Source: Phocaeicola oris
GTDB lineage: Bacteria > Bacteroidota > Bacteroidia > Bacteroidales > Bacteroidaceae
NCBI RefSeq assembly: GCF_021295095.1
Contig: NZ_JAJLQX010000001.1
Coordinates: forward strand, 62,001 to 126,000
Direction of reading: 5' to 3'
DNA length: 64,000 bases
Shown: positions 1 through 64,000 of the stretch, piece by piece
Layout of the letters: each line of letters starts with the position of its first letter
Numbering within the stretch: position 1 is the stretch's first letter
The notes under the pieces: generated by a model
Database searches by the model: none
What the model saw: only the letters and a program-made list of their open reading frames with translations
Told to the model about the DNA's origin: nothing
Translations under genes and position numbers: made by a program

Positions 1-2
1 CT

Positions 3-239
3 GCAGATTTGATCTATTACGGTTTGGAATATAAATTCCTCACCGAGTATGTAATAGGAAAACTTACATACGAGGAGATGTTCAGATTGCTGGAGATAGC
101 TATTCATCAGTTTGCCAAGCGTCAAATGACGTGGTTCCGTGGAATGGAACGAAGAGGCTTTACCATTCATTGGATTGATGGAACCCTTTCGTTGGAGGAG
201 AAAGTGGATGAGATTTTAAATTTATATAAAAAGAATTAA
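3..239 (+). CDS. miaA: tRNA dimethylallyltransferase, C-terminal fragment
   Basis: The reading frame is open to the left edge of the window, so only the last 78 or so residues of the gene are present. MiaA transfers a dimethylallyl group to A37 of tRNAs that read UNN codons. The fragment has the conserved C-terminal pattern FAKRQMTWFRGMERRGFTIHW, which in MiaA follows the helical insertion domain. The catalytic P-loop lies upstream, outside the window. A lipid kinase gene begins 5 bases after the stop, suggesting co-transcription with it and kdsA. The identification rests on this C-terminal motif alone. Confidence 0.85.
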   Translation, partial: ADLIYYGLEYKFLTEYVIGKLTYEEMFRLLEIAIHQFAKRQMTWFRGMERRGFTIHWIDGTLSLEEKVDEILNLYKKN

Positions 240-244
240 GGTAT

Positions 245-1177
245 ATGGCAGTAGATCTGAACAGATGGGGAATAATTTATAACCCAAAAGCAGGTACCAG
301 AAAGAAACAGAAACGCTGGAACAAAATTCGTCAGTACATGGAGAGCAAGAATGTAATGTTCGATTATGTACAGTCGGAAGGTTATGGCTCTATTGAACGA
401 TTAGCCCGTATTTTGGCCGATAACGGTTATAAGACTATTGTTGTTGTGGGTGGCGATGGAGCTATTAATGATGCCATAAACGGTATTTTGACTTCAAATG
501 TACCAGATAAAGCATCTATTGCTTTTGGAATTATACCCAATGGAACAGGTAACGACTTTGCCGGATTCTGGGGACTGGACGAGGATGATTATAAGCATGC
601 TATCGACTGTATCATTAACCATCGTACTCGTAAGATTGACGTGGGTATTTGTAATTTCTTTAATGGACAATTACATGTTTCACGTTATTTTGTAAATGCT
701 ATTTATATAGGTTTAGGAGCTAAAATTGTACAATACTCCAGCCGGACCGAACGCTTTTGGGGAATGCAAACGTTGTCGTTTATTAACTCTATGGTGCTAT
801 TAGGATTTGAGCGTAAGCAGTACAGAACACATATCAGAGTCAATGGAGAACATATAAGTGGGCGATTCATGACAGTATGTATAGGGAATTGCCAAGGATA
901 CGGACAGACTCCAAGTGCTTCGCCATATAACGGATTACTTGATGTGTCTGTTGTTGATCGGCCTAAGTTCGGACAGTTGATTTCCGGTCTTTGGATGTTG
1001 CTTCGAGGACGTTTCTTAAACCATAAAGTAGTCCATCCTTATCGTACGAAAGAAGTTAAAGTATTACGTGCACAAAATGCTCCTATTAGTTTGGATGGCA
1101 GATTATTGAAGGAAAAGCATTTTCCTCTTAAAGTGAATGTTTTACCAGAGGCTATGACCTTGATAATTCCTAATTGA
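245..1177 (+). CDS. diacylglycerol kinase family lipid kinase (YegS/DgkB-like)
   Basis: A 310-residue soluble lipid kinase of the DAGK catalytic family, predicted to phosphorylate diacylglycerol or a related lipid at the inner membrane. Seen in the sequence are IIYNPKAG at residues 10-17, the GGDG nucleotide-binding motif at 69-72, and PNGTGNDFA at 98-106. Length is normal for the family. It sits between miaA (5 bases upstream) and kdsA (ATG 1 base after its stop), so the three probably form one transcript. The substrate cannot be told from sequence; in Bacteroidetes it could be diacylglycerol or a sphingoid lipid, and the latter is speculation. Confidence 0.85.
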   Translation: MAVDLNRWGIIYNPKAGTRKKQKRWNKIRQYMESKNVMFDYVQSEGYGSIERLARILADNGYKTIVVVGGDGAINDAINGILTSNVPDKASIAFGIIPNGTGNDFAGFWGLDEDDYKHAIDCIINHRTRKIDVGICNFFNGQLHVSRYFVNAIYIGLGAKIVQYSSRTERFWGMQTLSFINSMVLLGFERKQYRTHIRVNGEHISGRFMTVCIGNCQGYGQTPSASPYNGLLDVSVVDRPKFGQLISGLWMLLRGRFLNHKVVHPYRTKEVKVLRAQNAPISLDGRLLKEKHFPLKVNVLPEAMTLIIPN

Positions 1178-1178
1178 T

Positions 1179-1982
1179 ATGATTACTTTTGAAGATTTAA
1201 AACACTCCGATAATTTCTTCTTGTTGGCCGGACCATGTGTTATTGAAGGGGAAGACATGGCACTCCGTATAGCTGAGCGTATTGTTAATATTACTGACAG
1301 ACTTTGCATTCCTTATATTTTTAAAGGTTCGTATAGAAAGGCAAATCGTTCCCGTTTGGATTCGTTTACAGGTATTGGAGACGAGAAAGCATTAAGAGTG
1401 TTACGTAAGGTTCGTGAAACATTCGATGTCCCGGTAGTGACAGATATTCATGCATCAGGTGAAGCAGAGATGGCTGCCGAGTATGTTGATGTACTTCAAA
1501 TTCCGGCATTTCTCTGTCGTCAGACAGATTTATTGGTTGCAGCTGCCAAGACGGGCAAAATTGTCAATATAAAAAAGGGACAATTTCTTGCGCCCGATTC
1601 TATGCAGTTTGCTGCTAATAAGATAACCGAGATGGGAAATAATAAAGTAATGTTAACTGATAGAGGAACAACATTCGGTTATCAGGATCTCATTGTTGAT
1701 TTTCGAGGAATACCTGTAATGCAGTCCTTTGGTCATCCTGTCATTTTAGATGCAACTCATTCTCTTCAACGTCCGAATCAAAGCAGCGGAGTAACAGGAG
1801 GTCAGCCTCAGATGATAGAAACCATAGCGAAGGCCGGAGTAGCCGTAGGGGTGGACGGAGTGTTTATTGAAACACACGAAAATCCTTCCGTAGCTAAAAG
1901 CGATGGAGCAAACATGTTAAAATTAAATTTACTTGAAGGTTTGTTGGAGAAATTAGTGCGTATTCGTCAAGCTATAAAATAG
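1179..1982 (+). CDS. kdsA: 3-deoxy-8-phosphooctulonate synthase (Kdo-8-P synthase)
   Basis: A 267-residue cytosolic enzyme condensing phosphoenolpyruvate with arabinose 5-phosphate to give Kdo-8-phosphate for lipid A/LPS. The N-terminal motif AGPCVIE (C20) is followed by FKGSYRKANR and the C-terminal DATHSLQRP and GVDGVFIETHE motifs of the family. The cysteine in GPCVIE is the metal ligand of the metal-dependent class; the E. coli type has asparagine there, so this enzyme is inferred to be metal dependent. It starts one base after the lipid kinase stop. Its own stop abuts the stop of the convergent Crp/Fnr gene with no spacer. Confidence 0.95.
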   Translation: MITFEDLKHSDNFFLLAGPCVIEGEDMALRIAERIVNITDRLCIPYIFKGSYRKANRSRLDSFTGIGDEKALRVLRKVRETFDVPVVTDIHASGEAEMAAEYVDVLQIPAFLCRQTDLLVAAAKTGKIVNIKKGQFLAPDSMQFAANKITEMGNNKVMLTDRGTTFGYQDLIVDFRGIPVMQSFGHPVILDATHSLQRPNQSSGVTGGQPQMIETIAKAGVAVGVDGVFIETHENPSVAKSDGANMLKLNLLEGLLEKLVRIRQAIK

Positions 1983-2684
1983 TTAGCCTATTTTACTTAT
2001 TTTCATCAATTTATCAAGATTAATTAGCTTTATCTTTCGACCGTCAATAGCAATGATTTTTTCGGATGCAAAGTTCGAAAGGGTACGAATTGCATTGGAA
2101 GTAGTCATATTAGATAAATTAGCCAAATCCTCACGGGAGAGATAAATACTTAATGTAGACTCATCCTCCTCTACTCCGTAGGTATCTTTTAAAAATAAAA
2201 GAGATTCTGCCAGACGGCCTCGAATATGCTTTTGTGTAAGATTGACTGTACGTTCATCAGATATTCCCAAGTCTTTTGAAAGCTGTTTGATGAAGAATAA
2301 GGCTAAGTCGGAATTTTGTATAATTAAAGTAGAAATGGTAGTCATCGGAATAAGGCATGCGATACATCCCTCAAAAGCAGACGCGGCAGTCAGATAATTC
2401 TCTTCAGCAAAGTAGGCACGATAACCGAAATATTCTTTTTCTTTAACTACACGCATAATTTGGTTTCTTCCTCCTACTCCCTCTTTAAATATTTTTACTT
2501 TCCCGCTGAGCAGACAGATAATGAATTTAGGCTTTTCACCTTCACAATAAATTAACTCGTTCTTCTTGTACTTATGTACGGAAAAATTTTGTGCAAGAAG
2601 CTCTCTCTGTTTGGGGGTGAGAGGGTTCCACAAATCAGGGATGCTTTCAGCGATCTCAGTATTTGACAGTTCCTTTTTAACCAT
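1983..2684 (-). CDS. Crp/Fnr family transcriptional regulator
   Basis: A 233-residue regulator. A cyclic-nucleotide-binding-like beta-roll occupies roughly residues 30-125 and is followed by a long dimerisation helix. A Crp-type winged helix at about 175-230 contains LSREDLANLSNMTTSNAIRT, the recognition-helix region. There is no N-terminal Fnr-type cysteine cluster, so it is probably not an oxygen-sensing Fe-S Fnr. The ligand is unknown. The gene is monocistronic, with a TAnnTTTG promoter element 33 bases upstream of the start. It is convergent with kdsA, and glnN lies upstream on the same strand. Confidence 0.85.
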   Translation of the reverse strand: MVKKELSNTEIAESIPDLWNPLTPKQRELLAQNFSVHKYKKNELIYCEGEKPKFIICLLSGKVKIFKEGVGGRNQIMRVVKEKEYFGYRAYFAEENYLTAASAFEGCIACLIPMTTISTLIIQNSDLALFFIKQLSKDLGISDERTVNLTQKHIRGRLAESLLFLKDTYGVEEDESTLSIYLSREDLANLSNMTTSNAIRTLSNFASEKIIAIDGRKIKLINLDKLMKISKIG

Positions 2685-2716
2685 TATATTATGCTAAATA
2701 ACCATGTTATAGAGCA

Positions 2717-2724
2717 CAAATATA
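2717..2724 (-). promoter_or_regulatory. Bacteroides -7 promoter element for the Crp/Fnr gene
   Basis: On the minus strand the sequence reads TATATTTG, an exact match to the Bacteroides sigma-ABfr -7 consensus TAnnTTTG. It lies about 33 bases upstream of the Crp/Fnr start codon. Confidence 0.6.
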
Positions 2725-2757
2725 ATAAGAAATATTTAATATTATTTCATTTGTATT

Positions 2758-2800
2758 AAAAAAAAGAGAAAGAAAGGAATTCTTCCTCATTTTTTCTCTC
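2758..2800 (-). terminator. probable terminator of glnN
   Basis: Downstream of the glnN stop, the minus strand has an imperfect GA/TC-rich inverted repeat (GAGGAA...TTCCTT core) followed by a run of eight T. The stem is A/T rich and imperfect, so this is a moderate call. Confidence 0.45.
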
Positions 2801-4988
2801 ATTTTGTAAAGAGCAATTCTCTATATTTAGGTAAAGGCCATATTTCATCATCAATTTCCAGTTCCAAATGGTCTATATGGTCACGGATGGATTCCAAATA
2901 AGGACTGACATTTTCACTGTATTTAAAAGCCTTATCAATATCATTATCTAAATGATTGGCAACCTTTCGTGCTTCTGTCATATCATTTACTTCTTTCTTG
3001 ATGATAAGGATACGATGCTGAATTTCCCGTATCAAATCTTTCCTGTTTGCGCATAATTCTTTATATTCATCCTCATCAAATACTTCTTTCATGAAGTGAA
3101 GATTTTGCAGTAGCCTGTTCTCATAGATTACAGCAGTAGGAACAATATGATTGATAGCCAGATCACCCAATACACGACTTTCTATCTGAACTTTCTTGGT
3201 GTATTTCTCCAGATCTACTTCTATACGGCTCTTCAATTCGTTTTCATTGAAGATTTTCTCACCGATGAGTACTTCACGCGATTGCGGGTCATTGAGTTTC
3301 ATGATAGCCTCCGGAACGCTGCTTGTATTGGTCAGACCACGTTTTTCAGCTTCCTTTTTCCACTCGTTTGAGTATCCGTCCCCTTCAAAACGAATATTCT
3401 TTGAGGCGATTATTAACTCTCGTAATACCTTATAGATAGCGTGTTCCTGATCTAATCCATTTTTCTTCAATTCATCTACCTGAGCTTTAAACTCACGTAA
3501 CTGATGTGCCATACCTGCGTTGATGGCTATCATAGGAGACGCACAATTAGCTGATGAACCTGCCGCACGGAACTCGAAGCGATTACCCGTGAAGGCGAAA
3601 GGTGAAGTGCGGTTCCTATCGGTACTATCTTGGATGATGCTGGGAATACGTCCTATACCCAATTGTAATTGTCGTTTTTCTTCTGAAGATAACTCGGCAT
3701 CGTTTAGACGCTCTACTATATCATCGAGCATGTGAGAAAGATGTTTGCCAAGGAAGATGGAAAGAATGGCCGGAGGGGCTTCATTAGCTCCCAAACGATG
3801 ACAATTTCCTGCACTCATGATTGAGGCACGAAGCAAGTCTTGATTTTTGTAAACCATCATCAGAACGTTGACAATGAAAGTTAGGAATAACATGTTTCCT
3901 TCCGGAGTCTTGGCAGGAGCAAACAAATTAATACCTGTGTCTGTACAGAGCGACCAATTATTATGTTTTCCTGAACCATTAACACCTTTAAATGGTTTCT
4001 CATGGAGCAAAATTGTGAAGTTGTGTTTATTGGCAATGCGTTTCATCAAATCCATGAGCAATTGGTTATGGTCATTGGCTAAGTTAACATCTTCAAAGAT
4101 AGGTGCCAGCTCAAATTGATTTGGAGCGACTTCATTGTGACGGGTTTTTACCGGAATACCCAGTCGATAGCATTCCAATTCCAACTCTTTCATAAATGCT
4201 GTTACACGAGGTGGAATAGAACCAAAATAATGGTCATCCAACTGTTGATCTTTTGCTGAGGAGTGTCCCATCAAAGTTCTACCTGTAAGAATCAGATCAG
4301 GACGTGCATTGTAAAGAGCAATGTCAACTAAGAAATATTCCTGTTCCCATCCCAAATTGGCTCCAACGCGCTTCACATTCTTGTCGAACATCTTGCATAC
4401 AGCAGTTGCAGCTTTATCAACAGCTGCTAAGGCTTTCAGTAATGGAGTTTTATAGTCCAGAGCTTCACCGGTGTATGAGATGAAAATAGTTGGAATACAC
4501 AGTGTCTTATCAACGACAAATGCCGGTGATGAAACGTCCCAAGCAGTGTATCCGCGAGCTTCAAAAGTGTTTCTGATACCTCCGCTGGGGAAAGAAGAAG
4601 CATCCGGCTCTTGTTGCACAAGTAATTTGCCTGAGAAATGTTCTATCACATCTCCGTTCTTATCTAATTCTATAAAGTTATCATGTTTTTCTGCAGTGCC
4701 ATCAGTCAATGGCTGGAACCAGTGTGTATAATGAGTGACACCCAGTGTTTTTGCCCAAGATTTCATTCCATTGGCAATCATATCAGCCATATCCCGATTG
4801 ATTGGCGTGCCATTTTCTATGGCTTCAATCACAGCATTATAAGCTGCTTGCGGAAGATATTCTTGCATTTTCTTCCTATTAAAAACATGATCACCATAGT
4901 AATCCGACAGGTTACCCGATGGATATGGAACATCTACCGGTTGACGGTTAGCTAACTCTTGGAGTGCAAAAAATCTCATTTTGGACAT
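2799..4988 (-). CDS. glnN: glutamine synthetase type III
   Basis: A 729-residue GSIII enzyme making glutamine from glutamate, ammonia and ATP, the main ammonium-assimilating synthetase of Bacteroides. The length matches GSIII (about 725 residues) and not GSI (about 470). Family motifs seen include LGWEQEYFLVD, KTRHNEVAPNQFELAPIFE, GVNGSGKHNNWSL and NRTSPFAFTGNRFEFRAAG. It is a single gene with a TAnnTTTG promoter element about 30 bases upstream of its ATG, and it is divergent from the DUF5686 gene. No NtrC-type site was recognised. Confidence 0.96.
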   Translation of the reverse strand: MSKMRFFALQELANRQPVDVPYPSGNLSDYYGDHVFNRKKMQEYLPQAAYNAVIEAIENGTPINRDMADMIANGMKSWAKTLGVTHYTHWFQPLTDGTAEKHDNFIELDKNGDVIEHFSGKLLVQQEPDASSFPSGGIRNTFEARGYTAWDVSSPAFVVDKTLCIPTIFISYTGEALDYKTPLLKALAAVDKAATAVCKMFDKNVKRVGANLGWEQEYFLVDIALYNARPDLILTGRTLMGHSSAKDQQLDDHYFGSIPPRVTAFMKELELECYRLGIPVKTRHNEVAPNQFELAPIFEDVNLANDHNQLLMDLMKRIANKHNFTILLHEKPFKGVNGSGKHNNWSLCTDTGINLFAPAKTPEGNMLFLTFIVNVLMMVYKNQDLLRASIMSAGNCHRLGANEAPPAILSIFLGKHLSHMLDDIVERLNDAELSSEEKRQLQLGIGRIPSIIQDSTDRNRTSPFAFTGNRFEFRAAGSSANCASPMIAINAGMAHQLREFKAQVDELKKNGLDQEHAIYKVLRELIIASKNIRFEGDGYSNEWKKEAEKRGLTNTSSVPEAIMKLNDPQSREVLIGEKIFNENELKSRIEVDLEKYTKKVQIESRVLGDLAINHIVPTAVIYENRLLQNLHFMKEVFDEDEYKELCANRKDLIREIQHRILIIKKEVNDMTEARKVANHLDNDIDKAFKYSENVSPYLESIRDHIDHLELEIDDEIWPLPKYRELLFTK

Positions 4989-5016
4989 ATTGTCTTTCTT
5001 TATTGGTTGTTGCTTG

Positions 5017-5024
5017 CAAATTTA
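5017..5024 (-). promoter_or_regulatory. -7 promoter element for glnN
   Basis: The minus strand reads TAAATTTG, matching TAnnTTTG, about 30 bases upstream of the glnN ATG in the 127-base divergent spacer. Confidence 0.55.
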
Positions 5025-5085
5025 CATTCTTTTCATTTAATACGAGCATTTATGTCAATCTATTTTTTCAATATGATTTTTATTG

Positions 5086-5093
5086 TATATTTG
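5086..5093 (+). promoter_or_regulatory. -7 promoter element for the DUF5686 gene
   Basis: TATATTTG, an exact TAnnTTTG match, ends 22 bases before the ATG at 5116, so a short leader is expected. Confidence 0.6.
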
Positions 5094-5115
5094 CTCATTA
5101 TTATAAAATTTAAAA

Positions 5116-7329
5116 ATGCGAAGACCTGTTCACATACTTTTTCTGTTCTTTATAATACTTATCCCTTTCCGGATGATGGCTGAAGAGGAGAAAGATAGTC
5201 TGAGAAATAGGGAAGAGGTGAATATCGGCATCCTTCAAAATATATTTTATTATGCCGGTCGTTATTCGCGTCTTATAGATGAGTACGATGCTGAACTTTA
5301 TATTAAAGCTCATCTGCACGTTCATAAATCCAATCATTGGGTTCGTTATGTGCCTTCTATGATTCGTTTCGAAAAAGGAGTGAAGGATTATATTAACGAA
5401 TCGGTGAGTGAGATTCATTATACCGCCCCTGATATATACGACCGTAAGATAAAGGCGAATGTAAGTACTTTCCCTAAAAATAAGGGTCAGATTACAGATG
5501 TGTACGATTATATCAATCTGAATGTTTACTCTGCTACAATGATGACGAATAAAATTTTGTCTCCATTGGATAGAGCGAATAAAAAGTATTATAAGTATTA
5601 TATGGACTCAATAGTGCCCAATGAGAAAGCTTATAGGTATAAGATACGTATCGTTCCCAAGTTTAAAAGTACACAATTAGTTTCCGGTTATATGTGGGTA
5701 AAAGAACATTCATGGAATATTCAGACTATCTACATAGAAGGCATTTACGATGTCATTCTTTTTAAAATGAAAGTGGATATGGGCGACAAGGGACATGAGG
5801 AGTTTGTTCCTGTTCATTATGATTTAGACTTGCGCTTCAAGTTTGCATGGAATGACTTACAGATGAAAGCTACTGCGGATATGACTTATAAGAATATTAA
5901 ACTGTATAGTGAATTTGCAAAAAGACGTAAGCGAAGAAATAAACACCGTCATGACCTGACTAAATCATATACCCTTTCTGTTGATACAACCAAACTTATT
6001 AATACGCAAAGAGAGTTTGAACAGTTTCGCCCCAAACCGTTGTCGAGTGATGAATTGGCATTGTATTTCTCCTACTATATGCGACAGGCTGATATAGAAA
6101 AAAAGAAATATAAGAAACAGCGATTGCGTACCAAAAGTCAAGTATTTTGGGGACAGGTAGGTGATATGCTGACCGATAATTATTATTTAAATCTGAAAGG
6201 AATAGGTAGTGTGAAATGCTCTCCATTACTTAATCCGTTCTTGTTAGATTATAGTCACAGTCGTGGTTGGTCATACCGACAGAAGTTTAAGTATAATCGT
6301 TTCTTTACAAATTCTGAGCGGATGCTGAGGGTTGCGCCTCAAATAGGTTACAACTTTAAAGATAAGCAGTTGTACTTAAAATTGAATACAGAGTGGCAAT
6401 ATTGGCCACAGAAACAGGGGAGTATAGAATTGACAGCCGGTAATAACCGACGGATATTCAGTAGTATGGTAATTGATCAGCTGAAAGAATGGCCTGATAG
6501 TACATTCAATATGAATAAAAAGGATATGGACTATTTTAAGGATATCAATGTTGAACTGATGAACAGTATTGAAGTGGTGAACGGACTGACTATTAAGTTA
6601 GGTATTAACATGCATCATAGAACACTGGTGAATAGATCAAGCATTGAGTTGCGACATCCTCTTACAGGCAAAGAATGGGCTAAGTTGCGTAATATAGATT
6701 ATTCTTATAATAGTTTTGCTCCACGTATTGTAGTCCAATGGACACCTCATCAATATTATTATATGAATGGCAAACGTAAGATGAATCTGCCATCCGTATT
6801 GCCTACTTTTTCCATTGATTATGAGCGTGCCTTTCCAAGAATCTTTGGTTGTCGGGGCACATACGAACGTATTGAAGTTGATATTCGCCAACATATCAAG
6901 CTGACCAGTATTAAGAGTGTTAGTTACCGTTTGGGAGGCGGTGCGTTTACAAGACATAGAGGAATGTATTTCGTCGATTTTGAAAACTTCCGTCGGCATA
7001 ATGTCCCGGAAGATTGGAATGATGAGATAGGAGGCACTTTCCAATTGTTGGCAAGTCGTTGGTTCAACACCTCCCGTAGGTATATCCGTGGTCATTTTAC
7101 GTACGAGTCTCCGTTTATTCTTCTTCGCCCGCTTAACAAATGGTTAGGCCGTGTGCAAGTTGAACGTCTTTATTTGGGCTTGCTCAGAATGCCCGGAATC
7201 AAATCGTATGTCGAGTTAGGTTATGGAATAGGTACCCATATCTTTGATGCAGGTGTCTTTGTTAACAATATGAATGGCGATAAGATGGGAGTAGGATGTA
7301 AGTTTACTTTTGAATTGTTTAGAGACTAA
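5116..7329 (+). CDS. DUF5686 family outer-membrane protein
   Basis: A 737-residue exported protein. The N-terminal 22 residues (MRRPVHILFLFFIILIPFRMMA) are a signal peptide. The remainder has the Bacteroidetes DUF5686 pattern. An N-terminal region contains ADIYIKAHLHV-like strands (here AELYIKAHLHVHKSNHWVRY), and a long C-terminal part is rich in alternating aromatic strands as in an outer-membrane beta-barrel. Many relatives carry an extra carboxypeptidase-like domain at the N-terminus that is absent here. Function is unknown. It is a monocistronic gene with its own promoter and a shared bidirectional terminator after the stop. Confidence 0.75.
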   Translation: MRRPVHILFLFFIILIPFRMMAEEEKDSLRNREEVNIGILQNIFYYAGRYSRLIDEYDAELYIKAHLHVHKSNHWVRYVPSMIRFEKGVKDYINESVSEIHYTAPDIYDRKIKANVSTFPKNKGQITDVYDYINLNVYSATMMTNKILSPLDRANKKYYKYYMDSIVPNEKAYRYKIRIVPKFKSTQLVSGYMWVKEHSWNIQTIYIEGIYDVILFKMKVDMGDKGHEEFVPVHYDLDLRFKFAWNDLQMKATADMTYKNIKLYSEFAKRRKRRNKHRHDLTKSYTLSVDTTKLINTQREFEQFRPKPLSSDELALYFSYYMRQADIEKKKYKKQRLRTKSQVFWGQVGDMLTDNYYLNLKGIGSVKCSPLLNPFLLDYSHSRGWSYRQKFKYNRFFTNSERMLRVAPQIGYNFKDKQLYLKLNTEWQYWPQKQGSIELTAGNNRRIFSSMVIDQLKEWPDSTFNMNKKDMDYFKDINVELMNSIEVVNGLTIKLGINMHHRTLVNRSSIELRHPLTGKEWAKLRNIDYSYNSFAPRIVVQWTPHQYYYMNGKRKMNLPSVLPTFSIDYERAFPRIFGCRGTYERIEVDIRQHIKLTSIKSVSYRLGGGAFTRHRGMYFVDFENFRRHNVPEDWNDEIGGTFQLLASRWFNTSRRYIRGHFTYESPFILLRPLNKWLGRVQVERLYLGLLRMPGIKSYVELGYGIGTHIFDAGVFVNNMNGDKMGVGCKFTFELFRD

Positions 7330-7372
7330 AAAAGGATACGGAATTCCTCCCATATCCTTTTTCTTCTTCTTA
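7328..7372. terminator. bidirectional terminator between DUF5686 and nfn genes
   Basis: AAAAAGGATA pairs with TATCCTTTTT around a loop of about 24 bases. A-rich and T-rich flanks on either side would let it stop both convergent transcripts. Confidence 0.7.
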
Positions 7373-7384
7373 TTAAATAAGTAA

Positions 7385-9742
7385 TTAATTTTTTTTACTT
7401 AGTTTCTTATCCATTGCTGCCGCTGCTTTTCTGCCGTCTCCCATGGCCAGAATAACCGTTGCTCCCCCACGAACAATATCTCCTCCGGCGAACAAATTCG
7501 GTCGACTGCTTTGCATATCCTCGTTTACTACGATAGTGTTCTTCCGTCCCAGTTCCAATCCGGGGATGCTCTTCGGAACGAGTGGGTTAGGAGATACTCC
7601 GACAGCTACCACTACCTGATCAACCTCCAACTCTACGGTTTGCCCTTCTACAGCAACAGGCTTGCGTCTGCCACTTGCATCAGGCTCACCCAATTGCATC
7701 ACTTGCAATATGGCAGCTTTCACAGCCCCCTCTTCGTCTGTCAGATATTGAATAGGGTTATGCAGTGTCATAAACTTGATACCTTCTTCTTTAGCATGTT
7801 TTACTTCCTCTAAACGGGCAGGCATTTCTTGTTCCGAACGGCGATAAACCAGTGTTACGTCGGCACCCAGTCGTTTGGCTGTACGGGCAGAGTCCATAGC
7901 GGTATTACCACCACCTACTACCATTACTTTCTTTCCTAAATTGATAGGTGTATCAGCAAGCGGATTGGCTGCATCCATCAGATTTACACGAGTCAGATAC
8001 TCATTACTTGATAGAATATTGATGGCGTTCTCTCCCGGGATTCCCATAAAGTTAGGCAGACCGGCTCCCGAACCTATAAAGATACCTTTGAAGCCTTTCT
8101 CTTCCAATTCTTCCACCTTGATTGTTTTCCCTACGATGCAGTCGGTCTGGAAATGGACACCCATGTTACGAAGGTTCTCTATTTCAACATCGACGATACG
8201 ATTGGGCAGACGGAATTCGGGAATGCCATATTTCAGTACACCGCCTATTTCATGTAAAGCCTCAAATGCATATACCTCATAGCCGTTCTTTGCCATATCA
8301 CCGGCAAAGCTTAATCCTGAAGGGCCTGAACCAACTACCGCGACTTTTATTCCATTCGATGGAGCAATGTCGGGGATGGAAATCAATCCGCTCTCACGCT
8401 CAAAGTCAGCGGCAAAACGCTCCAAATGACCGATGGCAACAGCTTTTCCTCCCATCTTCAGGTGGATACATTTGCTCTCGCATTGTTTCTCTTGAGGACA
8501 GACACGCCCACATACGGCAGGCAGTGCCGAAGTGTTTTTCAAAACCTTTGCCGCTGCCAAAAACTGCCCACGTTCTATATTCTTAATGAACGAAGGAATG
8601 TTGATGTTCACGGGACATCCTTCTACACAAGTGGGGTTAGCACAGTCCAGACAACGTTTTGCCTCTGTCATTGCCATCTCTTTCGTCAATCCTTTATTCA
8701 CTTCTTCCAATCGAGTTTTAGCACGATATGCAGGAGCTAACTCAGGCATGATTACACGTTCTATGGCATTCCGTTCTTTCGGCTTCATGGAAGCACGTAA
8801 ATCTTTGCGCCATGGAGCATTTCGGTCGGTTAATATATCTATGGTATCATTCGTTGGATCATCATCCATTGTAATGTCGTTGGCATCTGCTTTCACCGTA
8901 GGTTCTTCAATGCTATTCATATGTTCGGCGTAATGCTCCATTTCTTCCTGTTCCACATTCTTAAACGTTCTCATTCGCTTGAACATCTCATCCCAGTCTA
9001 CCAATGCTCCGTCGAACTCAGGGCCATCAATGCAGACAAACTTTGTTTCTCCGCCAATAGTCAGTCGGCAGGCACCGCACATACCGGTACCATCCACCAT
9101 AATAGTATTTAGTGAAACTTCACACGGAATAGTATATTTTTGAGCTAACAGACAACAGAACTTCATCATGATGGGAGGACCGATAGCATAGACCTTATTG
9201 ATATGAGGCTCTTGCCGGATAAATTTTTCTATACCAATGGTTATTACACCTTTTTCTCCGTAGCTTCCGTCATCGGTCATAATGATAACCTCATCACTGC
9301 TCTCGCGGACTTCCTTTTCCATAATGATAAGGTCTTTTGAACGGCCGGCGATGACCGATAATACTCTGTTTCCAGCCTTCTTTAAAGCACGTATGATGGG
9401 CAGCATGGGAGCAACGCCAACACCGCCTCCGGCACAAATCACGGTTCCGAAATTTTCTATATGAGTAGGTTTACCTAAAGGACCTACTACATCGGTAATG
9501 TTATCGCCTGCGTTCAATTCACAGAGCCGGGTAGAAGAGAGTCCTACTTTTTGTACAACAAGAGTAATGGTACCTTTCTCTATATCGGCATCGGCTATGG
9601 TCAGGGGCATGCGCTCACCTTTTTTCCCCACACGGACAATTACAAAGTTGCCTGCTTTGCGCGATTTAGCTATGAGTGGAGCTTCTACGACAAACTTGAA
9701 TACTTTATCGGAAAACTGCTCTTTTGCTACAATTTTATTCAT
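7385..9742 (-). CDS. single-chain NfnAB-like NADH-dependent ferredoxin:NADP oxidoreductase (fused DHODB-like and GltD-like)
   Basis: A 785-residue fusion. Residues 1-260 resemble the dihydroorotate dehydrogenase B electron-transfer subunit/NfnA. They have FAD-site RMPLTIAD (44-51), nucleotide loop AGGGVGVAP (104-112), and D217, C222, C225 and C237, matching the one-Asp three-Cys [2Fe-2S] site known in NfnA. Residues about 330-785 match GltD/NfnB, with C363, C366, C371, C375 and C410, C414, C420, C424 for two [4Fe-4S] clusters, then VAVVGSGPSGLSFAG (FAD) and VMVVGGGNTAMDSA (NADP). The likely role is interconversion of NADH, NADPH and ferredoxin pools, possibly by electron bifurcation. It is often annotated as glutamate synthase small subunit, but no large subunit lies nearby. 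Monocistronic. Confidence 0.85.
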   Translation of the reverse strand: MNKIVAKEQFSDKVFKFVVEAPLIAKSRKAGNFVIVRVGKKGERMPLTIADADIEKGTITLVVQKVGLSSTRLCELNAGDNITDVVGPLGKPTHIENFGTVICAGGGVGVAPMLPIIRALKKAGNRVLSVIAGRSKDLIIMEKEVRESSDEVIIMTDDGSYGEKGVITIGIEKFIRQEPHINKVYAIGPPIMMKFCCLLAQKYTIPCEVSLNTIMVDGTGMCGACRLTIGGETKFVCIDGPEFDGALVDWDEMFKRMRTFKNVEQEEMEHYAEHMNSIEEPTVKADANDITMDDDPTNDTIDILTDRNAPWRKDLRASMKPKERNAIERVIMPELAPAYRAKTRLEEVNKGLTKEMAMTEAKRCLDCANPTCVEGCPVNINIPSFIKNIERGQFLAAAKVLKNTSALPAVCGRVCPQEKQCESKCIHLKMGGKAVAIGHLERFAADFERESGLISIPDIAPSNGIKVAVVGSGPSGLSFAGDMAKNGYEVYAFEALHEIGGVLKYGIPEFRLPNRIVDVEIENLRNMGVHFQTDCIVGKTIKVEELEEKGFKGIFIGSGAGLPNFMGIPGENAINILSSNEYLTRVNLMDAANPLADTPINLGKKVMVVGGGNTAMDSARTAKRLGADVTLVYRRSEQEMPARLEEVKHAKEEGIKFMTLHNPIQYLTDEEGAVKAAILQVMQLGEPDASGRRKPVAVEGQTVELEVDQVVVAVGVSPNPLVPKSIPGLELGRKNTIVVNEDMQSSRPNLFAGGDIVRGGATVILAMGDGRKAAAAMDKKLSKKN

Positions 9743-9782
9743 TATGCTATGCTTTAAGTTAGTGTATTAGACATTACGCTAA

Positions 9783-9790
9783 CAAAAGTA
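9783..9790 (-). promoter_or_regulatory. -7 promoter element for the nfn-type gene
   Basis: The minus strand reads TACTTTTG, matching TAnnTTTG, about 40 bases upstream of the start codon. Confidence 0.5.
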
Positions 9791-9984
9791 CGATAATAAT
9801 TTAAATGTAAAAAAGAAAAGATGGTTATTATGCATAAAAAAGAGTTGTGTCGAAATTAATGGTCATCACTTCAAATGTTGATACTTCTCTCCCTAAACAC
9901 TCATAATGATGGTTGTATATATTATGAAAAACACTGATGTTTGTTTTTAACTCGTTTTTCCTTGCCCAATTCAAACTTAATATT

Positions 9985-9992
9985 TAACTTTG
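9985..9992 (+). promoter_or_regulatory. -7 promoter element at the head of a structured leader
   Basis: TAACTTTG, an exact match to the Bacteroides -7 consensus, lies 370 bases upstream of the small peptide gene at 10362 with no gene between. It implies a long untranslated leader or a separate short RNA. Confidence 0.6.
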
Positions 9993-10081
9993 CCACCGAA
10001 ATCATCAACGTGGTGATTTACATCCTATTATATAAATGTGTAAAGTGCGAAACTATTTTAATCATAACGTGAATTTTAAGA

Positions 10082-10110
10082 CAAATTATTTGGGCATTCC
10101 AAATAATTTG
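10082..10110 (+). other. perfect 12-bp stem-loop in the leader
   Basis: CAAATTATTTGG (10082-10093) and CCAAATAATTTG (10099-10110) are exact reverse complements around the 5-base loop GCATT. There is no following T-run, so it is not a terminator by itself. In DNA it could be a dyad operator. Confidence 0.7.
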
Positions 10111-10113
10111 CTA

Positions 10114-10138
10114 ACACACACACACACACACACACACA
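10114..10138. repeat. (AC)12 dinucleotide microsatellite
   Basis: Twelve and a half uninterrupted AC units. Such tracts are rare in bacterial chromosomes and prone to slippage. It lies between the stem-loop and the terminator of the leader. Confidence 0.95.
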
Positions 10139-10211
10139 TTCTAACCGCCCATACTTAGGCACATTTTTCCGTCTTTTTATACGCGCGCGTAAGCGTGCCA
10201 CAAACATAGCA

Positions 10212-10249
10212 GGCAAAGGCATTCCGAGAGGATGGCCTTTGCCTTTTTT
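10212..10249 (+). terminator. strong intrinsic terminator upstream of the small peptide gene
   Basis: GGCAAAGGC (10212-10220) pairs with GCCTTTGCC (10235-10243), followed by six T. No coding region on this strand precedes it for almost 3 kb, so it ends a non-coding transcript or acts as an attenuator. Confidence 0.85.
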
Positions 10250-10361
10250 CATGTGTTTTCTTCACGACACAATACTGCGAAATAAGAGCATTTTTATCGC
10301 GTTAAAACAGAACATTTGGGAAAATAAAATAATCATATTAAACAAGTGAAAAGAAAGAAGT

Positions 10362-10508
10362 ATGAAAAAGAATTATGTATGTCCTCTGATAGAGGTTATA
10401 AAGGTAGAGATTAACAACATTGTATGTGCATCGTCACAGACTGGAAGAGTCGATGATTGGACATTGGACAACGACGATTCGGGGAGTGACGATTGGGGGA
10501 ATGATTAA
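10362..10508 (+). CDS. small peptide with hydrophobic N-terminus and Asp/Trp-rich tail
   Basis: A 48-residue ORF starting ATG after the purine-rich AAAGAAAGAAG. The protein begins MKKNYVCPLIEVIKVEIN, passes NNIVCASSQTG, and ends in an acidic tail with repeated DDW/DNDDSGSDDWGND motifs. The layout (MKKxYxxPxIEVIxxE, then a short hydrophobic patch, A-S-S/G and an acidic Trp-containing tail) recurs, to my knowledge, in short Bacteroidales proteins encoded just before fimbrillin-like lipoproteins; their function is unknown. The fimbrillin-like gene follows after 28 bases. It could be a secreted peptide, a modified-peptide precursor or a chaperone-like partner; the sequence does not decide. Confidence 0.7.
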   Translation: MKKNYVCPLIEVIKVEINNIVCASSQTGRVDDWTLDNDDSGSDDWGND

Positions 10509-10536
10509 AATTAGTCAATAACACAAAAAAGAAAGA

Positions 10537-12375
10537 ATGATGATGACATTATTAAAGAAGATAAAAGCCGGTGTATATGCCGGCATACTTGCCGTATTGA
10601 CTTTAACGGCGGTATCTTGCTCGAACGAAATAGTTGATGAAAAGAAGTCGACGGAAGAGGTGGGGGATAAGTTTGAGGTAGCTTTGTGGGGAAACATTAT
10701 TTTCTCTGAGACGAACGAAAAGGCGAGTATACCCTCAACACGCGTGGAAACCCGGCCCGATGAGACGTGCGGATTGAAGACTTCGTGGAAAATGGGGGAT
10801 AAGATAACGGTCGGTTTCTATGGTTGGAACGATGAAATGAAGACCGTAGAGATGACAGTTAATGAAATAAACGGTGGTGTCGCAAAATTTACGGGTGAAG
10901 TTAGTGATTACTGGGATAAACAAAAATTCCAAGAGAGCAAACTCTTTGTAGTGAATAATGAGACTGATGATAAAATAAGCGTAAATGTAGAAAACAATCA
11001 TTTGAAAGTGACGATCGACTTCTCCGGACAAGACGGAAAGCCTGAGAGCATAGCCAATTACGATTTGTTGTATGCCGAGGGAAAGGCTGATAAGTCGCTC
11101 AATTTTTCGCATAAGATAGCTGTGATGCAACTTGCCCTGCAGCCTGCGAACGGTTCGGCTGCCGGTAATTTTTCAGACCTCTCAATTTTCTATATGCCCA
11201 GGGAAGCCGGTGAGAGCACAGCCTTGTTCGCAGGTACGGAAACATTCAAGTTTGGCGCAAATCCAGAGGAGAAATATGAGCCTAACAATTTCCTTACCAT
11301 GTCGGCAACTTCGATAGCGCAGGATGACGACAAGGCAAGGGTCTATGTGGCGGTGCCTTCCAATGAAAAACTTTACGGCAAGCTGTCGGTGGAGGCAAAT
11401 TTCGAGAATGAGACTTATCGTAAGGAACTCAATTTGAAAGGACAGGCTTTTACGGCGCAGCACGTCGTGGCAAAAAACATCATCCTGAAATTAAGCGAGC
11501 GTGTTCCCAAGGTTGGCGACTACCTTTACAACGACGGAACATGGGGACCACTCGAAATCTATACAGACAAATTCCCCGTGGCATTGGTATTCAGTAATTA
11601 TACGAGCGAGAAAGACCGTCAAAACGGATTCAAGCATGGTTATGCCGTGGCTCTGCGCGACGCTGCATGGCCAACGGCTTGGGGACCGGAGGACACGGAT
11701 TATCCTGAGACCCCCAATCTCTTTGACGATATACAGACATCTGCACCTCTGGCAATGATGAATAACCTCGATGGATATACCACCTGCAAAATGCTTAACG
11801 ATAAATATCTAAAAGACTACACATGGGAGAATCATTATGCCAATCATGTAAATACCGCTGCCATCCCCACAGCGATGGAATACGGTACGGCTGGTTGGCG
11901 ACAGGCTTTCACCGATGTGCAGGTAGATGTGCCCACGCCTACTAACACCAGTGGCTGGTATCTGCCGAGTACAGGGCAATGGTTCCTTATGTTCTTGAAT
12001 TTGGCAGGACTGAACGCAAATAACATTCATTTCGGAACAGATTCTTATGGAAAGATATACACCATGGGCTGGAGTTTCAGCACGGCAGAGGAGAAACAGT
12101 CATATCTCAACCTGTTTGCCAAATATTTCTCCACAACTAATAACCCTGTTCTCAAATGGTACGAAGACAGTCATATCATTCCGCAGTCAGGATTCTATCT
12201 TCCCTACAATGGTCAAATAGACTGGTATGAATGGTGTTGCGACGAAGCTTCGTCGGACGGACAGGCTTGCGTGTTGCGATTGGATGCCACGCAGATTTAT
12301 TTTACCAAACTCTGGAAGACTTCCGGAGGCGACCAACAGAACGGTTACGCCGCCCGTCCGGTTATAGCATTCTAA
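10537..12375 (+). CDS. fimbrillin-family / Mfa-like surface lipoprotein
   Basis: A 612-residue lipoprotein. Residues 1-28 form a signal peptide ending in lipobox TAVSC (C28), followed by SNE. Residues about 45-330 have the fimbrillin (FimA/Mfa) pattern, with R at TRVET, a WKMGDKITV segment, and repeated beta-strand blocks. The C-terminal third resembles a fibrobacter/Lcl-type lectin-like module (GYAVALRDA, GWYLPSTGQW, NGYAARPVIAF). It is probably a cell-surface adhesin or fimbrial subunit anchored in the outer membrane. It is the second gene of a two-gene unit after the 48-residue peptide. Codons are more GC rich than neighbours, consistent with an accessory gene. Three ATG codons in tandem leave the exact start open by two residues. 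Confidence 0.75.
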   Translation: MMMTLLKKIKAGVYAGILAVLTLTAVSCSNEIVDEKKSTEEVGDKFEVALWGNIIFSETNEKASIPSTRVETRPDETCGLKTSWKMGDKITVGFYGWNDEMKTVEMTVNEINGGVAKFTGEVSDYWDKQKFQESKLFVVNNETDDKISVNVENNHLKVTIDFSGQDGKPESIANYDLLYAEGKADKSLNFSHKIAVMQLALQPANGSAAGNFSDLSIFYMPREAGESTALFAGTETFKFGANPEEKYEPNNFLTMSATSIAQDDDKARVYVAVPSNEKLYGKLSVEANFENETYRKELNLKGQAFTAQHVVAKNIILKLSERVPKVGDYLYNDGTWGPLEIYTDKFPVALVFSNYTSEKDRQNGFKHGYAVALRDAAWPTAWGPEDTDYPETPNLFDDIQTSAPLAMMNNLDGYTTCKMLNDKYLKDYTWENHYANHVNTAAIPTAMEYGTAGWRQAFTDVQVDVPTPTNTSGWYLPSTGQWFLMFLNLAGLNANNIHFGTDSYGKIYTMGWSFSTAEEKQSYLNLFAKYFSTTNNPVLKWYEDSHIIPQSGFYLPYNGQIDWYEWCCDEASSDGQACVLRLDATQIYFTKLWKTSGGDQQNGYAARPVIAF

Positions 12376-12404
12376 GCAAATAAAAGTAGTTATTATTTCC
12401 CGAA

Positions 12405-12690
12405 AGTGCTTCTACGAAAAAAAAGTACTATCGGGAACTCCGAAATCTCTTCTACGAGTGAAAAAGTATTGTCGGAACTTCTCGACAATGCTTCCACGAA
12501 AGAAAAAGCGTTGGCGAGCCGCTCGCTAACACTTTTACGAGAGAAAATGAGCCGTCGAGCAGCTCGACAGCACTTTTTTGAAGAAAGATGCACCGGCGAG
12601 CCGCTCGATAATGCTTTTACTGAAGAAAAAGTACTATCGGAACTTCCCGACAGTGCTTCTACGGGAGAAAAAGCATCAAATCTTTATAAT
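12405..12690. repeat. tandem array of about 41-bp imperfect hairpin units
   Basis: Six or seven diverged units start near 12422, 12461, 12504, 12545, 12585, 12627 and 12669. Each has the plan AAAAGTAYTRTCGG, a short loop, CCGACARTGCTTCTACG, then a purine-rich joint GARGA. Most units are inverted repeats internally, with compensating differences (for example AGCGTTGGCGAG with CTCGCTAACACT). Open frames on both strands through the array are a by-product of the repeat. It lies between the fimbrillin-like gene stop and a strong terminator, so it would be in that operon's 3' untranslated region. Confidence 0.8.
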
Positions 12691-12711
12691 CTCTAATATG
12701 GTAGAGAAAAC

Positions 12712-12746
12712 GACGGCTGCCTCAAAATGATTTTGGGGCAGCCGTC
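12712..12746. terminator. strong bidirectional terminator between the fimbrillin cassette and serS
   Basis: GACGGCTGCC (12712-12721) pairs with GGCAGCCGTC (12737-12746), extended by TCAAAA/TTTTGG to a 16-bp stem with a 3-base loop. T-rich sequence follows on the plus strand and CTCTACC on the other. It serves the plus-strand cassette and possibly serS. Confidence 0.75.
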
Positions 12747-12772
12747 TTGATTCGTGTCTGTTTTTTATGTCA

Positions 12773-14050
12773 TCAGTCAATCATATCGAATCCGCAATAC
12801 GGAACTAAAACCTTTGGAATCTTGATTCCTTCCGGTGTTTGATTGTCTTCCAAAATGGCGGCTACTATTCGTGGCAATGCCAGTGCCGAGCCATTCAGTG
12901 TATGACAAAGTTCTATCTTCTTATTATCAGCACGACGGTAGCGGCAGTGCAGGCGATTGGCCTGATAGGTGTCAAAATTGGAAACAGAGCTGACTTCCAA
13001 CCAGCGTTGCTGAGCCTCTGAATAAACCTCGAAATCATAGCAGATAGAGGATGTGAAGCTCATATCACCACCGCAAAGGCGAAGAATATGGTAGGGAAGT
13101 TCCAGCTTCTGCAACAATCCTTCTACATGGTCGAGCATTTCTTGGTGCGACTGACGGCTGTGTTCCGGTTTGTCAATACGGACAAGCTCTACTTTCGAGA
13201 ACTCATGCAGACGGTTCAGTCCGCGGACATCTTTACCGTATGAGCCGGCTTCACGACGGAAACACTCGGTGTACGCGCAATTTTTAACAGGGAGGTCTTT
13301 CTCATCCAGAATCTCATCCCGATAGATATTGGTAACAGGAACTTCGGCTGTAGGTATCAGATAGTAATCGTCCACCTCACAATGGTACATCTGACCTTCT
13401 TTGTCGGGCAACTGACCTGTTCCGTAACCGGACGCGGCATTCACTACCGTAGGAGGCTGAATCTCTGTATATCCGGACTTGCGGGCTTCATCTAAGAAGA
13501 AATTGATGAGAGCACGCTGCAAACGTGCGCCTTTACCTATATATACAGGGAATCCGGCTCCGGAAATCTTTACCCCTAAATCAAAATCAATAATGTTATA
13601 TTTCTTGGCAAGTTCCCAGTGTGGCAGCGGGTTTTCAGGGAGAACAGTACGTTTTCCACCTTCTTTAACCACAACGTTGTCGTTGGCGTCTGCGCCTTCC
13701 GGAACTTCAGGGTAAGGAACATTAGGAATATTGTAAAGCAGTTGGGTCATATCTTCCTGTGCCTTTTCCATTTCATCCTGCAAAGCTTTGTTGCCATCTT
13801 TCATTTGAGTAACGCGAGCTTTGGCAGCTTCAGCTTCCTCTTTCTTTCCCTCTTTCATCAGTTGACCAATGGAACGGGATATGCTGTTGACTTCAGCTAA
13901 GTTTGTATCTAATTGGTTTTGAGCAGCCTTACGTTTGTTATTGATAGCTATAACTTCTTCTATAGCTTTCCTTGCATCTTTGAAATGCTTCTTTTCGAGT
14001 CCGCGGATAACACCTTCCGTATCATCAGTAATTTGTTTGATAGTAAGCAT
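12773..14050 (-). CDS. serS: seryl-tRNA synthetase
   Basis: A 425-residue class II synthetase charging tRNA-Ser. The N-terminal coiled-coil tRNA-binding arm spans about residues 1-115. The catalytic core follows, with motif 2 CFRREAGSYGKDVRGLNRLHEFSKVE and C-terminal motif 3 including LNGSALALPRIVAAILE. The start is placed at ATG 14050 (MLTIKQI), the family start. A longer frame reaches 14146, but a TAnnTTTG promoter element lies inside that extension at 14117-14124, so the extension is not translated. Confidence 0.95.
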   Translation of the reverse strand: MLTIKQITDDTEGVIRGLEKKHFKDARKAIEEVIAINNKRKAAQNQLDTNLAEVNSISRSIGQLMKEGKKEEAEAAKARVTQMKDGNKALQDEMEKAQEDMTQLLYNIPNVPYPEVPEGADANDNVVVKEGGKRTVLPENPLPHWELAKKYNIIDFDLGVKISGAGFPVYIGKGARLQRALINFFLDEARKSGYTEIQPPTVVNAASGYGTGQLPDKEGQMYHCEVDDYYLIPTAEVPVTNIYRDEILDEKDLPVKNCAYTECFRREAGSYGKDVRGLNRLHEFSKVELVRIDKPEHSRQSHQEMLDHVEGLLQKLELPYHILRLCGGDMSFTSSICYDFEVYSEAQQRWLEVSSVSNFDTYQANRLHCRYRRADNKKIELCHTLNGSALALPRIVAAILEDNQTPEGIKIPKVLVPYCGFDMID

Positions 14051-14116
14051 ATTATCTAATATTTTGATATTTTTCTTTAAAGCGGCTACAAAGATACTAT
14101 ATGCTGTTCGAAATCG

Positions 14117-14124
14117 CAAATTTA
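14117..14124 (-). promoter_or_regulatory. -7 promoter element for serS
   Basis: The minus strand reads TAAATTTG (TAnnTTTG), 67 bases upstream of the serS ATG. It fixes the start choice because it lies within the longer open frame. Confidence 0.6.
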
Positions 14125-14231
14125 TTTTATTATTACTTTCGTCCAAATAAAACCCTTTTAACAGTTGTTGCTTGTTCGTTAGCTAAGGGCGCGGCATCTC
14201 GTTCCGAAGTGGTCTGTTTGAATGCCTAAGG

Positions 14232-14397
14232 TGATATGTACGAACTTCTGTATTCATCAGAAGAACTTGTCAAAGTCATCCGCATGAGTTTGCCAAGTCA
14301 TGCGGATGAGTCGGGCGATTCATGCGGATGAGTTGATCAGTTCATGCGGATGAGTTGGATGATTCATACGCATCACTTTTTCCGATCTCTTTATGGG
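14232..14397 (+). repeat. 22-bp phased near-palindrome array, locus 1
   Basis: Cores begin at 14276 (TCATCCGCATGA), 14298, 14320 and 14342 (TCATGCGGATGA each) and 14364 (TCATACGCATCA), exactly 22 bp apart. Weaker in-phase units are at 14254 (TCATCAGAAG), 14232 and 14386. TCATGCGGATGA and TCATCCGCATGA are reverse complements of each other. The array fills the spacer between the serS promoter and the terminator of the aldo/keto reductase gene. A 22-bp period cannot encode protein repeats. Confidence 0.85.
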
Positions 14398-14463
14398 GGA
14401 TTGAATAAGCCTGACGGATAAATAAATCTGCTTGTGTCACTCAACTATATAGTGGTATAAAGA

Positions 14464-14507
14464 AACAAAAAAGGAGAATAGAAATCGCGTCTGTTTCTAT
14501 TCTCCTT
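14464..14507 (-). terminator. terminator of the aldo/keto reductase operon
   Basis: AAGGAGAATAGAAA (14471-14484) and TTTCTATTCTCCTT (14494-14507) form a perfect 14-bp stem with a 9-base loop. On the minus strand it is followed by TTTTTTGTTT. Confidence 0.9.
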
Positions 14508-14524
14508 ATCATTATTTAATAGTG

Positions 14525-15907
14525 TTACAGCGTATTTTGCTTCAAATTTTCTATGAACTTATCAATGCGCTGCATCTCCTGCGGAATGCGTATGTTCTGA
14601 GGACAGTGCGGAGTACACTGATTACAACTTGTGCAATGTGCTGCCTGACGAAGTTTTGGCACACTCCGGTCGTAGCCGATGAGGAATGCTCTGCGTGCTT
14701 CGGCATAATTCGGGTCTTCCTGACTCTTTGGAACATTCCCCTCGTTGACACATTTATTATAATGGACAAAGATAGCCGGGATGTCTAATCCGTAAGGACA
14801 TGGCATGCAGTATTTACAGTCGTTACAAGGAATGGTAGGATACTGTGACATCAGGTCGGCCGTGTCGTAGAGGAATTGCTTCTCTTCGTCGGTAAGTTCT
14901 TTCAATGGGGAATAGGTGCGAATATTATCCTGCAAATGTTCCATGTACACCATTCCGCTGAGGACAGTCATAATTTTGGGGAATGAACCTGCATAACGGA
15001 ACGACCAAGAGGCTACGCTGCTTCCCGGGTCGCGTTGTTTGAGCCGGCTGACAATATGTTGTGGGACATTCGACAAACGTCCTCCTAATAGCGGTTCCAT
15101 AATAACCACCGGAATGCCACGTTTCTCTAATTCTCCGTACAAATATTCGGCAGGAGTATTGAATCCGCTGGCATGTTTCCAGTCGACAAAGTTCATTTGT
15201 ATCTGTACGAAATCCCATTTCACCTCTTTGTTGTCATGCATTTTCAGAGCATAATCGAAGCAGGCGATATCACCATGGAAAGAGAATCCTAAATGACGAA
15301 TTTTTCCTCTCTCTTGTTCCTTCTTTAAGAATTCAATCATTCCGTTTTCAATGAAACGTTTGTTGAACTGCTCCATTCCGCCACCGCCAATCATGTGTAG
15401 CAGATAAAAATCGATAACATCAACCTGCAGGTTTTTAAACGAGTTGTTATAAAGCATCATGGCCACCTCACGACTCGGATCGGAAAAATTTGACAACTTG
15501 GTTGCCACATAGAATTTGTCACGGGGATGACGCTTTAGCGCATTACCGGTCGCTCTCTCGGCGTATCCCTGACTGTATACGGGAGCCACGTCATAATAGT
15601 TCACTCCGTGCTCCATGGCATAGTCGATAAGTTTATTGACTGCATCCTGATTCAAAGGGTTTTTTCCCTCGTGCGGTACGTTCTCTATATCGGCAAAGCG
15701 CATACACCCATAGCCTAAGATAGAAATCTTTTCATCTACAAAGCCCGGGAATGTGCGATAAGTCATTTTATCAGTAGGAACAGGTCCTTGATTAGTTGGG
15801 GCCGGACCTGCGTCTATGGTTCTCTTAGGCGAGCAAGCTGCCAGACCGGTGGTGGCTGTGGCACCGCCTACTATTTTCATAAAATCACGACGATTCATAT
15901 CTTTCAT
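14525..15907 (-). CDS. exported aldo/keto reductase with C-terminal 2x[4Fe-4S] ferredoxin domain
   Basis: 460 residues. The N-terminus MKDMNRRDFMKIVGG has a twin-arginine-type RRDFMK motif and an LAAC lipobox, suggesting folded export and lipid attachment. The aldo/keto reductase barrel (about 55-330) keeps NYYDVAPVYSQG (Asp, Tyr), VATKLS (Lys) and YLLHMIG (His). The C-terminus has CNDCKYCMPCPYG and CTSCNQCTPHCPQ, ligands for two [4Fe-4S] clusters. ATG 15907 is preferred to the upstream in-frame ATG because AGGAGG lies 7 bases before it. It is the second gene after a membrane polyferredoxin (15-base spacer). The substrate is unknown. Confidence 0.85.
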   Translation of the reverse strand: MKDMNRRDFMKIVGGATATTGLAACSPKRTIDAGPAPTNQGPVPTDKMTYRTFPGFVDEKISILGYGCMRFADIENVPHEGKNPLNQDAVNKLIDYAMEHGVNYYDVAPVYSQGYAERATGNALKRHPRDKFYVATKLSNFSDPSREVAMMLYNNSFKNLQVDVIDFYLLHMIGGGGMEQFNKRFIENGMIEFLKKEQERGKIRHLGFSFHGDIACFDYALKMHDNKEVKWDFVQIQMNFVDWKHASGFNTPAEYLYGELEKRGIPVVIMEPLLGGRLSNVPQHIVSRLKQRDPGSSVASWSFRYAGSFPKIMTVLSGMVYMEHLQDNIRTYSPLKELTDEEKQFLYDTADLMSQYPTIPCNDCKYCMPCPYGLDIPAIFVHYNKCVNEGNVPKSQEDPNYAEARRAFLIGYDRSVPKLRQAAHCTSCNQCTPHCPQNIRIPQEMQRIDKFIENLKQNTL

Positions 15908-15922
15908 AATCATTCCTCCTTA

Positions 15923-17545
15923 TTAAACGGTACGGTGAATTTCATGTCCTTCCACATAGATGGCACTGATGGGGCGAGACGGACAAAGATTCTCGCAGGC
16001 ACCACAACCGATACAACGTTCTTCGTTAACGGTTGGAATCTGATGAGATTTCGGATCGTCAGGATTCTTAGGAACCATGGTAATGGCTCCCGACGGGCAA
16101 TGGCGGGCACAGTTACCACACTCTACGTCATCGGTATTTACTATACAGAGGTCTTTATTCCATACGGCATGACCGATTTGTACGGCGGTTTTATCCTCAA
16201 CGGTGATTGGAGTGATAGCTCCGGCAGGACAAACCTGTGAGCAACGATTACACTCCGGACGGCAATAGCCACGTTCGTACGACATAACCGGTTGCATAAG
16301 GTGCATTAAGTCGGTAGACGGGCGAAGTACCTCGTTAGGACACTCAGCCACACACAGTTGGCAGGCTGTGCAATGCTGATACATATTGTCAATACTTTTC
16401 GATCCCGGAGGAGTAATGCGGGTAGCACGTTTAGGAGCTACTTTATCAATGATATCGGCATAACCGCCATCAAGCTTAACCACTTCTTTCTCGGCTTTCT
16501 GCTGCGCTTTTGCAATGGATGCGCCAGCTATAACGGCAGTAGTGGCAATAATGGAACGGAGTGAATTATCAATTTTCTCATTCTTTACTTCAGGCTTGTT
16601 TTCAGTAGCTTGATTTGTTTTCTCAGCCGCTTTCTTCAATGCGGCAACTTTTCGGGCAGCTATCTTTTCGGCATTGTTCTTGGTTGCTTCAATAATATGT
16701 TTTTTGTCGTCACCCGAAAGATGTACATAATGTAAAGCATCGGAGTCGCAGGTAGTGATACAGTCGCCACAAGTAACACAGCGACTATAGTCGAAAGCGA
16801 AGTTACGGAAATCAATACAGGCAGCTTTACAGTTGCGTGAACATTTACCGCATTGTATGCACTTGTCCGGATTGATGGCCGGCTTAAACCATGAAAAGCG
16901 AGCAAGGAAGCCAAGAACGGTTCCCACCGGACAGATGGTGTTGCAGTAGGTACGACCGTTACGAGCAGCAAGAATAAATACGATAACAAATGTAACGGCG
17001 GCGATGACGAATGTAGGAAGGCTACGCATCCACACATCTACATTATAGAACGTGTAGTTGTTTGCACGTTCGGAAAAATACGCAAAGATATTATTCACCC
17101 AGATATAGAGAGGCTGAAACAGATTGGCAACGATTCGCCCGAAAGAGCTATACGGAGCGATTAACGCGACCAATGAGCCTATACCGGCTATAAGAGCGAT
17201 GATAAAGATACCTAATACGGAGTATCGCAACCATGATTTGGCTGGAGAATAGGAGTAAGGAAGTTTCCTTTTGTTTTTCGGTTTGAACAAGCGGCCTATT
17301 CGTGCCATGATATCTTGCATAACGCCCATAGGACAGATTACTGAGCAATAGATTCGACCCATAAGCAGTGTCAGTACTATTAGGGCGATGATCACGATAA
17401 CATTTAATGCCAATACCGCCGGCAAGAATTGGATTTTAGCCATCCATCCCAAATAAGTATGTAATGTTCCGGTAAAGTCGAGGAACAATAATGTGATACA
17501 TACGAAAAAGAAGATAGCAAAAGTTAATCTGATTTTACGTAACAT
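15923..17545 (-). CDS. membrane polyferredoxin, NapH/CcoG-like 4Fe-4S protein
   Basis: 540 residues. The N-terminal half has about four to five membrane helices and two NapH-type motifs, YCSVICPMGVMQD and YCNTICPVGTV, near membrane edges. The rest is a series of ferredoxin motifs: CIQCGKCSRNCKAAC, CVTCGDCITTC, CTACQLCVAECP, CRPECNRCSQVCPAG, CGNCARHCPSG and CIGCGACENLCPSRP. An Ala/Lys-rich helical linker lies near residues 285-320. It probably carries electrons between the quinone pool or cytosol and the exported Fe-S aldo/keto reductase encoded next. No molybdo-enzyme gene is nearby, so nitrate reduction is not implied. Confidence 0.85.
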   Translation of the reverse strand: MLRKIRLTFAIFFFVCITLLFLDFTGTLHTYLGWMAKIQFLPAVLALNVIVIIALIVLTLLMGRIYCSVICPMGVMQDIMARIGRLFKPKNKRKLPYSYSPAKSWLRYSVLGIFIIALIAGIGSLVALIAPYSSFGRIVANLFQPLYIWVNNIFAYFSERANNYTFYNVDVWMRSLPTFVIAAVTFVIVFILAARNGRTYCNTICPVGTVLGFLARFSWFKPAINPDKCIQCGKCSRNCKAACIDFRNFAFDYSRCVTCGDCITTCDSDALHYVHLSGDDKKHIIEATKNNAEKIAARKVAALKKAAEKTNQATENKPEVKNEKIDNSLRSIIATTAVIAGASIAKAQQKAEKEVVKLDGGYADIIDKVAPKRATRITPPGSKSIDNMYQHCTACQLCVAECPNEVLRPSTDLMHLMQPVMSYERGYCRPECNRCSQVCPAGAITPITVEDKTAVQIGHAVWNKDLCIVNTDDVECGNCARHCPSGAITMVPKNPDDPKSHQIPTVNEERCIGCGACENLCPSRPISAIYVEGHEIHRTV

Positions 17546-17569
17546 AGTATGTTGTTATTAGTTTTATGG

Positions 17570-17577
17570 CAAAGATA
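17570..17577 (-). promoter_or_regulatory. -7 promoter element for the polyferredoxin/AKR operon
   Basis: The minus strand reads TATCTTTG (TAnnTTTG), about 25 bases upstream of the polyferredoxin ATG. Confidence 0.6.
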
Positions 17578-17720
17578 GAAAAAAGATAATAGCACCTTAA
17601 TTAAATAGGTGATTTTTTTTACTAATTATTCAAAATAAATGACCGTGTTATTTTCTGCTTATAAATAAAGGTCTGATAAAAAACTAAAGATAAATATTTC
17701 GGTGTCTCTAAAAAATATTC

Positions 17721-17728
17721 TAACTTTG
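17721..17728 (+). promoter_or_regulatory. -7 promoter element for ileS
   Basis: TAACTTTG (TAnnTTTG) lies 38 bases before the ileS ATG, with a TTTC-type -33 element about 20 bases further upstream. No T-box leader is present. Confidence 0.6.
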
Positions 17729-17766
17729 CCCCTTAAAATTAGGAAAATAAATATATCAATATAATT

Positions 17767-20700
17767 ATGACTAAGAAATTTGCTGAACACTCCCATCTTG
17801 ATCTTTCACAAGTTAACAAAGAGGTCTTGAAAAATTGGGAAGCGAATGATGTATTTGATAAGAGTGTGACGGAACGGGAAGGTTATCCGTCGTTTATATT
17901 CTACGAAGGGCCTCCTTCGGCCAACGGTATGCCGGGTATTCATCATGTAATGGCTCGTACTATTAAGGATACTATTTGCCGGTACAAAACAATGAAAGGT
18001 TATCAGGTAAAGCGTAAAGCAGGGTGGGATACCCATGGACTGCCTGTAGAACTGAGTGTAGAAAAGACATTAGGTATTACAAAAGTCGATATAGGTAAAA
18101 AGATTTCTGTCCGCGATTATAACGCAGCCTGTCGTAAAGACGTCATGAAGTACACTAAAGAGTGGACCGACCTGACGCATAAGATGGGATATTGGGTGGA
18201 TACCGAAGATCCGTACATTACTTATGATAACCGTTATATAGAAACTCTTTGGTGGCTGTTGAAACAGCTTTACAACAAGAATTTGTTATATAAAGGATAT
18301 ACTATTCAGCCGTACTCTCCGGCAGCAGGAACAGGATTGAGTTCACATGAGCTGAGCCTTCCGGGATGCTATCGTGACGTAAAGGATACGACTGTGGTGG
18401 CACAGTTCAAGATGATTGACCCGAAGCCTGAAATGAATCAGTGGGGTACACCTTACTTTATAGCATGGACTACCACGCCTTGGACATTGCCATCCAATAC
18501 GGCACTCTGTGTAGGTCCGAAGATAGATTATGTAGCTGTTCAGAGCTATAATGGCTATACCGGTGAGAAGATAACTGTTGTGCTGGCAAAGAATCTGTTA
18601 TATACACACTTTAATCAGAAAGGTGAAAATCTTCCGCTGGAAGACTATAAAAAGGGTGATAAGATTATTCCGTTCAAGGTGATAGGAGAATATAAAGGAA
18701 CGGATCTGCTGGGTATGAAATATGAACAGCTCTTCCCGTGGGTGAAACCTATCAATGCTGACGAGAGAGGTAATTGGAAAGTCGCGGAAGATCAGGCCTT
18801 CCGTGTAATCCCGGGCGATTATGTGACAACAGATGATGGTACCGGTATCGTTCATATTGCACAGACATTCGGCGCAGATGACGCAAAGGTATCAAAAGCT
18901 GCAGGAATTCCTCCTTTGTACATTGTCAATAAAAAAGGAAAACCATGTCCGTTGGTCGACCTTACCGGTAAGTTCTACTTGATGAGTGATATGGATGATG
19001 AGTTCGTAAAGACATGTGTCAATGTGGACTTATATAAGGAATATGAAGGACGATGGGTAAAGAATGCATACGATCCGCAGTTTACTGTCGACGGAAAATG
19101 GGACGAAAAAGCATCGGCAGCAACCGAATCACTCGACATTTACATGTGTATGAAGATGAAAGCTGACGATCAGGCATTCAAGATAGAAAAGCATGTACAT
19201 AACTATCCGCATTGCTGGCGTACCGACAAACCGGTTCTTTATTATCCGTTAGACAGTTGGTTTATCCGTTCTACCGCTTGCAAGGAACGTATGATGGAGT
19301 TGAACAAGACTATCAATTGGAAACCGGAATATACCGGTACGGGACGTTTTGGTAAGTGGCTGGAAAACTTGAATGATTGGAACTTGAGCCGTTCACGCTA
19401 TTGGGGAACTCCGCTTCCTATTTGGCGTGATGAGGATGGAAAAGAGATTTGTATTGGTTCTGTAGAGGAACTGTATAACGAAATAGAGAAGTCTGTCAAG
19501 GCCGGATTTATGAAGTCGAACCCGTATAAAGAAGAAGGCTTTGCTCCCGGTGAGTATACGAAGGAGAATTATGATAAGATAGATTTGCACCGTCCGTATG
19601 TAGATGAGATTATTTTGGTTTCCGAAACAGGTAAACCGATGAAGCGTGAGGAAGACCTGATTGATGTATGGTTCGATTCAGGATCCATGCCTTATGCGCA
19701 GTTGCATTATCCGTTTGAAAACAAAGAATTGGTTGATAGTGGTTCTTATTATCCGGCTGATTTTATCGCTGAAGGTGTGGATCAAACACGTGGATGGTTC
19801 TTTACATTGCATGCCATTGCCACAATGATTTTCGACAGTGTCGCGTATAAAAACGTTATTTCTAACGGATTGGTTCTCGATAAAGACGGTAACAAAATGT
19901 CTAAACATCTGGGTAATGCCATAGAACCGTTTGGAGAGATAGAAAAATTTGGTTCCGATCCTTTACGCTGGTATATGATTACCAATTCTTCTCCTTGGGA
20001 TAACCTGAAGTTTGATGAAGCCGGAGTGGATGAGGTTAAGCGTAAATTCTTCGGTACTTTATATAATACTTACTCATTCTTTGCGCTTTATGCCAATGTT
20101 GACGGCTTCATTTATTCGGAACCGGATGTACCGATGGAAAATCGACCGGAGATTGATCGTTGGATTATTTCAGAGTTAAACACTTTGATTAATAATGTTG
20201 ATGCGGATTTGGCAGATTATGAACCGACAAAGGCCGGACGTTTGATCAGTGAGTTTGTAAACGATAATTTGAGCAATTGGTACGTTCGTCTGAACCGTAA
20301 ACGTTTCTGGGGCAGTGCTATGTCTGAGGATAAGTTAGCTGCCTATCAGACATTATATACTTGTTTAGAGACCGTTGCCAAATTAATGGCGCCTATCGCT
20401 CCATTTTATGCTGATATGCTATATAGAGATTTGATAAGTGTTACAGGACGTGATAAGAATGTTATTTCTGTTCATTTGGCATTCTTTCCGAAAGCCGATG
20501 ATGCTTTGATTGATAAGGAGCTGGAGGCTCGCATGGAGATGGCACAGAAAGTTACTTCCATGGTTCTGGCTCTTCGCCGTAAGGTTAGTATCAAGGTTCG
20601 TCAACCGCTGCAGAGCATTATTATTCCTGTCATTGATGAGGAACAAAGAAAACATATTGGGGCTGTTGAAGATTTGATAAAAAGCGAAGTAAATGTAAAG

Positions 20701-21261
20701 GAAATAAAGTTGCTTGATAATACTACCGGTATCTTAGTAAAGAAAGTTAAATGTAACTTCAAAAAGTTAGGTCCGAAGTTTGGAAAGCAGATGAAGGCTA
20801 TAGCTGCTGCAGTTGACGAAATGTCGCAAGAAGCTATTGCTCTGTTTGAGAAAGAAGGACATTATACATTTAATTTGGATGGTACACTGGCTACTGTTGA
20901 TTTGGAGGATGTAGAAATCTTTAGTCAGGATATTCAGGGATGGGAAGTTGCTAACGAAGGTAATATCACTGTGGCATTGGAAGTCACTGTTACCGAAGAA
21001 CTCCGTAAAGAGGGAATTGCACGTGAGTTGGTGAACCGAATTCAGAATATTCGTAAGAACAGTGGTTTTGAGATAACCGATAGAATTATTATTGAATTAT
21101 CTAAAAATCCTGTCAGTGACGATGCAGTAAAAGAATATAATTCATATATTTGTAACCAAGTACTTGCTAATTCACTGAATTTAGTTGATGAGGTAAAGGA
21201 TGGCATCGAACTTGATATGGATGAGTTCAAAGTCATGATTAATGTAAAGAAAGAACAATAA
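17767..21261 (+). CDS. ileS: isoleucyl-tRNA synthetase (long, eukaryote-like type)
   Basis: A 1164-residue class I synthetase charging tRNA-Ile and editing Val-tRNA. The HIGH signature appears as PGIHH at 56-60 after EGPPSANG, and the KMSKS signature as NKMSKHLGN near residue 710. The length and sequence type resemble eukaryotic and mupirocin-tolerant type 2 IleRS rather than the roughly 930-residue E. coli type. The C-terminus lacks the zinc-binding cysteines of the short form. It heads an operon with the DksA-like gene, lspA and a DUF4296 gene. Confidence 0.96.
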   Translation: MTKKFAEHSHLDLSQVNKEVLKNWEANDVFDKSVTEREGYPSFIFYEGPPSANGMPGIHHVMARTIKDTICRYKTMKGYQVKRKAGWDTHGLPVELSVEKTLGITKVDIGKKISVRDYNAACRKDVMKYTKEWTDLTHKMGYWVDTEDPYITYDNRYIETLWWLLKQLYNKNLLYKGYTIQPYSPAAGTGLSSHELSLPGCYRDVKDTTVVAQFKMIDPKPEMNQWGTPYFIAWTTTPWTLPSNTALCVGPKIDYVAVQSYNGYTGEKITVVLAKNLLYTHFNQKGENLPLEDYKKGDKIIPFKVIGEYKGTDLLGMKYEQLFPWVKPINADERGNWKVAEDQAFRVIPGDYVTTDDGTGIVHIAQTFGADDAKVSKAAGIPPLYIVNKKGKPCPLVDLTGKFYLMSDMDDEFVKTCVNVDLYKEYEGRWVKNAYDPQFTVDGKWDEKASAATESLDIYMCMKMKADDQAFKIEKHVHNYPHCWRTDKPVLYYPLDSWFIRSTACKERMMELNKTINWKPEYTGTGRFGKWLENLNDWNLSRSRYWGTPLPIWRDEDGKEICIGSVEELYNEIEKSVKAGFMKSNPYKEEGFAPGEYTKENYDKIDLHRPYVDEIILVSETGKPMKREEDLIDVWFDSGSMPYAQLHYPFENKELVDSGSYYPADFIAEGVDQTRGWFFTLHAIATMIFDSVAYKNVISNGLVLDKDGNKMSKHLGNAIEPFGEIEKFGSDPLRWYMITNSSPWDNLKFDEAGVDEVKRKFFGTLYNTYSFFALYANVDGFIYSEPDVPMENRPEIDRWIISELNTLINNVDADLADYEPTKAGRLISEFVNDNLSNWYVRLNRKRFWGSAMSEDKLAAYQTLYTCLETVAKLMAPIAPFYADMLYRDLISVTGRDKNVISVHLAFFPKADDALIDKELEARMEMAQKVTSMVLALRRKVSIKVRQPLQSIIIPVIDEEQRKHIGAVEDLIKSEVNVKEIKLLDNTTGILVKKVKCNFKKLGPKFGKQMKAIAAAVDEMSQEAIALFEKEGHYTFNLDGTLATVDLEDVEIFSQDIQGWEVANEGNITVALEVTVTEELRKEGIARELVNRIQNIRKNSGFEITDRIIIELSKNPVSDDAVKEYNSYICNQVLANSLNLVDEVKDGIELDMDEFKVMINVKKEQ

Positions 21262-21279
21262 CCCTAAAACTTAAATGTT

Positions 21280-21660
21280 ATGGCAGAGAAAACAAGATAT
21301 TCTGATGCGGAACTTGAGGAGTTTCGTGCCATTATTATGGAGAAGTTGGAGCTCGCTCAGCGGGACTACAATAAATTAAAGAGTAGTATTATGAACCAAG
21401 ATGGCAATGATGTGGATGATACTTCGCCTACATATAAGGTACTGGAGGAAGGAGCCAATACTCTTTCGAAAGAAGAGACAACTCGTCTGGCTGCTCGTCA
21501 ACTGAAATTCATTCAGAATCTTCAGGCTGCTTTGGTTCGTATTGAGAATAAGACTTATGGCATTTGCCGGGCTACAGGAAAGCTGATTCCCAAGGAACGC
21601 TTACGTGCTGTTCCTCATGCAACACTGAGTATTGAGGCAAAAGAAAAAGGAGTGAAATAA
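21280..21660 (+). CDS. TraR/DksA-like protein with degenerate zinc finger
   Basis: 126 residues. An N-terminal coiled-coil hairpin (about 5-85, rich in Glu/Arg) is followed by a C-terminal remnant of the DksA zinc finger, YGICRATGKLIPKERLRAVPHA. Only one cysteine of the usual four remains (GIC, then ATG in place of the second), so it probably binds no zinc. DksA-type proteins enter the RNA polymerase secondary channel and act with ppGpp. Here the role is inferred by family only. The gene is 18 bases after ileS and before lspA, a typical Bacteroidetes arrangement. Confidence 0.85.
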   Translation: MAEKTRYSDAELEEFRAIIMEKLELAQRDYNKLKSSIMNQDGNDVDDTSPTYKVLEEGANTLSKEETTRLAARQLKFIQNLQAALVRIENKTYGICRATGKLIPKERLRAVPHATLSIEAKEKGVK

Positions 21661-21666
21661 TGAAGT

Positions 21667-21702
21667 TCGTGCATCAATAGGAAACAATCCGTTGATGCAC
21701 GA
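21667..21702 (+). other. intra-operon stem-loop
   Basis: TCGTGCATCAA (21667-21677) and TTGATGCACGA (21692-21702) form a perfect 11-bp stem in the 60-base spacer before lspA. There is no T-run, so a processing or stability element is more likely than a terminator. Confidence 0.7.
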
Positions 21703-21720
21703 TTAGTAATGAGCTAAAGA

Positions 21721-22350
21721 ATGAAACAATTTTTGTCGAAGGGACAGTTATCCGCAGCAATCATTGTCACGGTGTTACTTGTCGACCAAATCGTAAAGAT
21801 TTTGGTTAAGACTACCATGTACCTTCATGAGAGTATTCATATTACCGACTGGTTTCAGATATTCTTTACGGAGAATATGGGCATGGCTTTTGGCATGGAA
21901 TTGGTTGGAAAGCTTTTCTTGACAAGTTTTAGAATCGTGGCTGTAGTATTGATTGGTTGGTATTTAATAGATATCATTAAACGAAACCTAAAGACCGGAT
22001 ATATTGTCTGCATTGCGCTTATTATGGCAGGAGCTATAGGTAATATCATTGATAGTGTGTTCTATGGCGTTATTTTTAATGAGAGTACAAACTCACAAAT
22101 CGCATCGTTGGTTCCAATCGGTCAAGGGTATGGGGAATGGTTTCAGGGGAAAGTAGTCGATATGTTTTATTTTCCTATCATTGATACTTATTTACCTAAT
22201 TGGCTTCCTATATGGGGAGGTCGGCATTTTATATTCTTCAGTCCGATTTTTAATATAGCCGATTCTGCCATCAGCTGTGGAATTATTGTTTTGTTGATAT
22301 TTTACCATAAAGAGTTAGGTAGAGCATTTAAAGAGGATAGAAGAGAGTAA
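21721..22350 (+). CDS. lspA: lipoprotein signal peptidase (signal peptidase II)
   Basis: A 209-residue inner-membrane aspartyl protease removing signal peptides from prolipoproteins. Four membrane helices are visible. The catalytic aspartates lie in GAIGNIIDSVFYG and FNIADSAIS, the two conserved blocks. It is longer than E. coli LspA (164) because of a periplasmic insertion between the blocks, common in Bacteroidetes. It is co-transcribed with the DUF4296 lipoprotein that starts 5 bases later and would be its substrate. Confidence 0.93.
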   Translation: MKQFLSKGQLSAAIIVTVLLVDQIVKILVKTTMYLHESIHITDWFQIFFTENMGMAFGMELVGKLFLTSFRIVAVVLIGWYLIDIIKRNLKTGYIVCIALIMAGAIGNIIDSVFYGVIFNESTNSQIASLVPIGQGYGEWFQGKVVDMFYFPIIDTYLPNWLPIWGGRHFIFFSPIFNIADSAISCGIIVLLIFYHKELGRAFKEDRRE

Positions 22351-22355
22351 ACGGA

Positions 22356-23216
22356 ATGCAGAGGATAATAGTTGTTTTTATGGTAATATCTTGTCTGTTT
22401 CTTTCGAGTTGTGGCAAACAGATTCCTGGAGGTGTCATTAAACCGGATGAGATGGAGAAGATACTGTACGACTATCAGCGCACGGCTGTAATGAATGAGA
22501 ATATATCTTTTGAAAAGAACTATGAGAAAGATTTGCTCCGCCAGTCGGTTTTCGATAAATATGGTATTACAGAGGCTCAGTTCGATTCCTCAATGGTTTG
22601 GTATACCCGTCATGCAAAAGAATTAGCTCAAGTCTACGATGCGGTAGAAAAGCGGATGGAAAATGATAGGAACGAGCTTAAAGCCAAGATGGGTATTCTA
22701 TCGGATGAGACAGGAATTTCAATGGCGGGCGATACAGTAGATGTTTGGAAAGGGAATACATTGTATTTGCTTACTGATGACCCTTTGAACAATAAGGTTC
22801 AATTTTCCATTTTGGCTGATACAAATTATCATCCGAGAGATTATTTCAATCTGGAAATGAATGTAGCATATATTCCTAATAAGCCGGTTAAAGCAATCAT
22901 GGCAATGAATATTATTTTTAATAATGATTCCGTGAAAGGAAAAACGATGGAGATTCTTCATGCCGGACATAACAGACTTATGTTTAACAGCGATTCTGCT
23001 TTTACTATCAAGTCGGTAAACGGATTTATATATATGTTTCAGCAGGAGGATACGAAGCCTCGTAGTATGATAATCAGCAATATTAAATTATTTCGCATAC
23101 ATTCTAAAGAGAAACCGATAGTCGCAAAGCAGGATAGTATGATGGTTGATAGCGTTAATATGATAAAGCCTGATACGATGAAGAATATTATCGAGAGCGA
23201 TAAAAAAGAACCATAA
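22356..23216 (+). CDS. DUF4296 domain lipoprotein
   Basis: 286 residues. The signal peptide MQRIIVVFMVISCLFLSSC has a lipobox LSSC. The DUF4296 domain follows immediately, with PDEMEKILYDYQ, FDKYGITEAQFDSSMVWYTRH and AQVYDAVEKRM. The C-terminal half is beta-rich and ends in a low-complexity tail. Function is unknown; it is a conserved partner of lspA in Bacteroidales. Last gene of the ileS operon. Confidence 0.85.
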   Translation: MQRIIVVFMVISCLFLSSCGKQIPGGVIKPDEMEKILYDYQRTAVMNENISFEKNYEKDLLRQSVFDKYGITEAQFDSSMVWYTRHAKELAQVYDAVEKRMENDRNELKAKMGILSDETGISMAGDTVDVWKGNTLYLLTDDPLNNKVQFSILADTNYHPRDYFNLEMNVAYIPNKPVKAIMAMNIIFNNDSVKGKTMEILHAGHNRLMFNSDSAFTIKSVNGFIYMFQQEDTKPRSMIISNIKLFRIHSKEKPIVAKQDSMMVDSVNMIKPDTMKNIIESDKKEP

Positions 23217-23366
23217 GGCTTTTAAAAAACAAAAGAAGTTATTAATATCAGGGAATAATGATTCGCTAAGTATTCTTGCTTATACTGCAAAGTTAGGCAC
23301 CAATGGAAATTTCATTATATGTATCGGAAAAAGAAAACTGAATAATTAGAGTAATATTTATAATGT

Positions 23367-23405
23367 AAAGAGAGAGCCGTACTATTAAAATGCGACTCTC
23401 TCTTT
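23367..23405. terminator. bidirectional terminator after the ileS operon
   Basis: AAAGAGAGAG (23367-23376) pairs with CTCTCTCTTT (23396-23405). It lies between the convergent DUF4296 and metallophosphoesterase genes. Confidence 0.75.
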
Positions 23406-23428
23406 GTTATGTTGGAATAACTTTGGTA

Positions 23429-24772
23429 TTATACTTTTCTCGAATCGAATGTGAATACATCCTGAACCTTATTATCTAAAATGTTATGGACTGTAATTTT
23501 CAATTTATTATCTGAAATCTCTCCTTCTACGATGGTGGGATATTCTTTTGTTCCTTTATCCATTTTAGGACCTCCGCCTACTATTTGAGCCCATTGACGA
23601 TTTTGTGTAGGAGCATCGTAACGGTAAAGATGTTGATGAGCAGTAATAATCAGTTGACAGCCTGCTTCTTGAAGTAAAGGAGTCCATAACTGCGCACATG
23701 TTCTCTGCCAAGAAGCATAATCCGGACTATAGTTGGGAGCTTTATCTGCCGGACGCAAATCTCCCGGATTAGCTGTAGGGTCAGGATCATAAAGCGGAAT
23801 ATGACAGATAGCAATCAGATAGGGCGCGGACATAATTTCCGGCTGCTTCAGCGCTTCGCGTAACCAAGGTTTTTGTGCTTCACGGTAAGCTTCACTACTG
23901 AACAAACCGGCAAACAATGGGTTTGTATCCAACTTATCCTCTGCAGTATCTAAACCGATTAGAGCTATATCGCCCATGCGAACGGCAAAGTTACGTCCCA
24001 AATCCCAGTCGCGTGATAGACGTTCTTCCGGCTGACGAAACATCCAAACACGTTCCATGTGCCGGTTTGCCAGACCACGAGAATCATGATTGCCACAGCA
24101 AAACAGATAAGGCGTTTCTGACGCATAATCTTTCCGATTGATTTCCGGTTTCAAGAAGATGCGTTTCTGTGCCTCGATAGTCTCTTCTGTATTGCAGGCA
24201 TCACCATTCCAAACAACACAACTCGGATTCAGCTCTGCCAACTTATCGGCTATTTTGGTGATAGCCGGCCACTGAACATGGGTATCATTGATGACGCAAA
24301 AATGCGCCTTGGCTTCTTTTCCGGCGGTAGTAAAATGATAAATACGGGGATCAATTTCTGTTCCAAGGATGTGCATATCGTAACCGCCCTTATAACAGAT
24401 GCGGTCGGCACCTATCTTATAATAATAGGTAGTGGCAGGTTTTAGTCCGGTTAAACGAATTTGCATCACTTTGTCATTCATATCCGTTACCCGATAGCCA
24501 CCACATTTGACTGTTTTACCGTCGCTCAAATCTGGTTTCTCGCCATAGGTGACAAAGCCATTAGCCATATCGGTTACACTAAATGCAACACCCATGCTGT
24601 TTTCAGCGTAATTTTGGAGCATGGGAGCAGAGTCAATTAATGATTCCTTCGCTGTCTTTGCGTCCAAAATGTCACCTGATTTTGATTGTCGAGTTTCCGC
24701 AAGGGATATAGCAGGAACCGTTGTTCCCACTGCCAGTATAGCAGAACTCTTAAGAAAGTCTCTTCTTTTCAT
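23429..24772 (-). CDS. exported metallophosphoesterase with purple-acid-phosphatase-like N-domain
   Basis: 447 residues. MKRRDFLKSSAILAVGTTVP resembles a twin-arginine signal. A fibronectin-like strand domain (about 60-135, GLKPATTYYYKIGA) precedes a calcineurin-type phosphoesterase core with NDTHVQW, WNGDACN, CCGNHDSRG, ICHIPLYD and TAHQHLYRYD as metal-binding motifs. The likely role is hydrolysis of phosphate esters outside the cytoplasm; the substrate is unknown. Monocistronic, ending at a shared terminator; a 22-bp repeat array lies upstream of its start. Confidence 0.85.
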   Translation of the reverse strand: MKRRDFLKSSAILAVGTTVPAISLAETRQSKSGDILDAKTAKESLIDSAPMLQNYAENSMGVAFSVTDMANGFVTYGEKPDLSDGKTVKCGGYRVTDMNDKVMQIRLTGLKPATTYYYKIGADRICYKGGYDMHILGTEIDPRIYHFTTAGKEAKAHFCVINDTHVQWPAITKIADKLAELNPSCVVWNGDACNTEETIEAQKRIFLKPEINRKDYASETPYLFCCGNHDSRGLANRHMERVWMFRQPEERLSRDWDLGRNFAVRMGDIALIGLDTAEDKLDTNPLFAGLFSSEAYREAQKPWLREALKQPEIMSAPYLIAICHIPLYDPDPTANPGDLRPADKAPNYSPDYASWQRTCAQLWTPLLQEAGCQLIITAHQHLYRYDAPTQNRQWAQIVGGGPKMDKGTKEYPTIVEGEISDNKLKITVHNILDNKVQDVFTFDSRKV

Positions 24773-24892
24773 AATATTTTTATAGGATGTGTATTATTGC
24801 CGTGCAAGTTACGATAATTTTATTTTTTCATCAAGCCGATGGAAAAGATTTATTTGATATTCCATGAATGTGAAATAAATACAGATAAAAAG

Positions 24893-25057
24893 TCATCAGA
24901 AGTTTATGCAAAGTGATGCGTATAATCTCATAAATTGATGCGTATGAGTTGATCGATTCATGCGTATCACTTTCCTCGTTCATGCGTATGAGTTGACCAA
25001 ATGATACGCATGAAATACCCAACTTATACGTATGAACGACAGGGTTGATAATAACAG
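24893..25057 (+). repeat. 22-bp phased near-palindrome array, locus 2
   Basis: Cores begin at 24914 (TGATGCGTATAA), 24936 (TGATGCGTATGA), 24958 (TCATGCGTATCA), 24980 (TCATGCGTATGA), 25002 (TGATACGCATGA) and 25024 (TTATACGTATGA), each 22 bp after the last. The marker unit TCATCAGAAG is at 24893 and a weak in-phase unit at 25046. It fills the spacer between the metallophosphoesterase start and the DUF1573 terminator; no gene is present in the 355-base gap. Confidence 0.85.
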
Positions 25058-25061
25058 ACAT

Positions 25062-25098
25062 TAAAAAAATAAAGGCGCATCGGAAAAGATGCGCCTTT
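25062..25098 (-). terminator. terminator of the DUF1573 gene
   Basis: AAAGGCGCATC (25071-25081) and GATGCGCCTTT (25088-25098) form an 11-bp stem. On the minus strand a run of seven T follows after one A. Confidence 0.9.
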
Positions 25099-25127
25099 TA
25101 TGCTTAAATTTTTAATAATGATTTACC

Positions 25128-25532
25128 TTACTCGCTCTTAGCAGCAGCTTCCATCGTTCCTTCAATGTACAAACGGGCCATCTCTTGTTTAGCGTTGGTA
25201 CGGATTGTAATTGATTTCTTGAAGTGTCCCGGAAACTTTCCTGCACCATTATAAGTTACTGTTATTTTTCCAGACTCGCCCGGCTTGATAGGAGCCTTTG
25301 GAAAGTCGGGAACAGTGCATCCGCAAGATGCAATAGCCTGATGAATAATCAATGGGGCATCTCCGGTATTTTTAAAATTGAATGTACAAGTTACTTTTGG
25401 ACTGCTTTCAGGAAAAGAGCCAAAGTCGTGTGTAGTTGTCTCGAAAGTAATTTCTGCTTGACCATTGTCTGTAGCAGCATATCCTGCAAAGACAAGCACC
25501 ATCATTAAGGTAGTCAATAAAATCTTTTTCAT
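25128..25532 (-). CDS. DUF1573 domain exported protein
   Basis: 134 residues from ATG 25532 (MKKILLTTLMMVLVFAGYAA, signal peptide), preceded by AGGAAGAAGAA. A longer frame to 25595 lacks these signals and would bury the signal peptide. The mature part is one DUF1573 beta-sandwich: TTHDFGSFPE, TFNFKNTGDAPLII, SCGCTVPDFPKAPIKPGESG, TVTYN. The SCGCT block is typical. It is likely periplasmic or surface; function unknown. RSH gene lies upstream on the same strand, 84 bases away. Confidence 0.88.
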   Translation of the reverse strand: MKKILLTTLMMVLVFAGYAATDNGQAEITFETTTHDFGSFPESSPKVTCTFNFKNTGDAPLIIHQAIASCGCTVPDFPKAPIKPGESGKITVTYNGAGKFPGHFKKSITIRTNAKQEMARLYIEGTMEAAAKSE

Positions 25533-25616
25533 TTCTTCTTCCTCACTTAAAATAATTTGTGGTAAAGGTAAAGAAATTTTTTTATTTATAGACAAGGTGT
25601 TAAAGGTATTTAACTA

Positions 25617-27824
25617 TTAACGGATAATTTGTTTCACTCCTTTTACTGTTTTCAACTTCTTAATGAGAGCTATTAGTTTCGAGGTTTCGTCAACCATGAT
25701 AGTGAGCATACCAGAGAATAGTCCATCATTAGAATCAATGCTGATGGAACGTAGCGTGATATCTTCTTCTTTATTGATAATGGAAGTGATGTTGGTAACG
25801 ATGCCAATATCATCCTGTCCGACAATGTGCAACGTGATAGGATATTTCTTCCCTATGCTTTTACCAGCCCAGCGAGCACGGACGATACGATAAGGAAAGC
25901 GTGCTTTCATCTCTTTGGCGTTTGGACAGTCTCGGCGATGTATTTTGATTCCTCCTTTCACTGTGACAAAACCAAACACGTCGTCGCCATAGATTGGATT
26001 GCAGCACTTGGCTAATTGAAAATCAATTCCTTTCAGATCGCGGTCAATAACCAGTATGTCATCCTTGTAGTTTTGCTCTTCATCTTGTTGCAGGTTATAT
26101 GTTTCGGCACTCACCGTTTGATAATTATCATTCGGTTCTGTCTTAACTCGCTGCATATCGGAAAATTTATCGCATACCTCGTTTACGTCGAGCTTATAAT
26201 CTGCAATATCCTGATAGAAGTCGGTTACATTCTTATAGCCTAATTTTTTGATGAGTCGCATCATAATAGTCTCGTCGTATGTAATCTTCCGATTTTTGAA
26301 ACGACGTTCCATTGTCTCTTTGGCGAACTCTATCTGAAGTGCCTGAATTTCTTTCAGTGCCTGTCGGATCTTTGTACGGGCTTTTGAGGTAGTAACGATA
26401 TTCAGCCAATCACGTTTAGGGCTTTGGGTATTCGATGTTATAATTTCTACCTGATCACCACTGAACAGCTGTTGGCGGATAGGAGCAACCTTTCCGTTTA
26501 CCTTTGCGCCTATGCAATGGCAACCAAGTTGCGAGTGAATAGTAAAAGCAAAATCGAGTACAGTAGCTCCTTTAGGCAGCTTGAATAAATCACCTTTTGG
26601 GGTGAATACAAACACCTCGTCTTCGTATAGTTCAAGCTTAAATTGACTAATTGCTTCGGTGTCAGAATCTGTACTCTCCAGTGTTTCGCGAATTGTTTTG
26701 AGCCATTCATCAATACCGTTTTCATTTTTTACTCCCTTATAGCGCCAATGAGCTGCCAGTCCACGCTCAGCTATAGCGTCCATCCGCTCGGTTCTGATTT
26801 GTACTTCCACCCATTTGCCTTGAGGTCCCATTACCGTAGTATGCAGCGATTCATAGCCATTGCTCTTTGGTACGGAAAGCCAATCGCGCAGACGGTTCGG
26901 ATTTGGTTTGTACATATCGGTGACAATGGAGTAGACTTGCCAACAGAGTTGTTTCTCTTTCTCAGGTGAAGCATCAAGAATAATACGAATAGCAAAAAGG
27001 TCGTACACCCCTTCGAAGGAACAGTTTTGCTTCTTCATTTTCTGATAAATGGAGTAGATAGACTTGGTACGTCCTTTCATGTGAAACTTCAATCCGGCTT
27101 CTTCCAGTTTCTTCTGAACCGGTTGGATAAATTCCGCGATATATTTGTCACGCGATGCTTTCGTTTGGTTTAGTTTGTCCTTAATAAAATAATATATTTC
27201 ATGTTCGGTGTATTTCAAGGAGAGGTCTTCAAGCTCTGATTTCAGTTTATATAATCCCAACTTATGAGCGATAGGGGCATAGAGGTATTCCGACTCTTGA
27301 GCTACTCGTGTACGTGCGTCAATTGGGTCGGTATCTTTAATTTGCCTCATCAGATTCACACGGTCGGCTATCATGATAAGAATAACTTGCATATCCTCGG
27401 CGAAAGAGAGAAGCAGATTACGAAAGTTTTCTGACTCAATAGTAGGATTCTTGGCGTAGAGGTCATTGATACGAACTAATCCGTATATAATCTTAGCCAC
27501 GTCGTCGCCGTATTCCGTCTTCACCATATCAAGAGTATAAGCATTGTTGCGTATAGCATGATGGAGCATGATACTCAAAATGGAAGCACGTTTCATTCCT
27601 ATCTCATTGGTTACTATCAGCGCGGTCTGCAAATCACGAATAACCGGATTCATACCAAACACATTACGTGGTAAATTACCTTGTATAATAGCATTGGTAA
27701 GGTGTTTCTTTAGTTTTCGGTAATCATTTCTTTGCAGCGTATCTCTTGTAGACCATGATAATTGCTTGTATAATACAAACAATTTCTGATACTCTTCAGA
27801 TGTAAAGAAATTCGTTTCTTCCAT
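25617..27824 (-). CDS. RelA/SpoT-family (p)ppGpp synthetase with degenerate hydrolase domain
   Basis: 735 residues. The N-terminal HD-like domain (about 45-200) has LHHAIRNN at 87-94 where active hydrolases have LHDxxED, so key metal ligands are missing; ADRVNLMR is kept at 153-160. The synthetase domain (about 245-375) has GRTKSIYSIYQKM, FAIRIIL, RLRDWLSVPKSNGYESLHT and AHWRYKG. RLRD corresponds to the RxKD signature position of bifunctional enzymes rather than ExDD of RelA. A TGS domain (about 395-455) and C-terminal ACT domain (about 660-735) follow. It probably makes but does not hydrolyse ppGpp, acting at stalled ribosomes. Monocistronic. Confidence 0.88.
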   Translation of the reverse strand: MEETNFFTSEEYQKLFVLYKQLSWSTRDTLQRNDYRKLKKHLTNAIIQGNLPRNVFGMNPVIRDLQTALIVTNEIGMKRASILSIMLHHAIRNNAYTLDMVKTEYGDDVAKIIYGLVRINDLYAKNPTIESENFRNLLLSFAEDMQVILIMIADRVNLMRQIKDTDPIDARTRVAQESEYLYAPIAHKLGLYKLKSELEDLSLKYTEHEIYYFIKDKLNQTKASRDKYIAEFIQPVQKKLEEAGLKFHMKGRTKSIYSIYQKMKKQNCSFEGVYDLFAIRIILDASPEKEKQLCWQVYSIVTDMYKPNPNRLRDWLSVPKSNGYESLHTTVMGPQGKWVEVQIRTERMDAIAERGLAAHWRYKGVKNENGIDEWLKTIRETLESTDSDTEAISQFKLELYEDEVFVFTPKGDLFKLPKGATVLDFAFTIHSQLGCHCIGAKVNGKVAPIRQQLFSGDQVEIITSNTQSPKRDWLNIVTTSKARTKIRQALKEIQALQIEFAKETMERRFKNRKITYDETIMMRLIKKLGYKNVTDFYQDIADYKLDVNEVCDKFSDMQRVKTEPNDNYQTVSAETYNLQQDEEQNYKDDILVIDRDLKGIDFQLAKCCNPIYGDDVFGFVTVKGGIKIHRRDCPNAKEMKARFPYRIVRARWAGKSIGKKYPITLHIVGQDDIGIVTNITSIINKEEDITLRSISIDSNDGLFSGMLTIMVDETSKLIALIKKLKTVKGVKQIIR

Positions 27825-27897
27825 AATTAAATCTCATATCTCCTTGTAAAGGTAATTAATTCTTTCATTGTTTTCCTTATTCTAATGAAAAATTTAG

Positions 27898-27905
27898 TAA
27901 TTTTG
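27898..27905 (+). promoter_or_regulatory. -7 promoter element for the DUF4301 gene
   Basis: TAATTTTG (TAnnTTTG), 58 bases before the ATG at 27964. Confidence 0.5.
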
Positions 27906-27963
27906 AAGAATAAAGCCCTTTAGCGAGGAATACAGTTGAAAATAATAATCAATATATACATAT

Positions 27964-29484
27964 ATGTTAACACAAGAAGATAAAGTCTTACTGGGAAAGA
28001 AAGGTATTACGGAACAGCAGATGCAAGAGGAATTGGCCTATTTTGAGAGTGGTTTTCCGTATTTGAAACTTGAAGCAGCAGCTTCTATAGAGCGTGGAAT
28101 ACTCGTTCCTGAAGAGAAGGCTGTAGAGGAATATTTGAATGCTTGGAATACGTATAAGCAAGCTGATAAGAAGATAATGAAGTTTGTTCCGGCTTCCGGA
28201 GCTGCCAGTCGAATGTTCAAAAATATGTTTGCATTCATGGATGCTGATTATAATGATCCTCATACCGATTTTGAAAAAGATTTCTTCGCTCATATTCACT
28301 GCTTTGCATTTTATGAAGACCTGAATAAGGTTTGTATAAAGAACGAAGGAAAGGATGTTGATACGTTGATAAGTGAGAAGAACTATAAAGCTGTAGTGGC
28401 CGACATGCTTCAGGAAAAAGGTTTGAATTACGGTAACTTACCCAAAGGCTTACTGAAGTTCCATAACTACGAGAAAGGTTCCCGCACTGCAATGGAAGAA
28501 CATCTGGTGGAAGGTGCGCTCTATACAGCCGGAACGAATAGGGAGGTGAATATTCACTTTACTGTCTCTTCGGAACATGTGAAGCTTTTTACCGAATTGG
28601 TAAAGGAAAAGGCTCCGATATATGCTGCTATGTTTGATGTGAACTATAACATTTCTTTTTCTATTCAGAAACCGAGTACGGATACTATTGCTGTAGATAT
28701 GGAGAATAAACCCTTCCGTGTGGATGGGAAACTGTTTTTCCGTCCGGGAGGTCATGGATCGCTTATTGAAAATCTGAATGACTTAGACGCGGATATCGTG
28801 TTTATTAAGAATGTAGACAATGTAGTACCTGATAAATTAAAAGATGACACTGTAAAATATAAGAACCTTATTGCCGGTGTATTGGTCAGCTATCAGCAGA
28901 AAGCTTTTAAATACCTGAATATATTAGAGACGGGTAAGTACACGCATGACCTGTTGGCAGAGATGGCTCACTTTCTGCAGCATGATTTATGCTGTCGTAA
29001 ACCGGATATTAAAACATTGGAAGATACAGAATTGGCCATATATTTATATAAAAAGTTGAATCGTCCTATGCGAGTATGCGGCATGGTGAAAAATGTAGGA
29101 GAGCCCGGAGGAGGTCCGTTCTTGGCTTATAATCCGGATGGAACCATTTCTTTGCAAATTTTAGAAAGCTCACAGATAGAAATGAATGATGTGGAGAAGA
29201 AATCTATGTTTCAGAAAGGTACTCACTTCAATCCGGTCGATTTGGTCTGTGGTATTAAGGATTACAAAGGCAATGCATTCAATTTGTTACAATATGTGGA
29301 TAAATCGACGGGATTTATCTCTCAGAAGTCGAAGGATGGCAGGGATCTGAAAGCATTAGAGCATCCGGGACTTTGGAACGGTTCTATGAGCGATTGGAAT
29401 ACCATTTTTGTAGAAGTTCCATTGAATACCTTCAATCCGGTTAAGACAGTGAATGATTTGTTACATCCTCAACATCAAGGATAA
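27964..29484 (+). CDS. DUF4301 family protein
   Basis: A 506-residue cytosolic-looking protein with no signal or membrane segment. It belongs to DUF4301, a Bacteroidetes family of unknown function. Visible features: FVPASGAASRMFKNMFAF near 75-92, a block like a nucleotide-sugar or phosphate-binding loop; FRPGGHGSLIENLN near 261-274, reminiscent of nucleotidyltransferases; and GEPGGGPFLAYNPDG near 379. A nucleotidyltransferase-like fold is an inference from these Gly-rich motifs. Divergent from the RSH gene. Confidence 0.75.
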   Translation: MLTQEDKVLLGKKGITEQQMQEELAYFESGFPYLKLEAAASIERGILVPEEKAVEEYLNAWNTYKQADKKIMKFVPASGAASRMFKNMFAFMDADYNDPHTDFEKDFFAHIHCFAFYEDLNKVCIKNEGKDVDTLISEKNYKAVVADMLQEKGLNYGNLPKGLLKFHNYEKGSRTAMEEHLVEGALYTAGTNREVNIHFTVSSEHVKLFTELVKEKAPIYAAMFDVNYNISFSIQKPSTDTIAVDMENKPFRVDGKLFFRPGGHGSLIENLNDLDADIVFIKNVDNVVPDKLKDDTVKYKNLIAGVLVSYQQKAFKYLNILETGKYTHDLLAEMAHFLQHDLCCRKPDIKTLEDTELAIYLYKKLNRPMRVCGMVKNVGEPGGGPFLAYNPDGTISLQILESSQIEMNDVEKKSMFQKGTHFNPVDLVCGIKDYKGNAFNLLQYVDKSTGFISQKSKDGRDLKALEHPGLWNGSMSDWNTIFVEVPLNTFNPVKTVNDLLHPQHQG

Positions 29485-29550
29485 AAGTGGTAGGATAACG
29501 GAATTTTTAAGTTATCGGACAGCAATGGTATCAATCAATTAGGGTGTATG

Positions 29551-29628
29551 TCATAAAGAAAATACTCAAAGGCGATGTGTATGAATCGATTGACTCGTAC
29601 GCATCACCTTTTTACTATCTATTTATGG
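29551..29628 (+). repeat. 22-bp phased near-palindrome array, locus 3 (short)
   Basis: Units at 29551 (TCATAAAGAA, the marker type), 29573 (CGATGTGTATGA), 29595 (TCGTACGCATCA) and a weak unit at 29617, each 22 bp apart. A CACCTTTTT right end follows, as at other loci. It lies in the 202-base convergent spacer between the DUF4301 and metallophosphoesterase genes. Shorter and more diverged than the other arrays. Confidence 0.65.
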
Positions 29629-29686
29629 TATATTAAATCCAACTGATTAAATAGGATACTCCAATATACCGCCTATTTAATTAAAT

Positions 29687-30784
29687 TTATGGTTCTATCA
29701 CCATATCAAATTGACAACATTTATCTGTCCGGTGTGCAAGATGTTTTGTAACAGGAGAGATGCCAAAGAGTGCCGAATAAGTACTCGCTTTAATAGTCTT
29801 CCCATCAGGCATAAACTCCAGTAAGCGAAGCCAGCCATCGCCACCATTACCTTCCCATCCACCACCAAGGCACTGAATATTGAACATCATTTGGTGAACT
29901 GTTTTTCCATCTGAGTTCTTGTCACAACGATAGGCATTATTGGCTGCATGGTCTTCGTCGCTTCCCGCAACTTCTGCAGGATGTCCGGTATGTCCGCAAA
30001 TAGCCAAGCGAATATTTTTGCATGGATAAAGCAGTTTCTCCCAAATTTGTTTCCCCCAATTGTGTGGAGTAAGTTTATAGTTTTCATTGTCGGTATATTC
30101 TGCCGATGTCTCTCGCAGCAGAGAGTGAGTCAGGAAGATAACTTTGTGGTTTTTATATTTCTCACTGTCGCAGAGGTTCTTTGCCCAAGCGAGTACAGTA
30201 TCGCGTGGAGCAAACTCACTGCATATAACCAGAAGGTCTCCCCAGTTCTTCTCTTTAAATTCCCAAGCAGAGTTCTCTAATGACATGGTCCCTGTACGGT
30301 TAGGAATGGCGGCGACCAAGTGTTCGGAAGTCTTGCTGTTACGCTCTGCCGTGTAATATTCCGGATAATGAGTAAATCCTTCATCACCACGCACATAACC
30401 GTATTCATGATTTCCTCCTGCAATGATGTATGGAACTTTGTTATCCAATCGTTTTAAACAATGCGATGACCATTCCCACATCTGTTTGCTGGTCTGGTTT
30501 AACATATTGCGGTTCATCACTATCTGCTCGTTTTGCTCTATTAAATCACCGGTAAACAATACGGCTTTTATGTTTAAATTCTTAACATTATCAGCTATCC
30601 AGCAAGTACTTAACTCGTATAGCGGTTGGTTGATATCGTATTTGGTATATCCTTGTGGATCGCCGAATACTATCATAGTAAAAGAATTCGGATTATTCAA
30701 ATGTTGTTGGTCAGCGCGTTTCTGAGCCATACCTGAAAGTTCGCCTAAGCAGAAAGCAAGGCATAATAGAAGTTTTATTTTCAT
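29687..30784 (-). CDS. exported metallophosphoesterase
   Basis: 365 residues. Signal peptide MKIKLLLCLAFCLGELSGMA. The calcineurin-like core has VFGDPQGYTKYD, LFTGDLIEQ, AGGNHEYGY, LTHSLLRE and ICGHTGHPAE. GNHE replaces the usual GNHD, and GDPQ the usual DxH. It is probably periplasmic; the substrate is unknown. Sequence is unlike the other metallophosphoesterase at 23.4 kb apart from the metal motifs. No clear promoter element recognised in the 239-base divergent spacer to nhaC. Confidence 0.82.
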   Translation of the reverse strand: MKIKLLLCLAFCLGELSGMAQKRADQQHLNNPNSFTMIVFGDPQGYTKYDINQPLYELSTCWIADNVKNLNIKAVLFTGDLIEQNEQIVMNRNMLNQTSKQMWEWSSHCLKRLDNKVPYIIAGGNHEYGYVRGDEGFTHYPEYYTAERNSKTSEHLVAAIPNRTGTMSLENSAWEFKEKNWGDLLVICSEFAPRDTVLAWAKNLCDSEKYKNHKVIFLTHSLLRETSAEYTDNENYKLTPHNWGKQIWEKLLYPCKNIRLAICGHTGHPAEVAGSDEDHAANNAYRCDKNSDGKTVHQMMFNIQCLGGGWEGNGGDGWLRLLEFMPDGKTIKASTYSALFGISPVTKHLAHRTDKCCQFDMVIEP

Positions 30785-31023
30785 GATGTATGATTTTTAA
30801 TGGTTCTACAAAATAAATGAATAATTCCGATGGTTAAAAGTATTAGAAGGAAAAGATGATAATGTTTCATCCAAAAACAATTTTAAAGAAGATTTTTTGC
30901 CTCGAAAATGTATATCAAATAGTTTGTTTAAATGAAAGTTCATATATTTATTGTAATAAAAATATGTCTTTTTAGGCTTAATCAATTAGCTTTAAAAGAA
31001 AAAGCGTAACTTTACGGCAGAAA

Positions 31024-32490
31024 ATGAAATACATGCCACATTTTAAAACGAAAGTATTTTTATCATTGCTTCCTGTCATCTTTTTGATAGGACTTTTGGC
31101 AATTATCATCCAAGTATATGGTTCTGACTCGTTATCGGGAGGCAGTCAAATCGTGCTTATGCTGGCTACGGCTGTTTGCGCAATAATTTCCATTACTTAT
31201 TTCCATATTCTATGGAAAGATCTTCAGGAAGAAATAAACCGATCCATAGGAAATATTGGAACGGCTATTGTCATCTTGCTGCTGATAGGTATGCTGTCCG
31301 GAGCATGGACAGTGAGCGGAGTTGTTCCTACTTTTTTAATATATTATGGTATGCAGATTATCAGTCCGAAAGTGTTCTTAATATCAACTTGTATAATCTG
31401 TGGGATAGTTTCGCTGATGGTAGGAAGCTCGTGGACAACGGTCGCGACTATTGGCATTGCTTTAATGGGCATTGGGAAAGCATTGGGATTTAGCGATGGT
31501 TGGATAGCCGGAGCAATTATATCCGGAGCTTATTTCGGCGATAAGATGTCTCCACTTTCCGATACTACGGTATTAGCTTCTTCTATGGTGGGTACTCCGC
31601 TATTTGTACATATCCGTTATATGATTATTACGGTGGTGCCTTCTATAGCTATTGCACTGATTGTTTATCTGGTAGCCGGATTCTTGGTTACTTCTCCCGG
31701 CGCTGTTGATATAAATGGATATACGACTGCCTTAGCATCAAAGTATAATATGTCGTTATGGTTACTACTTGTTCCGCTTTTTACCGGAGTGATGATTTAT
31801 AAACGTCTTCCTGCTATTGTTGTGCTTTTTGTTTTTTCGGTTATTGCGATTGTTTTCGCTTTGATATTTCAACCGCATATTCTTGTTGAGATAGAGGGTG
31901 GACAGGAGCCGTCAGCATTAGTTCTTTTGAAAGCTTGTTTACGAAGTTTTTATGGATCTACTTCCGTTAGTACTGGTAATCCGGAAGTTGACGGACTACT
32001 TGCTTCACGTGGTATGGCCGGCATGTTAAATACTATTTGGCTGATTCTTTGTGCCATGTGTTTTGGAGGAGCAATGAAAGCGAGTGGAATGTTGACAAAT
32101 ATAGTCAGTCTGATTACGTGCTTTACTCGTACTCGTTTCGGACTGGTATCTTCTACCGTTGTTTCCGGTATATTTCTTAATACGACAGTTTCCGATCAGT
32201 ATCTTTCCATTATGCTTTCTTCCAGTATGTTTAAAGGTATTTATGAAAAAGAAAGGTATGAGCCACGACTACTCAGCAGGAGTATAGAAGATTCATGTAC
32301 GGTTACCTCTGTATTGGTTCCTTGGAACACGTGTGGCATGACTCAGTCGACTGTGTTGAATGTTCCAACCTTTGTCTATTTCCCGTATTGTATCTTTAAT
32401 ATAATCAGCCCTTTAATGAGTATAATTATCTCTATTTCCGGTTATAAGATTTATCGATATCTACAACAGAGAGCAGGATACAAGAAATAA
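31024..32490 (+). CDS. nhaC: Na+/H+ antiporter of the NhaC family
   Basis: A 488-residue inner-membrane transporter with about 11-12 hydrophobic helices. NhaC-type motifs include VGSSWTTVATIGIALMGIG, GAIISGAYFGDKMSPLSDTT and WNTCGMTQS. It exchanges Na+ for H+ (some family members carry malate/lactate, so the substrate is not certain). The start may be ATG 31033 (MPHFKTKVF) instead. A TAACTTTA element at 31007-31014 would place transcription start only a few bases before either ATG. Ends at a clear terminator. Confidence 0.88.
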   Translation: MKYMPHFKTKVFLSLLPVIFLIGLLAIIIQVYGSDSLSGGSQIVLMLATAVCAIISITYFHILWKDLQEEINRSIGNIGTAIVILLLIGMLSGAWTVSGVVPTFLIYYGMQIISPKVFLISTCIICGIVSLMVGSSWTTVATIGIALMGIGKALGFSDGWIAGAIISGAYFGDKMSPLSDTTVLASSMVGTPLFVHIRYMIITVVPSIAIALIVYLVAGFLVTSPGAVDINGYTTALASKYNMSLWLLLVPLFTGVMIYKRLPAIVVLFVFSVIAIVFALIFQPHILVEIEGGQEPSALVLLKACLRSFYGSTSVSTGNPEVDGLLASRGMAGMLNTIWLILCAMCFGGAMKASGMLTNIVSLITCFTRTRFGLVSSTVVSGIFLNTTVSDQYLSIMLSSSMFKGIYEKERYEPRLLSRSIEDSCTVTSVLVPWNTCGMTQSTVLNVPTFVYFPYCIFNIISPLMSIIISISGYKIYRYLQQRAGYKK

Positions 32491-32497
32491 ATCTATT

Positions 32498-32535
32498 AAA
32501 GGGTTAGAATGTGAAATTACTTTCTAACCCTTTTT
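32498..32535. terminator. terminator between nhaC and the CobW-type GTPase gene
   Basis: AAAGGGTTAGAA pairs with TTTCTAACCCTTT, followed by a T-run on the plus strand. Convergent genes, so it may serve both. Confidence 0.85.
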
Positions 32536-32551
32536 ATGAATAAAGATCGGA

Positions 32552-33709
32552 TTACATTAAACAAGCGTCCAATCCTTTTGTTATAGCTTCTTTATCGAGG
32601 TTCTGGCCGATAAAGACTATCTTTTGCATGCGGTCACCATAATGTTCATCCCAATCTTTCATCATATCAGGATTCTGGTGCATAAAGCGGATAAGTTCTT
32701 CTTCAGGCATGGTAGCATACCATTGTCCTCCCTGGCTGATAGTCTTCTGTACACCTGCCTGCTCGAACACATAACACATTTCCATCTCGTTAGAGAAATA
32801 GCATAAACCTTTTGTACGGATAATGCTTTTAGGCCAATTATCGGAAACAAAATCATCGAACTTCTTTAAGTTGAATGGACGACGTCGATAATAAACAAAT
32901 GTTCCGATACCGTATTCCAGTTCTTCTTCGCTCTCTTCGGCATTCTTGCCCATCTCATCCTCATGCTCCTCTAACTCTTTAATCCAAAGTGGAGACATGG
33001 ATACTTTCTCGAAATTAAATTTCTTTGTGTTGATAATCTTATCCAAATCAATATCGCCGTAATTACACTCCAGCATCTCTGCTTCAGGCTGGATGGTACG
33101 GATAATAGCTTTCATCCGCCCCATTTCTTCAGATTTCACTTCCGAAGTTTTATTTAATAAAATGATATTACAGAATTCTATCTGCTGTATGACAAGATTC
33201 TCCAAGTCATCATCCTTGATGTCTTTTTTCTGTAAATCTTTTCCACATTGAAACTCATCAACCATGCGGAGTGAATCAACAACAGTCACGATACAGTCTA
33301 AATGAACGTTAATGTCTTCGTTATAAATAGGATCTATTTTATCGAATGAAGCAATAGTTTGTGCAATAGGAGCAGGTTCGCAAATACCACTGGCTTCAAT
33401 AACAATGTAGTCGAATTTACGCATGGAAGCAATATCGTGCAATTGCTGTACAAGATCCATCTTCAACGTACAGCAAATACATCCGTTCTGCAGCGCAACC
33501 AGACTGTCATCTTTTTTACCTACAACTCCGCCTTTCTCTATCAATGAGGCATCAATATTGACTTCACCTATGTCGTTGACAATGACTGCGAATTTAATAC
33601 CTTTCTTGTTTGCGAGAATTTTATTTACCAATGTGGTTTTTCCGCTACCTAAATAGCCTGTTAACAGGAGAACAGGCAAATCTTTCTTCTGATAAGTAAT
33701 TGTTGGCAT
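32552..33709 (-). CDS. CobW/ZNG1-type metal-chaperone GTPase
   Basis: A 385-residue G3E GTPase. P-loop [10 protein letters not shown] at 17-26, metal-binding GCICCTL near 75-81, and NKTSE as the guanine-specificity motif near 186. The C-terminal CobW_C domain contains KGLCYFSN. An acidic linker with many Glu and Asp lies near residues 240-265. Such proteins deliver metal, often zinc, to client enzymes; the client is not evident. No Zur site was recognised. Divergent from aspS with back-to-back promoters. Confidence 0.85.
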
Positions 33710-33732
33710 ATTCTTTTTCTTTAAATTTCCCG

Positions 33733-33740
33733 CAAAGTTA
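33733..33740 (-). promoter_or_regulatory. -7 promoter element for the CobW-type gene
   Basis: The minus strand reads TAACTTTG (TAnnTTTG), 24 bases upstream of the ATG. Confidence 0.6.
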
Positions 33741-33751
33741 ATACTTTTTCG

Positions 33752-33759
33752 TATCTTTG
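33752..33759 (+). promoter_or_regulatory. -7 promoter element for aspS
   Basis: TATCTTTG (TAnnTTTG), 27 bases before ATG 33786. It overlaps the first codon of the longer frame, showing that frame is not the real start. Confidence 0.65.
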
Positions 33760-33785
33760 TGCGCTTAAATTTATATTATATAACA

Positions 33786-35549
33786 ATGTATAGAACTTAT
33801 ACTTGTGGAGAGTTGAGACTTTCCGACGCAGGAAAAGAAGTAACGCTGGCCGGTTGGGTACAACGGACGCGTAAGATGGGAGGTATGACATTTGTCGACC
33901 TTCGCGATCGTTATGGTATCACTCAGTTGGTTTTCAATGAAGCGATAGATGCTGAACTTTTTGAACAGGCAAATCATTTGGGACGTGAGTATTGCATCAG
34001 GGTTAAGGGTACTGTGAACGAGCGTTCGAATAAAAATAAAAATCTTCCAACCGGTGAGATTGAGTTGGTGGTTTCTTTCTTGAATGTTTTGAGCGAGAGT
34101 GTGACTCCGCCATTCACTATCGAAGATAATACCGACGGTGGTGACGATTTGAGAATGAAGTACCGTTATCTCGATTTACGCCGTTCTTGTGTTCGTAAGA
34201 ATTTGGAGCTACGCCATCGCATGACGATTCTTATTCGTAACTTCCTTGACGCTCACAACTTTATTGAAGTTGAGACTCCTATATTGATTGGTTCTACTCC
34301 TGAAGGCGCACGTGATTTTGTCGTTCCTTCACGTATGAATCCGGGACAGTTTTATGCTCTTCCTCAAAGCCCGCAGACATTGAAGCAACTACTGATGATT
34401 GCCGGTTTCGACCGTTATTTTCAAATTGCGAAATGCTTCCGTGATGAAGATCTTCGTGCCGATCGTCAGCCGGAATTTACTCAGATCGACTGTGAGATGT
34501 CATTTGTTGAGCAAGATGATGTCATTAATCTATTTGAGGATATGGCTCGTCACTTATTCAAGGAGATTCGAGGTGTTGAATTGCCTGCAAAGTTACAACA
34601 AATGACTTGGGCTGAAGCTATGCGACGTTTCGGCAGTGATAAGCCTGATCTTCGTTTCGGGATGGAATTCATTGAGGCGATGGACGTACTAAAAGGTACA
34701 GGAACATTTTCTGTATTCGATAATGCTGAATATATTGGAGGTATCTGTGTACCGGGATGCGCGAATTATACACGTAAACAGTTGGATCAGTTGACCGATT
34801 TTGTTAAGAAACCTCAGATCGGCGCCAAAGGTTTGGTATACGTTAAATACGATGAGGACGGTACCATAAAGAGCAGTATCGATAAGTTTTATGCTCCTGA
34901 GGTTTTCCTTAAGTTGAAGGAGAAAATGGGAGCTAAGAATGGCGACTTAGTTCTGATTCTAAGTGGAGACAATGCCAATAGAACACGTGTTCAACTTTGT
35001 TCACTTCGCTTGGAGATGGGAGATCGACTTGGACTTCGCGACAAGAATAAATTTGAGTGTTTGTGGATTATCGACTTTCCGTTGTTTGAGTGGAGTGATG
35101 AGGAACAACGTTTGATGTCTACCCATCATCCGTTTACCATGCCGAATCCTGATGACGTTTCTCTTTTGGATGAGCATCCTGAAAAGGTTCGTGCCAAAGC
35201 TTACGATTTTGTTTGCAATGGTATAGAAGTTGGTGGTGGCAGTCTTCGTATCCACGACAGTAAGTTGCAGGAGAAGATGTTCCAAGTATTGGGTTTCACT
35301 CAGGAGAAAGCGATGGCTCAGTTTGGATTCTTAATTAATGCATTCAAATATGGCGCGCCTCCTCATGCAGGTCTTGCTTTTGGCTTGGATCGCTTTGTCA
35401 GTATTATGGCAGGTCTGGACAGTATTCGTGATTGCATTGCATTCCCGAAGAACAATAGTGGACGCGATGTCATGCTTGACGCTCCATCCGAATTAGATCC
35501 GAAACAATTGGATGAGCTTCAATTAAAGATTGACTTAAAGAAAGAATAA
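33786..35549 (+). CDS. aspS: aspartyl-tRNA synthetase
   Basis: A 587-residue class II synthetase. N-terminal OB-fold anticodon-binding domain (about 1-105, [21 protein letters not shown]), catalytic domain with [18 protein letters not shown] (motif 2), a bacterial GAD insertion in the middle, and [10 protein letters not shown] (motif 3) near the end. The start is ATG 33786 ([10 protein letters not shown]), the family start, because the promoter element overlaps the upstream extension. The long bacterial form could be discriminating or not; that cannot be told here. Confidence 0.96.
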
Positions 35550-35570
35550 GAAAGACAAATTCAATATAGA

Positions 35571-35605
35571 AAAGGACGAGTTAAAAAACAGACTCGTCCT
35601 TTTTT
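35571..35605 (+). terminator. terminator of aspS
   Basis: AAAGGACGAGT (35571-35581) and ACTCGTCCTTT (35592-35602) form an 11-bp stem followed by T residues. Confidence 0.9.
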
Positions 35606-35617
35606 AATGTTAGTAAC

Positions 35618-35805
35618 CGATACGAGTCTCTTGTGAAAAGGATCAATAATAAGAGCTCAACTCATACGTATGAGTTGAGCAACTGATGCGGATGAGTTGT
35701 CAAAGTCATCCGCATGAACTTGCCAACTCATCCGCATAAAACAGTCAAGAGATACTGATCACTTTTTCAATTTATACTCATCACTTAAAATACAGATATT
35801 TATTG
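35618..35805 (+). repeat. 22-bp phased near-palindrome array, locus 4
   Basis: Strong cores at 35662 (TCATACGTATGA, a perfect palindrome), 35684 (TGATGCGGATGA), 35706 (TCATCCGCATGA) and 35728 (TCATCCGCATAA). Weaker in-phase units at 35618, 35640, 35750 (AGATACTGATCA), 35772 (TTATACTCATCA) and 35794, all exactly 22 bp apart. Immediately follows the aspS terminator and runs to the 3' end of the convergent aguB gene. Confidence 0.85.
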
Positions 35806-35831
35806 CCGATAGAATAAGCCCTCAACTATAT

Positions 35832-36719
35832 TTAGTCGGCAAAGCGTTTAAGCAGATCCTCGTACTTATCTATTCGTCTGTCACGAAGGAAAGGCCACCA
35901 TCTTCTCACATTTTCACTGCGAGTGAGATCCACATCTGCCACTATATTTTCTTCTTCCACATCACCTGCGTGCGCCAAGAATTCGCCTTGCGGACCGACT
36001 ACAAAACTATTTCCCCAGAACTGAATACCATTCGTTTGCTTGCTTGGATCCGGTTCCAAACCAACACGGTTGACTGCTACAACAGGTAATCCGTTTGCTA
36101 TGGCATGACCTCGCTGAACCGTCATCCATGCATTCAGCTGGCGTTGTTTTTCCTCTTTTGTGTCGGAACTTTCGAATCCGATGGCTGTTGGATAAATTAA
36201 GATTTCCGCGCCTTTCAAAGCCATTATACGTGCTCCTTCCGGATACCACTGATCCCAACAAACTTGCACGCCGAGAACGCCAAGGGATGTTTTTATCGGG
36301 TTAAAGCCTAAATCTCCCGGAGTGAAATAGAATTTCTCGTAATAGGCCGGATCGTCAGGTATGTGCATCTTGCGGTATTTTCCGGCTATACTTCCGTCTT
36401 TTTCAAAAACAACAGCCGTATTATGATACACTCCCGGAGCACGGCGTTCAAATAAAGATGTCACCAGAATAATACCATATTGAGCGGCTATTTCACCATA
36501 AAATTTTGTTGAAGGGCCGGGAATAGGTTCTGCCAAGTTGAAGTTATCAACACTTTCCATCTGACAGAAATATAACGAATTGTGTAACTCCTGTAATACT
36601 ACCAACCGGGCACCTTTCTCAACTACCTCTTTTATATTGGCAGCTAATTTTTGTTTGTTCTGTTCAATGTCAGCCACACATTTTTGCTGAACGATTCCTA
36701 TTTTAATGATTCTTTCCAT
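35832..36719 (-). CDS. aguB: N-carbamoylputrescine amidase
   Basis: A 295-residue nitrilase-superfamily enzyme converting N-carbamoylputrescine to putrescine, CO2 and ammonia. The Glu-Lys-Cys triad lies in LQELHNSLYF, YRKMHIPDDP and VCWDQWYPEGAR. The start is ATG 36719 (MERIIKIGIVQQK), which overlaps the end of aguA by 22 bases; a longer frame to 36797 adds residues with no family match. Translationally coupled to aguA, completing the agmatine-to-putrescine route. Arginine decarboxylase is not in the window. Confidence 0.94.
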   Translation of the reverse strand: MERIIKIGIVQQKCVADIEQNKQKLAANIKEVVEKGARLVVLQELHNSLYFCQMESVDNFNLAEPIPGPSTKFYGEIAAQYGIILVTSLFERRAPGVYHNTAVVFEKDGSIAGKYRKMHIPDDPAYYEKFYFTPGDLGFNPIKTSLGVLGVQVCWDQWYPEGARIMALKGAEILIYPTAIGFESSDTKEEKQRQLNAWMTVQRGHAIANGLPVVAVNRVGLEPDPSKQTNGIQFWGNSFVVGPQGEFLAHAGDVEEENIVADVDLTRSENVRRWWPFLRDRRIDKYEDLLKRFAD

Positions 36720-37756
36720 TTCTTTATATATACGCCTTCCGGAAATTGCATTGTCGAGCAATGTAATGATCCGTGCTGCTGTATCAGAGCAAGACAATTT
36801 ATGCCGACAATGTCTTTATCAGGAAATGCTTCGGTTAATATTTCTTTTGCTTTTGTATCGTTTGCTACCTGATTATAAGTAGGGTAAAGAACGGCTTCAT
36901 TCATAATCAGGAAGTTGGCATAAGTGGCCGGTAATCGGTTGCCTTCTATATCACGTACCTCATCAGCCATAGGCAGAGGAAGCAATCTGAAAGGTTGTCC
37001 GCAAAGTGTACGGAAGTTTTTCAGTTCCTCCTCCATTAGTTTCAAGGCATTATAATGTTCGTCTCGCGCGTCTGTACATTTCACATAGACGATAGTATCA
37101 TTCGGACAGAGACGGGCTAACGTATCTACATGGCTGTCGGTATCATCACCGGCCAAATATCCATGACGCAACCAGAGCACTTGTTTCAACCCGAACCGTT
37201 CTTTTAAAAAAGATTCTATTTCATGAACGTCTAAAGTGTCGTTTCGGTTTGGAGAAAGCAGACATTCTGTTGTAGTAAGTAATGTTCCTTTACCGTCACT
37301 CTCAATTGATCCTCCTTCCAAAACATAATTTCTACAATCTTTATACGCTCCATTTAGTAGTCCTGATCGGTATAGTTTTGAATTTATCTGATTATCTTTG
37401 TTAGCAGCGAATTTCAGTCCCCAACCATTAAAGCGGAAGTCGAGCAGGAGTGGAGTTCCTTTTTTGTTCAGTAATGTGATGAATCCGTGATCACGTGCCC
37501 ATGTGTCGTTGGTGTCGCATTCAAAGAAAATGATATTTCCTACTTCCACATTGTTCTTTGTAAGGAAACACTTCACAGAATCCACTTCGGGGCTGACAAT
37601 GAGTAACGGCTCTCTTTTTACTATCTCCCGGGTTATGTGCAGATAGCAGTCCTCTACCTCATGGAGTATATAGTTCCAATCGGTTCCGGCGTGCGGCCAA
37701 GTGAGTTGTATCAAGCTTTGGCAATGCCATTCTGATGGTAAATAATATTCACTCAT
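36698..37756 (-). CDS. aguA: agmatine deiminase
   Basis: A 352-residue guanidino-group hydrolase turning agmatine into N-carbamoylputrescine. Family motifs: WPHAGTDWNYI (N-terminal), NDTWARDHGF, LEGGSIESDGKGTLLTT, LRHGYLAGDDTDSHVD, and the C-terminal catalytic cysteine in GSLHCSTMQFP. Overlaps tamB upstream (ATGA) and aguB downstream, so the three genes are one transcript. Confidence 0.95.
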   Translation of the reverse strand: MSEYYLPSEWHCQSLIQLTWPHAGTDWNYILHEVEDCYLHITREIVKREPLLIVSPEVDSVKCFLTKNNVEVGNIIFFECDTNDTWARDHGFITLLNKKGTPLLLDFRFNGWGLKFAANKDNQINSKLYRSGLLNGAYKDCRNYVLEGGSIESDGKGTLLTTTECLLSPNRNDTLDVHEIESFLKERFGLKQVLWLRHGYLAGDDTDSHVDTLARLCPNDTIVYVKCTDARDEHYNALKLMEEELKNFRTLCGQPFRLLPLPMADEVRDIEGNRLPATYANFLIMNEAVLYPTYNQVANDTKAKEILTEAFPDKDIVGINCLALIQQHGSLHCSTMQFPEGVYIKKWKESLK

Positions 37757-40700
37757 CTATTTCTTTCTTCATTAAAATAAATCATTTGTGATGTATCTCG
37801 TTTTTGCTTGGATACCAGTACGGGTGTTACATTATTCCGCTGGTTTCGCATCTCTTCTTTTCGTTTCTTACGCCGAAAGATCTTAAACATATCCAACCAA
37901 TTGTCCAAATCTCTTTTATAAATAATTCCGACCCCCTGAGTAGTTAAAGTAGACTTCACAAAGTAACGATTATTAGTTTGGTTATAGCCTTTCAACTGCC
38001 ATTCGCCATTCTTTGTCAAAAGCCAACGAGCCTCAAAGTCGCCTACAAAGTTAGTATTGGCCAAGGCATTATCCCGATAGCCGAAGTTACCATTTATCAA
38101 TAATCGATTGTTCAGTAATCGGCCGGAGAGAATGGCCTGTGCTTCCATATCGCTCCATCCTTCTTGACCGGAACTGAAGTTTGCGCCTATGTTCCAGTTC
38201 TTGTTTGTCATCCATTGTGAGATCATATTGTTCAATTGGCTTGAAATAGTTGAGAGAGCCAGTGAGCTGGTTGCATTTCCTTGTGAGGCAGTAGTATTGG
38301 CCGCGTAATCGTACGTGTAGAATTTACCGATACCCAATAGATAAATGATTTGTGTATTCATCTGTTCTTCGGTAGCTGTGATACTCTTTACCAGTTCTCG
38401 GTCTTCCTCACTGACCGTTGGCAGTTCCAAATCGAAATGGATTTCCGGATCACTTAGGTTACCTGTCAGATTCATCAGACAATTTACTTTGATGGATGAT
38501 TGGCTGGAGTTTAGATCCCCTATGCCCAAGTCGTTCAATGAAACGGCCGGTACGGTATAAACCGCTTGAACATCGACATTTGCATGATACGGGTCGCCAG
38601 AGAAGTTGACCGTACCACCTTGTTGCAGAGCAAAATCCTTACGTATTACCTCTTGCATGCTCAACTTATATATACCTTGATTAATAATGTATGAGCCGAA
38701 TATCTTCATATCACCTTTATTAAAATAGTTTACCTGAAGATTTCCATTTCCCGTAGCAGATATGAAGTCTCCGGCTATCGGATCCATAATGACGCGGATG
38801 GTTGCATCGTTGTTCGCGTCAATCAGCAGATTCATTCTTAAGTCCATAGGCGGACCATCATCTTCCTTAGTCTCTTTGACATCCGATGGATGATAAAGAT
38901 GAGTTTGAATACTGTCCTGAATTCTCCTCGGAGTCTTGTCAATAAACGTAATAAATTGATTATCGGTGGCTTCAGTAGTGATACCTGTCACATAAGTAAA
39001 CTCGCTGTTACGAGCTGTAGTTACTTTTGCGTTGATATTCAATGCGTTGTTTCCACCATTGAGCGATACGTTTCCTGTAGCATATATTCTACCATAGAAG
39101 GGCATATCATCTGTCCCTTGTGTATTATACATCAGCATATTTGTGCCTCTGATATCAAAGTTATACGACAAGTCTGTCAACTTATGATGATGAATAACAC
39201 CGTTTGCTATACCATCATGTCCTTCCGGATCTTTTAAATGCACATTCTTAAAAATGATATTCCCGGTATTTCCGGAGTAAAGATGTACAGAATCGTTTGG
39301 AATAGTAAATCCCGTATTCAGAACCTTTACAAATCCGTTGGCATTAGCTCTCAAATCTCCTTCTATATCAATGAATGAAAGTGGTCCGAATAGATGGATA
39401 TATCCGTTGGCACGACCGGTTAATTGACTGAATATACCTTCTACAAACGGATGAAGGAACGCGATATTTGTACTGTCGGCATAGATTTTCAGGTCAATTT
39501 CTTCATTCTTAAGAGATAACATACCATCCACACGGGTCTTCGATATGTTCGGCTCCTGCATATTGACTAAGAAATGAAATCCTCCTTTCTCATTATCCCA
39601 TAATCCATGAATTTTGGCATCACCGAGAGGAGAGTTATTCAGCAGAAAGTTGTGTACGCTTAGGTTGGTGTTCATATCCATATCTTTCCCCAGCGCGCCT
39701 TTCACGTTTACCTTACCTGTTACTCCGCCGCCAAAGGTGAGCAGATCAAAATTGGTCATGGAAAGGATATAGCTTAAGTCAATATCTTTTAAATCCACCA
39801 AACAAGAATCTTTCATATTCTTGGTGAGCTTACCGTTTATTTTTATATACTGGTCGTCATGCTCAAAGAGAAAGTTGCTGACATATATTTTTCCCGAATC
39901 AACTTCTACCTGTGAAGGATGGATATTCCAAATAGTATCGTTCATCACTACATGAGTAGGTTCTATATCAATGAGTGCATTCAGCAGCGGGTGTTTTCCT
40001 TCCGTCTTCGAGAAATGTGTTGTCGATGCCAGCTTACCCACATAAGTGGCATGGGTATTATTTCCCCAATTGATGATAGTTTTCAGGTTATCATTTTTTG
40101 CTTTTGCCTCAACAGCTACATTCAGCATGCCACCTGTTTTAAGCAACATACCTGTTCGTAAGTTACAAAGGAATTGATCTTGGGAGTTTTCACAAATCAG
40201 ATTACCCGAATCAAAAAGAGTTTTGTTATATTGGAACTCAGAGAAATGTCCTTCTACGCGAATCTTTTCCTCATTATCGTTGATGCTTCCTGAGAGGGTA
40301 GCGGGATAATGCAGCTCTAACGGAAGCCGGAATATCTGCTTAAAGAAAGTGGCATCATTGATGTTTAGTGTAAAGTCGAAGTTATTATGCGGAACTTTGG
40401 CATCTTTCTTTAATGTCAGCAAAGAAGGAATGTATCGTTGTATAGTGTGTAGGATGCTGGCTGGTAATGTCTTATATGAATAGTCTCCTCTTACCGTCGC
40501 TTTGAGGAATGGCGAATTGATGTGAAGCTCTTTGTCCGTATCGTTTATTTTGTTCGAGGTGATGGTAAGATTACTCAATTGGTATTCCGTACTGTCTGAA
40601 CTGCTAAGTGTCAAGCTATCGAGTGATATGGTTCCTATCAGATCGTCAATGGAATGTCCGGTAAAGTTGGCTGCTATATTAAACGAGAATGCTTTATCAG

Positions 40701-42306
40701 CATATTTGTCCGACAAATGCAGCTCTTTCAAACGCAAGTTGCGTACTGAGGTGGTAATGTTATAGGTGGGAACAGCCTGTAATCGGTTAAACTTTCCGTT
40801 CAGCTCTATGGTTCCGTTAGGGTCGTTCATTGTCAGGTTCCCGTTGAACCCTCCATCTTTTAAGTTTCCGTCCAGTATGATATTCTCATATTTATAGTTG
40901 CTGTATACCAGAGAATTGATTACTCCTTTCACTGTTGTTTCTGGGTATCGGTTTTGGTGATTAAAGCCGGTCAAGTCAAGGTCAAAGTCGGCTTCACCTA
41001 AATTCTCGTCACCAATTAGTTTGCCAATGTTCAGATTCGTACTTTTAATGTTACCCGAATAGTTTAGTTTATTCTTTTCACCTAAAGTTATGCGTCCTTC
41101 ACCACTTACATCTCCAATGCCCGACCTGATATTAGTGATAATATTCAGGTTGCTTAAATAGCCGTTAACCATACCATTCAACTGAATATGATGGACTCTC
41201 TGCATAACCGCTTTTACTCCTCCGAAGAAAGAATTTCCTAAAAAATCAATACCGCTGCTATCCACTTCAACCTGTTTCAATCGCCCTTCAATACGCGTTT
41301 TCTTTCCGGCTTGCCAATCATGTACTGTTCCATTACCGGCTATGACAATACCGTTTGAATTGTTGATTTCAAGTAATGGTGTGGTCAGATCATGTCCTTT
41401 CCCCTCGAATTCAAAATGGACATCGAAACGTGTTTTTAAAGCGAAGAGCGTAGGAACGATAGGTGCCATGTCTGTAGGCGAAACAGAGGCTGCAAGTTTT
41501 CCTTTATAGGTTACATCATCGCTTAGTTTAAACAAATTCTCTGCCTTATTATATTGGCAAATTAAGGTATCAATACTTAAATCAGAGTTTGAAAGTTCTA
41601 TTTTGAAATTATTGATTAACAGTTTATTATTATTTGCTGTAACCTTTGCTGCTGCCTTTTTAAGACTAAATCCTGATTGTTCATCAAAACTGATTCTTCG
41701 GATAGAGGCATTTAATGTATCTTTTGTCAGTGTCTTGAGCGAAATCGTCGCGGCGAAGTTGGTCACCCCTATATGATTCTTATCAAATTTATTCGGTGTG
41801 GACGGTTCAGAAAGCACGTCATAGATTACACGACCTCGCCGTATCAGTACGGAATTGACCCGCAGGTCGAGTTTAAAATCTTTCTTCACCGTATCTTTCG
41901 AAGCGAAAGCATCCAAAACGAATTGGAAGTTGGGGTTATCTGTGGGAGTGTTCTTGTTAAAGTTTGCAGTGAATCCGAAGAACTGTACGCTGCTGATAGA
42001 GATTTTTTTCTTCAATAAAGGAAGAATATCGAATTTAGCTGACAATCGGGTAACATTGAGCATCTGCTTGTTCTGCCGATCATTCATAGTTACATCCTCT
42101 ATGATGATTCGGTTCAGCAGTCCCATGTCGACTTTGCCTATCGACAGTTCCGTATGCAATTTTTCTTTTAATGCACCGGTTACGGCAAAAGCTATCTTGC
42201 TCTGAACAAAAGGTATGTTCAGCAGTACGATAATGCCTAAGTAAAGTCCTATCACAAGCCCTACCGGAATGTATATCGAATATTTTATTCCTTTCGAAAC
42301 AGTCAT
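37753..42306 (-). CDS. tamB: TamB-family translocation and assembly module protein
   Basis: A 1517-residue envelope protein. One N-terminal membrane helix (about 9-32) is followed by a very long beta-rich region of repeated strands (beta-groove type). The C-terminal DUF490/TamB domain (about 1150-1450) has GDFISATGNGNLQVNY and QGIYKLSMQEVIRKDF. It is thought to bridge inner and outer membranes and move lipids or assist outer-membrane protein assembly. No BamA-like TamA gene adjoins it. Shares an ATGA overlap with aguA. Confidence 0.9.
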   Translation of the reverse strand: MTVSKGIKYSIYIPVGLVIGLYLGIIVLLNIPFVQSKIAFAVTGALKEKLHTELSIGKVDMGLLNRIIIEDVTMNDRQNKQMLNVTRLSAKFDILPLLKKKISISSVQFFGFTANFNKNTPTDNPNFQFVLDAFASKDTVKKDFKLDLRVNSVLIRRGRVIYDVLSEPSTPNKFDKNHIGVTNFAATISLKTLTKDTLNASIRRISFDEQSGFSLKKAAAKVTANNNKLLINNFKIELSNSDLSIDTLICQYNKAENLFKLSDDVTYKGKLAASVSPTDMAPIVPTLFALKTRFDVHFEFEGKGHDLTTPLLEINNSNGIVIAGNGTVHDWQAGKKTRIEGRLKQVEVDSSGIDFLGNSFFGGVKAVMQRVHHIQLNGMVNGYLSNLNIITNIRSGIGDVSGEGRITLGEKNKLNYSGNIKSTNLNIGKLIGDENLGEADFDLDLTGFNHQNRYPETTVKGVINSLVYSNYKYENIILDGNLKDGGFNGNLTMNDPNGTIELNGKFNRLQAVPTYNITTSVRNLRLKELHLSDKYADKAFSFNIAANFTGHSIDDLIGTISLDSLTLSSSDSTEYQLSNLTITSNKINDTDKELHINSPFLKATVRGDYSYKTLPASILHTIQRYIPSLLTLKKDAKVPHNNFDFTLNINDATFFKQIFRLPLELHYPATLSGSINDNEEKIRVEGHFSEFQYNKTLFDSGNLICENSQDQFLCNLRTGMLLKTGGMLNVAVEAKAKNDNLKTIINWGNNTHATYVGKLASTTHFSKTEGKHPLLNALIDIEPTHVVMNDTIWNIHPSQVEVDSGKIYVSNFLFEHDDQYIKINGKLTKNMKDSCLVDLKDIDLSYILSMTNFDLLTFGGGVTGKVNVKGALGKDMDMNTNLSVHNFLLNNSPLGDAKIHGLWDNEKGGFHFLVNMQEPNISKTRVDGMLSLKNEEIDLKIYADSTNIAFLHPFVEGIFSQLTGRANGYIHLFGPLSFIDIEGDLRANANGFVKVLNTGFTIPNDSVHLYSGNTGNIIFKNVHLKDPEGHDGIANGVIHHHKLTDLSYNFDIRGTNMLMYNTQGTDDMPFYGRIYATGNVSLNGGNNALNINAKVTTARNSEFTYVTGITTEATDNQFITFIDKTPRRIQDSIQTHLYHPSDVKETKEDDGPPMDLRMNLLIDANNDATIRVIMDPIAGDFISATGNGNLQVNYFNKGDMKIFGSYIINQGIYKLSMQEVIRKDFALQQGGTVNFSGDPYHANVDVQAVYTVPAVSLNDLGIGDLNSSQSSIKVNCLMNLTGNLSDPEIHFDLELPTVSEEDRELVKSITATEEQMNTQIIYLLGIGKFYTYDYAANTTASQGNATSSLALSTISSQLNNMISQWMTNKNWNIGANFSSGQEGWSDMEAQAILSGRLLNNRLLINGNFGYRDNALANTNFVGDFEARWLLTKNGEWQLKGYNQTNNRYFVKSTLTTQGVGIIYKRDLDNWLDMFKIFRRKKRKEEMRNQRNNVTPVLVSKQKRDTSQMIYFNEERNR

Positions 42307-42484
42307 TATTCTTTAAACAGACAAATTTATAAATTCTGAAGAACGCTACCTAACGATTGCCTGTTTTTTAACAAACTATACCTATTAAAAGTCTCCGATG
42401 GATTATATAGCTATTGATATATGTAGCATTTAGACGCGGATTCATCTTAAAATATAGTCGGTTAGAACGAATGTTCTTTGTTTT

Positions 42485-42604
42485 TCATATTCATAAACTC
42501 GCAAATCATAAGAAAATATAGGTGTATCACGTGCGTGGTACAGATGGCTCACGTGCGTGATACACATGCCTCACATGCGTGATACACTTGATTCACGTAC
42601 GTGG
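42485..42604 (+). repeat. 22-bp phased array, locus 5, variant core TCACGTGCGTGA
   Basis: Cores begin at 42527 (TCACGTGCGTGG), 42549 (TCACGTGCGTGA), 42571 (TCACATGCGTGA) and 42593 (TCACGTACGTGG), exactly 22 bp apart. Preceded by TCATAAGAAA at 42506 and TCATATTCATAA at 42485, which match the marker units at other loci in the same relative place. Same layout as the TCATRCGNATGA arrays but with a different core. It lies in the 579-base gap between tamB and the radical SAM gene; no gene was seen in the gap. Confidence 0.85.
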
Positions 42605-42634
42605 TACACTTAAATTATAAGCCTAAACGGAAAT

Positions 42635-42681
42635 AAAAAGAAAGCCTGCCATTGTTTTATCAACGACAGACTCTTCTTTTT
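42635..42681 (-). terminator. weak terminator-like hairpin after the radical SAM gene
   Basis: An imperfect inverted repeat (AAAAAGAAAGCCTG with CAGACTCTTCTTTTT) on the minus strand ends in T residues. The position fits the end of the radical SAM operon, about 200 bases downstream of it. Imperfect pairing keeps the call low. Confidence 0.35.
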
Positions 42682-42730
42682 GAGCTGTATCAACTCACGT
42701 AGTTATGAAATGAATAGATTGAATTATTAG

Positions 42731-42799
42731 TAAAAAAGATACTTATTGACAAAGTGAAAAAATCAAACTGTTCATATTTTTTTTACATAGGAAAAGTAT
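42731..42799. repeat. left copy of imperfect direct repeat flanking the AT-rich island
   Basis: A segment with TTATTGACAA, an A/T-rich middle, and ACATAGGA followed by AGTAT. The same order of blocks recurs at 45612-45677, about 2.88 kb away, in the same orientation. I estimate identity at about two thirds by eye. Confidence 0.5.
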
Positions 42800-42885
42800 A
42801 CAGCCAACCGATTATGGTCAATACATGTTCGTATCATTGTTATCATAGTTAGTATCCCTATAGAAATTTATTGATTAGATCACTT

Positions 42886-43914
42886 TTAATCTATTTTTGT
42901 TTCTTTTACTTTCATTATGTATTTAAACATAACATTACTATAAACTTTCTTATATTCCTTTCGAAGTATATTAATATATCTTGGTGTATTTAGAACTTTA
43001 TTACAAACTTGGCATATATGCATTGATTTATATATTTTATAATCTTCAGATGTAAATTGAGAAATGTAATTAAGAATTTCATATGGTCCTTCTGTAGCTA
43101 TCCATATTTTTAAAAAATCTTTAAATTGATTCAAGTAAAGTTCTTTAATTGAATGTGTTTTCAAATTTCCTAAATCTAGGTATTTAGAATATTTAGAAAT
43201 AAGACCACAACAGGCGAGCATTCTATGATCTGGATCAATTGCTATTGTACTAAATAAATTAGAGTAACCACCATAGCATGGCATAACAAATCTACTTATA
43301 CCAGGAATTTCTGTATCTTTATTATTCTTGTTTTTAAATTGCACCCAAATCCCATTCAAGATTCTAAGTTTTCCGATTTTTATATAAGGTATCAACATGC
43401 TATGCTCTTTTAAGAATTTTGAATTGAAATTCCTGTCATCACTAGATTCAACATTTACAACTACATTTATATTTTGCTCTACTGCTGCTATTATCCCGTT
43501 TAAGATATTGTTAATAGGTACAAACTTCTGATGATCATCACCAGTGCTATAATTAATTTCGGACAGACCAACTTTTTTTAGTTGATTAACAATCTGAAAT
43601 GCTTTTTTGTAAGAAGATGCCCAAAATGCATTGGTTACGATTCGTACCTTAAGCCCTAATCTTGAAGCAAAGTTAACTATTTCTTCTAACTCATTCATTA
43701 AAAGGAAAGATTCGCCACCTGATAAAATTAAAAGTTTTACACTATAAAAAGAGCAAATAGTTTCTTTTATATAAAATTTTATTTCTGATATTGTTAGTTT
43801 CTCATTTCTGTTTGGACTGCATTGAAAGCAACAATTTTCACAACTACTAGTACATTTGTACGTTGTTAATATGCACAAAGAAACAGGGGGTATATATAGG
43901 ATTTCATTATTCAT
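42886..43914 (-). CDS. radical SAM enzyme with SPASM-like C-terminus
   Basis: 342 residues from ATG 43914; the frame also opens at an upstream TTG. C21, C25 and C28 form the CX3CX2C [4Fe-4S] motif of radical SAM enzymes, and ILSGGE at 64-68 binds SAM. The C-terminal half has MPCYGG (C213), MLACCGL (C235, C236) followed by LGNLKTHSIKELY, and HICQVC (C301, C304). This resembles a reduced SPASM/twitch domain holding one auxiliary cluster. Such enzymes commonly modify ribosomal peptides. It is strongly AT rich, 16 bases after an unusual lipoprotein gene with which it forms an operon. The substrate is not known. Confidence 0.85.
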   Translation of the reverse strand: MNNEILYIPPVSLCILTTYKCTSSCENCCFQCSPNRNEKLTISEIKFYIKETICSFYSVKLLILSGGESFLLMNELEEIVNFASRLGLKVRIVTNAFWASSYKKAFQIVNQLKKVGLSEINYSTGDDHQKFVPINNILNGIIAAVEQNINVVVNVESSDDRNFNSKFLKEHSMLIPYIKIGKLRILNGIWVQFKNKNNKDTEIPGISRFVMPCYGGYSNLFSTIAIDPDHRMLACCGLISKYSKYLDLGNLKTHSIKELYLNQFKDFLKIWIATEGPYEILNYISQFTSEDYKIYKSMHICQVCNKVLNTPRYINILRKEYKKVYSNVMFKYIMKVKETKID

Positions 43915-43930
43915 AAACAAAGCAATATTA

Positions 43931-44755
43931 TCAATATCTATTAATTATATTTATCTTTATAAAGTTCTTTACTTGCTCTTTTGCTTCTGTTTCCATTGGA
44001 TAATTAAGACTCTCAATTTTTTTATAAATTTTGTCTACTTCATCATCAATAAACTTATTTACTGCAATATATGTTTTAGTAGAGCAAGATTTTAATTTTA
44101 AAATGCGAAGAGTTGAATTACTTCCCACATTTGACATTTCGTTAGTTACATCCATTGATGTACGAATATAAATAATAGTTCCTGCAGCAATAGCTAAGGC
44201 TAAAGCAGCAATGGCAAAAACAATTACAGGTATTGGAGCAATAAAGCCTGTATCAACTTCTTGACTTTTTGCTTTAATACCTATAACATTGTAAAGTTTA
44301 GTAATTTCACCGTTTGAAAGATCAATAAAGTCACTTCTCACAGAAGTTAAGAGTCCTTTGTTCTTTAATAAATTAATGGCCAATGAGTAGTCTTCTGCAT
44401 TTATGGCTGAATTAACATCATTATCACCTAAAGCAAGAATTAATTTAAGTAAACTATCATCTAAATTGATTGGTTCACAGAAACCATATTTTTCAATGTA
44501 TTTTTGAGGATTTGCAATAAATTCCCGTGCAGTTTGGGGATATTCTATTATATCATTGCCAAGTTTACTTAAAAAAAGGAGATAAGATATCTCTTGCTCA
44601 TCAAAAGGTAAATTGATTGCAGAAATACCTATATCCGGCAATTCTGCATTTTCTACAAGTTCTTCATCTATGAAATAACCACTACATGATGGTAATATTA
44701 CGCCAGTCGAGACCAATGCAGCCACTATTTTTGTTAAAACAGGATTCGATTTCAT
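43931..44755 (-). CDS. lipoprotein with Nif11/leader-like segment and internal membrane helix
   Basis: 274 residues. Signal peptide with lipobox ILPSC (C24). Residues 56-135 contain QTAREFIANPQKYIEKYGF and a helical segment after it, recalling the 'FLxxPExxLxxYG' helix of Nif11-like and related leader regions of modified-peptide precursors. Residues 171-197 are a hydrophobic Ala/Ile/Val-rich helix, followed by a polar C-terminus with C224. I do not recognise an established family. Because it adjoins a SPASM-like radical SAM gene, it may be that enzyme's protein substrate or a partner; this is inference. Confidence 0.7.
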   Translation of the reverse strand: MKSNPVLTKIVAALVSTGVILPSCSGYFIDEELVENAELPDIGISAINLPFDEQEISYLLFLSKLGNDIIEYPQTAREFIANPQKYIEKYGFCEPINLDDSLLKLILALGDNDVNSAINAEDYSLAINLLKNKGLLTSVRSDFIDLSNGEITKLYNVIGIKAKSQEVDTGFIAPIPVIVFAIAALALAIAAGTIIYIRTSMDVTNEMSNVGSNSTLRILKLKSCSTKTYIAVNKFIDDEVDKIYKKIESLNYPMETEAKEQVKNFIKINIINRY

Positions 44756-44804
44756 GACACTTGATTTATATAAAACAATACTTACTTCTTTAGATCGGAA
44801 AAGA

Positions 44805-45527
44805 TTATTTTTTTATCTGCTTTTTCATATTATCAAATACTTGTTTTGTCTTCGTACTATCTGCATAGTTTATATAGATATATTTATTATCTTTAGTTGA
44901 AATATAAATGTAAGGACCTCTGTATGATTTTGAATACAACTTAATCTTTTCGTTTTTATTCGTCTCAAAATATCCGAGTCTGGTTTCATTTACGGCTATA
45001 CCATTTGATCTTTTTCTTATAGGAGGGAGTTTTGGGACAAGATAAATTTCTGAAACATCTTTGTTTGGGATATGATCATAAAATCTATAACAAGAGATGT
45101 CTATAAAACCATCTTGCACAGAAAGAGCAGGACTTCGACTTGCTTTATAAAAAACGACTCCGACAATAATAAAACAAGCGAGAATAACCCAAAAATAGAA
45201 CTTGACTTTCTCTTTTTCTGTTAAAACTTTTTCATATTGATATAAATAGCATAGTAGAGGAATAAGAATTGCGCCTAACAAAATCCAAAAGATATATTTC
45301 ATGCTATTTGTTATGCTTAAAACGGTACTTCCTGAAATGGCTACGAATCCTCCTATTATCAAAGAGATAGAAATAAACTTTATCGCATTTTGAACTTCAT
45401 GACTTTCAAATCGGTCTTTGTCTATAGACTTAAATCCATTAAGGGAACTCGGATACTTTGCAACTAATATTCCACACACAATCAATAGTATGCCAAATAC
45501 GACAGATGTAATTAATGTATTTTTCAT
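44805..45527 (-). CDS. DUF3784-like membrane protein with PH-like C-terminal domain
   Basis: 240 residues. Four predicted membrane helices (about 5-24, 46-69, 75-97, 107-130) with a DUF3784-like beginning (GILLIVCGILVAKYPSSLNG). A soluble beta-rich region from about 135 to 240 resembles bacterial pleckstrin-homology-like domains: ISCYRFYDHIPNKDVSEIYL and IKLYSKSYRGPYIYIST. First gene of the AT-rich three-gene cassette, 49 bases before the lipoprotein. Function is unknown; possibly a membrane partner or immunity-like protein. Confidence 0.6.
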   Translation of the reverse strand: MKNTLITSVVFGILLIVCGILVAKYPSSLNGFKSIDKDRFESHEVQNAIKFISISLIIGGFVAISGSTVLSITNSMKYIFWILLGAILIPLLCYLYQYEKVLTEKEKVKFYFWVILACFIIVGVVFYKASRSPALSVQDGFIDISCYRFYDHIPNKDVSEIYLVPKLPPIRKRSNGIAVNETRLGYFETNKNEKIKLYSKSYRGPYIYISTKDNKYIYINYADSTKTKQVFDNMKKQIKK

Positions 45528-45611
45528 AAAAATATTAGGTTAGAATTTCATTATGCGTTAAAGTGAAATAAATAATGTCGAAAAGAAAACTATCTTTTAT
45601 CTTTCGCTAAA

Positions 45612-45677
45612 ATAAAAAAAATATTTATTGACAAGCAAAAAATTAAATTACTTTATGCTTTTTAACATAGGAAGTAT
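45612..45677. repeat. right copy of imperfect direct repeat flanking the AT-rich island
   Basis: TTTATTGACAAG, an A/T-rich middle and AACATAGGAAGTAT, in the same order as at 42731-42799. It lies 85-150 bases upstream of the cassette's first gene, so it may also hold that operon's promoter region, although no TAnnTTTG match was seen. Confidence 0.5.
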
Positions 45678-46040
45678 GGCATGGATGCTTAAAGTCGATA
45701 ACATCATGTAGAGATGAAATCAATAAGTGGCATATTTTGCTCTAAAATCTAACCTTCCATCGGTAAATTTAAGTATGTTATCTATCTTTGTATTCGACAA
45801 AACTGTTATATGTAACATAAAGCAGATTTTAAACCTATAAAGATGATTGAATGACATCATCAGAATAAAAGAAGTGATAATTCTAAACATTAAGAAAGTG
45901 TTGGAGAATAAGGTGGGAGGATTAGAAGAATGGATTTCGAAAATAGACCGATGATATCTTCCGATGTTTTAAGAATGTGATTTATATTTAATATATTGAT
46001 AAAATCGCAAAAGATAAGATTAACGTATTCAATAAATTAG
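45678..46040. other. intergenic stretch without a recognisable gene
   Basis: About 360 bases with no convincing gene on either strand. A short open stretch ending near 45950 would encode KKVLENKVGGLEEWISKIDR, which reads like the end of a real protein and may be a remnant, but it has no clear start. Probably the edge of the AT-rich island. Confidence 0.4.
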
Positions 46041-46048
46041 TATCTTTG
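46041..46048 (+). promoter_or_regulatory. -7 promoter element for the monooxygenase-like lipoprotein
   Basis: TATCTTTG (TAnnTTTG), 50 bases before the ATG at 46098. Confidence 0.6.
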
Positions 46049-46097
46049 CAAACGAAATCTTGAGAGAACATTATTTATTCTTAAATATTTAAGCAAA

Positions 46098-46487
46098 ATG
46101 AAAAAGTTATTTTTAGGTATTGCATTGATGTTGGTTGCTTGTGTTTCGTGCACCAACAAGACACAGGAAAATGCTGTTGCAAATGTTCCTGCTGTCGATA
46201 GTATTATTCGTGTAAACTGTACATTGGTTGTTCCTGCTGATGTTCGTGATTCTGTAGTTACTTTTGGTAAAGAATTGGTTGATAGTTCCAGAATGGACGC
46301 CGGCAATATTGACTATGCTTTATACATTGATGCTGCTGATTCAAGTAAGATGATGATTATTGAGACATGGAGCGATCAACCTTCATTGGACAAACACATG
46401 GCTCAGCCACATTTCACTCGTATCGTTCCTCAGTTGCAGAGCTTAACTCAGATGGGGATCAAGGTTTTCAAAGGTCCGAAAGACTAA
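46098..46487 (+). CDS. ABM-domain (quinol monooxygenase-like) lipoprotein
   Basis: 129 residues. Signal peptide MKKLFLGIALMLVACVSC with a lipobox CVSC. The rest (about 38-125) matches the small antibiotic-biosynthesis-monooxygenase/YgiN fold: IRVNCTLVVPADVRDSVVTF, NIDYALYIDA, MMIIETWSDQPSLDKHMAQPHFTRI. YgiN-like proteins oxidise quinols; an exported version is unusual, and the activity here is unproven. Monocistronic with its own promoter and terminator. Confidence 0.8.
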   Translation: MKKLFLGIALMLVACVSCTNKTQENAVANVPAVDSIIRVNCTLVVPADVRDSVVTFGKELVDSSRMDAGNIDYALYIDAADSSKMMIIETWSDQPSLDKHMAQPHFTRIVPQLQSLTQMGIKVFKGPKD

Positions 46488-46520
46488 TAGAATTCAGTAT
46501 TCGCTAAATAAAGGGGAAAA

Positions 46521-46558
46521 GGAAGGTGCTATAAAAAGATAGCATCTTCTTTTTTTTT
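46521..46558 (+). terminator. terminator of the ABM lipoprotein gene
   Basis: GGAAGGTGCTAT pairs with ATAGCATCTTCT (two G-T pairs) around AAAAAG, followed by eight T. Confidence 0.85.
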
Positions 46559-46565
46559 AGGAAAT

Positions 46566-47378
46566 CTAAGTTAAATTGAACAGTTGTTCTACTATTTTGG
46601 CAACTCCTTCATTATCGTTGCTGGGAGCAATTATATCCGCTTCACGCTTTACTACTTCTATAGCGTTCTCCATGACTACCCCCAGCCCGGCATAGCGAAT
46701 CATGGAAATATCATTATATCCGTCTCCTATAGCGATAAGTTCTTCACGTTGTAACTTCAAATGTTGAAGCAATACACAGAGTGAGCGAGCCTTATCAATA
46801 TCTTTTGCTACAATTTCAAGAAAATATGGTTCTGAACGAAAGATGCCCAATTCACCTTGCAATTTCTCCTGAAGCTCTTTTTCTGCCACTTCCAATTTCT
46901 CGGATTCTCCCACGATAAGACATTTAATGATGGAAAAGTTAACAGCTTCTAAGAAGTCGGGAACACAAGTGATGGTGAGGTTATTAATTGCAGCCTGTCG
47001 CTGTATATATTTGTCGTTTGGGGTTTCTGTAATGGCATATTGCCCATTGAATGTCTCGATAGCGAGGTGATGCTTTCTTGTGCTTTCGTACAAATAAGGT
47101 AAATAGGATTTATTTACCTCTTTCTGCCAGATAATATCCCCTGTCTGCCAGTTGGTAATCTCTCCACCATTAAAAGAAAGTACATAACCTCCGAATTCAT
47201 TCAGACGAAGCAGATTGGCAATAGGTGCTATACCATGAGTAGGACGTCCGGAAGCGATCACGATTTTCGTTCCACAACGTTGCGCGTGGAGCAAAACGGA
47301 AAGCGTACGGGGAGAGATTTGTTTATTACTGTCGGTAAGTGTACCGTCCAAATCGATGGCAAGCAGCTTATACTTCAT
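46566..47378 (-). CDS. Cof-type HAD-IIB phosphatase
   Basis: A 270-residue cytosolic HAD hydrolase. Motif I DLDGTLTDSN (9-18, nucleophile D9), motif II IASGRP, Lys motif near residue 190, and motif IV IGDGYNDISMI with a GLGVVMENA tail, plus the C2 cap of the Cof family. Acts on sugar phosphates or cofactors such as pyridoxal phosphate or FMN; the exact substrate cannot be told. Divergent from mgtC. Confidence 0.9.
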   Translation of the reverse strand: MKYKLLAIDLDGTLTDSNKQISPRTLSVLLHAQRCGTKIVIASGRPTHGIAPIANLLRLNEFGGYVLSFNGGEITNWQTGDIIWQKEVNKSYLPYLYESTRKHHLAIETFNGQYAITETPNDKYIQRQAAINNLTITCVPDFLEAVNFSIIKCLIVGESEKLEVAEKELQEKLQGELGIFRSEPYFLEIVAKDIDKARSLCVLLQHLKLQREELIAIGDGYNDISMIRYAGLGVVMENAIEVVKREADIIAPSNDNEGVAKIVEQLFNLT

Positions 47379-47435
47379 AATGGGCTTTTTACATTATTTG
47401 ATTGCGAAGATAGGAATAAAATCGTGTTTTTTTGA

Positions 47436-47443
47436 TATATTTG
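47436..47443 (+). promoter_or_regulatory. -7 promoter element for the MgtC-family gene
   Basis: TATATTTG (TAnnTTTG), 20 bases before the ATG at 47463. A near-match TATCTTCG on the minus strand at 47405-47412 may serve the HAD gene. Confidence 0.55.
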
Positions 47444-47462
47444 CAAAAATAGATATATAGTT

Positions 47463-48131
47463 ATGACAGGAGAGTTTATATTACGTCTTTTTGTTGCTGC
47501 AATATTGGGCAGTGTCGTTGGACTTGACCGTGAATACAGGGCGAAAGAAGCGGGATATCGTACGCATTTTCTTGTTTCTTTGGGTAGTGCTTTGATGATG
47601 ATTATATCACAATATGGTTTTATAGATGTGGTATCCGGACATCTCGATCAGATTCGTTATGACCCGGGGCGTGTAGCTGCTCAAGTAGTAACAGGTATTG
47701 GATTTATTGGCGCAGGAACTATTATTTTGCAACGTCATATAGTTCGTGGTTTAACTACAGCTGCCGGTATCTGGGCTACATCGGGAATAGGTTTGGCTAT
47801 CGGGGCCGGCATGTACTGGCTTGGTTTAGCTGCTACAGTATTAACTTTGATAGGTTTGGAGGTGATGGGGTTCTTTTTTAAAAGCGTCAGCATGAAAAGC
47901 TCACTGGTAGAGTTTTCGACTACTAAGAAAGAGACACTAAGCGCATTGACCAAACTTTTTAATTCGAAAGACTACGTAGTAGTTTCATATCAGGTAGAAG
48001 AAAAGAATACCATCGATGGAATTCTCTATATAGTCAGCCTGATTATCAAATCGAAACGGAACAACAAGGACGGGCATATAATGGAACTCTTGCAGAACTT
48101 TGAAGACGTGATGGTGACACGAATAGAATAG
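47463..48131 (+). CDS. MgtC/SapB family membrane protein
   Basis: 222 residues. N-terminal MgtC domain of four or five helices with GLDREYRAKEAGYRTHFLVSLGSALMM, PGRVAAQVVTGIGFIGAGTI and LTTAAGIWATSGIGLAIGAG, which are the family hallmarks. A soluble C-terminal domain of about 80 residues resembles an ACT-type fold. MgtC proteins matter in low magnesium and inhibit ATP synthase in Salmonella; the role in Bacteroides is not established. Followed by map. Confidence 0.88.
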   Translation: MTGEFILRLFVAAILGSVVGLDREYRAKEAGYRTHFLVSLGSALMMIISQYGFIDVVSGHLDQIRYDPGRVAAQVVTGIGFIGAGTIILQRHIVRGLTTAAGIWATSGIGLAIGAGMYWLGLAATVLTLIGLEVMGFFFKSVSMKSSLVEFSTTKKETLSALTKLFNSKDYVVVSYQVEEKNTIDGILYIVSLIIKSKRNNKDGHIMELLQNFEDVMVTRIE

Positions 48132-48171
48132 AAAAATAGAAGGAGCAAGTATAAGGAGTCAGTTTTCTTAT

Positions 48172-48179
48172 TAACTTTG
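48172..48179 (+). promoter_or_regulatory. -7 promoter element for map
   Basis: TAACTTTG (TAnnTTTG), 21 bases before ATG 48201. It overlaps the TTG that opens a longer frame, supporting the later start. Confidence 0.6.
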
Positions 48180-48200
48180 CGCCCGAAAAAAGAATTGAAA

Positions 48201-49055
48201 ATGAGAAGAATAAAACACAATTGGGTTGTCCCCAAAGGTGAAGAGTACACAGAACTTGACCGTAAGGTACTCTCTTTCCAAGATCAGGGCTATCTCTGCC
48301 CGACTAAGAGTTTAATACTTACTCCGGAACAAATTGAAGGTGTCCGCAAGAGCGGTATTATCAATACGGGGATTCTCGACTTGGTTGGTCGGGAGATTCA
48401 TGCCGGAATGACAACAGAAGAGATTGACAAGTTAGTATACGACTACACCATTCAGCATGGAGCTACTCCGGCTACACTGGGATATGAAGGTTTCCCAAAG
48501 AGCTGTTGTACATCTATCAATGAAGTTGTATGTCATGGTATTCCAAACGATCTGGAAGAGTTACATGAAGGAGATATTATTAATGTGGACTGTACTACTA
48601 TTTTAAATGGATACTATGCCGATGCATCGAGAATGTATGTAATAGGTAAGACCACTCCAAAGAAGCAGAAGTTGGTAGATGTAACAAAGGAATGCTTGGA
48701 GATTGGAATGGAAGCTGCAAAGCCGTTTGGCTTCGTAGGCGATATAGGTTATGCCATAGAAAAACATGCTCATAAGAACGGCTTTTCGGTGGTACGCGAT
48801 TTATGTGGGCATGGTGTAGGATTGAAGTTTCATGAGGAACCGGATGTGTTACACTACGGAAAAAGAAAGACAGGTATGTTATTGGTTCCGGGTATGGTGT
48901 TTACCATAGAACCGATGATCAATATGGGTACTTGGGAGGTATTCATTGACTCAGAAGACGGATGGACAGTTGTAACTGAGGATGAGCTTCCATCCGCGCA
49001 GTGGGAACATACATTTGTGATGACTGACCATGGATTGGAGATTCTAACACATTAA
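48201..49055 (+). CDS. map: methionine aminopeptidase, type I
   Basis: A 284-residue metalloprotease removing N-terminal methionine. Metal ligands: Asp in NVDCTTILNGYYADASRM, His in CGHGVGLKFHEEPD, Glu in TIEPMIN, and Glu in WEHTFVMTDHGLEILT. It has an N-terminal extension of about 35-40 residues relative to E. coli MAP, common in Bacteroidetes. Start ATG 48201 is chosen over the in-frame TTG at 48177 because the promoter covers the latter. tsaD follows after 11 bases. Confidence 0.95.
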   Translation: MRRIKHNWVVPKGEEYTELDRKVLSFQDQGYLCPTKSLILTPEQIEGVRKSGIINTGILDLVGREIHAGMTTEEIDKLVYDYTIQHGATPATLGYEGFPKSCCTSINEVVCHGIPNDLEELHEGDIINVDCTTILNGYYADASRMYVIGKTTPKKQKLVDVTKECLEIGMEAAKPFGFVGDIGYAIEKHAHKNGFSVVRDLCGHGVGLKFHEEPDVLHYGKRKTGMLLVPGMVFTIEPMINMGTWEVFIDSEDGWTVVTEDELPSAQWEHTFVMTDHGLEILTH

Positions 49056-49066
49056 TAACGTGCAAT

Positions 49067-50089
49067 ATGGATACATATATATTAGGTATAGAGTCGTCGT
49101 GCGATGATACGTCGGCTGCTGTAATAAAGAATGGTATTTTGCTTTCAAATGTAACAGCCGGTCAAGCAGTTCACATGGCCTATGGGGGAGTGGTTCCTGA
49201 ATTAGCTTCCAGAGCACACCAGCAAAACATAGTCCCTGTAGTATCAGAAGCATTACGTCAGGCTGGGGTAAATAAAGAACAATTGAATGCCGTAGCTTTT
49301 ACTCGCGGTCCCGGATTAATGGGTTCTTTGTTGGTAGGAGTTTCCTTTGCCAAAGGATTTGCTCGTTCATTGGATATTCCGTTGATTGATGTGAATCATT
49401 TACAAGCCCATGTTATAGCTAATTTTGTTAAAGAACCGGGAGAGGAAAGTGATCAGCCGAGATTCCCATTCCTCTGCCTGTTGGTGTCAGGAGGTAATTC
49501 TCAGATCATAAAAGTGAATGCCTACAACGATATGGAAGTATTGGGACAGACAATAGATGATGCTGCAGGTGAAGCAATTGATAAATGTTCGAAAGTGATG
49601 GGACTTGGATATCCGGGAGGGCCGATCATTGATAAGCTGGCTCGTCAAGGTAATCCAAAGACATTCACATTTGCAAAGCCACATATTGAAGGATATAACT
49701 TCAGTTTTAGCGGTCTGAAGACGTCATTTCTTTATTCATTAAGAGATTGGATAAAAGATGATCCCGACTTTGTAGAGCATCATAAAACAGATTTGGCAGC
49801 TTCATTAGAGCATACCATCGTAGAGATTCTGATGGATAAGCTTAGGAAAGTGGTGAAGGATACCCATATAAAGGAAGTGGCTCTGGCCGGTGGAGTATCA
49901 GCTAACAATGGACTGCGTAATTCCTTTCATGAGCATGCTGAAAAATACGGATGGAAGGTCTATATTCCGAAGTTCAGATTCACAACTGATAATGCTGCGA
50001 TGATTGCTACTACCGGATATTTCAAGTATCAGGATAAGGATTTTTGTAGCATTGATCTTCCGGCATATTCACGTGTAACAATTATATAA
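49067..50089 (+). CDS. tsaD: tRNA N6-adenosine threonylcarbamoyltransferase
   Basis: A 340-residue enzyme transferring threonylcarbamoyl to A37 of ANN-decoding tRNAs, with TsaB and TsaE (not in this window). Motifs: GIESSCDDTSAAVI at the N-terminus, GGVVPELASRAHQQNI, VNHLQAHV (metal-binding His pair), LVSGGNSQI, and AGGVSANNGLR. Co-transcribed with map and probably cinA, whose start is 11 bases away. Confidence 0.96.
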   Translation: MDTYILGIESSCDDTSAAVIKNGILLSNVTAGQAVHMAYGGVVPELASRAHQQNIVPVVSEALRQAGVNKEQLNAVAFTRGPGLMGSLLVGVSFAKGFARSLDIPLIDVNHLQAHVIANFVKEPGEESDQPRFPFLCLLVSGGNSQIIKVNAYNDMEVLGQTIDDAAGEAIDKCSKVMGLGYPGGPIIDKLARQGNPKTFTFAKPHIEGYNFSFSGLKTSFLYSLRDWIKDDPDFVEHHKTDLAASLEHTIVEILMDKLRKVVKDTHIKEVALAGGVSANNGLRNSFHEHAEKYGWKVYIPKFRFTTDNAAMIATTGYFKYQDKDFCSIDLPAYSRVTII

Positions 50090-50100
50090 ATTAAAGATAT

Positions 50101-50586
50101 ATGACATTAAATAGTAAGATTTTAGCTATTGATATAAATAATAAATTCTGGACAGAAGAGCAGACACTGGCTACCGCGGAGAGTTGTACAGGAGGTCTGA
50201 TAGCATCAGCTATAACGTCGTACCCGGGTAGCTCAAAATTCTTCAAAGGTGGGGTAGTAGCCTATTCTATTGAAGCTAAAGAGAATATTTTGGGCGTGAG
50301 TAAAGAGACGATTGAGACAAAAGGGATAGTAAGTAAAGAAACAGCAGTCGCTATGGCAAAAGGAGCGATGAAAGCGTTTAATACCACTTGTGGCATAGCT
50401 ACGACAGGTGTAGCCGGGCCAACGGGAGGTACACAGGAAATTCCGGTAGGAACCATTTGGATAGCAGCAGTGTGTGGTGAAAAGGTTCTGACTGAGAAAG
50501 TGGAAAGTGATTGTGGACGCGAGCCAAACGTTCAGTTAGCAACGGAGAAAGCATTGCAATTAGCACTAAATTTGTTTATTAGGTAA
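50101..50586 (+). CDS. CinA C-terminal family protein (nicotinamide-nucleotide amidase)
   Basis: 161 residues, a stand-alone CinA C-terminal/PncC domain. The motif TLATAESCTGGLIASAITSYPGSS is followed by FKGGVVAYS, NILGVS and TGVAGPTGG. Members deamidate NMN to NaMN in NAD salvage. The N-terminal MoaB-like domain of full CinA is absent. Ends the map-tsaD transcript at a terminator. Confidence 0.9.
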   Translation: MTLNSKILAIDINNKFWTEEQTLATAESCTGGLIASAITSYPGSSKFFKGGVVAYSIEAKENILGVSKETIETKGIVSKETAVAMAKGAMKAFNTTCGIATTGVAGPTGGTQEIPVGTIWIAAVCGEKVLTEKVESDCGREPNVQLATEKALQLALNLFIR

Positions 50587-50624
50587 GGAAAATAAGTTGA
50601 AAAATAGAATTATTTTCCTTTTTT
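50585..50624 (+). terminator. terminator after the cinA-type gene
   Basis: AAGGAAAATAA (50585-50595) and TTATTTTCCTT (50610-50620) form an 11-bp stem followed by T residues. Confidence 0.8.
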
Positions 50625-50705
50625 CTTGTTTTATATAAAGAAAAGTGTTTATTTTGCACTCCGTTTGTAGGAATTACTATTTGAAACAATAAAAATTAGA
50701 TAGAA

Positions 50706-50966
50706 ATGTCGAAGATTTGTCAAATTACAGGAAAGAAAGCCTTGAGAGGCAACAATGTTTCGCATTCAAAGAGAAGAACAAAACGTACATTTGATGTGAA
50801 CTTGTTTACGAAGAAATTCTACTATGTAGAGCAAGGATGCTGGATTAGCTTGAATATCTGCGCTAACGGCTTACGTGTTATAAATAAGAAAGGTCTGGAT
50901 GCAGCATTGAACGATGCAGTAGCAAAAGGATATTGTGATTGGAAAGATATCAAAATTATTGGTTAA
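50706..50966 (+). CDS. rpmB: 50S ribosomal protein L28
   Basis: 86 residues with the L28 start [20 protein letters not shown] and the basic core [19 protein letters not shown]. First of three small ribosomal-type genes (rpmB, rpmG, DUF4295) in one unit. Confidence 0.96.
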
Positions 50967-50982
50967 TAAGGAGAATTAGACT

Positions 50983-51171
50983 ATGGCTAAGAAAGCAAAA
51001 GGTAATAGAGTTCAGGTCATTCTTGAATGTACAGAAATGAAGGATAGTGGTATGCCGGGGACTTCTCGTTATATCACAACAAAGAATAAAAAGAATACTC
51101 CGGAGAGATTGGAATTGAAGAAATACAATCCTATCTTGAAGCGTGTAACAGTTCATAAAGAAATAAAATAA
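50983..51171 (+). CDS. rpmG: 50S ribosomal protein L33
   Basis: 62 residues, [19 protein letters not shown] then [24 protein letters not shown]. The zinc-ligand cysteine pairs of the C+ form are missing (only one Cys), so it is the zinc-free type. AAGGAG lies 9 bases upstream of its ATG. Confidence 0.95.
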
Positions 51172-51179
51172 TTTAGGAT

Positions 51180-51338
51180 ATGGCAAAGAAAGCAGTTGCA
51201 ACCTTGCACGAAGGTTCTAAAGAAGGACGTGCTTATACTAAAGTAATTAGAATGCTTAAGTCTCCAAAGACTGGTGCTTATTACTTTGACGAGCAGATGG
51301 TTTTGAATGAAAAGGTAGACGATTTCTTCAAAAAATAA
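51180..51338 (+). CDS. DUF4295 family small protein
   Basis: A 52-residue basic protein beginning MAKKAVATLHEGSKEGR and continuing AYTKVIRMLKSPKTGAYYFDE. This is the DUF4295 protein that regularly follows rpmG in Bacteroidetes, probably a lineage-specific ribosomal protein. It starts 9 bases after rpmG stop. Confidence 0.9.
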   Translation: MAKKAVATLHEGSKEGRAYTKVIRMLKSPKTGAYYFDEQMVLNEKVDDFFKK

Positions 51339-51375
51339 TTTATAGTCAGCAGTTAATTTGACTAAATATAAAAAA

Positions 51376-51414
51376 TAGTTCCTTTCATATTAATAATGTG
51401 GAAGGAACTTTTTT
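51376..51414 (+). terminator. terminator of the rpmB-rpmG-DUF4295 unit
   Basis: AGTTCCTT pairs with AAGGAACT around an A/T-rich loop, followed by T residues. Confidence 0.8.
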
Positions 51415-51457
51415 ATGTGCGTATCTTTAAATACTTGTTTTATTTTACTGCATATAT

Positions 51458-51465
51458 TATCTTTG
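51458..51465 (+). promoter_or_regulatory. -7 promoter element for ftsY-rimO
   Basis: TATCTTTG (TAnnTTTG), 26 bases before the ftsY ATG, with a TTG about 20 bases upstream as the -33 element. Confidence 0.65.
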
Positions 51466-51490
51466 CAAAAAATAATTAAAAAGGCAGCAA

Positions 51491-52456
51491 ATGGGATTAT
51501 TTAGTTCCTTCTCGAAAGAGAAAAAAGAAACCCTCGATAAGGGCTTATCTAAAACAAAGGAAAGCGTATTCGGAAAAATTGCCAGAGCAATAGCCGGTAA
51601 ATCCAAGGTTGACGATGAAGTGCTGGATAATTTGGAGGAAGTATTGGTAACTTCGGATGTGGGAGTTGATACCACATTGAAGATTATCAAACGAATAGAA
51701 GCCCGTGTCGCTAAAGATAAATATGTCAGTACTCAAGAGCTTAATAAAATCCTTCGCAGTGAGATAGCCCAGTTGTTAATAGAGAATAATACGATTGATA
51801 CGGAGAATTTTGACACTCCATCCGGAAAGAAGCCATATATTATTATGGTAGTCGGCGTGAATGGAGTAGGAAAAACGACTACTATCGGTAAATTAGCTTA
51901 TCAGTATAAAAAAGCCGGAAAGAAAGTTTATTTAGGTGCTGCCGATACTTTCCGCGCCGCAGCTGTAGAACAGTTGGATATATGGGGACATCGGGTTGGA
52001 GTACCGGTTATTCAACAAAAAATGGGATCTGATCCGGCCTCTGTTGCATTCGATACTTTAACGTCAGCAAAGGCAAATAATGTCGATGTGGTATTAATAG
52101 ATACTGCGGGACGTTTGCATAATAAAATTGGCTTGATGAACGAGTTGACAAAGATTAAGAATGTCATGAAGAAAGTTATTCCTGACGCTCCACACGAGGT
52201 ATTACTGGTATTAGATGGGTCTACAGGACAGAACGCGTTCGAGCAAGCCAAGCAATTTACGCTGGCTACAGAAGTAACTTCCATGGCTATCACTAAACTG
52301 GATGGAACTGCAAAGGGGGGAGTGGTTATCGGTATTTCAGACCAATTTAAGATTCCTGTCAAATATATAGGCTTGGGTGAAGGAATGGAAGATTTACAGT
52401 TGTTCCATAAAAATGAATTTGTTGATTCTCTCTTCGGTGATACTAAGGGGAAATGA
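51491..52456 (+). CDS. ftsY: signal recognition particle receptor FtsY
   Basis: A 321-residue SRP GTPase receptor guiding nascent membrane proteins to SecYEG. N-domain helices at about 10-110, then the G-domain with VGVNGVGKTTT (121-131), DTFRAAAVEQL, DTAGRLHNK and TKLDGTAKGG. The acidic A-domain of E. coli FtsY is absent; only a short basic N-terminus precedes the NG domain. Its stop overlaps rimO start (ATGA). Confidence 0.96.
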   Translation: MGLFSSFSKEKKETLDKGLSKTKESVFGKIARAIAGKSKVDDEVLDNLEEVLVTSDVGVDTTLKIIKRIEARVAKDKYVSTQELNKILRSEIAQLLIENNTIDTENFDTPSGKKPYIIMVVGVNGVGKTTTIGKLAYQYKKAGKKVYLGAADTFRAAAVEQLDIWGHRVGVPVIQQKMGSDPASVAFDTLTSAKANNVDVVLIDTAGRLHNKIGLMNELTKIKNVMKKVIPDAPHEVLLVLDGSTGQNAFEQAKQFTLATEVTSMAITKLDGTAKGGVVIGISDQFKIPVKYIGLGEGMEDLQLFHKNEFVDSLFGDTKGK

Positions 52457-53751
52457 GAAAGAATACCATTGACATTATTACACTGGGTTGCTCAAAGAAT
52501 CTGGTAGATTCAGAACATCTGATGCGTCAGTTAGAGCAGAACGGCTATAAAGTAGAACATGATTCGGAATTTCCTCATGGAGAGATGGCTGTAATTAATA
52601 CTTGTGGTTTTATCGGTGACGCGAAAGAGGAATCTGTTAATACTATTCTGGAATTCTGTAAGGCAAAAGAAGAGGGTAAGCTGAAAAAGCTGTATGTAAT
52701 GGGATGTCTGTCAGAACGATATTTAAAAGATTTGGAAGCAGAGATTCCACTGGTGGATAAGTTCTATGGAAAGTTTAACTGGAAAGAGCTGCTTAATGAC
52801 TTAGGCAAGGCATACAATGCCGATCTTCCCTTGAATAGAGTAATCACCACACCTCATCATTACGCTTATTTAAAAATAGCGGAGGGTTGTAATCGAAGGT
52901 GTGCGTATTGCGCCATTCCTTTGATTACAGGCGCACATCAGTCTCGCCCGATGGAAGATATTCTGAAGGAGGTAAAAGAGCTTGTGGCACAAGGAGTAAA
53001 AGAATTTCAAGTAATCGAACAGGAACTCACCTATTACGGGATGGATCTTTACGGAACTCAGAAAATAGCTGATCTAATAGAGATGATGTCGGAGATTCCG
53101 GGGGTAGAATGGATTCGTTTGCACTATGCATACCCCGCCCATTTCCCCATTGATTTACTAAGAGTGATGCGTGAACATGATAATGTATGTAAATATCTGG
53201 ATATAGCATTGCAACATGTAAGCAATCATATACTTGATAGGATGCATCGTCATGTTTCTAAGCAAGAAACTTTAGATTTGATTAAACGGATAAGGGAAGA
53301 AGTTCCTGGAATTTGTATCCGAACCACATTGATGGTTGGTTTTCCCGGAGAAACAGATCAAGATTTTGAAGAGCTGAAAGAGTTTGCCCGATTAGAGAGA
53401 TTTGATAGAATGGGTGCGTTTGCATACTCTGAAGAAGAAGGAACTTATGCGGCTATTCATTACAAAGACGATGTTCCGTTTGAAGTAAAGCAAAAGCGTT
53501 TGGATGAGATAATGCGCATTCAAGAAGGCATATCCGCTGAATTAAACGAAGCCAAAATAGGGAGAATATTTAAGACTATCATCGATCGTCGAGAAGGGGA
53601 ATATTATGTGGGACGAACACAATTTGATTCTCCGGAGGTGGATCAGGAAGTGTTAATAAAAGCGAATGGAAGACAATTACGTAAAGGCCATTTCTATAAT
53701 GTTAAGATTACCGATTCTGAGGACTATGATTTGTTCGGTGATGTTCAATAA
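52453..53751 (+). CDS. rimO: ribosomal protein S12 methylthiotransferase
   Basis: A 432-residue radical SAM enzyme adding a methylthio group to an Asp of S12. N-terminal MTTase domain with C13 (TLGCSKN), C51 (NTCGF) and C85 (MGCLSER). The radical SAM motif has C146, C150 and C153 (EGCNRRCAYC). The C-terminal TRAM domain is about 365-432. SEEEGTYA and the RimO-type LGCSKNLVDSE distinguish it from MiaB. Confidence 0.96.
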   Translation: MRKNTIDIITLGCSKNLVDSEHLMRQLEQNGYKVEHDSEFPHGEMAVINTCGFIGDAKEESVNTILEFCKAKEEGKLKKLYVMGCLSERYLKDLEAEIPLVDKFYGKFNWKELLNDLGKAYNADLPLNRVITTPHHYAYLKIAEGCNRRCAYCAIPLITGAHQSRPMEDILKEVKELVAQGVKEFQVIEQELTYYGMDLYGTQKIADLIEMMSEIPGVEWIRLHYAYPAHFPIDLLRVMREHDNVCKYLDIALQHVSNHILDRMHRHVSKQETLDLIKRIREEVPGICIRTTLMVGFPGETDQDFEELKEFARLERFDRMGAFAYSEEEGTYAAIHYKDDVPFEVKQKRLDEIMRIQEGISAELNEAKIGRIFKTIIDRREGEYYVGRTQFDSPEVDQEVLIKANGRQLRKGHFYNVKITDSEDYDLFGDVQ

Positions 53752-53787
53752 TATAACAGATGAATTCAACGAATTCATAATGAAAAC

Positions 53788-53832
53788 AAAACGTGTATCT
53801 TTCTAAAAAGAATGAAGGATACACGTTTTTTT
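53788..53832 (+). terminator. terminator of ftsY-rimO
   Basis: AAAACGTGTATC (53788-53799) pairs with GATACACGTTTT (53818-53829), ending in a T-run. Confidence 0.88.
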
Positions 53833-53859
53833 GGCACCCAATCATAACTGTTATTGTTC

Positions 53860-54024
53860 CGATATGTATGAACGCTCGAAGTGATACGGATGAGTTCACG
53901 TATTCATCAGAAGTTTTTGTCCGGTCATACGTATGAGTTGAGCGATTCATACGCATCAGTTGAGCGATTCATACGCATCAGTTGTGGAACTCATCCGCAT
54001 CACTTTTCCTCATTATTCTTATGA
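53860..54024 (+). repeat. 22-bp phased near-palindrome array, locus 6
   Basis: Cores at 53860 (CGATATGTATGA), 53882 (TGATACGGATGA), 53904 (TCATCAGAAG marker), 53925 (TCATACGTATGA, perfect palindrome), 53947 and 53969 (TCATACGCATCA), 53991 (TCATCCGCATCA), and a weak unit at 54013 (TTATTCTTATGA). Spacing is 22 bp throughout except one 21. Immediately follows the rimO terminator. Confidence 0.88.
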
Positions 54025-54042
54025 TAAATTTAATTAACACGT

Positions 54043-54556
54043 AGGTTCACAAGGTTCGGTAGGTTCGCTTATATGCTTTTCTGAACCTAAAAATAACGGG
54101 AAAGGTTGTTAGAATGTTGATTTGTAGGAATATATAAAATAAAGGATAGTTCGTGAACTACCTGAATGTCAGTTCGACTTGTAGCATTTTTAATCAATTT
54201 TTTATTATAATAGTGAATGCATCGAATACCATAGGAAACGAGATGTTTTGCTTTTGCATATATTCGTCATTTTAAGCTTGCTATCCGGAAGGGGGTCAAA
54301 AAATACGATCGACTAAAAGCAATGGGGGAGTTATTCTCTATCCTCTTGGTTATGCCGGATGAATTTGCGTGGAGTGAATTTTGGACTGTCCAGAAAGATG
54401 TGCATTTTTCAAGAGATACCACTTGCAATAGAATATTGAAAAAAATGTCAAAAATAAGATTGTTATCTCTAAAGAAGGCAAGTATATAAAGCCCCCCAAA
54501 GCTCTTTAAGAAGGTTTCAAAAAGAGCATAAGCGAACCTGCGAACCTGCCGAACCT
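54043..54556. repeat. inverted GGTTCG-rich arms flanking a 440-bp segment
   Basis: The left arm (54043-54080) contains AGGTTC repeated and TTCGCTTATATGCTTTT. The right arm (54521-54556) is its near reverse complement (AAAGAGCATAAGCGAACC, then two more CGAACCT-type units). The arms are about 37 bp. The enclosed DNA holds a decayed coding fragment. Could be a remnant mobile element or the leader of a lost gene. Confidence 0.6.
54235..54489 (+). pseudogene. decayed gene fragment with C-terminal helix-turn-helix-like region
   Basis: An open stretch without a suitable start encodes FKLAIRKGVKKYDRLKAM, then MPDEFAWSEFWTVQKDVHF, then a helix-turn-helix-like SRDTTCNRILKKMSKIRLLS before a stop. It reads as the C-terminus of a larger protein. 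In Bacteroides such tails occur in VirE/DUF3987-type primases of mobile regions, but I cannot confirm the family. The upstream part has stops in all useful frames. Confidence 0.45.
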
Positions 54557-54785
54557 AAAAAAATGTCAAAACGATGTTTTAACATATTCAGAGGATTCTT
54601 TTTCAGAAAATGAGAAAAAAACGAACGGGTTATGTGCTTCGTTTCCGAACACGGAATAAGAAAGAAAAACTGGAAATAGTAGGCTCTTTATCAACAAGAC
54701 ATGATGGTAAAATAAATTGAATTAATCGCTCAGTTGGAATGAAACTTTTAATTCATCGAAAAATTTGGTTAATTCACATATAATT

Positions 54786-54794
54786 TATATTTTG
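54786..54794 (+). promoter_or_regulatory. probable promoter for the HU gene
   Basis: TATATTTTG (TAnnTTTG with one extra spacer base) lies 26 bases upstream of the TTG start, with TTTGG about 20 bases further upstream as a -33 element. Confidence 0.4.
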
Positions 54795-54819
54795 CGACCA
54801 AATTAAAAATTAGTCAACC

Positions 54820-55092
54820 TTGAATAATAAAGAATTTATCGCGGAGCTTTCAAAGCGTTCGAACTTAAGTGTGAAAGAGACTAATAATTTAGTTTCTTCT
54901 TTTATCGATTTACTATCGGATGAACTTCAGAATGGAGATAGTATTACTTTGAACAACTTTGGAACTTTTGAGGTTAAAAAGAAGTTAGAACGTATTTCTG
55001 TGAATCCGATATCGCGTCAGCGGATGCTTATTCCACCCAAATTAGTCGTTAATTTTAGACCAAGTACTTTTTTAAAAGAGAAATTTAAGTGA
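54820..55092 (+). CDS. HU/IHF-family DNA-binding protein
   Basis: 90 residues from TTG 54820 (NNKEFIAELSKRSN). Two helices and a beta-arm with TLNNFGTFEVKKKL (GxFxxxxR-type block) and ISVNPISRQRMLIPP at the DNA-contacting arm. No ATG is available in frame before the fold begins, so a TTG start is likely. Its stop lies just ahead of a second, membrane-anchored HU-like gene. Confidence 0.88.
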   Translation: MNNKEFIAELSKRSNLSVKETNNLVSSFIDLLSDELQNGDSITLNNFGTFEVKKKLERISVNPISRQRMLIPPKLVVNFRPSTFLKEKFK

Positions 55093-55100
55093 GCGGCATT

Positions 55101-56159
55101 ATGGATCAAAAATTGAACATACAAGATTTCGTGGAATTATTGGTCACGCAAACCGGTAAGTCGAAGAAGGAAACGGAAGAGTTTATTAAAATTATCTGCG
55201 ATGTCATCATTGATGCTATAGAGGCTGATAAATATGTAAAGATTAAAGGGTTAGGTACATTTAAACTTACAGAGATCAGTAGCAGGGAGAGTATTGATGT
55301 TAATACACATGAACGTATTGAGATTCAAGGACATAAAAAGGTATCGTTTACTCCTGACGCAAAGTTAAAAGATTTGGTAAATAAACCATTTGCTCATTTT
55401 GAGACTGTTGTTTTATATGATAATGTTACGGATGGTGAGATAGATAATGTTATTGACGCTATTCCTGTCATAGAAGAAAAAGAAACTACGATGGAGAAAG
55501 CGGAATCTTCATCTGCTCCAATTCAAGAAAGTACTTTAGATAAAGCTATTCAATCATCTGAAAATAAAAATATTACTTCTGTAGAAGAAGAAGTAATTAT
55601 TGCTAAAGATATTTCCTCTGAAATAGAACAAGCAGCAAAAGAGAAAGAAAATATTAGCCATATAGAAGTAGAGAGACATCATCGTGAGAAACCACGTAGC
55701 AGAAAGAATTTATATATTATATCAATATTTCTGATATTGGCATTGATTGCTTTTGGTATCCGGCATTTTGTGTTGAAAGATAAGGCTCCTATGCCTGTCA
55801 CAGAAATTAATGCCGGCGTGGAACTTTCTACATCAGCTTCAGTGGATTCGACAAAAATAATCAAAGAAAATCAACCTGTTTCTGTTCCTAATTTAAATTC
55901 CAATTCACAAATAGACGCCAATGTGTTGCCGACTAAAGTCACCATAGAATCCATAGCAGATACGATAGAGTATTGTATTTCCGGATTAAAAGCCAATTAT
56001 GTTTTAGGAGCTGGAGAGTCTTTAGGGAAAGTTTCTCAAAAGTTTTACGGTTCAAGGAAATTTTGGCCGTATTTTGCAGTGTACAATAAAGATTTACCCA
56101 ATATAAACAGACTAATGCCTGGAACAGTTATAAAGGTTCCTAATTTAGTCGTTAGATAG
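55101..56159 (+). CDS. HU-like domain / transmembrane helix / LysM fusion protein
   Basis: 352 residues from ATG 55101; a GTG at 55089 is possible. Residues 1-95 are an HU/IHF domain (LNIQDFVELLVTQTGKS, KIKGLGTFKL, VSFTPDAKLKDLVN). Residues 100-198 are an acidic, low-complexity linker. A basic patch RHHREKPRSRK leads into a membrane helix at 204-221. A LysM domain at about 298-350 (YVLGAGESLGKVSQKFYG, NINRLMPGTVIKVPN) follows a second linker. By the positive-inside rule the HU domain is cytosolic and LysM periplasmic, so the protein could connect nucleoid DNA with peptidoglycan. Operon with the preceding HU gene. Confidence 0.85.
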   Translation: MDQKLNIQDFVELLVTQTGKSKKETEEFIKIICDVIIDAIEADKYVKIKGLGTFKLTEISSRESIDVNTHERIEIQGHKKVSFTPDAKLKDLVNKPFAHFETVVLYDNVTDGEIDNVIDAIPVIEEKETTMEKAESSSAPIQESTLDKAIQSSENKNITSVEEEVIIAKDISSEIEQAAKEKENISHIEVERHHREKPRSRKNLYIISIFLILALIAFGIRHFVLKDKAPMPVTEINAGVELSTSASVDSTKIIKENQPVSVPNLNSNSQIDANVLPTKVTIESIADTIEYCISGLKANYVLGAGESLGKVSQKFYGSRKFWPYFAVYNKDLPNINRLMPGTVIKVPNLVVR

Positions 56160-56233
56160 TCAATAAGTTTTAAAATACGGCATTAACTACATTTTTTTTA
56201 TAAAATTAAATTGACTCTTTTAATATAATACTG

Positions 56234-56241
56234 TAATTTTG
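56234..56241 (+). promoter_or_regulatory. -7 promoter element for the bat operon
   Basis: TAATTTTG (TAnnTTTG), 86 bases before the moxR ATG. Confidence 0.55.
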
Positions 56242-56327
56242 GGCTTGCTTTCGTAAGAAATAGAAATATGACAGTATTATGATAGCACTATATACATTGA
56301 TATCAAGTAATTAAAAACTAAAAAATT

Positions 56328-57323
56328 ATGGCAGAAGCTATTGATATTCGTGCTTTAAATGAACGAATAGAAAGAGAAAGTACATTTATAACTAACCTGA
56401 TGACCGGCATGGATCAGGTAATTGTCGGTCAGAAGCATTTGGTTGAATCGTTGCTAATTGGTCTTTTATCTGATGGGCATATCCTTTTAGAAGGTGTTCC
56501 GGGTTTGGCTAAGACCCTTGCAATTAAAACACTTGCGTCGTTGATTGACGCAAAATATAGCCGTATTCAGTTTACGCCAGATTTGTTACCGGCCGATGTT
56601 ATTGGAACTATGATATATAGTCAAAAAGAGGAGGTATTCCTTCCTAAAAAAGGTCCCATCTTCGCAAACTTTGTTTTGTCTGATGAGATTAATCGCGCTC
56701 CGGCCAAAGTTCAAAGCGCATTACTTGAAGCCATGCAGGAACGTCAGGTAACATTATCTACGCAAACCTTCGATTTGCCAAGACCTTTCTTGGTAATGGC
56801 CACTCAAAATCCGATTGAGCAGGAAGGTACATACCCATTACCGGAAGCGCAAGTCGATCGTTTCATGTTAAAGGTTATCATTGATTATCCAAAGATTGAC
56901 GAAGAGAAGAAAATCATTCGTATGAATATTAGCGGGCAATCGTTTAATGTTAAACCTATCGTCAGCTCAGAAGATATTATAAATGCACAAAAAGTAGTTC
57001 GTGAGGTTTATTTGGACGAGAAGATAGAGCAATATATCGCAGATATTGTATTCGCGACTCGTTATCCTGATCAATACGGTTTGCCTGAGTTAAAAGATTT
57101 GATTGGATTCGGAGGTTCGCCTCGTGCTTCTATAAATCTTGCTTTGGCTGCCCGTAGTTACGCATTCATCAAACGTCGTGGTTATGTTATTCCGGAAGAT
57201 GTACGTGCTGTTGCGCATGACGTTCTCCGTCATCGTATCGGATTGACATACGAAGCAGAGGCAAGCAATACAACTTCAGAGGAAATTATCAGTAAGATTT
57301 TGAATAAGGTTGAAGTGCCTTAA
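56328..57323 (+). CDS. MoxR-family AAA+ ATPase
   Basis: A 331-residue AAA+ chaperone-like ATPase. Walker A GVPGLAKT (56-63), Walker B VLSDEINRAP (D119, E120), sensor ATQNP, and the MoxR C-terminal lid. First gene of the Bat (Bacteroides aerotolerance) operon; MoxR ATPases work with VWA-domain proteins encoded beside them. Four bases separate it from the DUF58 gene. Confidence 0.95.
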   Translation: MAEAIDIRALNERIERESTFITNLMTGMDQVIVGQKHLVESLLIGLLSDGHILLEGVPGLAKTLAIKTLASLIDAKYSRIQFTPDLLPADVIGTMIYSQKEEVFLPKKGPIFANFVLSDEINRAPAKVQSALLEAMQERQVTLSTQTFDLPRPFLVMATQNPIEQEGTYPLPEAQVDRFMLKVIIDYPKIDEEKKIIRMNISGQSFNVKPIVSSEDIINAQKVVREVYLDEKIEQYIADIVFATRYPDQYGLPELKDLIGFGGSPRASINLALAARSYAFIKRRGYVIPEDVRAVAHDVLRHRIGLTYEAEASNTTSEEIISKILNKVEVP

Positions 57324-57326
57324 CCT

Positions 57327-58196
57327 ATGGATACAAGTGATATATTAAAACGCGTCCGCCGGATTGAAATAAAGACTCGCGGACTCTCTAACAATATTTT
57401 TGCAGGGCAATATCATTCTGCCTTTAAGGGGAGGGGTATGTCGTTTGCTGAAGTTAGAGAGTACCAATATGGCGATGATGTGCGTGATATTGATTGGAAT
57501 GTTACTGCCCGCTATAACCGTCCTTATGTAAAAGTTTACGAAGAGGAGCGTGAGTTGACTGTGATGCTGCTGATAGATGTTTCTAACAGCTTGGATTTCG
57601 GTACGATTAAACAGAAAAAAAAGGACATGGTGACAGAGATTGCTGCCACATTAGCTTTCTCTTCCATTGAAAATAATGATAAGATTGGCGTTATCTTTTT
57701 CTCTGACAAGATAGAAAAATTTATACCACCCAAAAAAGGTCGCAAACATATCCTTTATATTATTCGTGAGTTGCTTGACTTTAAACCACAAAGTAAACGA
57801 ACAAATATTAAGATGGCTGTAGAATACCTGACTAATGCTATTAAGAAGCGTTGTACAGTATTTGTTTTGAGTGATTTCATTGATGATGGAGATTATAAGA
57901 ATGCATTAACTATTGCAAATAAAAAACATGATATAGTAGCTATTCAAATCTATGATCGCCGTTTGGTTGATTTGCCCAATGTCGGCTTGATGAAAGTTCG
58001 TGATGCCGAGACAGGGCATGAACAATGGATTGATACGTCATCAAAAGCACTACGGAAAGCACAACACGACTGGTGGGCTGAACGGGTAGAGAAACTTCAG
58101 GAAGTGTTTAATAAGAGTAATGTTGACTCTGTTTCTATCCGTACCGACGAGGATTATGTTAAGTCACTGATAAGCTTGTTTGCTAAACGAAGTTAA
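57327..58196 (+). CDS. DUF58 domain protein
   Basis: 289 residues, no membrane helix. The DUF58 signature YGDDVRDIDWNVTARYNRPYV lies near residues 48-68, and a VWA-like core follows with LLIDVSNSLDFG (DxSxS metal site near 86-90). Typical partner of MoxR in bat operons. Role inferred from context: cytosolic adaptor for the membrane Bat proteins. Confidence 0.93.
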   Translation: MDTSDILKRVRRIEIKTRGLSNNIFAGQYHSAFKGRGMSFAEVREYQYGDDVRDIDWNVTARYNRPYVKVYEEERELTVMLLIDVSNSLDFGTIKQKKKDMVTEIAATLAFSSIENNDKIGVIFFSDKIEKFIPPKKGRKHILYIIRELLDFKPQSKRTNIKMAVEYLTNAIKKRCTVFVLSDFIDDGDYKNALTIANKKHDIVAIQIYDRRLVDLPNVGLMKVRDAETGHEQWIDTSSKALRKAQHDWWAERVEKLQEVFNKSNVDSVSIRTDEDYVKSLISLFAKRS

Positions 58197-58201
58197 TAAT
58201 T

Positions 58202-59293
58202 ATGGGAAGTTATATAAAACATATTCTTAGACTAAACATCTTGGTTTGCATGGGGGTATTACTTAGCTTGCCAATGCAAGCGCAAGTTACCGTTGACGCG
58301 TCTATTGACTCCTTGGAACTTCTTATTGGAGAACAGACAGATATCCATCTTGAGGTTAGTCTTGATGCCAAACAGAGAATTCAACTGCCTGTATTAAAAG
58401 ATACTATTATTAAAGGTATAGAGATTATAGACATAGCAAAGCCTGATACACAGATGCTCAATGAAGGAAAACGAATGTTGATAAAGCAGAAATATACCAT
58501 TACTTCTTTTGATTCAGCACTATATTACCTTCCTCCATTTGAAGTAAAAGTGAATGACCGGTCTTATGCTTCCAAGCCTCTTGCCCTGAAAGTATATTCT
58601 ATTCCGGTAGATACCTTGCGTCCCGATCAGTTTTTTGGTCCGAAGGATATTCATAGTGTGAGCATCACATGGAATGATATCCGATGGATAATATGGTTTG
58701 CGTTGATGATACTCGTTCTTCTTACAGCCGGGTATTACTTGTTCAAACGTTATCGCGATAACAAACCAATCATTCGTCGTATCCATGTGGAACCTAAGCT
58801 ATCACCACATGAACAAGCATTAAAAGATATAGAAGAAATTAAGGCTGATAGATCTTTATTACAAAACGATTCTAAAGTATATTACACTAAACTTACGGAA
58901 GTGCTTCGTAATTATATGAAAGAACGTTTCGGATTCAATGCTATGGAAATGACATCATCCGAAATTATTAGTTATTTGATGGAGATTAAAGAACAAAATG
59001 CCTTAAGCGATTTGAAGAGCTTATTTGAAACAGCCGACTTGGTTAAGTTTGCTAAGTTGGATCCATTGATGAATGAGAACGATAAAAACTTAGTAAATGC
59101 AGTTGCCTTTATTAATGAAACAAAGATAGAGCCTGACTCTAACGCGAAACCTGATCCGACAGAGATTACTGTTGTGGAGAAGCGATCGCCGAAAGGAAGA
59201 ATGATATTATTGGGTTGTCTGATTATTATTGCTATTGCAATAGTTATTTTGGTATATCTTATTATAAATAATATCATTGATGTCTGGTTCTAA
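58202..59293 (+). CDS. Bat-operon membrane protein (BatD-like small protein)
   Basis: 363 residues. Signal peptide (about 1-28, ending PMQAQ), periplasmic beta domain to about 155, a membrane helix about 160-180, a cytosolic helical segment (NYMKERFGFNAMEMTSSE) and a C-terminal helix at about 333-357. Related in layout to the front part of BatD proteins. Always, as far as I know, between DUF58 and batA in Bacteroides. Function unknown. Confidence 0.75.
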   Translation: MGSYIKHILRLNILVCMGVLLSLPMQAQVTVDASIDSLELLIGEQTDIHLEVSLDAKQRIQLPVLKDTIIKGIEIIDIAKPDTQMLNEGKRMLIKQKYTITSFDSALYYLPPFEVKVNDRSYASKPLALKVYSIPVDTLRPDQFFGPKDIHSVSITWNDIRWIIWFALMILVLLTAGYYLFKRYRDNKPIIRRIHVEPKLSPHEQALKDIEEIKADRSLLQNDSKVYYTKLTEVLRNYMKERFGFNAMEMTSSEIISYLMEIKEQNALSDLKSLFETADLVKFAKLDPLMNENDKNLVNAVAFINETKIEPDSNAKPDPTEITVVEKRSPKGRMILLGCLIIIAIAIVILVYLIINNIIDVWF

Positions 59294-59311
59294 TGAATAA
59301 AATGTGAAACA

Positions 59312-60310
59312 ATGATTTTTGCAAATATTGAATACCTATTTTTACTGCTTCTGTTAATTCCTTATATAGTATGGTATATATTTAAACGGAAGAAAACAGA
59401 GCCAACACTACAGGTTTCTACAACCGGTATGTATAAGAATGTTCCCAAAACTTGGAAAATCTATTTGTTACACGTTCCCTTTATTCTGCGAGTCATTTCT
59501 ATTCTTATGATAATTTTAGTATTGGCTCGTCCACAAGCAACCAATCATTGGCAGAATACCGAAATCGAAGGCATAGATATTATGCTGGCCGTAGATGTAT
59601 CAACAAGTATGCTGGCCGAAGATTTACAGCCGAATCGTTTGGAAGCGGCAAAGGCTGTCGCGACAGAATTTGTTAATGGTCGTCCGAATGATAATATTGG
59701 TTTAACTATTTTTGCCGGAGAGAGTTTTACTCAATGCCCCTTGACAACTGATCATGCCGTACTATTGAATTTATTTAATAGCATTAATGTTAACATTGCA
59801 CAGAGCGGTTTAATAGAAGATGGCACAGCTATTGGCATGGGTATTGCTAATGCTGTCAGTCGTTTAAAAGGGAGTAAAGCAAAATCAAAAGTTATTATTC
59901 TTTTGACAGACGGTAGTAATAACCGAGGCGATATTTCACCTTTGATGGCTGCTGAGATTGCTAAGCAATTTGGGGTTCGTGTCTATACCATTGGTGTTGG
60001 GACAAATGGTACAGCTCGTTATCCGTTGAGAACTTATACAGGAATTGAATATGTAAATGTTCCTGTTGAGATTGATGAGAAAACGTTGATGGAGATTGCT
60101 TCTACCACAGATGGTCAATATTACCGCGCAACAAGTAATTCTAAACTGAAAGATGTTTATGAAGAAATTGATAAATTAGAGAAAACGAAGTTGAACATAA
60201 AGGAATTTAGCAAGCGTGAAGAGAACTATCAGTTATTTGCATTGATAGCATTCTTCTGTATCTTGTCGGAGTTGATATTACGTAACACTTTGTTGAAAAA
60301 AATACCATAA
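59312..60310 (+). CDS. batA: aerotolerance protein BatA (VWA domain)
   Basis: 332 residues. Membrane helices at about 5-24 and 57-74, then a von Willebrand A domain with the DxSxS metal site D95, S97, S99 (AVDVSTSM), TDGSNNRG, and a C-terminal membrane helix about 305-325. Part of the Bat complex named from B. fragilis, where loss reduces oxygen tolerance. Six bases before batB. Confidence 0.93.
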   Translation: MIFANIEYLFLLLLLIPYIVWYIFKRKKTEPTLQVSTTGMYKNVPKTWKIYLLHVPFILRVISILMIILVLARPQATNHWQNTEIEGIDIMLAVDVSTSMLAEDLQPNRLEAAKAVATEFVNGRPNDNIGLTIFAGESFTQCPLTTDHAVLLNLFNSINVNIAQSGLIEDGTAIGMGIANAVSRLKGSKAKSKVIILLTDGSNNRGDISPLMAAEIAKQFGVRVYTIGVGTNGTARYPLRTYTGIEYVNVPVEIDEKTLMEIASTTDGQYYRATSNSKLKDVYEEIDKLEKTKLNIKEFSKREENYQLFALIAFFCILSELILRNTLLKKIP

Positions 60311-60315
60311 AGATT

Positions 60316-61344
60316 ATGTTTCGATTTGCAGATCCATATTATTTATACTTATTAATTATCATTCCTCTATTAATAGTTTTATTCTATTACGGTGTCTATC
60401 GGAGGCATCAGAATATTCGGAAGTATGGCGATCCGGAATTGGTAAAACATTTAATGCCTACCATTTCAAAGTATCGTCCTTCCATAAAATTCTGGATTCT
60501 GTTGTCCGCTTTGGTATTGGTCGTTTTACTCTTGGCCCGTCCACAGTTTGGATCAAAGATGCAGTCAGTAAAACGAAGTGGAGTGGAAACAATGATTTGT
60601 TTGGATATTTCTAATTCTATGTTAGCTCAGGATGTTACTCCCAGCCGATTGGAAAAAGCAAAGAAGTTAATTTCCCGTTTAGTCGATACATTCAACAATG
60701 ACAAAGTTGGAATGATTGTTTTTGCAGGTGAAGCTTTCACACAGTTGCCTATCACGACTGATTACGTCTCTGCAAAGATGTTCCTCGAATCTATCACACC
60801 TGATTTGATTACTACTCAGGGAACGGATATCGGTGGGGCTATTCGTTTGAGTATTAAGAGTTTTACTCAACAGGAAGAGGTTGGACGTGCCATTATTATT
60901 ATCACCGATGGCGAGAACCATGAAGGCGGTGCTGTTGAAGCGGCTAAGGAAGCAGCTAAGAAGGGCATGAGGATATTTGTTTTGGGTATTGGCTCACCCG
61001 ATGGATCACCGATTCCAAATGGAGAGGGAGCAAATGAATATCGTAAGGACTCGGAAGGTAATGTGATTATTACTAAATTAAACGAAGAGATGTGTCAGCA
61101 GATAGCTAAGGTTGGTGCCGGCGCATATATTCGCGTTGATAATTCTAATTCAGCAGAGCGTTTGTTGAATGATGAAATTGCCAAATTATCTAAAAAGGAT
61201 GTAGAGAGTCAAGTCTATACAGAATTTGATGAGCAATTTCAGGTCATTGCCTGGATTGTTTTAATCTTATTAATTCTGGAGATGTTGATACTTGAGAGAA
61301 AGAATCCGCTCTTCAAGAACGTGAAGCTTTTTAAAAACAATTGA
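60316..61344 (+). CDS. batB: aerotolerance protein BatB (VWA domain)
   Basis: 342 residues, paralogous to BatA. Helices at about 10-26 and 59-76, a VWA domain with D97, S99, S101 (LDISNSM) and ITDGENHEGG, and a C-terminal helix near 318-332. Expected to pair with BatA in the inner membrane. batC begins three bases after its stop. Confidence 0.93.
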   Translation: MFRFADPYYLYLLIIIPLLIVLFYYGVYRRHQNIRKYGDPELVKHLMPTISKYRPSIKFWILLSALVLVVLLLARPQFGSKMQSVKRSGVETMICLDISNSMLAQDVTPSRLEKAKKLISRLVDTFNNDKVGMIVFAGEAFTQLPITTDYVSAKMFLESITPDLITTQGTDIGGAIRLSIKSFTQQEEVGRAIIIITDGENHEGGAVEAAKEAAKKGMRIFVLGIGSPDGSPIPNGEGANEYRKDSEGNVIITKLNEEMCQQIAKVGAGAYIRVDNSNSAERLLNDEIAKLSKKDVESQVYTEFDEQFQVIAWIVLILLILEMLILERKNPLFKNVKLFKNN

Positions 61345-61346
61345 TT

Positions 61347-62024
61347 ATGAATAAGAGATTATACATATTAATGTTTCTTTTGATTACAGCCGGTAACGTT
61401 ATGGCACAAAAGTCTGATCGTAACTATTTGCGTAAAGGCAACCGTTATTATCGAGATAGTACTTATGTAAAAGCAGAAACGGAATATCGAAAAGCATTGG
61501 AGAAGAATCCAAAGTCAACTGACGCGATGTATAACTTAGGCAATGCATTGCTCTTCCAACAAAAAGGGAAAGAAGCAATGGAACAATATGAATCTGTTTC
61601 CAAAATTGAGAAAGATAAAAGTAAATTGGCACAGATTTACCATAATGCCGGTGTCATTCTTCAGTCATCAAAACAATATCAACAATGCATTGAGGCTTAT
61701 AAGGAGGCTCTCAGGAAAAATCCTCATGATGATGAGACTCGTTATAACTTAGCTTTAGCTCAGAAGATGCTGAAAGATCAGCAGCAGAACCAACAAAATC
61801 AGCAGCAAAAGCAGGATCAAAAAGAAGACAAGCAAGATCAAAACAAGAACCAACAGAACGAGCAGCAGCAACAGCAACAGAATCAGAACCAAAATAAAGA
61901 TGAAATGTCGAAAGAAAATGCTGAACAGTTGTTGAATGCTGTTATGCAGGATGAGAAAGAAGTACAGGATAAAGTAAAGAAATCAATTCAAATTCAAGGA
62001 AAGAAGTTGGATAAAGATTGGTAA
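61347..62024 (+). CDS. batC: aerotolerance protein BatC (TPR, Gln-rich tail)
   Basis: 225 residues from ATG 61347 (an in-frame TTG two codons earlier overlaps the batB stop). Signal peptide MNKRLYILMFLLITAGNVMA. TPR repeats at about 25-140. Residues 145-184 are almost entirely Gln, Asn, Lys and Asp. The C-terminal helix (188-225) is charged. Likely periplasmic scaffold of the Bat complex. Confidence 0.9.
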   Translation: MNKRLYILMFLLITAGNVMAQKSDRNYLRKGNRYYRDSTYVKAETEYRKALEKNPKSTDAMYNLGNALLFQQKGKEAMEQYESVSKIEKDKSKLAQIYHNAGVILQSSKQYQQCIEAYKEALRKNPHDDETRYNLALAQKMLKDQQQNQQNQQQKQDQKEDKQDQNKNQQNEQQQQQQNQNQNKDEMSKENAEQLLNAVMQDEKEVQDKVKKSIQIQGKKLDKDW

Positions 62025-62044
62025 TAGTGATAAATAAAAAGATT

Positions 62045-63880
62045 ATGAAAAAGATAATATTCTTATTAATTGGTTTATTTACTGTTCTAAATATTTGGGC
62101 TGATGATAAACCGCGATTTACTACCAGTGCTCCTGATGTGGTAGTTAACGGTGATCAGTTTCGACTTTCATTTACCATTAATACGAAGAAAGTAAAAGAT
62201 TTTAGAGCACCTAATATACAAGACTTTGATGTACTGATGGGACCAAACCGGTCGGAGCAAAGCAGTATTCAGATTATTAACGGTAAACAAACTTCCAATC
62301 AATCCATTACATATACTTATATTTTGATGGCTACGAAAGAAGGTACATTTACCATTCCGGGCGCAACTATTGTAGCTGATGGCCAGTCGCTAAAATCAAA
62401 TCAAGTTAATATAAAGGTTCTTCCTCCGGACAAGACTGGTAATACTTCGCAGAGTGGTAAAAGCGGATCGGTTGGATCTCTAAACGGTACTTCATCCGGC
62501 GGTAAAATTTCAAATAATGACTTATTTATTACGGCTACAGCAAGTAAAACTACTGCTTATGAGCAGGAAGCAATTCTTCTGACGTATAAAGTCTATACTT
62601 TGGTCGACTTGCGTTCTTTAAATGGTAACATGCCTGACATGAAAGATTTCCATACACAGGAGGTTGACTTGCCTCGACAGAAACAGTTTACTCTCGAACA
62701 TTATAACGGAAGAAATTATAATACATGTGTATGGAGTCAGTATATTCTATATCCTCAGCGTTCAGGAAAATTAGAAGTTCCTTCTATTAAGTTTGATGGA
62801 GAGATTGCTCAGCATATTGAGTCAATTGATCCGTTTGACGCGTTCTTTAATGGAACGGGAGCTTTATCAACGTATAAGAAGACTATTGTTACTCCAAAGG
62901 TTATTATTAATGTAAAGGAATTGCCTTCAGGAAAACCTGAGGGCTTTTCAGGAGGTGTTGGATCGTTCAATTTGACTTCTTCCATTAATGAAACAAAAGT
63001 TAAGACAAATGATGCTGTTACATTAAAACTGATTATCTCAGGAACAGGCAATATGAAACTGATGGAGAATCCGGAGGTGAAATTTCCTCAGGATTTTGAA
63101 ACTTATGATCCAAAGACAGAAAATAACTATAATCTAACCTCTGAAGGTTTGTCCGGAAGTAAAGTGATTGAATATTTGGCAATTCCTCGTCATGCGGGCA
63201 ATTTTACCATTCCTCCGATTGAATTCTCATATTTCGACATCAAATCGAATAGCTACAAAGTTTTAAAAACAAATCCATATAACATTACTGTTGAGAAGGG
63301 AGCCGGTAATGCTGATCAGGTTATAGCTGACTTTACAAATAAAGAAGACTTGAAAATTATCGGAAGTGACGTTCGTTATATTAAGATGGGTAACCCCAAT
63401 CTGACAAAGAAAGGCAATTTCTTTTTCGGAACAACTTCTTATTATGCTTGGTATATTGTTCCATTTCTCATCTTTGCCATTGTAATGATTGTATGCAGAA
63501 AACAAGCCATGGAGAATGCAAATGTAGCCAAGGTCCGCACTAAAAAAGCTAATAAAGTTGCTACTAAGCGTCTGAAAGCCGCAGGTAAGTTATTGGCTGC
63601 CAATAAGCAAGCAGAGTTTTACGATGAGTTATTGAAAGCTTTGTGGGGATACACCGGCGATAAGTTGAATATTTCTGTTTCCGAGCTTTCAAAAGATAAT
63701 ATTGAGGAGAAATTGAGAGAACATCAAGTTAATGATGATTTGATTAAGGAATTTGTTGATATATTAAATGACGCGGAATTTGCACGTTTTGCTCCTGGTG
63801 ATCCGAGTGCTACGATGGATAAGGAATATCAGGCAGCTATCGATGTCATCAGTAAAATGGAAAACAGCATCAAACATTAA
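62045..63880 (+). CDS. batD: aerotolerance protein BatD
   Basis: 612 residues from ATG 62045 (MKKIIFLLIGLFTVLNIWA signal peptide); a longer frame from 62018 overlaps batC and lacks a signal. Periplasmic beta-sandwich repeats (SFTINTKKVKDFRAPNIQDF, TFTIPGATIVADGQ), a Ser/Gly-rich hinge near 135-160, a membrane helix about 470-487, and a cytosolic helical tail. The oxygen-tolerance domain of BatD is recognisable. Confidence 0.92.
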   Translation: MKKIIFLLIGLFTVLNIWADDKPRFTTSAPDVVVNGDQFRLSFTINTKKVKDFRAPNIQDFDVLMGPNRSEQSSIQIINGKQTSNQSITYTYILMATKEGTFTIPGATIVADGQSLKSNQVNIKVLPPDKTGNTSQSGKSGSVGSLNGTSSGGKISNNDLFITATASKTTAYEQEAILLTYKVYTLVDLRSLNGNMPDMKDFHTQEVDLPRQKQFTLEHYNGRNYNTCVWSQYILYPQRSGKLEVPSIKFDGEIAQHIESIDPFDAFFNGTGALSTYKKTIVTPKVIINVKELPSGKPEGFSGGVGSFNLTSSINETKVKTNDAVTLKLIISGTGNMKLMENPEVKFPQDFETYDPKTENNYNLTSEGLSGSKVIEYLAIPRHAGNFTIPPIEFSYFDIKSNSYKVLKTNPYNITVEKGAGNADQVIADFTNKEDLKIIGSDVRYIKMGNPNLTKKGNFFFGTTSYYAWYIVPFLIFAIVMIVCRKQAMENANVAKVRTKKANKVATKRLKAAGKLLAANKQAEFYDELLKALWGYTGDKLNISVSELSKDNIEEKLREHQVNDDLIKEFVDILNDAEFARFAPGDPSATMDKEYQAAIDVISKMENSIKH

Positions 63881-63894
63881 TAGGAGGATAAACG

Positions 63895-64000
63895 ATGAAA
63901 AAAATATGTCTTTTACTTTTATTTGTCTCGGCATTCCTTTCAACGAATGCGCAAACTTCATTGGATTCTACTGCTACAGATTCTCTTCAAACTGATTCTG
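63895..64000 (+). CDS. batE: BatE, N-terminal fragment
   Basis: The ATG at 63895 follows TAGGAGGAT with good spacing. Only the first 35 residues are in the window: signal peptide MKKICLLLLFVSAFLSTNA, then QTSLDSTATDSLQTDS. The position directly after batD and the exported start identify it as BatE; the TPR/SH3 region expected for BatE lies beyond the window. Confidence 0.75.
   Translation, partial: MKKICLLLLFVSAFLSTNAQTSLDSTATDSLQTDS

Follow-up and report, generated by a model that had tools for sequence, protein, structure and literature searches.

Between the genes for seryl-tRNA synthetase (serS) and an aldo/keto reductase lies an array of short, partly palindromic units, which we call bricks, in the 64-kb stretch of DNA analysed here as a whole and referred to as the window (Table 1). 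A sequence-only reading of the window had described five strong cores there at exact 22-bp spacing, and this description was confirmed: four (14276, 14298, 14320 and 14342) match the core of brick family A, TCATNCGNATGA, exactly, and the fifth, at 14364, carries one mismatch (TCATACGCATCA). The in-phase degenerate units lie at 14232 and 14254, and TATTCATCAGAAG at 14252-14264 is similar, by eye, to the leader end of the intact elements described below. No intact inverted end was found at this locus, where only part of a tail is kept, and it is because of this tail remnant that we read the array as an eroded element.

Table 1. Brick arrays, element remnants and flanking genes in the window
Feature	Coordinates	Strand	Composition or evidence
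seryl-tRNA synthetase (serS), flanking gene	12773..14146	-	Pfam PF00587, PF02403
brick array A	14232..14397	+	2 degenerate units and 5 strong cores, exact 22-bp phase
element tail remnant	14364..14418	+	nhmmer, tail profile, E 8.9e-7, first 56 of 149 profile positions
aldo/keto reductase with ferredoxin-like domain, flanking gene	14525..15913	-	Pfam PF00248, PF13187
brick array A	24914..25045	+	6 units at exact 22 bp
two degenerate units, likely a remnant	29573..29616	+	22 bp apart; attribution inferred
brick array A	35662..35793	.	4 strong and 2 degenerate units at 22 bp; between convergent genes
4-unit array	42527..42614	+	exact 22 bp; core TCAC-N4-GTGA or GTGG, TACA spacer
element leader, diverged	53759..53918	+	nhmmer, leader profile positions 3-163 of 166, E 3.3e-9
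brick array A	53860..54012	+	2 units, one 43-bp step, 4 units at 22 bp (53925-53991)
tail start, diverged	53991..54038	+	nhmmer, E 0.0006

The same design had been proposed for five further loci of the window. The 22-bp phase does recur at all five; only two degenerate units are present at 29.6 kb, the core at 42.5 kb is a different one and the array at 53.9 kb is interrupted by a single 43-bp step. By eye, the 42.5-kb array resembles a second brick family, B (GTTTCAC-N4-GTGATACACTTG). The leader and tail profiles gave no match at E <= 0.01 to the arrays at 24914..25045 and 35662..35793, and neither of the two window arrays with remnants has both ends, that at 14.2 kb retaining part of the tail and that at 53.9 kb a diverged leader and the start of a tail; the four remaining loci are assigned by brick and phase only. 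Core matches with at most one mismatch number 22 in the window (mean 2.7 and largest value 7 in 100 dinucleotide shuffles), and the single sites outside arrays are three (8971, 56914 and 59680). Two simple explanations could be set aside. The arrays do not encode repeats, because 22 cannot be divided by three and those of period 22 in the genome (G000) lie outside long open frames, and no known RNA family was matched when the window was searched with Rfam at gathering thresholds.

Two further observations were made in the window. A second type of tail, with short AGGTTC or AGGTGTCA repeats, was seen in the right flank at 53.9 kb and in L025 and L014 (near 4.9 kb); its repeats vary between copies and agree within a copy, and homology extends approximately 330 bp beyond the array. 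At 42886-44755 a radical SAM protein, whose best NCBIfam match is a YydG-type peptide epimerase far below cut-off, adjoins a small lipoprotein-like protein without a family match, and the two are possibly a peptide-modification pair.

Abundance and placement in the genome

Is the array at 14.2 kb one of a few, or one of many? Each strand of the 2.98-Mb genome has 363 copies of the exact core, against a single match for the same pattern read backwards, and the exact pair of cores 22 bp apart is found 162 times (control 0). When periods of 12-40 were scanned in 364 kb of the genome that had been picked without regard to hits (the window and 15 stretches), 22 arrays were found at period 22 and one elsewhere (12). 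The 23 family A arrays of at least three units in these 364 kb extrapolate to about 188 (approximately 190) genome-wide; exact cores extrapolated in the same way come to 384, close to the 363 counted. None of the 37 period-22 arrays found de novo in 449 kb falls within a stop-free frame of at least 120 codons, and in this sense all are intergenic; by a crude gene call some overlap small or 5'-extended ORFs. Of the sequence-only reading, a non-coding family with a closely kept 22-bp phase is upheld, and the family extends genome-wide.

Placement gave no sign of being directed by the host. Among the 29 arrays that could be placed (four of the 33 sampled had no called neighbour), 12 lie between tandem, nine between convergent and eight between divergent genes, compared with 51, 21 and 32 of the intergenic gaps of at least 150 bp in the same stretches, and there is no clear preference. 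Neither is there a clear bias in orientation toward the neighbouring genes in the 12 tandem cases (six sense, four antisense, two undecided), and a Bacteroides-type promoter motif was not found in three intact copies.

Iterons of plasmid and phage origins are also direct repeats of about 22 bp in phase, and iterons or nucleoid-protein arrays had been the comparison first drawn. As a primary identity this was not supported. The locus has no replication-initiator neighbour, being flanked by serS and the aldo/keto reductase gene, and the motif, unlike iterons, is dispersed at an estimated 190 loci; the arrays are instead part of a MITE-like element with ends of the IS982 type.

A MITE-like element with ends of the IS982 type

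Alignment of array flanks revealed leader and tail sequences common to many arrays, and intact copies share one architecture, in which 22-bp bricks stand between a leader and a tail, inverted ends (AACGTGARTTCGAYGAA) bound the whole and duplicated 5-bp targets lie outside them. The intact lengths are 406 bp (L188), 450 bp (L191), 427 bp (L020) and 428 bp (L015), with AACGTGARTTCGAYGAA inverted at both ends of all four and a single mismatch in one end of L191; short, bounded by terminal inverted repeats and without a transposase gene, these copies have the form of a MITE. Target duplications were found in five of the eight elements examined in which both ends are recognisable, and all five are perfect: AAATT (L188), ATTTT (L191), ATCTT (L020), AAGAT (L015) and AATTT in a chimeric copy, L183. 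The two-ended elements without a duplication, by eye, are L190, L019 and L018 at 11745. All five duplicated elements carry bricks of family B, accompanied by no more than a couple of A-type units, unlike the long A array at 14.2 kb.

How far can this architecture be extended to arrays lacking recognisable ends? Leader and/or tail profiles matched 13 of 33 sampled arrays, which came largely from stretches chosen by hits; four matched both and 20 neither, and the membership of these 20 rests on the brick, as they have no recognisable leader or tail. For intact copies the identification as a minisatellite MITE is well supported, and at two of the six window loci remnants support it. A full element comprises approximately 400-450 bp, running from inverted end through leader, brick array and tail to inverted end between 5-bp duplications. 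After insertion, leader and tail would decay faster than the bricks, and most present arrays, that at 14.2 kb included, would then be eroded copies. In our view these arrays very probably form the minisatellite core of a non-autonomous, MITE-like element carried by a Phocaeicola-type gut bacterium.

The ends point to the family of IS that may move the element. In L183:1194-1843, a copy with the same ends, the beginning of a transposase gene of the IS982 family (NF033520, E 8.9e-7, not reaching the family cut-off) is fused to family B bricks and a tail. When one mismatch is allowed, the end motif is found 41 times in the genome (control 0); at least 13 of these matches face a contig end that is no more than 350 bp away, as would be expected of a multicopy IS that collapsed in the assembly and broke it. 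Matches occur in 23 of 61 genus genomes (the control gave one, in G045), and single matches in several relatives fall in long frames and may be due to chance. In a relative, G047, the end adjoins an IS982 transposase (L196, E 3.5e-76), and IS982 ends of relatives are also hit by the leader profile, as at this L196 over positions 1-107 (E 3e-8). Within our genome the ends are common to MITE-like elements, IS982 fragments and copies at contig ends; we found no assembled IS982 that was both cognate and complete, and the one long frame for an IS982 transposase, at C13, carries four mismatches in its end. On account of the shared ends, the target duplications and the chimeric copy, we infer that the elements transpose, most probably with a resident multicopy IS of the IS982 family, bearing the same ends, acting on them in trans. 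Bricks as such are not linked to IS982 in general, as the copies inspected of the 21-bp arrays of two relatives, G011 and G041, lie in nested inverted repeats in which no IS982-type end was seen.

Could the arrays instead be REP elements mobilised by a RAYT (Y1) transposase? REP and REPIN sequences are likewise high-copy intergenic palindromes, yet they differ from our arrays, which have a 22-bp tandem phase and ends and target duplications of the IS982-linked kind, and no Y1 transposase (PF01797) was found in the genome (none of 10 candidates scored matched; the assembly is 95% complete and a gene could have been missed). We regard such an origin as extremely improbable.

Turnover, conservation and possible roles of the bricks

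Families A (TCATNCGNATGA) and B (GTTTCAC-N4-GTGA) both have a 22-bp period. The pattern of the latter has 91 matches in the genome and six in three relatives, and bricks of B stand beside those of A in several elements; this second family within the same elements is new here. Also new is that near-identical copies differ by whole bricks. Four B elements, whose pairwise mismatches are 0-3 of 166 in the leader and 1-5 of about 172 in the tail, hold three, five, four and four bricks, and the chimera holds two. Bricks are thus shown to come and go as whole 22-bp units, probably by replication slippage.

The phase is closely kept. Among 143 steps between family A units 136 are of 22 bp, three of 44 bp and four off phase. 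Between neighbouring A units there are four indels to 884 substitutions, compared with a gap rate per substitution of 0.10 across 55 pairs of tails and 0.08 across 21 pairs of leaders, so that indels per substitution are approximately 20 times rarer in bricks. A further new observation is that eight of the ten fixed core positions are more conserved than leader and tail: over 115 interior units these eight columns diverge from consensus by 3.7%, a figure that leaves out positions 2 and 11, and the flank columns by 12.4% (leader, seven rows) and 16.3% (tail, 11 rows). Columns 2 and 11, at 20.9% and 21.7%, are as variable as the flanks or more so, their changes being nearly always an exchange of C and G. 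This means either constraint or homogenisation for most of the brick core.

The bricks had been described as near-palindromes. Their half-sites are indeed conserved, but palindromy is only partial. Across 164 units of 31 arrays (the number taken into the unit and folding analyses), positions 2 and 11 form a Watson-Crick pair in 88 units (C/G 87, G/G 44, C/C 21, G/C 1, other 11) and positions 5 and 8 in 26, with G-T in 48. These counts do not support a hairpin kept by compensation at the level of the unit. When pairing was instead scored as a mirror across the array, position 2 lay slightly above the null (102, against 94.5 with sd 3.2) and position 5 showed no excess (37 against 37.8).

What, then, do the bricks do? 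Protein binding, hairpins in a transcript and neutral slippage are each possible. That half-sites TCAT and ATGA are largely conserved while centre and spacers vary, that the changes at positions 2 and 11 go uncompensated, as expected for half-sites and not for a hairpin, and that most core positions outlast leader and tail with the phase kept, would all agree with bricks that are cooperative sites for a dimeric DNA-binding protein of the host or of the element, with a phase of two helical turns registering the dimers and MITEs spreading the sites. Against this, duplication of bricks with homogenisation could yield the same conservation, and no single protein fits all of the arrays because two brick families occur in one genome and even one element and other species have yet other sequences. 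We hold a binding role to be possible but on the whole rather unlikely.

Folding bears on a second possibility, that the transcribed array is a long hairpin serving as insulator, terminator or RNase III substrate, with the palindrome kept at the level of RNA. On both strands most of the arrays fold below dinucleotide shuffles, the mean z over 31 arrays being -5.7 for the ATGAGTTG strand and -3.7 for its complement; the former is the more stable in 27 of the 31 (mean -48.0 vs -32.6 kcal/mol), G-T exceeds A-C mismatches on it (for example 48 vs 7 at positions 5 and 8) and, by eye, it runs from leader to tail where both are readable. The comparison of strands is not an independent one, because the strands were told apart by a motif with G-U pairs of its own and the arrays share a common ancestry. 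Moreover, unrelated arrays mostly fold alike on both strands (exceptions are L125, L102 and L119), compensation within units is lacking and, as noted, Rfam gave no window match at gathering thresholds, all of which leaves an RNA-level role doubtful and, in our opinion, unlikely.

The third possibility is that nothing binds, the bricks being neutral minisatellites whose length of 21-23 bp is set by slippage and template switching at quasi-palindromes. Changes of whole bricks between near-identical copies, arrays in several relatives that differ in sequence and fall in the same length class, and the absence of a clear preference in orientation or location are all consistent with neutrality. However, eight core columns that are three to four times less variable than leader and tail, and indels some 20 times rarer per substitution, exceed what simple decay would leave unless homogenisation is frequent. 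We would call a neutral origin a reasonable possibility that still falls short of being probable.

Arrays in relatives and phages, and comparison with known repeats

Among 60 genus genomes, the nearest relatives being 83-84% identical by ileS, the exact 22-bp pair of A occurs in our genome only (none of the 59 others), and we reject the idea of a single protein that reads one motif across the genus. Conservation of the phase in relatives, which the earlier reading had set as a test, gave a divided outcome, the exact pair being absent from those 59 genomes and several relatives carrying 21-23-bp arrays of other sequence. A 21-bp family (GGAGWTAACTCC...) is shared by G011, where its pattern matches 43 times at 17 loci, and G041, where it matches 39 times at 15 loci (control 0); two further genomes of 61 have four matches and one. 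More generally, scanning periods of 12-40 gave nine arrays at 21-22 and one elsewhere in other Phocaeicola (956 kb), eight at 21-23 and four elsewhere in 80 loci around one gene (969 kb), none in 14 genomes labelled as the same class (400 kb) and a single microsatellite, scored at both 14 and 21, in 20 genomes labelled as the same phylum (398 kb). The scan covered arrays outside long frames in approximately 3.4 Mb in all, and its groups are partly orthologous neighbourhoods (the 80 loci around one gene and many stretches around ileS) and not random samples. Low-complexity and short-period rows were dropped, as were arrays inside stop-free frames of at least 120 codons, the latter removing one period-22 array in Phocaeicola and four in the 80 loci; periods of 41-44 were also reported, mostly as doubles of period-21/22 arrays, in addition to separate 41-, 43- and 44-bp arrays.

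Unit sequences differ between most of the relatives' arrays. The occurrence in relatives of such 21-23-bp arrays of other sequence is new, and 10 of the 17 in other Phocaeicola and the 80 loci have a palindromic consensus (p < 0.05), compared with none of the six arrays at other periods outside our genome; the test employs a crude consensus and misses arrays that are palindromic by eye (L112, L122 and L124). In two MAG records titled Clostridium sp. and Ruminococcus flavefaciens (L072 and L105) the homologue encoded is about as closely related as the Bacteroidales homologues are, for which reason the titles are probably wrong. The exact 22-bp pair was also seen in two IMG/VR phage contigs, L161 (at 10746), which has integrase and primase genes, and L162 (at 4394), which has an anti-repressor gene; by eye both hold arrays of several units resembling family A.

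The sequence-only reading knew of no described family with such properties. This proved not to be so, as the architecture is that of BrickBuilt of Porphyromonas gingivalis, the closest known design. BrickBuilt consists of spacer-less tandem 23-nt bricks of about two helical turns, with dyad symmetry and predicted long stems, bordered by a leader, a tail and inverted ends that match a resident IS; its many copies are intergenic, many are incomplete and their brick number varies, and it was reported from P. gingivalis and P. gulae only (PMC4596501; Klein et al. 2015). Tandem bricks without spacers, leader and tail, IS-type ends, intergenic location and variable brick number are thus common to both, a likeness of architecture in which the dyad of BrickBuilt is taken from the words of that paper (PMC4596501). 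The differences from BrickBuilt are a brick of 22 bp and not 23 nt, an inverted end AACGTGARTTCGAYGAA and not the GAGACCTTTGCA of BrickBuilt and ISPg1 type, IS982 in place of IS5, two brick families per element and an estimated ten times more copies (about 188 vs 19) (PMC4596501).

Nearly the same inverted end as ours is found in MITE239 and MITE700 of P. gingivalis (MITE239: ACGTGAGTTCGA...), where it is matched to ISPg3, filed under IS5; unlike our elements, both are stated there to be without mini- or microsatellites (PMC4596501). MITE464/PgRS is, like ours, a MITE with an internal minisatellite, and differs in its 41-nt repeats and other ends (PMC4596501). Our genome has separate 41-bp arrays. 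One, at window positions 12405-12670 (12491-12581 in the scan), is built around GCGAGC-N-GCTCG or a close variant, arrays of the same type occur at L021 3898-4156 and, in the relative G026, at L117 1753-2091, and a further 41-bp array of other sequence lies at L113 11615-11769. Lengths of approximately 22 and 41 thus recur in both genera, given the 41-nt repeats of MITE464/PgRS (PMC4596501). The literature we searched, outside which many subscription papers lie, contained no report of the Phocaeicola arrays or of IS982-ended minisatellite MITEs.

A more far-reaching idea is that palindromic brick arrays of two turns (21-23 bp) are a recurrent module of Bacteroidales and their phages, in which fast-diverging dimeric proteins, each with its own half-sites, keep the phase, and MITEs and phages carry the arrays as cassettes for docking or insulation, so that sequence turns over and spacing stays. 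This we offer as a speculation that is quite improbable as it stands. What is new, in our reading of the arrays as the core of a MITE, is an architecture of the BrickBuilt type with the ends of another IS family, and several other Bacteroidales carry arrays of 21-23 bp, often palindromic and different again in sequence. If a full survey agrees, it would be the length of the brick and its dyad design, and not its sequence, that are the conserved property, and, if true, elements of this kind would account for a sizeable unannotated share of the intergenic DNA of some gut Bacteroidales.
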